From positions 1 to 33,919 of the forward strand of contig NZ_JAXKVW010000019.1 of assembly GCF_036172515.1 (NCBI RefSeq): DNA of 33,919 nt, written 5' to 3'. Both the position numbers and the translations under genes were made by a program. The notes beneath the pieces are model-generated. The model searched no databases. It had not been told where the DNA came from and saw only the letters and a list, made by a program, of their open reading frames with translations. The stretch comes from Flexistipes sp. Its GTDB lineage: Bacteria > Chrysiogenota > Deferribacteres > Deferribacterales > Flexistipitaceae. Every line of letters begins with the position of its first letter. Positions within the stretch are counted from its first letter, which is position 1. This document shows, in pieces, positions 1-33,919 of the stretch.

Positions 1-250
1 TTGTTATGACAATGCAGTTGCTGAGAGTTTTTTCAAGACACTGAAGAGCGAGTTAATATATCAGGAAGGTAAATACAACACTCGCAAGGAAGCGAGGATG
101 AGTATTTTTGAGTATATTGAGTGTTATTATAACTCAAAAAGGACTCATTCAGCTATTGAATACAATACTCCGAGAGAGAAACTGGAACTATATTATAAAG
201 AAATGGAGCAATGTGCTTAACTTTTTGTGTAGAAAAAGGTGGAAAGTCCA
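1..250 (+). mobile_element. Right end of an IS3-family insertion sequence
   Basis: The window opens inside an insertion sequence. It contains the C-terminal part of an IS3-type transposase (stop at 218-220), then about 30 bp ending in GGTGGAAAGTCCA at 250. Read from outside, that end starts TGGACTTTCCACC, the kind of TG...CA terminus that IS3-family elements have. The left end and the target duplication lie outside the window, so the boundary at 250 is inferred from the terminal bases and from the change to an unrelated gene. Confidence 0.75.
2..220 (+). CDS. IS3-family transposase (OrfB), C-terminal 72 residues
   Basis: This is the end of a DDE-type integrase-like transposase that cuts and joins the IS ends. 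The visible part reads [16 protein letters not shown] near its start. It carries the last acidic residue of the DDE triad (E of AES) with a lysine seven residues later, as in the IS3 family. The conserved tail [15 protein letters not shown] follows, then the usual P-R-E ending. The frame is open from base 2 to the TAA at 218-220, and the N-terminal part is cut by the window edge. Whether the full element is intact cannot be judged here. Confidence 0.85.
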
Positions 251-257
251 TAATAGG

Positions 258-1400
258 GTGTTGGAAAATTGCGAACTGACATTCGAGAGATTAAAGTTAA
301 GTCTTCCTGACAAAAAACGACCATTCTATGAAAAGCTAAATATTGATAATACAAGGGGGGCTCTTGTTTACGGTCAACGGGGAGTGGGAAAAACTACATT
401 TCTTCTTGATAAAATTCGGAACAAAAATTTCCTGTATTTCAGTGCGGATAATCCTCTGATTTCATCCCTCCCTCTGTACGATTTTGTGCAGGAAATATTT
501 AAGAAAGGTTATGAAGGTATCGTTATTGACGAGATTCACCATTCAAACAGCTGGAGCTTGAATGTAAAAGCTCTCTTTGATGATTACCCTGATAAATATA
601 TATGGATCAGTGATAGCAGCAATCTTATGCTGAAAAAATCTGTCGCTGATTTATCCAGAAGATTTGTGCAGTACCGGATTCCCATGCTTTCGTTTCGTGA
701 ATATGTGTACTTAGTTACAGGTAGGTTAACAGAAAAAATTGATATTTTTAATTTTCAAAAATCATTTTTATCAGATATAAGCGAACTCAATATTTTAAAA
801 TTGTTTAATGATTATCTCGATTTTGGAATAAGACCTATTTTTTTTGAGGGTGAATACTGTTCCAGATTAAAAAATCTGATTGGAAAATCTCTCTATAGTG
901 ACATACCTTTTTATGTTAAATCTATCCAGGACAGCCATTTGAGGTTAATGAATGCTATTATCGGACATCTTTTGATTTCACCTGTACCTACTATAAATGT
1001 TTCAGGAATGTGCAGTGAATGGGGAATAGGTAAAGAAAAATTATATGATATTCTATATGTTATGGAACATTCGGAGCTGATTAACATTGTGCGGAAAAAA
1101 AATAAACACAACTATTCAAAAGGGTCAAAAATATTTTTATCTGACCCTTCTTGTTACCATTGTTTCAGAGGAGATATCGGAAATGTAAGAGAGGCCTTTT
1201 TTGTGTTGTCGATGAAGGAATTGTACGAGTTATACGCAAGTGATGATGAAAAAGAGTGTGATTATATTGTAAATAATAAAAAATTTGAAATCGGCGGCAG
1301 AAATAAAAAACGAAAAAATGCTGAGTATATCGTATCTGATGATTTAGACATTCCGTTGGGCAACAGACTGCCCCTCTGGATGGCAGGTTTTCAATATTGA
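258..1400 (+). CDS. AAA (AAA_14) ATPase with C-terminal DUF4143 domain
   Basis: A predicted cytoplasmic P-loop ATPase of the AAA_14/DUF4143 type, about 380 residues from a GTG at 258. Residues 39-47 (GQRGVGKTT) are the Walker A motif and VIDE at about 89-92 is Walker B. A sensor-like WISDSS follows at about 115, then the family's SRRFVQYRIPMLSFREY segment. The C-terminal end, FEIGGRNKKRKNAEYI...GNRLPLWMAGFQY, is the usual end of this family, so the gene is complete at that side. The frame stays open upstream to 108, but that stretch is the transposase read in another frame. The likely start is therefore GTG 258 or TTG 261, and the IS ends only 7 bp upstream. The molecular role of this family is not established, and a loss of a few N-terminal codons to the IS cannot be excluded. 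Confidence 0.8.
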   Translation: MLENCELTFERLKLSLPDKKRPFYEKLNIDNTRGALVYGQRGVGKTTFLLDKIRNKNFLYFSADNPLISSLPLYDFVQEIFKKGYEGIVIDEIHHSNSWSLNVKALFDDYPDKYIWISDSSNLMLKKSVADLSRRFVQYRIPMLSFREYVYLVTGRLTEKIDIFNFQKSFLSDISELNILKLFNDYLDFGIRPIFFEGEYCSRLKNLIGKSLYSDIPFYVKSIQDSHLRLMNAIIGHLLISPVPTINVSGMCSEWGIGKEKLYDILYVMEHSELINIVRKKNKHNYSKGSKIFLSDPSCYHCFRGDIGNVREAFFVLSMKELYELYASDDEKECDYIVNNKKFEIGGRNKKRKNAEYIVSDDLDIPLGNRLPLWMAGFQY

Positions 1401-1474
1401 TTAAGATGGATGTGGGAAAGATATGGGTTCAACATTTAATGTCTGCCCACTCAACCAATAACCGGTACACTAAT

Positions 1475-1528
1475 ACACCACCTTCCCCATCTCACAATCT
1501 CTCTATCTCCCCAGTTCACTATCTCCAG
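1475..1528. repeat. Pyrimidine-rich low-complexity tract (copy 1 of 5)
   Basis: A run built from variants of TCACTATCTCCCC and CACCTTCCCCATC fills the gap between two convergent genes. Similar runs, on either strand, lie at 5939-5998, 17891-17970, 26191-26230 and 33536-33571, always between genes. There is no ORF, regular unit length or strong hairpin in it. Confidence 0.6.
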
Positions 1529-1964
1529 CCATCGTCCTGAAAATATATTTGTTTAAAATTGATATTAATATGACTGCCAGAAGAATACGCACGCCGATGA
1601 TAATAAAACCGTTTGCTCCCACAGCGACAAAAAGAAGTGTATCTTCAAAAACGGCGTGACATACGGCAAGAAAATATGATGTCAGAGCGATATCTTTGCT
1701 GTTCATCTTCCTTTCCTGCACATTTTTCAGAAGAATTCCGGCACCGTAGGCAATCCCCAGAACAATCCCCACCACCATAGTAATTGAAGCATTGGATGAT
1801 ATTCCGATAGTCTGCATAGGTCTGTCTAAAAGTTTCTTAGTCCAATTGTAAAAGCGAGAATTTTCATAAAACTCGTATACGATTAAAAGCAGTGTAATAA
1901 TTATAAATATTTTAAGACTTAAAAGGCACGCTTCAATTACCGATTGTGTTATATTTAAGTCCAT
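1503..1964 (-). CDS. Small integral membrane protein with nucleoside-recognition (Gate) domain, second half of a pair
   Basis: A 153-residue inner-membrane protein with about four hydrophobic segments. It resembles half of the Gate/'nucleoside recognition' fold seen in SpmA, SpmB and YjiH-type proteins. Visible features are the glycine-rich TMVVGIVLGIAYGAGIL segment and SYFLAVCHAVFEDTLLF, which matches the H-x-x-[FV]-E-[DE]-T pattern of these domains. Its start ATG overlaps the end of the upstream gene by 10 bp, so the two are translationally coupled and probably form a hetero-oligomer. The transported substrate is unknown. The name reflects domain resemblance only. Confidence 0.7.
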   Translation of the reverse strand: MDLNITQSVIEACLLSLKIFIIITLLLIVYEFYENSRFYNWTKKLLDRPMQTIGISSNASITMVVGIVLGIAYGAGILLKNVQERKMNSKDIALTSYFLAVCHAVFEDTLLFVAVGANGFIIIGVRILLAVILISILNKYIFRTMAGDSELGR

Positions 1965-2377
1965 AAAATATTTACTCCCATGGCGGCTACACAGGCTGTC
2001 GCAATTCTAAGGATTACTACGGAATAAGCTTTAACACCTGAGCGGCTGAGAATTATCGTCTCTATAACAAGATTGTGCGCGATTCCGAGAAATAGTCCTA
2101 TTATTGTGATTTCTTTTACAGAGAGTGAAAGCGGAGCCATGGCGGCAATTGCCGGATACAGGTTAAGCAGCATTCCGGATATAATTGCAACTGCAGCTTC
2201 ACTCGGCAAACCCAGGACTCCCATTACCGGTTTGAAAACAAGACTGATTTTACTCAAATAGCCGCTCTGCTCCAGAACATCCACGATAACGTAAAAGGGC
2301 AGCATGTAAACAATAATCTTTGTACTTATTTTCAGACCGTTTCTCAGGCCGTTTTTTATGTTGTTTACAAATTCCAT
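1955..2377 (-). CDS. Small integral membrane protein with nucleoside-recognition (Gate) domain, first half of a pair
   Basis: A 140-residue membrane protein, first gene of a two-gene minus-strand unit. An amphipathic N-terminus (NNIKNGLRNGLKISTKIIVYMLPFYVIVDVL) leads into three further hydrophobic spans. GIAHNLVIETIIL is the counterpart of the CHAVFEDTLLF motif in its partner. Both proteins belong to the Gate superfamily by motif, which includes SpmA/SpmB of spore formers and solute transporters. No sporulation context exists here. The gene diverges from rlmB across a 60-bp gap. No convincing ribosome-binding site precedes the ATG at 2377, so the start is likely but not certain. Confidence 0.7.
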   Translation of the reverse strand: MEFVNNIKNGLRNGLKISTKIIVYMLPFYVIVDVLEQSGYLSKISLVFKPVMGVLGLPSEAAVAIISGMLLNLYPAIAAMAPLSLSVKEITIIGLFLGIAHNLVIETIILSRSGVKAYSVVILRIATACVAAMGVNILWT

Positions 2378-2396
2378 AGCAGGTGATATTAGAGTA

Positions 2397-2408
2397 ATTC
2401 AGCTGAAT
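2397..2408. promoter_or_regulatory. 12-bp palindrome between divergent genes
   Basis: ATTCAGCTGAAT is a perfect palindrome in the 60-bp gap between the Gate-protein pair and rlmB. Its position would let one bound protein affect both directions. No clear -35/-10 pair was recognised on either strand, so a regulatory role is inference. Confidence 0.35.
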
Positions 2409-2437
2409 ATGCAATCAGAATATAAAGGGAGCGGAAT

Positions 2438-3118
2438 GTGATTGTTTACGGCAAGAATCCTTTTTTGGAAGCTTTGAAAACGGGCAATATACGTAAAGCA
2501 TATATAAAGGAAACTGATGAGTATAAAAACATTCTGATAAAAAACAAAATTACTTTTGATGTTTTAAAAAACGCTGAATTCAATGAAAAATTCGGTCTTG
2601 AAGCACAAGGGGTGGCTTTTGAATCAAACCTGAAATTTAAAGATGAGTATGAGATAGATACCGACCTCTCTTCACTTAAAATAGCAGTTCTGGATCATAT
2701 ACAGGATCCTCAGAATTTCGGCGCTATTATACGTTCAGGTCACTGTTTTGGAATAAATCATTTTGTTGTCGCAAAAAATAACCAGGTGAACATTACTCCG
2801 GCGGTGGTTAAAGCAAGTGCAGGCAGCATCTTCCATGTAAATTTATATATGGCTGTTAATATTGCCCGGTTTTTGGAAAGACTTAAAAAAGAAAATTTTT
2901 TTGTATATGCTGCTGATGTTAATGCTTCCCTTGCATTAAAGAATGTGAGCTTTGCTGAAAAATCCGTTGTAATATTAGGCTCAGAAGGCAAAGGGATAAG
3001 GCCTAATGTTTTAAAAAGGGCTGATGAAAGATTTTACATTCCCATGTACGGCAAAATTGATTCTCTCAATGTTTCCCAGAGTGCAACTATTGTTTTTTAC
3101 CATATGCACTATTTCTAA
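2438..3118 (+). CDS. rlmB: 23S rRNA 2'-O-ribose methyltransferase RlmB (TrmH/SpoU family)
   Basis: A SPOUT-class, SAM-dependent methyltransferase expected to methylate the ribose of G2251 (E. coli numbering) in the 23S rRNA P-loop. The short N-terminal substrate-binding domain (about residues 1-75, opening VYGKNPFLEAL) is followed by the three SpoU motifs: LDHIQDPQNFGAIIRSG, then VVILGSEGKGI, then IPMYGKIDSLNVSQSATI, whose trefoil knot binds SAM. At 226 residues it is a little shorter than E. coli RlmB. Translation starts at GTG 2438 behind a GGGAG site about six bases upstream. A neighbouring TrmH-family specificity cannot be excluded from sequence alone. Confidence 0.85.
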   Translation: MIVYGKNPFLEALKTGNIRKAYIKETDEYKNILIKNKITFDVLKNAEFNEKFGLEAQGVAFESNLKFKDEYEIDTDLSSLKIAVLDHIQDPQNFGAIIRSGHCFGINHFVVAKNNQVNITPAVVKASAGSIFHVNLYMAVNIARFLERLKKENFFVYAADVNASLALKNVSFAEKSVVILGSEGKGIRPNVLKRADERFYIPMYGKIDSLNVSQSATIVFYHMHYF

Positions 3119-3240
3119 AGTTTCTGCATTATCTATCAAAACCTTTTAGTAACCATCTGAAATAATTTTCGCCTCAGGGCTGACCGTGGTTTTTATTTAA
3201 CATTTTCCTTATTAAAAGAAATGATTCATTTTTAACAATC

Positions 3241-3249
3241 TGTTATAAT
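3241..3249 (+). promoter_or_regulatory. Extended -10 promoter for the P-type ATPase
   Basis: TGTTATAAT is a full TG-n-TATAAT extended -10 element. It has no good -35 box at the usual distance, which extended -10 promoters tolerate. Transcription would start near 3256 and give a leader of about 75 nt before the ATG at 3332. Confidence 0.6.
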
Positions 3250-3266
3250 TTGAATAAGAATACAAG

Positions 3267-3301
3267 TTTCCCACTGGCGTGTAATCAGTGCAGGTGGGAA
3301 A
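3267..3301 (+). promoter_or_regulatory. Hairpin in the 5' leader of the P-type ATPase
   Basis: TTTCCCAC at 3267-3274 can pair perfectly with GTGGGAAA at 3294-3301. An alternative inner pairing, CACTG (3272-3276) with CAGTG (3286-3290), competes with it. The structure lies between the predicted transcription start and the AAGGAGACGGG ribosome-binding region at 3321-3331. Two mutually exclusive pairings would suit a switch, but no known riboswitch class was recognised. Confidence 0.45.
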
Positions 3302-3331
3302 TTTAAGTAAGATATTATTCAAGGAGACGGG

Positions 3332-5923
3332 ATGAAGGCATTTTTGCTTTCTAAAGAAGATACTTTAAAAAGACTGAATTCTTCAGTTAAAGGGCTTATT
3401 TCCTCAGAAGCTGAGAAAAGATTGAAAAGATACGGGTTGAACAAACTGCCTGAAGAGAAAAGGGTAAATATCCTAAAAATATTCCTCACCCAGTTTAAAA
3501 GCCCGTTGATTTATGTTCTACTTCTGGCCGCCGTTGTCAGTATTGTGATAGGCCATATGACCGATGCGGTTTTTATATTTGCCGTACTAATGATAAATGC
3601 CCTGATCGGCACGTTTCAGGAGTTCAGTGCCTGGAAAAAATCCACTGCTCTTAAAGACAAAGTGAAGACAGTCTGTCAGGTGTTAAGAGACGGGAGTAAG
3701 ATTACCGTTGAAAGCGAAAACATAACGCTGGGTGATATTGTCTTTTTGGAGTCGGGCTCCAAGGTTCCCGCTGATATCAGACTGATTGAGGAAAGGAAGC
3801 TGAAAGTTGATGAATCGCTGCTTACCGGTGAAAGTGTCGAAGTGGAAAAAGACCCTGAAGCTGTTTACCATGATGAATCCATTCCTGTTGCCGACAGGAA
3901 AAATATGCTTTTTGCCGGCTCTTATGTGGCTGCGGGAAGAGCCACAGGCGTTGTCAGTGATATAGGCGAAAACACGGAAGTTGGTAAGATTGCCGCCCTG
4001 CTGGCATCTTCGGAAAGCGGTAAATCACCGTTGATTACCCGGATGGAAAAATTCTCGCTTCATCTTGTGTATATTATTCTGGGTGTGGTTCTTCTTTTCG
4101 CTGTTATCGGTATGATGCGTGGTATGGGGCTGACCGATCTGTTTTTCTTTTCCGTGGCTCTTGCAGTAGCAGCTATTCCTGAAGGACTTCCTGTTGCCAT
4201 CTCAATAGCTTTGACGGCGGGCGGTATTGCTATGAGCAAGCGCAATGTTATTATCCGCAAACTGGCTTCTATAGAAAGCCTGGGCTCATGTACACTGATA
4301 GCAAGCGATAAAACCGGGACATTGACGAAAAATGAGCTTACCGTCAAACATTTTATTAATCCCCGGGGTGAAAATCTTAATTGGGATGAAATTCCGATTC
4401 AGGCAAAACAGGCCTTTTATTTCTGCAATGAAGCTTCCGCAGTCATTAATGACGGATGGGAGTTTTTTGGTGATCAGGTGGATGTGGCTTTGCTGAAGTT
4501 TATCAGGGAAAATGATGAGAAATTTCTTCAAAAGCTTTACGGGTGCAGGAAAATTGATGAAATACCTTATGAGCCTGTTAACGGTTTTGCTGCAGCATCT
4601 ACGGAAATTGATAAAGAAATATACCATTTTGCCAAAGGGTCTGCAGAAAATATTCTTGAATTTTGTTCTTTGAATAATGAGGACAAAACAAGTATTATTC
4701 TTGAAGTGGATTCGTGGGCTGCTAAAGGGTACAGGACGATTGCATTTGCCTGCAAAAAAAGCTCAACGAATGGTGTAGACCTGGAGAAAATGACATTTCT
4801 GGGGTTTGTTGCAATAATTGATCCGCTGAGAGAAGGAGTGAAAGAAGCCATACAGGACGCTTTTAAGGCAGGAATCAAGGTTATTATGATTACAGGGGAT
4901 CATCCGGCTACTGCCTATACTATTGCAGAAGAACTGGGGGTTGTTTCAGATTTTAATGAAGTAATTAACGGTTATGATTTAGCCAAAATAGAGGATTTCG
5001 AAGAGAAAAAACGCATAGTTTTAAATAAAAACGTTTTTGCCAGGATAAGTCCGGAGCAGAAGAAAGAGCTTGTATCAATATTTGAAGATGCCGGACATTT
5101 CATTGCCGTAACCGGAGACGGCGTAAACGATGCCCCTGCTCTGAAATATGCCAATGTCGGTGTCAGTATGGGCAAAAGCGGGACTGATGTGGCCAGGGAG
5201 TCATCGGATGTTGTTATTACGGATGATCATTTTCAGTCCATTGTAAACGGAATAGAAGAGGGCAGAATAGCGTATGATAATATAAGAAAGATTATTTTTC
5301 TTCTTATATCAACGGGTGCTGCTGAGATAATACTGGTTACATTTTCCGTTGTGTTTAATACCCCAATGTCCCTTACCCCGCTTCAAATACTATGGCTTAA
5401 TCTGGTAACCAACGGAGTGCAGGACGTTGCACTTGCCCTTGAAAAAGGTGAGCCGGGCGTTCTTAAGCGTAAACCCCGCTCACCTGATGAAGGAATTTTT
5501 GATTCAATTATGATCAGAAGGGTTTTGATGTCTGGATTGTATATGGGACTGGTAGCATTCGGGGCGTTTTATTTCTTTTATTCCAGCGGATATTCTGTTT
5601 TTGAGTCAAGAAATTATGCTCTTCTTCTTATGGTGCTTTTTGAAAATGTTCATGTATTTAACAGCAGATCTGAAACGCTTCAGATTTGGAAAATCAAGCT
5701 TTTTGAAAATAAATTTTTGGTACCGATGGTACTCTTTGCTCAATTGGTACATATTGCAAGTATGCATATTCCTGTAATGCAGGAAGTTCTTGATGTGCAG
5801 CCTGTGGGTATAAACACCTGGATTGTATTGCTGCTTATTGCTACAGGACTGTTGATTTTGATGGAGTTTGATAAATGGGTGGCAAGAGGTGTAAGCCGTA
5901 ATGGTAAGAGCCGTGATGCGTGA
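3332..5923 (+). CDS. P2-type cation-transporting ATPase
   Basis: An inner-membrane ATP-driven cation pump of 863 residues. In order it has an N-terminal cation_ATPase_N region, membrane helices M1-M2, the actuator domain with TGE at about 165-167, M3-M4 with PEGLP, and the phosphorylated aspartate D326 in DKTGTLT. The nucleotide-binding domain follows, then TGDHPAT and TGDGVNDAPAL hinge motifs, and the six C-terminal helices. The layout is that of the SERCA/PacL group, but ligand positions differ. Compared with SERCA, M5 has STGAAE (G662 in place of N768, E665 kept) and M6 has NLVTNG (N694 in place of D800). Calcium specificity is therefore doubtful; Ca2+, Mn2+ or a monovalent ion are all possible. 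A strong GGAGACGGG site precedes the ATG. The last residues (SRNGKSRDA) are encoded by a repetitive GTGATGCGTGACGCGTGATG-like tract. Confidence 0.85.
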   Translation: MKAFLLSKEDTLKRLNSSVKGLISSEAEKRLKRYGLNKLPEEKRVNILKIFLTQFKSPLIYVLLLAAVVSIVIGHMTDAVFIFAVLMINALIGTFQEFSAWKKSTALKDKVKTVCQVLRDGSKITVESENITLGDIVFLESGSKVPADIRLIEERKLKVDESLLTGESVEVEKDPEAVYHDESIPVADRKNMLFAGSYVAAGRATGVVSDIGENTEVGKIAALLASSESGKSPLITRMEKFSLHLVYIILGVVLLFAVIGMMRGMGLTDLFFFSVALAVAAIPEGLPVAISIALTAGGIAMSKRNVIIRKLASIESLGSCTLIASDKTGTLTKNELTVKHFINPRGENLNWDEIPIQAKQAFYFCNEASAVINDGWEFFGDQVDVALLKFIRENDEKFLQKLYGCRKIDEIPYEPVNGFAAASTEIDKEIYHFAKGSAENILEFCSLNNEDKTSIILEVDSWAAKGYRTIAFACKKSSTNGVDLEKMTFLGFVAIIDPLREGVKEAIQDAFKAGIKVIMITGDHPATAYTIAEELGVVSDFNEVINGYDLAKIEDFEEKKRIVLNKNVFARISPEQKKELVSIFEDAGHFIAVTGDGVNDAPALKYANVGVSMGKSGTDVARESSDVVITDDHFQSIVNGIEEGRIAYDNIRKIIFLLISTGAAEIILVTFSVVFNTPMSLTPLQILWLNLVTNGVQDVALALEKGEPGVLKRKPRSPDEGIFDSIMIRRVLMSGLYMGLVAFGAFYFFYSSGYSVFESRNYALLLMVLFENVHVFNSRSETLQIWKIKLFENKFLVPMVLFAQLVHIASMHIPVMQEVLDVQPVGINTWIVLLLIATGLLILMEFDKWVARGVSRNGKSRDA

Positions 5924-5938
5924 CGCGTGATGGGTAAT

Positions 5939-5998
5939 GAGTGAAATAAAAAAGTAGGGAGATAGTGAAATGGGGAGATGGGGAGTAGGGAAATAGGT
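5939..5998. repeat. Purine-rich low-complexity tract (copy 2 of 5)
   Basis: The run of GGGAGATAGTGAAATGGGGAG-like units directly follows the stop codon of the P-type ATPase. It is the reverse-strand version of the tracts at 1475-1528 and 17891-17970. It has no coding potential and no regular period. Confidence 0.55.
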
Positions 5999-6049
5999 AA
6001 AGGCAAAGGAGCCAGCCGCGCATACAACATTATAAAATTATAAATCATA

Positions 6050-6190
6050 CTTCGTCATTGTTCACCCTGTTAAATATCAGCTTCGCTGATTGCCTGTGGC
6101 ATTTAACAGGGCAGCGAGTGCTAACGACGAAGCAATTTCTCATTTGAGATTACCACATCGACTGCTAACGAGCGGACTCCTTGCAATGAC
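6050..6190. repeat. Dispersed palindromic repeat carrying a three-way-junction module (copy 1)
   Basis: The outer arms are CTTCGTC (6050-6056) with GACGAAG (6126-6132), and GTCATTG (6054-6060) with CAATGAC (6184-6190). Inside, 6065-6111 folds as a closed stem of 11 perfect pairs (6065-6075 with 6101-6111). This encloses a 6-bp hairpin (ATCAGC-TTC-GCTGAT) and a small GCC-TGT-GGC hairpin. The same composite recurs at 16567-16717, and a sequence-divergent module with the same fold lies at 29072-29120. It is not a tRNA: arm lengths and conserved loops do not fit. Confidence 0.75.
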
Positions 6191-6515
6191 ACCGCATTAG
6201 TGAAACTGTGAAGAGGAGAAGTCGTAATTTGTTAGGTGGCTTATTATTATATTGGTTGAGCAGCTGAATAGGATATTAATATTAAGTGTTAAGTGCTAAG
6301 CAGTAATTTAAGCACCTTCGTGAACATTGGTTATTTAAGCGGACATGCTCTTTTCGCAGTAAATAACTACGAATAATAATAAATAACTATTTACTTTCAC
6401 TTTTAACGTTGAATCTTGAACGTTATTATTGCCGAACTTCCTGACTTGAGCTAAGCCTTATACTGGATAAGTACGCAATTTCGCGTTTACAGGATCTCTC
6501 TCAGAGGGGTCTGTG
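6191..6515. other. Gene-free AT-rich stretch with two inverted repeats
   Basis: No convincing ORF is present. GTTATTTA (6330-6337) pairs with TAAATAAC (6360-6367), and TAACGTT (6404-6410) pairs with AACGTTA (6419-6425). A drifting TTAAGTGTTAAGTGCTAAG-like run lies around 6285-6303. A hairpin, GTCTGT-GTCA-ACAGAC at 6509-6524, spans the stop codon of the adjoining arsR gene. None is followed by a T-run, so no intrinsic terminator is claimed. Confidence 0.4.
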
Positions 6516-6848
6516 TCAACAGACGAGATCTTCTCTGCTGATTTTTTTCACTTTTTCGGTATCATTTCTGAAAACTTCATCATCAGCAAGTTTAGATTTT
6601 AAAAGGTTGAGAATACTTAAGGCAAAATCGTTTTCGGCCAAGCGGTAAACAACCCACCTGCCTTCCTTGGAATCCTCAATTAGCCTGGCGTATTTGAGAT
6701 TTTTAAGATGAGCGGAAATAGTGGATAAAGCAACATTAAGAACTGCGTTAATTTCGCATACACACATCGGCCTTTCGGCCAGCATCATAAAAATTCTCAG
6801 TCTGTTCTCGTCACCCAACGATTTAAATAGAGCCGCAACTTCTCTCAT
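6516..6848 (-). CDS. ArsR/SmtB-family repressor with CxC metal motif
   Basis: A 110-residue winged-helix DNA-binding repressor. Helix 3 carries C29-V-C31 (RPMCVCEIN), matching the ELCVCDL motif with which E. coli ArsR senses As(III)/Sb(III). The recognition helix follows as ALSTISAHLKNLKYARLI, then the beta-wing (EGRWVVYRL). A further cysteine is the last residue. It is the second gene of a two-repressor unit, six bases after the first, so it presumably shares the promoter at about 7190-7218. No arsenite pump, arsenate reductase or methyltransferase lies next to it; its target may be its own operon or genes elsewhere. Metalloid sensing is an inference from the CxC pair. Confidence 0.8.
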   Translation of the reverse strand: MREVAALFKSLGDENRLRIFMMLAERPMCVCEINAVLNVALSTISAHLKNLKYARLIEDSKEGRWVVYRLAENDFALSILNLLKSKLADDEVFRNDTEKVKKISREDLVC

Positions 6849-6854
6849 CTCAAA

Positions 6855-7151
6855 TCAAGTGCAATCAACTTCCACATTGCAAACTTCCGTAAGTTTTTTC
6901 AACATTTCAGCCACTGCCTCATCGACCACTTTGTAGCATACAGTTGTTCCTTCACGTCTGCCTTCGATGATTCCTTTATTTTTCAAAATACTCAAATGCT
7001 GACTTGTAGTAGCCTGGGGTACCTGAAGACCATTGCAGATTTTTGTTACATTACATTCATTTTCCATTAAACCGAGAATAATCTTCAATCTCACCGGATG
7101 TCCGATAGCTTTAAGCTTCTCAGAATAATCTTCTAACCACATTTTGTCCAT
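6855..7151 (-). CDS. ArsR-family winged-helix regulator
   Basis: A 98-residue ArsR-type repressor. The fold is clear: an N-terminal dimerisation helix (KLKAIGHPVRLKIILGLM), recognition helix VPQATTSQHLSILKNKGII and wing EGRREGTTVCYKV. Cysteines at 33, 39, 72, 91 and 97 are available for metal or thiol sensing. The helix-3 site (NECNVTKICNGL) lacks the CxC of its neighbour, so the two probably respond to different signals. The start at 7151 is preceded by GAGGGAAG at good spacing. A promoter overlapping a perfect palindrome lies upstream, the usual arrangement for autoregulation in this family. The effector cannot be named. Confidence 0.8.
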   Translation of the reverse strand: MDKMWLEDYSEKLKAIGHPVRLKIILGLMENECNVTKICNGLQVPQATTSQHLSILKNKGIIEGRREGTTVCYKVVDEAVAEMLKKLTEVCNVEVDCT

Positions 7152-7180
7152 ATTCTTCCCTCTTTGGTTATTTAATTCTC

Positions 7181-7218
7181 ATATATGCATATATATATTA
7201 ACACAGCAATTTAGTCAA
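7181..7218 (-). promoter_or_regulatory. arsR-pair promoter overlapping a palindromic operator
   Basis: On the minus strand, TTGACT (7213-7218) and TATATA (7190-7195) are separated by 17 bp, a near-consensus sigma-70 promoter. The -10 box overlaps the perfect palindrome ATATATGCATATAT (7181-7194). A repressor bound there would block transcription of its own gene. The site begins just beyond the stop codon of the upstream transporter gene. Confidence 0.65.
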
Positions 7219-7220
7219 GT

Positions 7221-7661
7221 TTATCTGCCTCTTGTTACCAGTATTATGCCGAGAATAATGAAAAGTACGCCGAGAACATTGTACCAGTGAACATTCAGCT
7301 TTATGACATTCATCGGATTATATTTGTCAATAAGAAGCCCGACCAAAAGCTGAACACCTATAGCCGTGGCAAGTGCCGAAGCTACACCTGTAACATGAAC
7401 TGAATAGGTAATAATAAAAACAAAACAGGCCCCAAGCATACCGCCGGTTAAAAATACGGGGGGTACTTCAAAAATGTGCTTTAAGCCGTTTCCGTTTTTA
7501 AGCAGTACTGCAGCTGCAAGAACCATTGTGCCAACGGTGAATGAGATAAAAGCACTCTCCACAAAACCCACATATTTGGCCAGTCTGGCATTAATGGAAG
7601 CCTGAAGGGATACAAATGTCCCTCCTACGACAAGAAGCACATAAACGAGATATTTAGACAT
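7221..7661 (-). CDS. DMT-superfamily (YdcZ/DUF606) membrane transporter
   Basis: A 146-residue inner-membrane protein with five hydrophobic segments and the single-domain layout of the YdcZ (DUF606) branch of the drug/metabolite transporters. Family marks are VGGTFVSLQASINARLAKYVG near the N-terminus and the closing segment WYNVLGVLFIILGIILV. Such half-size proteins work as dimers. The substrate is unknown. The gene begins one base after glycerate kinase ends, so it is part of that operon. A link to glycerate or a related sugar acid is possible but rests on position only. Confidence 0.75.
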   Translation of the reverse strand: MSKYLVYVLLVVGGTFVSLQASINARLAKYVGFVESAFISFTVGTMVLAAAVLLKNGNGLKHIFEVPPVFLTGGMLGACFVFIITYSVHVTGVASALATAIGVQLLVGLLIDKYNPMNVIKLNVHWYNVLGVLFIILGIILVTRGR

Positions 7662-7662
7662 A

Positions 7663-8931
7663 TCAGCCCACCAGTCCTATATAAACGTCACATACATTGG
7701 TTCCGGTATTCCCCGTTTTTATAAGAGCATCTAATTTTGCCAAAATAGTGTTGGAATCATTCTCTCTAAGATAACTTTTTAACTCGTCAACACTAACATC
7801 ATCAAGCAGGTTCGGCGTTACGACAGCTCCCGCAGCATCGGAATTGCCGTCAATTCCGTCTGTTCCGATACAACCAAGGGAAATATTCCCCAAATCGCTC
7901 ATTTCTAACAAACCAGCCAGTGCCAGCTCCTGATTTCTGCCGCCTTTACCATCACCTTTAACCGTCACCGTCGTTTCACCGCCTGCAATAAAACAAAGGG
8001 GCTTAGATAAAAATTCATGAGTACTGTGATACTTGAGAAGAGAAACAATAAAACCTGCCGCTGCAGAGGCCTCCCCCTGCAACAGAGAAGTAAGAATTAC
8101 AGGTTTATATCCCAAATCTTCGGCTTTTTGCGCAGCCTTCAAAAGAGCCCTGTTATTATTGCCCAGAATATAATGTTTTAATGATCTTCTGCTTTCTGTA
8201 TCTTTTTCAGATTTCAACCTTTCAATCACATTTTTTGGCAATTTATCATAAAGAGTGTATTTATCAAAAATTATATCAGAGGAAATTTCAGATGATGAAT
8301 CGTAATACAAGGGAGCGGAACCGATATAATTCAGATCATCACCCACCACATCAGATAAAACAAGAACAACACCTTCACATTTCAAATGAGCGGCAAGCCT
8401 GCCCCCTTTGATTTTTGACAGTTTTTTTCTTATCGTATTAAGTTCGGTAATATCAGCACCTGCTTTCATTAAAATATCAGTGGCAGTATTTATATCTGAA
8501 ATACTAATACCTTCCGCCGGATATTCCAAAAGAGAGGATGTTCCGCCGCTGAGAAGATAAATAATAAAATCATCTTCTTTGCATGATTTGGCAAACTCTA
8601 ACATCTTATTTCCGGCCTCCAGACTGCTCTCATCGGGGAGCGGGTGGGATGACTCTGCCACTTCAATGCCTTCAATGCTTTCATGGTAATGGGACACAAT
8701 AAGCCCGCCGGAAATTTTCGTTCCCAGAATCTCTTTCACCTTTTCAGCCATCTTAACGGAAGCTTTGCCGCTGCCAAGGATATAAACATTTGACTTATCG
8801 TTTAAATCATAAGAATCACCGCAAATATTCAGATTTCCGCCGTTAAAATTTATATCTTCAAAAATATTATCCGGTTTTACGGAATTCACGGCTTCATATA
8901 AAATATTTAAAGTATCCTGTTTCAGGCTCAT
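7663..8931 (-). CDS. Glycerate 2-kinase (MOFRL family)
   Basis: A 422-residue cytosolic kinase that phosphorylates D-glycerate to 2-phosphoglycerate, feeding lower glycolysis. The N-terminal DUF4147 domain shows GSGKASVKMA, SHPLPDESS and YLLSGGTSSLLE. The C-terminal MOFRL domain shows GGETTVTVKGDGKGGRNQE and GTDGIDGNSDAAGAVV. Its length is normal for the family. The start overlaps the stop of the RsmI-like gene by four bases (ATGA), and the YdcZ-type transporter follows one base later. Glycerate kinases of this family replace the GarK type in many anaerobes and in serine or glyoxylate routes; which route is used here is not visible. Confidence 0.88.
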   Translation of the reverse strand: MSLKQDTLNILYEAVNSVKPDNIFEDINFNGGNLNICGDSYDLNDKSNVYILGSGKASVKMAEKVKEILGTKISGGLIVSHYHESIEGIEVAESSHPLPDESSLEAGNKMLEFAKSCKEDDFIIYLLSGGTSSLLEYPAEGISISDINTATDILMKAGADITELNTIRKKLSKIKGGRLAAHLKCEGVVLVLSDVVGDDLNYIGSAPLYYDSSSEISSDIIFDKYTLYDKLPKNVIERLKSEKDTESRRSLKHYILGNNNRALLKAAQKAEDLGYKPVILTSLLQGEASAAAGFIVSLLKYHSTHEFLSKPLCFIAGGETTVTVKGDGKGGRNQELALAGLLEMSDLGNISLGCIGTDGIDGNSDAAGAVVTPNLLDDVSVDELKSYLRENDSNTILAKLDALIKTGNTGTNVCDVYIGLVG

Positions 8932-9599
8932 TTTACCCCTTCCAGAATGACTACAAAAGGAGCCTTGGGCATATTCTTCAACTCATTTGCAATCTCTTTT
9001 GGCCGGCCTCTTATAACTTTCTCATCTTTCATCCCAAGATTATAAATTACGGCAATTCTTTTTTTGGACACAACAAGCTCATCAACCAGCTTTTTCATAA
9101 CATAAGGGCGCTCAAAAAGAACAATTGTATCTTCAGCAGAAAACAGTTTGTCAAAAAATTTTTTCCTTGATGATTTTTCCCTTGGGGGAAAACCTGCAAA
9201 GTAAAACTTTTCCGCATAAAAACCGCTGAGTGAAAGTGCTGTTGTAATACTCGAAGGCCCGGGAAATGAAAAAACATCTACACCGCGGTCATAACACATA
9301 TCAACAAAATCATATCCCGGATCAGCAACACAAGGCGTACCCTGATCGGAAAAAAAGCAGGATAATCCTGCGCTGCTTACTTTATCAACAATAGAAAGCT
9401 TTGATTTCAAATCGCTGTGTTCGTTCAGAAGGAAAAAATCTCTCCCGCGGCATCCGCTTCTTGCAAGCACTCTGTGTGCAGTTTTCTTCTCTTCGGCGAT
9501 AATGATTTCTGAATTTTGAATTATACTTTGAAGTTCCTTATCGATTCTGTCAAAACCGACTGAAAGAGGCATCCCTGCAACACACAGTCTGGGACTCAT
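8928..9599 (-). CDS. RsmI-like (YraL) tetrapyrrole-methylase-family methyltransferase
   Basis: A 223-residue SAM-dependent methyltransferase of the tetrapyrrole-methylase fold, nearest to RsmI, which 2'-O-methylates C1402 of 16S rRNA. Supporting motifs are AEEKKTAHRVL, the SAM-binding SDQGTPCVADPG, FPGPSSITTALSLSGF and FAGFPPREKSSRKKFF. It is unusual in two ways. The N-terminus reads LCVAGMPLSVGFDRI in place of the common LYLVATPIGNLxD, and it is about 60 residues shorter than E. coli RsmI, lacking the C-terminal extension. FLLNEHSD suggests a divergent paralogous branch. The target nucleotide is therefore uncertain. It lies between serS and glycerate kinase in a tight operon. Confidence 0.7.
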   Translation of the reverse strand: MSPRLCVAGMPLSVGFDRIDKELQSIIQNSEIIIAEEKKTAHRVLARSGCRGRDFFLLNEHSDLKSKLSIVDKVSSAGLSCFFSDQGTPCVADPGYDFVDMCYDRGVDVFSFPGPSSITTALSLSGFYAEKFYFAGFPPREKSSRKKFFDKLFSAEDTIVLFERPYVMKKLVDELVVSKKRIAVIYNLGMKDEKVIRGRPKEIANELKNMPKAPFVVILEGVK

Positions 9600-9602
9600 A
9601 AA

Positions 9603-10871
<1,269 letters not shown>

Positions 10872-11579
10872 CTATTTAACCTCCCTAGCTCCTTTAAGTA
10901 AATACAAAAATGTCGACAGGATTTTGTTCTTACTGTCAATTTCGTAACCTTTTTTCCATGATTCCAGAGCAAACCCTATAAAGCCCAGTTTATAAAATGC
11001 TATCCCCTGGTGAATATAAGCTTCGGCATAGTCGCTCTTTCTGACAATTACCTGGTCAAACTCGTAAACCGCTTTTTCCATATCCCCGTAATCTCTCAGG
11101 GCAATGGCATATTCAAGCCTGATATCAGGGAAATCAGGGCATAACTGCAAAGCTTTTTGATATTGCTCTATGGCCTCTTCATACCAGAAAAGGCTTTTAT
11201 AGGCTCTGGCTGTTTCTGCATGCATATTGGCAAGCTTGCCAAGACAGTATCTGTCAGCAACCCCTTCATAATATTGGACACTTTTCAGCTGATTCATATA
11301 TTTCAAAGCCTCATCAGATCTGCCGCAGTCGTTCAGCACCACTGCAAAATTCATGATGGCTTCAGTGTAGGAAGGGTTCAAATCCACAGCTTTTTGATAA
11401 GCTTTGATTGCGGATTCTCTGTCATCACTAATGTAATAAATATAACCCAGATAGTTATACACATCAGCAAAATCGTTTCTGTGCTTTATAAACTCTTCGA
11501 AAATCTCCCTCGCCTCGTCATATTTCCCGGAATCAAAACAAGCTTTGCCCTCTTCATATTGTGTGTAAAAATTATTCAT
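10872..11579 (-). CDS. TPR-repeat protein
   Basis: A 235-residue soluble protein made almost wholly of tetratricopeptide repeats. They begin around YEEGKACFDSGKYDEAREIF, then DVYNYLGYIYYISDDRESAI and AYKSLFWYEEAIEQYQKALQ. There is no signal peptide or lipobox, so it is probably cytoplasmic and acts as a protein-protein scaffold. Its partners are unknown. It is the first gene of the unit leading into serS with no gap between them. AAGGGAAGAAT precedes the ATG. Confidence 0.75.
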   Translation of the reverse strand: MNNFYTQYEEGKACFDSGKYDEAREIFEEFIKHRNDFADVYNYLGYIYYISDDRESAIKAYQKAVDLNPSYTEAIMNFAVVLNDCGRSDEALKYMNQLKSVQYYEGVADRYCLGKLANMHAETARAYKSLFWYEEAIEQYQKALQLCPDFPDIRLEYAIALRDYGDMEKAVYEFDQVIVRKSDYAEAYIHQGIAFYKLGFIGFALESWKKGYEIDSKNKILSTFLYLLKGAREVK

Positions 11580-11699
11580 ATTCTTCCCTTGTGTTTTTTT
11601 ACCCGTCCGTTGACAGGTGAGATATGAATTAAATTTTATTTCCTTTAAAAATTTTTTTAATTAATTCCAACATCCAAACTTTGCTTCAAACTAAGTGCT

Positions 11700-11775
11700 C
11701 TTGCGTATTTTTTTGCTATACCGTTTCCTATAGCAGAGATTTCTCCACTTTGCTCGCAACAAAGACTTGTAAAAA
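11700..11775. repeat. Degenerate relative of the 28850 repeat left end
   Basis: GCTATA (11715-11720) and TATAGC (11729-11734) form a hairpin, followed by AGAGATTTCTCCACTTTGCTCG. The same order, with a different but still pairable stem, opens the mosaic repeat at 28850 (CTATAT...ATATGATAG, then AGAGATTTCTC). Only this part of the mosaic is present here, so it looks like a relic or a minimal unit. The remainder of the 11580-11828 gap shows no gene. Confidence 0.45.
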
Positions 11776-11828
11776 GTGTAAGTTCGAAACTTTAATAATT
11801 AACACCAACATTCCAAAGTTACCTTAAA

Positions 11829-12584
11829 CTATTCACTGCCCATATCCTTTTGCAGCTTATCAAGCATTTCACTGACTTCTGACAAATATTGTTTACCATT
11901 TTCCTGTCTTAATACACTGTTCAGATAAGTTACTGCCTGAGTTTCATGTTTTCCCTTTTCAATAAAATATTCGCTAAGTCGCAAAGCTGCCCGCGGAAAC
12001 ACTTTTGTATTTTTATAATTTTCCACAATATTTTTTAGTCTGGCAGCTGCCGCTTCTTCCTCACCAATGCGAAAATAAAAATCAGCAATATACATCTCTT
12101 TCCTTGCTAACTTGTTGCGCAGTTTATTTATCAGCTTATCTGTGTTTTTTTCTTTAGCAAATTCAGGATATTTTTTTTCCAAAATCTCAAACTGTTTCAA
12201 AGCCTTCCTGGTGTTCGTCTGGTCTCTGTCTATACTGGGAATTAATCTGTAATAAGAGGTGGCCAGACGATAAATCACCCTCGGCTCCTCCTTGCTTCCT
12301 CCATAAATGTTAAGATACTGCTCGTAAGACGGAATCGCCTGAGCGTAATCTTCCATCATAAAATAAGAATCAGCAAGAAACAGCTGGGCACTTGCCGCCA
12401 GTTCCGGTGTGTTCGCCTTCATTATGGTACGCTCAAACAATTTAGCCGCATCATTATAATCTTCTTCAGAAAACTGATTCAGTCCCTGCTGAAACAGTTC
12501 ATTGGCAGTAATTTCTCCTGCATTTTTACCTGCACAGCTGAAAACCATCAGGCTCGCAATGAGTAACAATACAATTCTTTTCAT
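11829..12584 (-). CDS. bamD: Outer-membrane assembly lipoprotein BamD
   Basis: A 251-residue TPR lipoprotein of the BAM complex, which inserts beta-barrel proteins into the outer membrane. The signal sequence ends in a lipobox with C17 (LMVFSC), so the mature protein should be lipid-anchored and sent to the outer membrane. TPR-like helices follow. The BamD-typical stretch YYRLIPSIDRDQTNTRKALKQF sits at about 110-132, then FRIGEEEAAAARLKNIVENY. It is the last gene of a run behind rimO, 12 bases apart. BamD rather than a general TPR lipoprotein is favoured by the RDQT motif and by length. Confidence 0.82.
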   Translation of the reverse strand: MKRIVLLLIASLMVFSCAGKNAGEITANELFQQGLNQFSEEDYNDAAKLFERTIMKANTPELAASAQLFLADSYFMMEDYAQAIPSYEQYLNIYGGSKEEPRVIYRLATSYYRLIPSIDRDQTNTRKALKQFEILEKKYPEFAKEKNTDKLINKLRNKLARKEMYIADFYFRIGEEEAAAARLKNIVENYKNTKVFPRAALRLSEYFIEKGKHETQAVTYLNSVLRQENGKQYLSEVSEMLDKLQKDMGSE

Positions 12585-12596
12585 AAATTTTCTCCG

Positions 12597-13901
12597 TCAT
12601 GAAACTATTTTACAGTATATATCCGGATATACAATTTTTTCAATACTACATTTATATGGACCATACCCTCTGTCGGCTCTTCCGTCAATAAAGAACGTTT
12701 TACCGTCTATATCAGGAGTCTGAAATATTGCTCTGCCTTCAGGGATAAACTCTATATCCTCACTGAAACCTTCTGCAAATGCCAGAATTTCTTTGTTCTG
12801 CATTTTCTTCAGTCTCTCAACGGTATTTTGCTCCTGTATACTCTCCAGCTCCAAAATTCGGCTTTCAATTTTTTCATTATCTACATAATCAGACATATCG
12901 AAGGCTTTCGTACCCTCTTCCGGTTGAAACCTGAAAAAACCTGCATATTCCGGTGCAAAATCCCGAAGAAAACCTTTCAGCTCTTCAAAATCATTTTCAT
13001 CCTCACCAGGAAAACCAACAATAAACGTTGTACGGATAAAAGCTTCGGGCATTACCTTCCTTATGTTACTGAAAACATTTTTTATCTTTCTGCTGTCTGA
13101 TTTTCTATGCATTTTCGATAAAATTTTATCACTGATATGCTGAACAGGTATTTCAAAATATTTAACCAGCTTCTCTATTTCAGAAAAACGCCTGATATCA
13201 TCTTCATTAATACCATCCGGATTGAGGTATAGCAGTCTGATAAAAAAATCACCGGCTAAATCGTTTATCTTTTCAACCAACTGTACGAGCCTGCCCTCTC
13301 CATACAGATCAATACCGTATTTTGTGGAATCCTGGGAGATAAGAATGATTTCTTTGACACCACTTCTGATTAGTTCTTCCGCTTCCCTTATGATACTTTC
13401 CTCAGGTCTGCTTTTTAACTCCCCTCTGATAGAAGGGATAATACAGTAACTGCACCTGTTGTTACAACCGTCGGCAATTTTAATGTAAGCATAATAGGGG
13501 TGATTGGCGATTAATCTGGCAGAACCGTATACACGGCTTTCGTCTATAGTTAAACCTGAATCTTTAAGGATAAAATCTCCGGCCTCTTTTAATGTGTGAA
13601 CGCCCGTATAAAAATCCACTTCGGGAAACTCTTCTTCAAACTCGTCTTTAAATCTCTCCACCATACAGCCTGCAGCAATTATTTTTGCCCCTTCGGGTTT
13701 TTTTTCGCCGGTTTGAACAATATTTTCAATAGCTTCCATTACAGCAGGTTCAATAAAACCGCAGGTGTTAATTACTATGTAGTCACTTGATGTAATATCG
13801 TTCACAATATCCAAACCGCTGTCTCTAAGATAACCCATTAAATATTCCAGGTCGGTGGTATTTTTTGAACAACCCAAACCTATAAAGGCAACTCTGCTCA
13901 T
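12597..13901 (-). CDS. rimO: Ribosomal protein S12 methylthiotransferase RimO
   Basis: A radical-SAM enzyme of 434 residues that adds a methylthio group to the conserved aspartate of ribosomal protein S12. The N-terminal UPF0004 domain has C11, C47 and C79 to hold one 4Fe-4S cluster. C146, C150 and C153 (CNNRCSYC) hold the radical-SAM cluster. A C-terminal TRAM-like domain ends the protein. RimO rather than MiaB is indicated by IADGCNNRCSYCIIPSIRGELKSRP and by the LGCSKNTTDLEYLMG opening. The start overlaps the stop of ribF by four bases. Confidence 0.92.
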   Translation of the reverse strand: MSRVAFIGLGCSKNTTDLEYLMGYLRDSGLDIVNDITSSDYIVINTCGFIEPAVMEAIENIVQTGEKKPEGAKIIAAGCMVERFKDEFEEEFPEVDFYTGVHTLKEAGDFILKDSGLTIDESRVYGSARLIANHPYYAYIKIADGCNNRCSYCIIPSIRGELKSRPEESIIREAEELIRSGVKEIILISQDSTKYGIDLYGEGRLVQLVEKINDLAGDFFIRLLYLNPDGINEDDIRRFSEIEKLVKYFEIPVQHISDKILSKMHRKSDSRKIKNVFSNIRKVMPEAFIRTTFIVGFPGEDENDFEELKGFLRDFAPEYAGFFRFQPEEGTKAFDMSDYVDNEKIESRILELESIQEQNTVERLKKMQNKEILAFAEGFSEDIEFIPEGRAIFQTPDIDGKTFFIDGRADRGYGPYKCSIEKIVYPDIYCKIVS

Positions 13902-14824
13902 TTCATCTCCGCATGAATCTTTTTGGCAGCCCGGCAGTCAGCTTCGATAACATTTTTAAGCTCTTCAAAACTGTCAAGCTTGGCTTCAGGCCTAAGATAC
14001 TCCAGCAGCTCTAATTCCACTTGTTTGCCGTATAAATCTTCATTAAAATCAAATACAAATGCTTCCACTTTAACGTCCTGACCTTCATCATTAAGTGTGG
14101 GTCTTATACCGATATTGGTTACAGAGTTATATTTCACTCCATTCAGCACCAAACGTGAAACATATACTCCTAATTTAGGAAGTATTTCATTATTAACAAG
14201 TATATTAGCCGTGGGATATCCAAGCAGTCTTCCTATTTTACTGCCCTCAACCACTGTGCCTTCCAGACTGAAGTTATGTCCCAGCATTTCATTTGCCTTC
14301 TTTATTTTCCCTTCCTGAAGTAATTTTCTTATATTTGTACTTGATACCACTTCCCCGTGGATCTCAACCCTGTCAACTTTAAAAGGTGTATATCCGTAAT
14401 GCTGGGATAAAAACTGTAAAAGTTTAAAGTCACCCTTCCGCCTTCTGCCGAATTTATAATCATAGCCGACAATAATAAATCTGGCATTCAGTTTTTTTAC
14501 CAGAATCTCTCTGACAAAAACTTCCGGAGTCATCTTGGCAAACTGCTCTGAAAATTCGATTTGAAAAAGAAAGTCCACCCCCGTTTCATCAAGCAGTTTC
14601 TGTTTCTGTAAAGGTGTTAAAATCATCGGTACATCAGCACCAAAATATTTCAACGGGTGTGGTTCGAAAGTAAATACCACAGACTTAAAATTATATTGAC
14701 GGGCAATTGAATTGACTTTTTCCAGAATCTTTCTATGCCCCAGGTGAACACCGTCAAAATTACCCACAGTCACAACGGTGGAAAACTCTTCGTTATATTC
14801 GGACAGATTATTATAAACTTTCAT
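13898..14824 (-). CDS. ribF: Bifunctional riboflavin kinase / FAD synthetase
   Basis: A 308-residue enzyme that makes FMN from riboflavin and ATP, then FAD from FMN and ATP. The N-terminal nucleotidyltransferase domain shows GNFDGVHLGHRKIL (about 21-34) and, later, STNIRKLLQEG. The C-terminal flavokinase domain shows GRLLGYPTANI with the family's PTAN motif and ends in LEYLRPEAKLDSFEELK. Length is normal. It lies 39 bases downstream of the pyrophosphatase gene and overlaps rimO, so the four genes are probably co-transcribed. No FMN riboswitch was seen. Confidence 0.93.
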   Translation of the reverse strand: MKVYNNLSEYNEEFSTVVTVGNFDGVHLGHRKILEKVNSIARQYNFKSVVFTFEPHPLKYFGADVPMILTPLQKQKLLDETGVDFLFQIEFSEQFAKMTPEVFVREILVKKLNARFIIVGYDYKFGRRRKGDFKLLQFLSQHYGYTPFKVDRVEIHGEVVSSTNIRKLLQEGKIKKANEMLGHNFSLEGTVVEGSKIGRLLGYPTANILVNNEILPKLGVYVSRLVLNGVKYNSVTNIGIRPTLNDEGQDVKVEAFVFDFNEDLYGKQVELELLEYLRPEAKLDSFEELKNVIEADCRAAKKIHAEMK

Positions 14825-14863
14825 CTTCAGAAAAAATATACGAACTCAGTATTTATATCAACA

Positions 14864-16507
14864 TCATTTTTTAGCGGTCTCTTCAAGGACTCTCAAAACC
14901 TCAGGCAGCAACTGTTTTTTCCTGGAAAGCACACCGGGAAGATCATAAGAATAGTCGTCCAGTTTCCTGTATACCAGTCTTTTGGCCGCATAAAACTCAG
15001 TGGAAAGAAGCACACTGTCCGTATTTACAATATCCGTAACAAGTAACATGGCAAAATCAAGCTTTTTCCTGTCTCTGACATTTTTAAGGGCATCAAAAAA
15101 ATCATCTTTCAACTCATCTATTTCATTAAGGTTAACAACTTCCACCTGGCCTATGCCGAATTCAAAACCGTATTCACTGTATTTTTTAAAATCTGCATTG
15201 ATAACCTCTTCAGGCTCTCTGGATTTCAAACTGTCAGTGGCATAAAACATCTTCTTACCATATTCTGAATAATCAACATTTAGCAAATTTGCGAGCTCTT
15301 CCACAATCTCCTTGTCAAAAAGTGTGGTTGTTGGTGATTTTAGCATTACTGTATCGGAGAGAACGCCTGACAAAAGAAGCAAACCGATATTTTTGGGAAT
15401 CTCTACATTATAATTTCTGAACTGCTCGTAAATAATGGAACAGGTGCTGCCCACTGGTTTAGCAAGAAACTGAATGGGCTTTGTGGTTTTTACCGTCCCC
15501 AACCTGTGGTGATCAACGACTTCAAGAATTTCTGCTGTTTCCGCCCCATCCACCGCCTGATTCATCTCATTGTGATCCACCATAATAATTTTCTGTTTAT
15601 GACCTTTCAAAACATCCGAACGGGTTACAATCCCCGCAAGCTGTTCATTCTCATCCACCACTATAAGTCCTCTTCTGTTGTGCCTTAACATAAGATCTTT
15701 TGCATCATCCAAATCATCATTGGGTGTGATAACTGGGATATCCGGACTCATGAGGTATTTTGCCGGCACCGTAAGGGTCAGCCTCCTCAGAGTCTCTGCA
15801 GTATCCAGATTAGAAATGTAAACCCAGCCTTTATAGCCGCTGAAATCAAAATCAAGATCCTCTGATGATTTTATCCCTGTAAGAATAACAGCAGGCACTT
15901 CATTCGAGAGGGCAAATTCCACTATATCCCTTCTTTTCCCCACAACCAGAACCGTCTGGCTTAAATCAAATTTTTCCATATGCTCCACGTAGCGCTCATA
16001 AGGCATGGCACCCACCATAATCGAGGCGGAAAATTCATCATATTCACCTTTTGCGTGGAAATAACCGTCTATCACATTTTCAAAATTTTCAGGTCTGAAT
16101 GTATAAACGGGCTTTTTTAAGATGTCGCTGGTCATAAAATAGTCGTTTATTTCCAGTATACTAACAATACCACTGACTTTGTTGCTGGCATCAACAACAG
16201 GTGTCATTCTGATTTTTAAATTTTCAATATTTTTCATTACGTTGAATACCGGTGAGTCCGCACGGGATGACACCACATCTTTTGACATCACATCTTTAAC
16301 TTTGGGATATATATCACTGATGAAAGCCGGAGCTGTTATATTGGCATTTTCAAGGATAAATTTAGTCTGACTGTTGATATTACCGCACCTGAATGCACAA
16401 TATTCGTGTTCTTTATCAATTTTATTTTTCAGATACGCATATGCAATTGCCGAGCATATGGAATCACTGTCCGGGTTTTTATGCCCTACAACGGAAATCT
16501 TCGACAT
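14864..16507 (-). CDS. Mn-dependent (family II) inorganic pyrophosphatase with CBS and DRTGG domains
   Basis: A DHH-family pyrophosphatase that hydrolyses PPi and so pulls biosynthetic reactions forward. Catalytic metal ligands are visible in GHKNPDSDS (H9, D13, D15), VDHNEM and VVDHHRLG; the C-terminal substrate-binding domain has SRKKQ. Between the first motif and the rest of the DHH domain is a regulatory insert of two CBS repeats flanking a DRTGG domain. In this enzyme class, AMP/ADP inhibit and some adenine nucleotides activate through that insert. At 547 residues the size fits the CBS-DRTGG subtype. The start is set at 16507: AGGGGG precedes this ATG at proper spacing, whereas an upstream in-frame ATG at 16528 lacks one. 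Confidence 0.9.
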   Translation of the reverse strand: MSKISVVGHKNPDSDSICSAIAYAYLKNKIDKEHEYCAFRCGNINSQTKFILENANITAPAFISDIYPKVKDVMSKDVVSSRADSPVFNVMKNIENLKIRMTPVVDASNKVSGIVSILEINDYFMTSDILKKPVYTFRPENFENVIDGYFHAKGEYDEFSASIMVGAMPYERYVEHMEKFDLSQTVLVVGKRRDIVEFALSNEVPAVILTGIKSSEDLDFDFSGYKGWVYISNLDTAETLRRLTLTVPAKYLMSPDIPVITPNDDLDDAKDLMLRHNRRGLIVVDENEQLAGIVTRSDVLKGHKQKIIMVDHNEMNQAVDGAETAEILEVVDHHRLGTVKTTKPIQFLAKPVGSTCSIIYEQFRNYNVEIPKNIGLLLLSGVLSDTVMLKSPTTTLFDKEIVEELANLLNVDYSEYGKKMFYATDSLKSREPEEVINADFKKYSEYGFEFGIGQVEVVNLNEIDELKDDFFDALKNVRDRKKLDFAMLLVTDIVNTDSVLLSTEFYAAKRLVYRKLDDYSYDLPGVLSRKKQLLPEVLRVLEETAKK

Positions 16508-16532
16508 TTTGCCCCCTTTTAAACACAAATAA

Positions 16533-16742
16533 TTAATTCAAGTTTTGCACTTGCGCCTATTGTAAGTCTTTGTTCGCCCTGTTAAATATCAGCTTCGCTG
16601 ATTGCCTGTGGCATTTAACAGGGCAGGGAGTGCTAACGACGAAGCAATCTCTCTTTTTTCTTTTTTTGAGATTGCCACCCGCCTACTTAAGGCGTTAAGT
16701 GGGCGGCCGCAATGACCGACCTAAGTGCAAAACTTGAATTAA
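16533..16742. mobile_element. 210-bp element with perfect 20-bp terminal inverted repeats (MITE-like), containing the three-way-junction repeat
   Basis: The left end TTAATTCAAGTTTTGCACTT (16533-16552) is the exact reverse complement of 16723-16742. Both ends carry TTAA, which could be either part of the arms or a 4-bp target duplication around 16-bp arms. Inside lies the second copy of the 6050-type repeat. Its 16577-16623 module folds with an 11-bp stem, the same hairpins and nearly the same bases as 6065-6111. A T-rich loop then separates AATCTC from GAGATT. It encodes no transposase. Confidence 0.7.
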
Positions 16743-16943
16743 GTTTACACCACTTTTCTTTGCCGGTGATATAGATAACTAAACCGCCGGCTAAAAGAAC
16801 CCTGAAAAAATTCTCAGACAAACCTTCCAATATATTATCTTTTGTAACAAAAAATATCAACATTTGCCGCTGAAATATGACGGAAACCCCCTGATCTGTT
16901 TAACAAACTTTAAAGAATTATAGCAAAATCAAGCCTTTTGGTG

Positions 16944-16949
16944 TATAAT
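16944..16949 (+). promoter_or_regulatory. Candidate -10 box for the STAS/anti-sigma pair
   Basis: A perfect TATAAT lies 39 bp before the ATG at 16989. No good -35 box stands 16-18 bp upstream, so this is a weak or activator-dependent promoter if it is one. AGAAGGA precedes the start codon. Confidence 0.4.
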
Positions 16950-16988
16950 ATTAAATAGCAAACGAATTTTGAAAGAAGGATAAGCAAA

Positions 16989-17318
16989 ATGAAACTTAAC
17001 AATTATATGGAAGGAAAAACAAAAGTAATAGAGGTGGACACAGTAAGAATCGATGCAAGCAACTCTGGAGAATTTAAGGAAAAAATGTCTGAACTGACAA
17101 AATCCCAGGATGCGATTGTTGATTTTAAGCATCTGGAATTTATAGACAGTTCAGGCCTTAGTGCCCTTGTTTATCTTCACAAGCAGTCTATCAACGACAA
17201 AACGGAACTTCGTCTGGTCAATTTAAGCCCTAAGATACTTGACATAATAAAAACCACAGGACTTACACAGATTCTCCAGATATATCCGGATTTAGAGTCT
17301 GCAAAAAAGGACATGTAA
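16989..17318 (+). CDS. STAS-domain anti-sigma factor antagonist (SpoIIAA/RsbV type)
   Basis: A 109-residue single-domain STAS protein. In partner-switching systems the unphosphorylated form binds the anti-sigma kinase and frees the sigma factor or another target. The phosphorylation loop is FIDSSGLSAL at about 51-60, with the DSSG serines as the switch site. The start of the domain (IEVDTVRIDASNSGEFKEKM) and its length are typical. Its stop codon overlaps the start of the next gene (TAATG), a strong sign of a matched pair. The phosphatase and the final target are not in the window. Confidence 0.85.
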   Translation: MKLNNYMEGKTKVIEVDTVRIDASNSGEFKEKMSELTKSQDAIVDFKHLEFIDSSGLSALVYLHKQSINDKTELRLVNLSPKILDIIKTTGLTQILQIYPDLESAKKDM

Positions 17319-17755
17319 TGTACACAAAACCGTCCGTTTTGGAACTTACTGTTCCCGGAAATATAAAGCTTGTTTCCGCACTGGGAGAGATGGCTGAACT
17401 TTTTGTCAAAAGCATCATAAAAAACGGCTGTGAAACCCAGGATATTGCCTTCAAGATAAATCTCGTACTGACAGAAGCGGCTTCCAATGCCATTTTCTAC
17501 GGCTGCAAAAGTATTGATGAACAAATAAAAATAAAGTTGGAACTGGATAACGGAATAATAAATATAGAGGTAATTGATAAAGGAGGCGGGCTCGAACTCT
17601 CTGATATCCATAAGCCTGACCCTTTTGATGAAAGAGGCAGAGGTTTATATATAATTAAGCAGTTTATGGACTCAGTAGATTATTATCAGAACGCCGACGG
17701 TGAGTGCGTTTTTACCATGAAAAAATATATCGCCACAAACAGCCAAATCATTTAG
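17318..17755 (+). CDS. Anti-sigma-factor serine kinase (RsbW-like HATPase)
   Basis: A 145-residue GHKL-fold ATPase. The N box is LTEAASNAIFYGC (about 47-59), G1 is VIDKGGGLE, and G2 is GRGLYIIKQFMD. Such kinases phosphorylate the STAS antagonist made by the preceding gene and sequester the target when it is phosphorylated. Translational coupling to the STAS gene (1-bp overlap) supports the pairing. In Gram-negative relatives these pairs may control a sigma factor, a diguanylate cyclase or a secretion process; nothing nearby identifies the target. A stand-alone kinase of this size is normal. Confidence 0.85.
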   Translation: MYTKPSVLELTVPGNIKLVSALGEMAELFVKSIIKNGCETQDIAFKINLVLTEAASNAIFYGCKSIDEQIKIKLELDNGIINIEVIDKGGGLELSDIHKPDPFDERGRGLYIIKQFMDSVDYYQNADGECVFTMKKYIATNSQII

Positions 17756-17890
17756 CAATAATCCACATCTCAAAATCCCGGACATATTATAATTAAACAT
17801 TATTATCTCATCTAAAAGGTGAAAGCATAGATAATCCCATATTACCAGTACTACCCATAATACCTCTTCTAACACTCAATAAATTGCTAC

Positions 17891-17970
17891 TTTCCACTTT
17901 CTATTTCCCTGCCTCCCACTTCACGCCCTCACTCCCTCACAACCTCACTACTTCACCACTTCACTATCTA
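17891..17970. repeat. Pyrimidine-rich low-complexity tract (copy 3 of 5)
   Basis: This is the longest of the five tracts, with variants of CTCACTACTTCACCACTTCAC repeated without a fixed period. It matches 26200-26230 closely (TCACTACTTCACCAC in both). Confidence 0.6.
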
Positions 17971-17996
17971 ATGAACTATGACAATAAAACGTATTT

Positions 17997-18097
17997 CTGG
18001 CATCACCCCAAAAATCATATAAAAATATTGTTTTACATATACTTAGCCAACATGACATTGAAAAATATTTGCACTGCGAAAAATGGGGTGACGTCAG
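17997..18097. mobile_element. 101-bp MITE with 14-bp inverted ends and 9-bp target duplication
   Basis: The left end CTGGCATCACCCCA (17997-18010) and the reverse complement of the right end (18084-18097), CTGACGTCACCCCA, agree at 12 of 14 positions. An exact 9-bp direct repeat, AACGTATTT, flanks it at 17988-17996 and 18098-18106. Ends beginning CTGA/CTGG with a 9-bp duplication recall IS4-group elements such as IS50 and IS10; that parentage is inference. There is no coding capacity. It sits directly upstream of the -35 box at 18110. Confidence 0.7.
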
Positions 18098-18109
18098 AAC
18101 GTATTTTCA

Positions 18110-18138
18110 TTGACTCTGCTTTAAGTTAAAGCTAATAT
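18110..18138 (+). promoter_or_regulatory. Sigma-70 promoter with palindromic operator in the spacer
   Basis: TTGACT (18110-18115) and TAATAT (18133-18138) are exactly 17 bp apart. The spacer contains the near-perfect 15-bp palindrome GCTTTAAGTTAAAGC (18118-18132; arms of seven around a central G). A protein bound there would cover both boxes, the position of a repressor site. The promoter serves the outer-membrane protein gene starting at 18174. Confidence 0.7.
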
Positions 18139-18173
18139 TGTTAAGCAGTATTAAAATCATCCGGGGGCAGACT

Positions 18174-19145
18174 ATGAAAAAATTATCACTATTAATTGTT
18201 ATGGTATCCTTACTAACGTTTTTTTCTTCAACAGCGTTGTATGCCGGCGGAGGAGGTTCATATCCGAACGGAGCTGAAGCTTTTATGTCAGGGGCTGTTC
18301 CGCCTCCGGGACTGTATTTCACCAACTATTTTTACTATTACTCTGCAGATGAAATGAAAGATGACGACGGTGACAACATAAAGGCATTTGATAAAGTAAA
18401 TGTAGTCGCAGATGTATTGAGATTTATCTACATTACTGACAAAAAAATAATGGGTGGAAATTACGGACAGCACCTTTTTATCCCCTTTATAAATACCCAG
18501 TTGGACTTTAATGCAAAAGTTGGGCCGGACAGTGACGATTCATACTCAGATACAAACATCCCTTACCTTATTTACAGTCCTTTTCTTCTTTCACATCACT
18601 TTATGAAGGGCAAACTACACACAGCAGTTTCTTTAATGGATATTTATATCCCCTTTTACAATCAGGAAGATGACAATCTTGCCTATGTGGGACACAATTT
18701 CTGGACGTTTGAACCGGCTGTTGGAATTACATACCTCCCCGGTAATTTTGAATTTTCTGTTAAAGCAATGTATGATTTCAACACAACACAGGAGGATTAC
18801 CCCACTGTTTACGGAGTAAACGTTGACAGAAAGCCCGGACAGGAATTTCACTTCGATTACAGTGCCTCATATGCAGTTTCAAAGAATTTGAGACTTGGTA
18901 TCAGCGGATATTATTACCGTCAGATGACTGATGACGATTTTGATATAGACAGTAATATAGCACCGGCTGTACAGGAGCTACTCAGACAGGATGAGGAAAA
19001 CAGAAGCAAAGTTTTTGCTATAGGTCCGGGTGTGCAGTACAAATATAAAAATATGTTTTTTGAACTGAGAAGCCAGTGGGAAATTAAAGCCAGAAATAAA
19101 ACTGAAGGGCAGGCCACCTGGTTTAAATTCACATATGCTTTTTGA
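18174..19145 (+). CDS. Outer-membrane beta-barrel protein, phenol MetA/SphA-like
   Basis: A 323-residue exported protein. The signal peptide MKKLSLLIVMVSLLTFFSSTALYA is followed by an A-A-type cut near residues 24/25 and a glycine-rich start. Many aromatic, alternating beta-strands follow (YFTNYFYYYSADEM, RLGISGYYYRQM), and the last residue is phenylalanine (FKFTYAF), as in proteins inserted by the BAM complex. It resembles the MetA-pathway/SphA family, thought to let hydrophobic or aromatic compounds cross the outer membrane. The start at 18174 is chosen over an upstream ATG at 18138 because GGGGGC precedes it and the signal peptide begins there. The substrate is unknown. Confidence 0.75.
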   Translation: MKKLSLLIVMVSLLTFFSSTALYAGGGGSYPNGAEAFMSGAVPPPGLYFTNYFYYYSADEMKDDDGDNIKAFDKVNVVADVLRFIYITDKKIMGGNYGQHLFIPFINTQLDFNAKVGPDSDDSYSDTNIPYLIYSPFLLSHHFMKGKLHTAVSLMDIYIPFYNQEDDNLAYVGHNFWTFEPAVGITYLPGNFEFSVKAMYDFNTTQEDYPTVYGVNVDRKPGQEFHFDYSASYAVSKNLRLGISGYYYRQMTDDDFDIDSNIAPAVQELLRQDEENRSKVFAIGPGVQYKYKNMFFELRSQWEIKARNKTEGQATWFKFTYAF

Positions 19146-19156
19146 GTGGACAAAGT

Positions 19157-20134
19157 TTATTTCTTATCCAAGAAAGCATCCAGAAGTGTTTTTGCAGCAG
19201 ATGCAGGGTTTATATGCCCTGCTCTGACCTCTTCTTCGGTTGAAACAAGCATTTCTTTAATTTTTCCATCACTTTTAAAAATACGCATGAGCTCATCATC
19301 AAGCAGCTTCCACATCCAGTCAACAGATTGTTTTTTCCTTTTTGCCCGGAAAAAATTTCCATTCTTCATATGAGTAATGAAATGAAGCAGCACCTCCCAA
19401 AATCTCTCTATTCCTTCGTTGTTAAGTGCGCTCACAAGCAGTACTTTTACAATCCAGTTATCATCGCGTCCTTTTAATATGTGCAGAGCATTTTCAATCT
19501 GACTTTTTGCCAGCTTTGCTTTATGAATATTTTCGCCTTCGGATTTGTTAATCAGAATAATATCCGATATTTCCATTATACCTTTTTTTATCCCCTGGAG
19601 CTCATCTCCTGCTCCGGGAAGCTGTAAAAGAGTAAAGCAGTCCACCATTGAGGCAACTTCGATTTCCGATTGCCCCACTCCCACCGTTTCCACAATAATA
19701 ATATCGTAGCCGGCAGCTTCACATATCAGCATCGATTCACGGGTTTTTCTGGCCACTCCTCCCAATGATTCATCAGATGGCGACGGCCGTATAAAAGCAT
19801 CATGATCCTTTGCCAGCTCCTGCATCCTTGTCTTGTCACCAAGAATGCTTCCACCCGATATTTTTGAAGAAGGGTCGACAGCCAGTACAGCTACCTTCTT
19901 ATTTATTGAAGTAAGGAATTTCCCGAATGATTCGATAAAGGTACTTTTACCAACACCGGGAACGCCGGAAATACCAAGTCGGATAGAGTTCCCGGTATAT
20001 GGCAGTATACTGTTTAGAAGCTTGTCGGCATCCTCTCTTTTGCTGAGACTTTTGCTTTCAACAAGCGTAATTGCTTTGGCAAGGTGTCTTTTGTGGCCTT
20101 TCAAAACACCTTTTATAATATCATCGACACGCAT
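19157..20134 (-). CDS. meaB: Methylmalonyl-CoA mutase-associated GTPase MeaB
   Basis: A 325-residue G3E-family GTPase that guards methylmalonyl-CoA mutase: it gates loading of adenosylcobalamin and removal of damaged cofactor. Walker A is GVPGVGKST at 57-65. AVDPSSKISGGSILGDKTRM, VETVGVGQSEIEVA and the base-recognition NKSEGEN follow. It starts five bases after the mutase gene stops, the usual arrangement. The older name ArgK for this family is a misassignment. It ends 11 bases from the convergent porin gene, and no terminator is evident between them. Confidence 0.93.
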   Translation of the reverse strand: MRVDDIIKGVLKGHKRHLAKAITLVESKSLSKREDADKLLNSILPYTGNSIRLGISGVPGVGKSTFIESFGKFLTSINKKVAVLAVDPSSKISGGSILGDKTRMQELAKDHDAFIRPSPSDESLGGVARKTRESMLICEAAGYDIIIVETVGVGQSEIEVASMVDCFTLLQLPGAGDELQGIKKGIMEISDIILINKSEGENIHKAKLAKSQIENALHILKGRDDNWIVKVLLVSALNNEGIERFWEVLLHFITHMKNGNFFRAKRKKQSVDWMWKLLDDELMRIFKSDGKIKEMLVSTEEEVRAGHINPASAAKTLLDAFLDKK

Positions 20135-20139
20135 TTGTG

Positions 20140-22284
20140 CTATTTTGCACCGTGTTTTTCAATTTCCTGCAGCGTCTCTCTGGCACATTTGAATATAGGA
20201 GTACCGGGGCCGAAAATACATTTAACTCCCGATTTATATAAAAAGTCGTAATCATTCCTCGGTATAACACCGCCGACGGTTACAATTATATCATCTGCTC
20301 CAAGTTTATGCAGTTCTTCAATAAGTTTGGGTACCAGTGTTTTATGACCTGCAGCCAGACTGGAAACACCTATAGCATGAACATCATTTTCAACAGCCAT
20401 CTTTGCCGTTTCCTCAGGCGTCTGAAAAAGAGGTCCCACATCAACATCAAAACCCAGATCAGCCAGACCCGTAGCCACAACCTTTGCCCCTCTGTCGTGA
20501 CCGTCCTGCCCCATTTTGGCAATAAGAATTCTCGGCCTTCTTCCCTCTTTTTCAGCAAATTCATCCACCAGTTTTTTCGCTTCATCAAATTTTTCATTTT
20601 CTCCAAACACGCTGTTATACACCCCGGTTTGCAGTTTTATATCAGCTGAATATCTACCGAAAACCTTTTCCATAGCCTCGGAAATTTCGCCGACTGTTGC
20701 CCTTTTTCTCGCTGCATCCACCGCGTATTCAAGAAGGTTCTCTTCTCCTTCTGCAGCTTCGGTCAGTTTCCCTAACGCAGCCTTTACTTCATTTTCATCC
20801 CTATTCTGCCTTAATTGTTTAAGTCTTTCCACCTGTTTTTCAAGAACTTTTGTATTATCTATTTCGAGCACATCCACGGAGTCATCTTCATCTTTCACAT
20901 ATTTGTTAACACCGACTATTACGTCTTTACCCATATCAATCTTAGCCTGTTTTTTTGCAGAGGATTCCTCAATTCGCAATTTAGGCATCCCTGTTTCCAT
21001 GGCTTTTGTCATACCGCCAAGATTCTCAACCTCATCAATTATTTCAGAAGCTTTTTCAATCAGACTATTGGTCAAACTTTCCACGTAATAAGAACCGCCC
21101 AAAGGATCAACAACATTGCATATACCGGTTTCTTCCTGAAGGATAAGCTGTGTATTTCTTGCTATCCGGGCAGAAAAAGGCGTTGGCAGAGCTATCGCTT
21201 CATCCAGCGCATTCGTGTGAAGGGACTGGGTACCCCCTAATACACCTGCCATTGCCTCTATTGTGGTTCTTATTATGTTATTATAAGGATCCTGCTCTGT
21301 CAGACTCCAGCCGGATGTCTGACAATGAGTTCTTAATGTCATGGATTTGGGATTTTTCGGATTAAACTGCTTCATCAATTTTGCCCACAAGAACCTTGCT
21401 GCCCTCAATTTTGCAACTTCCATGAAAAAATTCATACCTATTGCAAAGAAGAAAGACAGCCTCGGAGCAAATGAATCCACATCCAGACCTCTGTCTCTGG
21501 CATATTTCACATACTCAAGACCGTCTGCAAGGGTAAAAGCCAGCTCCTGAGCACAGTTCGCACCGGCTTCCTGAATATGATAGCCGCTGATACTGACAGA
21601 ATTGAATTTCGGCATATATTTGCTTGTATACTCAATAATATCTGCAACAATCCTCATGGAAGGTTTCGGTGGGTAAATATATGTGTTTCTTACCATGAAC
21701 TCTTTGAGGATATCATTCTGTATTGTTCCCGATAATTTCTCCCGGGAGACACCCTGTTCCTCGGCTGCAACAATATAGTTGGCCATTATTGGAATAACGG
21801 CACCGTTCATCGTCATGGAGACGGAAACCTTATCCAGAGGTATATCGTCAAAGAGTATTTTCATATCCTGAATGGAATCAATTGCAACGCCGGCTTTACC
21901 GACATCCCCTACAACTCTCGGATGATCTGAGTCATACCCCCGGTGTGTCGGCAGATCAAAAGCCACTGACAAACCCTGCTGCCCCTGAGCCAGATTTTTT
22001 TTATAAAACTCGTTGGACTCCTCTGCTGTTGAAAATCCGGCATACTGTCTTATTGTCCAAGGTTTACCGGCATACATCGTAGCTCTGGGACCTCTGACAA
22101 AAGGAGACAGGCCGGGGAAAGTATCTACAAACTCCAGATTTTCAATATCTTCATTAGTGTATAATGGTTTTACTGTAAATTCCTCAGGGGTTTCCCAGTT
22201 TAAATGATTAAGACTGTCTTTCTTTGACTCTTTTTTGGCCAGCTCTTCCCAGTCTTTTATATTGTATTTTTTAAATTCACTCAT
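20140..22284 (-). CDS. Methylmalonyl-CoA mutase, adenosylcobalamin-dependent
   Basis: A 714-residue enzyme that interconverts (R)-methylmalonyl-CoA and succinyl-CoA. The N-terminal TIM-barrel binds the CoA ester ([23 protein letters not shown], then [28 protein letters not shown]). The C-terminal Rossmann-like domain binds B12 base-off, with the ligand H596 in DGHDRG and the downstream GVSSLAAGH and VTVGGVIP motifs. Catalytic and cofactor domains are in one chain, so it is the large-subunit or homodimer type. The downstream meaB and upstream carboxylase genes fix its pathway role. GAGG precedes the ATG. A hairpin lies between this gene and the biotin-carrier gene. Confidence 0.95.
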
Positions 22285-22306
22285 GGTTAAACCTCATTTT
22301 AAAATT

Positions 22307-22326
22307 AAAGGGGCCGCAGCCCCTTT
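22307..22326 (-). terminator. Intra-operon hairpin, possible partial terminator
   Basis: AAAGGGGC (22307-22314) pairs perfectly with GCCCCTTT (22319-22326) around a CGCA loop. On the minus strand the stem is followed by AATTTTAAAA rather than an unbroken T-run. It may act as a leaky terminator or as an RNA-processing or stability structure that separates carboxylase from mutase expression. Confidence 0.5.
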
Positions 22327-22360
22327 TTGCTAAACATACAAAACAAAAAGTAAAATTTGT

Positions 22361-22894
22361 CTATTCAATAACAAAAAGCTTGTCCCCTGTACCGACAGTG
22401 CTTTCCTGGGGATCTTCACTGGCTTTTACAAAAATTTCTTCAATAACACCATCTTTGGGCGCTTTGATTTCGTTTTCCATCTTCATGGCAACAAGAATCA
22501 TAACGGGTTCTCCCGCTTCAACTTCATCGCCAACTTCCTTCAGCGTTTTCCATATATAACCCGGCATTTGAGATTCAACAACCTGACGTCCTTCGAGCCC
22601 TACATCAGCTCTTAATTTCATAAGCCGCTTCATATCATCCAGAATTTCCACATTGTAGCTGTCACCGTCAACCAACACTTCAAACTGATCACCGTCTTCA
22701 CTTATTTCAACAGAATACGATTTGTTATCGATAATCAGTGAGTAAATACTTTCATTAATCTGTCTGAAATCTGCCGTATGTTTTTCTCCCATGACATCCA
22801 CTTCAAAAACATGGTAATCCTTCTCTTCCACTGCAAGTTTATATTCTTCTTCAAAACCTTCTACATTTGCATAATATTCTCTTTTTGTAATCAT
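22361..22894 (-). CDS. Biotin carboxyl carrier subunit of propionyl-CoA carboxylase
   Basis: A 177-residue carrier. The C-terminal biotinyl domain (about 105-177) contains the AMKM site with K138 as the biotinylated lysine, between a glycine turn (VGDEVEAGEP) and KAPKDGVIEEIFV. The N-terminal 100 residues are beta-rich and resemble the linker/BT region of acyl-CoA carboxylases. The gene follows the biotin carboxylase by 12 bases. Membership in a propionyl- rather than acetyl-CoA carboxylase is inferred from the adjoining mutase. Confidence 0.88.
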   Translation of the reverse strand: MITKREYYANVEGFEEEYKLAVEEKDYHVFEVDVMGEKHTADFRQINESIYSLIIDNKSYSVEISEDGDQFEVLVDGDSYNVEILDDMKRLMKLRADVGLEGRQVVESQMPGYIWKTLKEVGDEVEAGEPVMILVAMKMENEIKAPKDGVIEEIFVKASEDPQESTVGTGDKLFVIE

Positions 22895-22906
22895 AGGCTC
22901 ACCTCA

Positions 22907-24424
22907 CTATATCCTGTTGCCGAAATTAAGTAACTTACCGAAACGTTTCCAGTCGGACTCCCCCACTTCCGGTCTGGTTCTCGACCGGGCTGCTGCAATT
23001 TTCTCCGACATAAGCTGTTTAATGGCCGCAGCAACCAGCGGAACAGTTGGATCTTCGTGCTCTTTTCTTTCCAGATCCTCTTTATCGAACTTGTTATCGA
23101 TAAAGCCCGTATCGTAGTTGCCGCTGAGAAACGTTTCGTTTTTAAGTACGCTGAAATGAAACGGAATCGACGTTTTTATCCCTGCTACGATATACTCGGA
23201 AAGAACTCTTTTCATATTTTCAATTGCACCGTCACGTGTTTTACTGTTTGCACAAACCTTTGCAATCATTGGATCATAATACAAGGGAATCTCATATCCC
23301 TGATAGGCGCCGCTCTCCACTCTCACATTGGGACCTTCGGGAGTCTGATATATTGTAAGCAGTCCGGGAGACGGGGCAAAATTATTGGAAGGGTCTTCCG
23401 CATAAATACGGCACTCAATAGCATGTCCGTTTCTATGAATTTCCTCCTGTTTAAAGGAAATCTCCTTTCCTTCTGCAATACGAATCATTTCCCGCACAAT
23501 ATCAACACCGGTAATCATTTCGGTTATAGGGTGCTCCACCTGCAGCCTTGTGTTCATTTCAAGGAAATAAAAGCTCTGATCAGCACCAACAACAAACTCC
23601 AGAGTACCTGCACTTATATAACCAAGCCTTTTTACAGCTTTTGAAGCAACTTCACACATCTTCTCACGTGTTTCCTCATTGATAAAAGGAGAAGGTGCTT
23701 CCTCAATTACCTTCTGGTGCCTTCTCTGAATGGAACATTCCCTGTCGAACAGATGCAGTGCATTGCCGTGGGAATCTCCCAAAACCTGAACCTCAACATG
23801 GTGAGGCTGAATAATAAACTTTTCTATATACATATCACCGTTGCCGAAGGCATTCTTGGCTTCGGAACTTGCTGTGCGGAAAGCAGAATCAAAATCCTCT
23901 TCTTTCTCGACAAGCCTCATCCCTTTGCCGCCGCCGCCGTAAACGGCTTTCAGCATAATCGGATATCCTATATCCCTGCATATCTTTTTCGCTTCATCAA
24001 CATCCCTTATAGGATTTTTTGTCCCGGGCACTGTGGGGACACCGGCTTCGGCCATAGCCATTCTGGCTCCGGTTTTACTTCCCATAAGGTCAATATGCTC
24101 GGCCTTGGGGCCTATGAACGTCACATCCTCTTCATCACATTTTCTGACAAAATCAGCGTTTTCAGCATAAAAACCGTACCCAGGATGAATTGCCGCCCCA
24201 GTATCTTTGGCAATCTTAATAATTTTATCCATTTTCAGATAATTTGTATCACTTGCACTTTCAGTTATGCAATATGCCTCATCTGCATATCTGACATGCG
24301 GGGCTTTTCTGTCTGCATGCGTATAAACAGCTACGGTTTTTATACCCATCTTTCTGCATGTTCTGAAAATACGTATGGCTATTTCGCCTCTATTTGCAAC
24401 TAAAACCTTTTTTATCTCAGCCAT
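22907..24424 (-). CDS. Biotin carboxylase subunit of propionyl-CoA carboxylase
   Basis: A 505-residue ATP-grasp enzyme that carboxylates biotin with bicarbonate and ATP. VLVANRGEIAIRIFRTC opens the N-terminal domain, AVYGGGGKGMRLV is the glycine-rich ATP loop, and HLFDRECSIQRRHQKVIEEAP and FLEMNTRLQVEHPITEMITG are the catalytic core. The roughly 50-residue tail after the biotin-carboxylase core (EHEDPTVPLVAAAIKQ...) is longer than in E. coli AccC and typical of acyl-CoA carboxylases. It lies between pccB and the carrier gene. A housekeeping AccC role is less likely because of the operon. Confidence 0.92.
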   Translation of the reverse strand: MAEIKKVLVANRGEIAIRIFRTCRKMGIKTVAVYTHADRKAPHVRYADEAYCITESASDTNYLKMDKIIKIAKDTGAAIHPGYGFYAENADFVRKCDEEDVTFIGPKAEHIDLMGSKTGARMAMAEAGVPTVPGTKNPIRDVDEAKKICRDIGYPIMLKAVYGGGGKGMRLVEKEEDFDSAFRTASSEAKNAFGNGDMYIEKFIIQPHHVEVQVLGDSHGNALHLFDRECSIQRRHQKVIEEAPSPFINEETREKMCEVASKAVKRLGYISAGTLEFVVGADQSFYFLEMNTRLQVEHPITEMITGVDIVREMIRIAEGKEISFKQEEIHRNGHAIECRIYAEDPSNNFAPSPGLLTIYQTPEGPNVRVESGAYQGYEIPLYYDPMIAKVCANSKTRDGAIENMKRVLSEYIVAGIKTSIPFHFSVLKNETFLSGNYDTGFIDNKFDKEDLERKEHEDPTVPLVAAAIKQLMSEKIAAARSRTRPEVGESDWKRFGKLLNFGNRI

Positions 24425-24435
24425 TGAAACCTCCT

Positions 24436-25980
24436 CTACAGTGGCAAGTTGTCATGTTTTTTGGGCGGATTGGTCTGACGTTTGTTATTAAGCAGCTCAT
24501 AAGCCTGAATAAGTCTGGGTCTTGTATCTTCAGGCAGTATAACTTCGTCAATATATCCCAGTTCAGCTGCTCTGTACGGATTGGCAAACCATTCGCGGTA
24601 CTCATCGGTCATTTTCTTTTTCATAGCGTCCGGATCCTTAGCCTCCGCAATCTTTTTGCGATAGAGTATTTGAACTGCGCCATCCGGCCCCATGACCGCG
24701 ATCTCAGCCGTGGGATAAGCATAGTTGATATCCCCTCTGATATGTTTTGAGCTTAAAACATCATATGCACCACCGTAGGCTTTACGGGTAATCACAGTAA
24801 CTTTGGGAACAGTTGCTTCACAGTATGCATAGAGAAGCTTCGCACCGTGTTTGATAATACCACCGTATTCCTGTTGAACACCTGGCATAAAACCTGGCAC
24901 ATCCACAAAGGTAAGAAGAGGAATATTAAAAGCATCGCAGAATCTAACGAAACGTGCTCCTTTAATAGATGAATCCATATCAAGTGCACCGGCCATCACC
25001 TGAGGCTGATTAGCAACAACCCCGATTGTTTTGCCGTTAAGTCTCGCAAATCCAACAATTATATTTTTGGCATAATGCTCCTGAACCTCAAAAAAGTTTC
25101 CGTCATCCACAACTTTCTCTATAATTTCAGCCATATCATAAGGCTGATTCGGATTTTCAGGAACCAGTTTGTTCAATGAATCATCCGTTCTGTTCGGATC
25201 GTCTTTTGTCGGCGCAATAGGAGGGTCTTCCATGTTATTTTGAGGCAGGAAGTTAATAAGCTCCCTGATTCTCAACAGACAATCCTCATCATTTTCAGCG
25301 GCAAAATGAGCCACACCGCTTCTAGAGTTGTGAGTCATCGCCCCGCCGAGCTCTTCTTTTGTAACATCTTCACTTGTAACAGTTTTTACGACCTCAGGTC
25401 CTGTAATAAACATATAACTCGTTTCTTTAACCATAAAAACAAAATCTGTAAGAGCGGGTGAATAAACAGCACCGCCGGCGCATGGCCCCATAATTGCAGA
25501 AATCTGAGGAACAACGCCTGAAGAAAGACTGTTTCTCAAAAATATGTCGGCATAGCCTGCCAAAGACATAACACCTTCCTGAATACGCGCACCGCCCGAG
25601 TCATTAAGACCAACAACAGGTGCTCCAACCTCAACAGCAAGGTCCATAACTTTGCATATTTTCTTGGCAAACATCTCCGAAAGCGAACCGCCGAAAACTG
25701 TGAAATCCTGTGAAAATACAAAAACAGTTCTTCCGTTAACTTTACCGTAGCCTGTTACAACACCGTCACCCAAAATCTTTGTTTTCTGCATATCAAAATT
25801 GGTACACCTGTGCATCACAAACTTGTCCAGCTCTACAAATGTTCCTTTATCCAAGAGTTTATCAATTCTTTCCCGAGCTGTAAGTTTACCGGCGTTATGC
25901 TGCTTCTTGATTCTTTCAAGACCGCCGCCGAGCTCAGCTTCTTCGCTAAGCTTCTTAAACTGCTTGATTTTCTCTTCCAT
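24436..25980 (-). CDS. pccB: Propionyl-CoA carboxylase carboxyltransferase subunit
   Basis: A 514-residue crotonase-fold carboxyltransferase that moves CO2 from biotin to propionyl-CoA, giving (S)-methylmalonyl-CoA. The N-terminal half shows [53 protein letters not shown] and [19 protein letters not shown]. The C-terminal half shows [29 protein letters not shown] and [10 protein letters not shown]. Length and motifs match PccB. It is the first gene of the operon; GGGGGAAG precedes the ATG. The same enzymes can run in reverse as methylmalonyl-CoA decarboxylation only with other partners, none of which is seen. Confidence 0.93.
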
Positions 25981-26009
25981 AAACTTCCCCCTGCTTTATT
26001 TATCATCAT

Positions 26010-26038
26010 AATAAAACACAATTTTCATTATATGTCAA
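26010..26038 (-). promoter_or_regulatory. Candidate promoter of the pcc-mut-meaB operon
   Basis: On the minus strand a perfect TTGACA -35 box (26033-26038) is followed after 17 bp by TTTATT (26010-26015), a modest -10 box; TATTAT at 19 bp is an alternative. The operon's first ATG is 30 bp further. TTAAGCTTAA, a 10-bp palindrome around 26073-26082, lies upstream of the -35 box. Confidence 0.5.
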
Positions 26039-26190
26039 TTAATACTTAAAACATACCAATATATTAAAAAATTAAGCTTAAATTAAGAACATTATTTATC
26101 AGGCAAATATAAAGTTATGATAAAACAAAGACAAATAATTTGGAGTATTGATTTTCACTGTCTCAAAAATTTATTGCATGCAAATTATAA

Positions 26191-26230
26191 ATCACCATTC
26201 CTATCTCACTACTTCACCACCCCACTCCCC
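26191..26230. repeat. Pyrimidine-rich low-complexity tract (copy 4 of 5)
   Basis: CTATCTCACTACTTCACCACCCC directly follows the end of the antiporter gene and matches the 17891-17970 tract. Between it and the pcc promoter only AT-rich DNA is seen. Confidence 0.5.
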
Positions 26231-26232
26231 GG

Positions 26233-27396
26233 CTATACAACCAGTTTCTTAATAATTATCCTGAAAAACAATGGAAAGATCAGCGCTGATATGATGGATG
26301 CAAGGACTACACCGCCGGAAATATCTTTTGAAAATACCCCGAGACTTTCGCCAAGTTTCGCAGCCGCTATAAGCAAGGTCAGGGAAAAGGAGGTGGAAAA
26401 CGGAAAAACAGGTATATTGTTTAACCTGTAGGCTCCAAATAAAAAAACAAATCCGGCCAGCACCCTAACAATGATAATAAGCAGACAGAGAAGCAGAGCA
26501 TATTTGACAACGGTAAAATCCATTAACAGGGATGTTTCAAAATTCAGCCCCACATAGATGAAAAAAATGGGTACAAGAAAACCGTGCCCTATCATCTCAA
26601 AACCTTCCTGAATTTTCTCCCTTGCCTTGAAAACTGCTGCAAAAAGCATTCCACCTATAAAAGCCCCTATTATCACTTCGATATTCAAAAAAGCTGCCAA
26701 AGCAACAAAAACAAGCATATTAAGAAAATTACCTCTCAGCCCCGTTTCAGAAGACACACCGGTTTTGGCCATAAAACTGAGTTTATTCGGAAACCACCAG
26801 GTAAAAAGCTGTAGTAATTTAAGAGTAAAAAAAGCCGCGGCGCAAAATGCAGCCAACTTGAGGATGTGCAGCAAACCGCCATAACTTATTCCATAATTAT
26901 AAATGACTGTAAATGCAGTTAAAGCCAGAAGACTGAAAACTTCGCCTATGCTCCCCAGAATCAAAAGCTCTTTGCCCAGCTTTGTTTCCATTATATCCAG
27001 CTCGCTTAAAATGGGAAAAAGTAAGCCAATGGACGTAATAACGATAAAAAGATTAAAATAGGGGGGAAGGCCGATAATATTTACAAGTATCACTGAGAAC
27101 AGAACTATTGCTAAAAAATGAGAGATGAATATCAATAATGTTTTATTTGAGGTTTTCTGCAGGTCTTCAGCATCAAGCTCCAAACCTGCCATATACATTA
27201 AAACTATAAACCCCAGCTCAGCCAGAAAGTTAATTATCCCCATGGCATGAGGCTCAAAATGCAGGAAACTTCCTATAAACATCCCATATAAAAGCTCCGA
27301 GACGGCGGTTGGGACATGAAATTTCCTGGCGACAAAAGGCATTATAAATGCCCCAACTGATATAAGAAGGAGCAGCAGAGCTTCTTCTTTACTCAT
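26233..27396 (-). CDS. CPA2-family cation:proton antiporter (KefB/Na+:H+ exchanger type)
   Basis: A 387-residue inner-membrane antiporter with about 12 hydrophobic segments. Family marks are VARKFHVPTAVSELLYGMFIGS at the start, LAELGFIVLMYMAGLELD, and an ILGSIGEVFSLLAL core with the conserved acidic residue. The start is set at ATG 27396, behind AGAAGG. It overlaps the stop of the TrkA/USP gene by eight bases (ATGAGTAA), so translation of the two is coupled. Coupling to a cytosolic nucleotide-binding subunit suggests regulated K+(Na+)/H+ exchange for pH or osmotic control. The transported ion cannot be read from the sequence. Confidence 0.85.
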   Translation of the reverse strand: MSKEEALLLLLISVGAFIMPFVARKFHVPTAVSELLYGMFIGSFLHFEPHAMGIINFLAELGFIVLMYMAGLELDAEDLQKTSNKTLLIFISHFLAIVLFSVILVNIIGLPPYFNLFIVITSIGLLFPILSELDIMETKLGKELLILGSIGEVFSLLALTAFTVIYNYGISYGGLLHILKLAAFCAAAFFTLKLLQLFTWWFPNKLSFMAKTGVSSETGLRGNFLNMLVFVALAAFLNIEVIIGAFIGGMLFAAVFKAREKIQEGFEMIGHGFLVPIFFIYVGLNFETSLLMDFTVVKYALLLCLLIIIVRVLAGFVFLFGAYRLNNIPVFPFSTSFSLTLLIAAAKLGESLGVFSKDISGGVVLASIISALIFPLFFRIIIKKLVV

Positions 27397-28798
27397 TTTC
27401 AACCTTCTGTGGTATTACAATTGAGCTGAACTCTGAACGGAAAGCTGTATAAAAACCGACTTCCGGTTTTAAAAGGGAGCCTGCACTCCCTTTTTTAAAG
27501 CTTGAAATATATAAAATTTTGCCATTTGTGCTTCCTAAATATTCCAGCGTCTGCACAATCGGATTACCCTCCATTAGTTTATATTGGATTTTTTTTCTAT
27601 ACAGACTTCCAAAATCTTTTATCAGGTTATTCCGCTCATCAAGCCTGGTCTCTTCTGTATCTCCCCTCATCCCTTTTGGCAAAGTAATATAGATGACCTC
27701 AAAATCGATATTAAACAGTCTTGCCACTTCAACCCCCGTCTCCATAGGGTATACCGGATCAAAACAGTTGAGTGAAATAACCACTTTTTCGTATTTTGAA
27801 CTGTTTCTGGAAATAAAAACAGGCTTTTCAGCAGCTTTAAATATCTCCCTCGCCCTGATATAGTCAAAAAGGTTATTTTTATTAAAACTCAAAGCGTGTA
27901 TTCCAACATTTTCTTTATTTTCCACAAACCTGATTTTGGACTTGTTTTCTTCCTCAATCTTGTAACTGAGCTTGCCTGTATCGAGCTTCTTTTTTATTTC
28001 ATCAGAAATATGGAAATCCCTTATCAGAATCCGCAGGTCATTGGTTCTTATTGCAGCATTAAGAAAAACAGATTCTTCAAGCACCCAGGGGTGTCTTTTA
28101 TCAAGGGCAACAGCCATATCTTCACCATATTGCAAAGGAAACTGAGGTATACCCTTTGAAAAAATGCCGGCCAGATTCTCCAGTATCTTAGGCTCACCGG
28201 CCACAACTATCCTGTCTCCGACCTTTATTCTTGTTGAGCCGGAAGGAATAACGAGTTCATTATTTCTGTAAATAGCTGCAAGATGCCATTTTGAAGGACG
28301 AAGGTTTTTCAATTTCCTGTCGGTAATATGAGATTTTGACATGACATTCAACTCGATAATTTCACCTTTTTTCTGACCTATATCAATCGCCCTGGAATAA
28401 TTTTTATGAAGTTTATTCAAAATTATATTTATGGAGATATCCATCGGTTTTATCAAAGTAACAGTAGAATCTTCAAATTTCTTTTCCCCTTCTTTTTCAT
28501 AAAGCAGAACAATTATCGGTACATCCAGTTTCAGAATATTCCTTACAATCCAGCAGACTTCAAGGCTCAGGTCAGAATCCCTGAACGTTACTATCACAGA
28601 CTCTATCCCCTCCGTATCCAGCTTTTTCCACAATACTGCGCTCGTTGCATCACCTTCAGTCAAAGTTATATTTTTCCCTGCATTCTGAAGCTTATCTATT
28701 TTATTTTTATCTTTTTCAATAACGGTTACTTCCCAATGCTTTATTATTTCGTTTAAAAGATTTTCCTCAAAAAATCCCACTCCGCAAAATACAATCAT
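27389..28798 (-). CDS. TrkA-N/TrkA-C regulatory protein fused to a UspA-like domain
   Basis: A 469-residue soluble protein with three parts. Residues 1-120 form an RCK/TrkA-N Rossmann domain (FCGVGFFEENLL...VIEKDKNKI...EGDATS). Residues about 145-220 form a TrkA-C domain (LRPSKWHLAAIYRNNELVIPSGSTRIKVGDRIVVAGE). From about 325 to the end, a UspA-like domain begins YEKVVISLNCFDPVYPME. The glycine motif reads G-V-G-F-F-E rather than the standard G-x-G-x-x-G, so nucleotide binding may differ. It is the first gene of a pair with the antiporter and is its likely gating subunit. GAGGAG precedes the ATG. Confidence 0.82.
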   Translation of the reverse strand: MIVFCGVGFFEENLLNEIIKHWEVTVIEKDKNKIDKLQNAGKNITLTEGDATSAVLWKKLDTEGIESVIVTFRDSDLSLEVCWIVRNILKLDVPIIVLLYEKEGEKKFEDSTVTLIKPMDISINIILNKLHKNYSRAIDIGQKKGEIIELNVMSKSHITDRKLKNLRPSKWHLAAIYRNNELVIPSGSTRIKVGDRIVVAGEPKILENLAGIFSKGIPQFPLQYGEDMAVALDKRHPWVLEESVFLNAAIRTNDLRILIRDFHISDEIKKKLDTGKLSYKIEEENKSKIRFVENKENVGIHALSFNKNNLFDYIRAREIFKAAEKPVFISRNSSKYEKVVISLNCFDPVYPMETGVEVARLFNIDFEVIYITLPKGMRGDTEETRLDERNNLIKDFGSLYRKKIQYKLMEGNPIVQTLEYLGSTNGKILYISSFKKGSAGSLLKPEVGFYTAFRSEFSSIVIPQKVENE

Positions 28799-28849
28799 TA
28801 TTACTCCTCACTGAGAATATTTTAATAAGCATACTTACATATTTATTTA

Positions 28850-29345
28850 CTATATCGTTTCATATGATAGAGATTTCTCACTTCGTTCGAAATGACACAT
28901 TTAGGTACTTGTCACCTCAAGCGCAGCCGAGAGGTCTCTTGTCAAACAGCGTCTGAGATCTCTCCGCTCCACTTCTTTCTGGTCGAGATGACACGTATGG
29001 GTAAATATTATTCCGAGTGAAACGAAGTGGAACCGAGGAATCTCATTGTCAAACAACTGTTTTCATACCATCCCCAGTTGAATAAATGGCTTGGCCATTT
29101 GCCTACGGCATTCAACGGGGCAAGCCCTGACCCCTCCTATTTTAGGAGGGGAACTGGTCTCTCCCCCTACTTTAGGGGGAGAGAAAGAGGGGGTACTTTT
29201 TGTCAAACAACGTCAGAGATTCCTCCGCTCCGCCGAGCACATAAATTCTTATATGTTCGGTTCCGGTCGAAGTGACAATGACTTATGTCACCTCGAGTGA
29301 AGCCGACCAAGTCCGCCGACGGGTGGGGAGATCTCTGTCTATATG
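28850..29345. repeat. Mosaic of nested structured repeats with the third three-way-junction module
   Basis: The outer ends are roughly inverted (ATGATAGAGATTTCTC at left against ATAGACAGAGATCTCC read inward from the right). Inside are a TGTCACCTC...GAGATGACA palindromic unit (about 28919-28993) and a second, related unit running to about 29274. The second unit is split by an insert of about 154 bp bracketed by exact 12-bp direct repeats, TTGTCAAACAAC (29046-29057 and 29200-29211). That insert has two G/C-rich hairpins (CCTCCTATTTTAGGAGG; CTCCCCCTACTTTAGGGGGAG) and, at 29072-29120, the folded module. The same insert without the module occurs at 33653-33752. Confidence 0.7.
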
Positions 29346-29435
29346 CTAATAATTTCTGTGAACCTGTTTATTTATATAAAAATTATTGAAAAAGCCGCAG
29401 TATATGTTAAACCTGTGTGAGTTCTCTGCTAAACC

Positions 29436-29464
29436 TTTAAACTCTTAATTAAATGTGCTATATT
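29436..29464 (+). promoter_or_regulatory. Extended -10 promoter for the yjbQ-thiM operon
   Basis: TTTAAA (29436-29441) is followed after 17 bp by TATATT (29459-29464) with TG one base ahead (TGCTATATT). Transcription would start near 29471, giving a short leader of about 23 nt, too short for a thiamine riboswitch. Confidence 0.6.
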
Positions 29465-29493
29465 CTTATAACATATTTACAGGAGGAATCTCA

Positions 29494-29913
29494 ATGAAAT
29501 CTCACCGTAAAGAAATATGGTTTAATACAAAAAACCGTATGGAGTTTGTCAATATAACATCTGTTGTCGAGGAGGCCGTCAGAGAGAGCGGAATAAAAGA
29601 AGGATTATGCCTTGTAAACGCCATGCATATTACTGCATCAGTATTTATCAACGATAATGAAGGAGGGTTACACCAGGATTACAAAAGATGGCTTGAAGAG
29701 CTGGCACCGCATGAACCTCTAAGCCTTTACAAACACAATCTTACAGGGGAAGACAATGGCGATGCACACCTAAAAAGGCAGATAATGGGAAGAGAGGTAA
29801 CCGTAGCAATAACTGAAGGAAAGCTCGATTTCGGTCCGTGGGAGCAGATTTTTTACGGTGAATTTGACGGACGCAGAAAAAAAAGGGCTTTAATAAAAAT
29901 TATCGGAGAATAA
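29494..29913 (+). CDS. YjbQ/UPF0047 family protein
   Basis: A 139-residue single-domain protein of the YjbQ (UPF0047) family. Conserved features are [40 protein letters not shown] and [21 protein letters not shown]; the histidines of the H-x-T and A-H-L motifs are likely metal or catalytic residues. Some members have weak thiamine-phosphate synthase activity in E. coli, hence database names of that kind, but the true role is unresolved. Presence of thiM in the same operon makes a thiamine-related job worth considering. The start is placed at 29494 because AGGAGG stands before it; an in-frame ATG at 29455 overlaps the -10 box. Confidence 0.82.
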
Positions 29914-29916
29914 TTA

Positions 29917-30762
29917 ATGATTATACACGTTACACACAACGATATGGACGGTGCAGGCTGTTCCATACTACTGAAGTCAGTTTATAAAAACATCGATACA
30001 TTCTATCTTAATTACGATGAAGTAGATGACTTTATACTGAACAATTTTGTACATTACGACCGTATTATTATTACAGATGTTTCTCCCGGTGAAGAACTTC
30101 TGAAGCACCTTATCAACAGGCTGGAAATCACGCTGATAGACCACCACATCTCATCAGAAAATCTTAAAAGTTACGATTTCACAATTCATGAAACAGGCAA
30201 ATCTGCAACTAAATTAACATATGAATGGCTTTTGTCTGAAAATAAAAACGTAAAAAAATTTCATGATCTTGTGGAATGCATTAATGATTATGACCTCTGG
30301 CTTCTGCAAAACAAAAAAAGTCTGAAAATGAATATGTTGTTTACACTTTTCGGAATAGACAGATTTGTTAAAAGATTTCTTTGTAACCCTTCAACTGTAT
30401 TTGCAAAAGAAGAAAAACTGCTTCTGGAGCTGGAAGAGGAAAGTCAGAATAAATATTTTGAGAATTCAGAAAAACATATTCAAGTTTTCACTGATAAATG
30501 GGGAAGAACGTTTGGATGTATTTTTGCTGAAAAATATAATTCAGAGCTTGGAAACTATCTGTTACAGAAAATGCAGCTTCAATATATTTTTATCATAAAT
30601 GCACAAAAAAGAAAGGTTTCCCTAAGGTCGATTCCAACTGTTTCAGTTAATGATATTGCAGAAGCCAATAGCGGCGGCGGACACAAGAATGCTGCAGGAT
30701 TCAGCACAGATTACGATTTCGGAATGAAAGATTTCCTTAAAAAATCTGGAGTATTAAAATGA
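29917..30762 (+). CDS. DHH/DHHA1 phosphoesterase (NrnB-like)
   Basis: A 281-residue phosphoesterase of the DHH superfamily. Motif I is HNDMDGAG (H7, D9, D11), motif II is TDVSP (D54), motif III is DHH (75-77) and motif IV is NDYD (D124). The C-terminal DHHA1 domain ends with GGGHKNAAG at 253-261. These ligands coordinate two Mn2+ ions. Members act on short RNA, pAp or cyclic (di)nucleotides. NrnB-type oligoribonuclease is the closest by layout, but the substrate is not certain. It follows yjbQ by three bases and overlaps engB by four (ATGA). Confidence 0.8.
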   Translation: MIIHVTHNDMDGAGCSILLKSVYKNIDTFYLNYDEVDDFILNNFVHYDRIIITDVSPGEELLKHLINRLEITLIDHHISSENLKSYDFTIHETGKSATKLTYEWLLSENKNVKKFHDLVECINDYDLWLLQNKKSLKMNMLFTLFGIDRFVKRFLCNPSTVFAKEEKLLLELEEESQNKYFENSEKHIQVFTDKWGRTFGCIFAEKYNSELGNYLLQKMQLQYIFIINAQKRKVSLRSIPTVSVNDIAEANSGGGHKNAAGFSTDYDFGMKDFLKKSGVLK

Positions 30763-31352
30763 ATGCAGAATTCATTACTTCCGCAGCGGATACAGGTGGT
30801 TTCCCGGAAACAAGTCTTCCTGAAATAGCCTTTATAGGCCGCAGCAACGTAGGCAAGTCATCTATGATAAATGCATTGCTAGGAAGAAAGAAGCTGGTAA
30901 AAGTGGGAAATACGCCGGGCAAAACAAGATTAATCAACTTTTTCAATATTGAAGATAAATATATTTTTGTCGATTTGCCCGGCTACGGCTATGCAAAAAC
31001 ATCCAAAGTTGAAAGAAAAAAATGGGGCAGGCTTATTGAAAGCTATCTGAAAACAAGAAGCCAGCTTAAAGCGTGTGTACTGATCATAGATATCAGGAGA
31101 ATCCCTTCCGACGATGATTTTCTAATGATAGAATGGTTGAGTGAGAATGAAATACCGATTATACTAACCGCTACAAAAACGGATAAAGTTTCACGTAACG
31201 AATTGGAGAAACATGTCAGTAAAATAGCGGAGGCCCTTTCAGTGACCGCTGATGCTGTTCTTCCTTTCTCAGCAACAAGAAAAGACGGAGTGGAGACGGT
31301 CTGGACAAATATAACATATGTATTAAGAGGAGAAAAAGAAAAAGAATTATGA
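30759..31352 (+). CDS. engB: Ribosome biogenesis GTPase EngB (YsxC/YihA)
   Basis: A 197-residue TrmE-Era-class GTPase needed for assembly of the 50S subunit. G1 is GRSNVGKSS (27-35), the switch region has NTPGKT (51-56), G3 is DLPGYGYAK (72-80) and G4 is TKTDK. The order, spacing and the PGYGYA signature are diagnostic. It overlaps the genes on both sides by four bases, so it is tightly coupled to the DHH phosphoesterase and to the PLD nuclease gene. Confidence 0.95.
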   Translation: MNAEFITSAADTGGFPETSLPEIAFIGRSNVGKSSMINALLGRKKLVKVGNTPGKTRLINFFNIEDKYIFVDLPGYGYAKTSKVERKKWGRLIESYLKTRSQLKACVLIIDIRRIPSDDDFLMIEWLSENEIPIILTATKTDKVSRNELEKHVSKIAEALSVTADAVLPFSATRKDGVETVWTNITYVLRGEKEKEL

Positions 31353-31924
31353 AGGACCCTGGGAAAATTTTTGTCAAAAAGCACCGTTTAAAGCTTTTTT
31401 TAACTGTCTTTATTGTTTTTTTCGCCATCATTGTCAATTTAAAAGCAGGTACAGAGAAAGTTTCTGCTAAAGTACAGTTTTTGCCAAACCGGCAATATCT
31501 TGGAGAAGCTGTGAGCAGTATCGAAAATGCGGAGAAAAATATTGTAATCTCCATATATATGTTCAAAACCACTGACTATACTACCCAGGATACAAAACAT
31601 ATACAAAACGCACTTATCAGAGCTGCAGAAAAAGGTTTGGACGTAACCGTTATCATGGATATCGAAAAAGAGGAAGGTTTTCTGAATGAAGTTAACAGGG
31701 AAACAGCTGAAGAACTGGCTGAAGAAGGGATTAACGTCATCTATGATGCACCTGGAACAAGAACTCATACGAAACTTATTGTCATCGATAAAAAAATAGT
31801 GTTTATTGGTAGTCACAATTTCACACACAGTGCTATGAATTACAACAATGAAGCTTCGGTAAAAGTTATTTCAAAAGATTTTGCAGAAAAAGTATTAAAC
31901 TATATACACGGAATAGACCAATGA
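31349..31924 (+). CDS. Exported phospholipase D-like nuclease, single HKD motif
   Basis: A 191-residue PLD-superfamily protein with one catalytic motif, H140-x-K142-x4-D147-x6-G154-S155 (HTKLIVIDKKIVFIGSHN), so it must dimerise to form an active site. This is the plan of the small Nuc-type endonucleases. Residues 13-33 form a hydrophobic N-terminal helix, a signal peptide or membrane anchor, which puts the catalytic domain outside the cytoplasm. A periplasmic DNase is most likely; a lipid target is possible. It overlaps engB and the DUF554 gene by four bases each. Confidence 0.83.
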   Translation: MKDPGKIFVKKHRLKLFLTVFIVFFAIIVNLKAGTEKVSAKVQFLPNRQYLGEAVSSIENAEKNIVISIYMFKTTDYTTQDTKHIQNALIRAAEKGLDVTVIMDIEKEEGFLNEVNRETAEELAEEGINVIYDAPGTRTHTKLIVIDKKIVFIGSHNFTHSAMNYNNEASVKVISKDFAEKVLNYIHGIDQ

Positions 31925-32610
31925 TTACAGGAACTATAGTAAATACTATTGCAGTTACAGCAGGAAGCTTAATCGGCATTACTTTCGGCAGCAGAATCAA
32001 GACAAAAACAAAAGATGCCGTTGTAAAAGCATTAGGGTTGGCTGTACTTGTTCTCGGTATGAAAATGTCTTTTGTAAATCATGACTTTCTGCCCGGCCTT
32101 GTAAGCCTGGTCCTGGGCACGGGGCTTGGTGAATTTCTTGATATAGAAATGAAGCTTGATAAGACGGGCAAGTATCTGCAGGAAAAAACGGGCAGTAATT
32201 CCGGCACATTTGTATTGGGATTTATTACCGCAACAGTTCTGTTTTGTGTCGGTTCTATGACAATCGTTGGAGCAATCAAAGACGGTCTTAACAATGATCC
32301 TTCTGTCCTGTATGTCAAAAGCCTGCTTGACGGAATATCTTCTATTATTTTGGCTTCAACCTTAGGTATAGGTGTTATTTTCTCCGCAATTTTTGTTTTT
32401 GTATACCAGGGACTTTTGAGTTTGCTGGCGTCAAAAGCCACTTTTCTCCTCAGCGAAGAAGTCTATGTGAACGGTATATCATTAGTAGGAGGAATTATTA
32501 TCCTCGGCATAGGGTTAAATATGCTGGAACTGACTAAAATCAAAACGGCAAATATGCTCCCGGCTTTGTTTATCATTCCTTTTGTGGATTTTATCTTCAA
32601 ACTATTTTAA
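31921..32610 (+). CDS. DUF554 (YqgA/YdfK) integral membrane protein
   Basis: A 229-residue inner-membrane protein with six to seven hydrophobic segments, starting GTIVNTIAVTAGSLIGITFGSRI and carrying VLGTGLGEFLDIE and FCVGSMTIVGAIKDGL. These are the hallmarks of DUF554. The family is suspected to be a transporter, but no function is proven. It follows the PLD gene with a four-base overlap and precedes thiM by 20 bases. Confidence 0.82.
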   Translation: MITGTIVNTIAVTAGSLIGITFGSRIKTKTKDAVVKALGLAVLVLGMKMSFVNHDFLPGLVSLVLGTGLGEFLDIEMKLDKTGKYLQEKTGSNSGTFVLGFITATVLFCVGSMTIVGAIKDGLNNDPSVLYVKSLLDGISSIILASTLGIGVIFSAIFVFVYQGLLSLLASKATFLLSEEVYVNGISLVGGIIILGIGLNMLELTKIKTANMLPALFIIPFVDFIFKLF

Positions 32611-32630
32611 ACAGCTGACAGGAGGATAAA

Positions 32631-33443
32631 ATGTATGAAACAGTCAAAAGCTGTATAGAAAAAATAAGAGGGAAAAACCCCCTCATTCATAACATTACCA
32701 ATTACGTCGTTATGAATTCCACAGCAAATATTCTGCTTGCAATAGGAGCATCGCCGGTTATGGCACATAGCATCGATGAAGTGGAGGAAATTGCTTCCGT
32801 CTCCTCTGCTGTAATACTCAACATTGGCACAATTCAACACTCCTGGCTGGAATCCATGATTCTGGCAGGTAAGACCGCCAACAAAAACAGCATACCTGTA
32901 GTTCTGGACCCTGTGGGCTCAGGAGCCACAAAACTGCGCACCGAAGCTGTAAAAAGGATTTTTGACGAAGTGAAAATAGATGTCTTCAGAGGTAACACTT
33001 CCGAAATAATGTCCGTTATATCTGAAGGGGTAAAAACAAAAGGCGTGGACAGCACCCTGTCTCTAAATAGCGAAATGCGGGAAAGCATGAAAAATCTTGC
33101 AAACAAGAAACAATGTATAGTTACAGCTTCCGGAGAAAATGACTTTATCACAAACGGCAGCGAATCCTGGCTAACGAAAAACGGTCACCATGTCATGACA
33201 AAAGTCACAGGTACCGGCTGCGGCTTATCAGCAGTAACAGGAGCATTCTGCTCCGTACTTCCTGAAAATAAACTTAAAGCCTGTGTTGCAGCCAGTGCAC
33301 TTTTTTCAGCTTGCGGAGAAAAAGCTGCAAAAATATCGGATAAACCGGGTAGCTTTATAACTGCTTTCCTCGACACACTCTATACCTGCGACGATGAAGA
33401 TGTTCTGAAAAGTATGAATATAGTTCAACTTGGCACTACCTGA
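32631..33443 (+). CDS. thiM: Hydroxyethylthiazole kinase
   Basis: A 270-residue ribokinase-fold enzyme that phosphorylates the thiazole alcohol (HET) so it can be joined to the pyrimidine in thiamine salvage. Typical motifs are PLIHNITNYVVMNSTANILLAIGASPVMAH near the start, VVLDPVGSGATKLRTEAV and the anion-hole TKVTGTGCGLSAVTGAF. A strong AGGAGG lies before the ATG. Its usual partners thiE and thiD are not in the window. The upstream DUF554 protein could be tested as a vitamin-related transporter, though this rests only on position. Confidence 0.93.
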   Translation: MYETVKSCIEKIRGKNPLIHNITNYVVMNSTANILLAIGASPVMAHSIDEVEEIASVSSAVILNIGTIQHSWLESMILAGKTANKNSIPVVLDPVGSGATKLRTEAVKRIFDEVKIDVFRGNTSEIMSVISEGVKTKGVDSTLSLNSEMRESMKNLANKKQCIVTASGENDFITNGSESWLTKNGHHVMTKVTGTGCGLSAVTGAFCSVLPENKLKACVAASALFSACGEKAAKISDKPGSFITAFLDTLYTCDDEDVLKSMNIVQLGTT

Positions 33444-33535
33444 CATTTTTCATCAGTCACTTAAAAATCTGCAGCTCTCAAAAGCTGGCACCCTACCGTT
33501 TTTAAAAGAGCAATGACAATAGCTGGACGTTATTG

Positions 33536-33571
33536 GTGAGATAGGGAAGTGGGGAAGTAGAGAAATAGAGG
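33536..33571. repeat. Purine-rich low-complexity tract (copy 5 of 5)
   Basis: GTGAGATAGGGAAGTGGGGA-like units downstream of thiM match the tract at 5939-5998 on the same strand. Confidence 0.5.
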
Positions 33572-33611
33572 CAAACATTGAATAAATGTATCTAAGCACA
33601 CTACAAAAAAC

Positions 33612-33815
33612 TGTCACCTCGACCGAAGCGGAGAGGTCTCTTGTCAAACAGCTATTTTCATACCACCCCTGCCCCCTCCTATATTAGGAGGGGAACGGGT
33701 CTCTCCCCCTACTTTAGGGGGAGATAAAGAGGGGGTACATTTGTTAAATAACGATTGAGATTCCTCCGCTCCAACGAGCACTATTGCATAGTACTCGCTT
33801 CCGGTCGAGATGTTC
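33612..33815. repeat. Structured dispersed repeat, module-free relative of the 29000-29274 unit
   Basis: The ends are inverted: ACCTCGACCGAAGCGGAG at left against ATCTCGACCGGAAGCGAG read inward from the right. Between them lie TTGTCAAACAGC, a 100-bp insert with the same two G/C-rich hairpins as the 29 kb copy, and TTGTTAAATAAC. The terminal hairpin CGAGCACTAT-TGC-ATAGTACTCG (about 33775-33797) has a differently sequenced but similarly pairing counterpart near 29236-29261. Confidence 0.65.
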
Positions 33816-33826
33816 CGTGTTAAAAG

Positions 33827-33919
33827 TCAAGCATTTTTTGCAACCAAAGTTAAATTATTTGCATGATCCGGATCATACGGTTTGCCACTTTTCAATACAC
33901 CAAATGCCTGCCTTATCAA
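33827..33919 (-). CDS. C-terminal 30 residues of a protein resembling a transposase tail
   Basis: The minus-strand frame is open from the window edge to a TGA at 33827-33829 and reads RQAFGVLKSGKPYDPDHANN before the end. A hydrophobic-basic tail with K-P-Y-D-P is common at the C-termini of several transposase families, IS110-like ones among them. The family cannot be fixed from 30 residues. Within this frame lies the palindrome ATGATCCGGATCAT (33863-33876). Confidence 0.4.
   Translation of the reverse strand: MIRQAFGVLKSGKPYDPDHANNLTLVAKNA

Follow-up and report, generated by a model that had tools for sequence, protein, structure and literature searches.

Organization of the nested repeat locus

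The window, that is, the whole 33,919-bp stretch of Flexistipes sp. DNA analysed here, contains an intergenic stack of small palindromic modules of approximate extent 28825 to 29375, which the MAG UBA1873 lacks and F. sinusarabici MAS10T carries in a shortened version. The window modules described below are read on the forward strand. The first (28910 to 28993) is a REPIN-like doublet without insert, recognized by its 90% match to the doublet query and by a fold in which the spacer forms the loop. Its apical loop, TTGTCAAACAGCGTCT at 28939 to 28954, was assigned from this fold and from a census of doublets, and its first 12 nt are the 12-mer TTGTCAAACAGC (28939 to 28950), followed by GTCT and then by GAGATCTCTCCGCTCC, which confirms the single-copy counterpart described in the original prediction.

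The neighbouring doublet is filled. Its left arm, identified from the sequence, occupies 29013 to 29045 and its right arm, delimited by strain comparison and folds and holding palindrome D in its loop, occupies 29216 to 29277. The 12-mer TTGTCAAACAAC occurs exactly at 29046 to 29057 and at 29200 to 29211, on both sides of the hairpin-rich insert as predicted, and the 154-bp spacing of the two copies is made up of a 142-bp insert plus one 12-mer. The insert, called element B (TGTTTTCA-TACC ... GGTA-CTTT, 29058 to 29199), lies in the doublet loop and holds the 53-bp junction module C (29072 to 29124), hairpin 1 (29131 to 29151) and hairpin 2 (29158 to 29184, located by folding).

In the second filled doublet, a left arm (33612 to 33640, from sequence) is followed by the left 12-mer TTGTCAAACAGC (33641 to 33652), a copy of B without module C (33653 to 33740, from genome matches and MAS10T comparison), the right 12-mer TTGTTAAATAAC (33741 to 33752), both 12-mers assigned by sequence match, and a right arm (33757 to 33812) that element-end comparison shows to be cut by the end of an IS110-type element. 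The diverged pair that had been noted here is thus as described. Two further copies of 92 bp, 95% alike and built as a CCCTGTTAAATATCAGC..GCATTTAACAGGG palindrome, are found at 6054 to 6145 and 16566 to 16657, and this palindrome is a further module type that is also seen in arm loops.

The exact 12-mer pair in the window is not a product of chance. When one mismatch is allowed, TTGTCAAACARC has 5 window matches against 0.61 expected, and at least 5 were reached in 0 of 100 shuffles; when three are allowed, the window count is at background. Genome-wide, the exact 12-mer occurs 9 times, and with at most one mismatch it occurs 56 times versus 29 for the reversed control. A tRNA scan of the window found none.

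The host doublet and its loop

The host repeat consists of inverted arms (TGTCAYCTCGACC..GGAGAGRTCTC and GAGATCTCTCC..GGTCGAGATGACA) separated by a spacer of 16-17 nt. The doublet query has 53 matches, which are inverted imperfect palindromes with a short spacer, intergenic and multicopy. Most of the spacer is the 12-mer, which by folding forms the apical loop or lies in it. The predicted fold of the B-free doublet at 28910 to 28993 places the spacer in the apical loop, and among three other B-free doublets it lies at or near the apex in two, the one at C16:38795 folding otherwise; the doublet itself has an unremarkable shuffle z-score (-0.61). Because the census of B-free doublets gave 21 loops with one loop copy each, 12 of the TTGTCAAACAAC type and 9 of the TTGCAATATAAC type, the 12-mer is a host spacer, and the claim that it belongs to a host repeat also existing without insert is upheld.

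Element B and modules C and D

Element B runs from TACC through two G/C hairpins to GGTA and, together with module C, folds very strongly (z = -8). The insert region has 43 matches in its own genome (about 40 relatives), and the insert query has matches in two same-genus genomes and in 0 of 57 other relatives searched; a 36-nt pattern of loop plus inner arm ends, with up to three mismatches, found no match in relatives outside the genus. Hairpin 1 shows three doubly compensated pairs among 15 copies, all of a single subfamily. In a loop, B has a copy of the loop 12-mer on either side; it also occurs with no 12-mer at all, within TIR elements and elsewhere. At C18:6891, C1:49825, C2:103124 and L069 the right 12-mer still adjoins B, although the sequence beyond it is not an arm interior. 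Since the 12-mer is the host spacer, and yet its right copy accompanies B outside arm interiors and in the 3' flanks of RAYT-like genes, it belongs to both host and B.

Module C and palindrome D are located in arm loops or where modules join. Module C behaves as an independent presence/absence module, as in the second window copy, where it is present in MAS10T and absent from the window genome. At 2038.6 kb in MAS10T, the ortholog of C25:14.06 kb, the left end of B is kept and palindrome D (CGAGCAC..GTGCTCG) stands in the hairpin 1 slot, from which modules appear to swap. The nesting proposed for this locus is real, and deeper than the three tiers first described.

RAYT-like genes and IS110-type elements

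RAYT-like Y1 genes of about 294-308 aa are multicopy, an unusual state, and are found in the window genome at C4:44499-45383, on C14 and C18 and at the end of C9, and in MAS10T at 617.8 kb (L131). The Pfam Y1_Tnp model has a match above cut-off in the genome, and NCBIfam REP_Tyr_transpos gives E 3e-17 and 62.9 bits versus a cut-off of 80. No Y1 transposase was found in UBA1873, which is 88% complete. On C14 and at the MAS10T locus, the 3' flank of the gene reads GTTTGAT..AAAAAGTACCCCC, a 12-mer-like tract plus the right end of B. One gene copy lies between 14-bp inverted ends, TGGGGACAGGTAAA..TTTACCTGTCCCCA, which also enclose the B right end.

The IS110-type element, which encodes a 352-aa DEDD transposase, has about ten copies in MAS10T. 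Its sites include window positions 33811 to 33919, the ends of contigs C12, C20, C30 and C31, and MAS10T positions 877179, 891297 and 2460185, among others; in the window genome it forms the end of several contigs. Entry into palindromes is always at ..CGAGATG^ or ..CGCAATG^TTCCGTG, and GTTCGAGATGTT in the non-coding region of the element is a candidate for the target guide in a bridge/seek RNA.

Comparison between strains

Three genomes were compared, namely the window genome, MAS10T (2,526,590 bp, PMC3236037) and UBA1873, the first two being about 95% identical in syntenic blocks. At the window locus, the composite is also found in MAS10T and includes the two 12-mers, with one additional base in the right copy, but hairpin 2 and the greater part of the right arm are missing; UBA1873 has 126 bp between the same flanking genes and no stack. 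The insert is common to both close strains and therefore no insertion event can be demonstrated there. The same architecture is found in UBA1873 at another locus (L075), and because of this the composite predates the split from UBA1873.

The original prediction called for a close strain lacking precisely the insert plus one repeat copy, and such a case was found at C2:103.1 kb of the window genome, where B lies in the loop and the syntenic MAS10T site (193.7 kb) has a single loop, GGTCTTTTTATCAAACAACG. At this clean presence/absence locus the left copy, TCGTCGCAAATA, differs from the local loop, TTATCAAACAAC, and resembles the left end of the family. A second locus (C7:113.2 kb versus 1558.88 kb in MAS10T) has the same pattern and is messier, with other changes present; neither pair is polarised, with a run of N as the C2 ortholog in UBA1873. 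A 292-bp block specific to the window genome at C14:28.5 kb was set aside, its ends being repeated doublet arms at which gain and loss look alike, and C25:17.4 kb was uninformative, a putative IS5-type element, assigned by reading its protein, interrupting the left junction in the MAS10T ortholog. Elsewhere in the window, at 29719, the MAS10T ortholog of a UPF0047 gene contains an insertion of about 2.1 kb.

Small MITE-like elements with inverted ends near GAGCTTTGAATAAT are also polymorphic between the two strains, at C4:9242 and C2:8611 in the window genome, both carrying B-type hairpins, and at the MAS10T orthologs of C2:10140 and C1:49814, the last having landed inside a 12-mer. In these same two genomes, such insertions have duplications of 4-7 bp, namely TACTTG at C4:9242, ATTC at C2:8611 and CGTGATG at C2:10140.

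Origin of the direct repeats

The original prediction read the 12-mers as a target duplication around the insert, and as a statement about each locus this finds no support. Across 14 loci, left and right 12-mers are family-like rather than locus-like, scoring 9.21/12 within loci and 9.21/12 between loci (permutation p=0.56) in a test of little power, as loops are nearly identical and some of the loci were chosen, and some 12-mers registered, by hand; right copies are more alike (9.92) than left copies (8.53). Moreover, all loops with B are of the TTGTCAAAC type, 15/0 versus 12/9 in B-free doublets (Fisher p=0.005, from counts that mix orthologs with paralogs, the latter not being independent), although a sequence-specific inserting enzyme would likewise confine B to one loop subtype. 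The company that the right 12-mer keeps with B outside doublet interiors, and the mismatch of the left copy with the local loop at the clean locus, point the same way.

On balance, we favour a BIME-like mosaic: B would have entered the loop on one or a few occasions, spread as part of a composite and been lost by events between the 12-mers. The direct repeats are best read as a loop 12-mer present in two copies within a composite that was inherited. The modules of this mosaic are small, mobile and palindromic, and its host is a REPIN/BIME-like doublet whose 16-17 nt spacer, as folding shows, becomes the apical loop or lies in it when single-stranded. A unit made of B plus a 12-mer would then have joined the resident loop 12-mer, most likely once or a few times, either by insertion with duplication or by homology or template switching between loop sequences. 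From then on B may have spread with the whole composite, perhaps served by the RAYT-like Y1 transposases of the genome, and the direct repeats could provide the homology for loss of B, restoring a single-copy loop. Modules C and D would be gained and lost independently in arm loops and joints, as the strain comparison shows for C.

A reading in which B is a small transposable element, site-specific for the doublet loop and duplicating 12 bp at each insertion, is unlikely. The host spacer does exist without B, 12 bp are doubled in the right register and an ortholog precisely lacks the insert and one copy; nevertheless, similarity within loci shows no excess, the left copy at the clean C2 locus departs from the local loop, other hosts have no 12-bp duplication around B, and the clean MITE-like insertions, two of them with B-type hairpins, give duplications of only 4-7 bp.

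Somewhat less probable still is that the 12-mers are B's own ends and the single-copy loops the footprints of its deletion between them. That the 12-mer might be an integral part of the insert had been foreseen, and the near-constant offset on both sides of doublet-hosted copies agrees with it, as do the right 12-mer travelling with B outside loops and beside RAYT genes and the T-run in the empty MAS10T loop at C2, which resembles the right flank of B; against it, B occurs in TIR elements and other contexts without the 12-mer, and nine B-free loops have the related but different spacer TTGCAATATAAC, which makes them unlikely footprints. We regard as improbable, slightly more so than the previous reading, that B is a loop-homing hairpin element, whose insertion by an enzyme would target the apical loop, when single-stranded, of a different mobile hairpin and copy the 12-nt loop each time, with hairpins nested in hairpins as the result. 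Selection for a function in RNA (termination or mRNA stability), with the repeats incidental, is a very unlikely reason for keeping the hairpins, strong and compensated as they are: window copy 1 is located between genes with divergent starts, strains differ by swap, loss or replacement of hairpins, an Rfam search of the window gave no match, and the compensated pairs, confined to one subfamily, may reflect a module swap. One warning to be drawn is that a nested insert may have direct repeats on both sides without any target duplication.

Comparison with known systems

The system works like a BIME/REPIN mosaic, yet two defining RAYT-REPIN features are absent, the GTAG-type tag and a gene between two inverted REPs. 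As in REPIN/RAYT systems, there is an inverted doublet with a short spacer, intergenic and in tens of copies, in a genome with Y1 transposase genes. On the other hand, a GTAG/GTGG-type tetranucleotide 5' of the hairpin foot is a defining REP feature (PMC6006769), and the doublet arms here start with GAGA and end with TGACA. In addition, doublet arms or the right end of B are found only downstream of the RAYT-like genes, with no two inverted cognate REPs flanking them, and the one gene copy with inverted ends has them of 14 bp.

Loop-hosted B resembles MITEs in being small, non-coding and cleanly present or absent, and relatives of its hairpins are found within TIR elements with 4-7 bp duplications. 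In contrast to them, it lacks a usable terminal inverted repeat, having just TACC/GGTA and flanks rich in C/G, and shows no locus-specific duplication, the duplication at each insertion expected of a MITE not being seen in the low-power test. Insertion of IS110-type elements into REPs has a precedent (PMC1525189), and, as in REP targeting by IS621/IS110-type elements, the element found here goes into the same palindromes. Its cut in the arm falls at CGAGATG^TT, and the 12-mers are not due to it.

The locus is also like BIMEs, including BIME-1, in which a further motif can be accommodated in the segment between two opposed palindromic units, one reported form having captured rayt 3' ends in the inter-REP segment (PMC2817692). 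Both are mosaics of interchangeable modules, and opposed units with interchangeable inter-unit motifs are what is found here. The sequences are unrelated and have no GTAG-type tetranucleotide, and the insert differs in being a double-hairpin cassette in a loop, with direct repeats on either side and nesting several deep. In this genus outside Proteobacteria, intergenic repeats are built by nesting: the loops of some hairpins contain other hairpin modules, RAYT-like genes and IS110-type elements lie within or beside these repeats, and closely related strains differ by module gain and loss. The pair formed by the window genome and MAS10T lets BIME-like mosaic assembly be tested.
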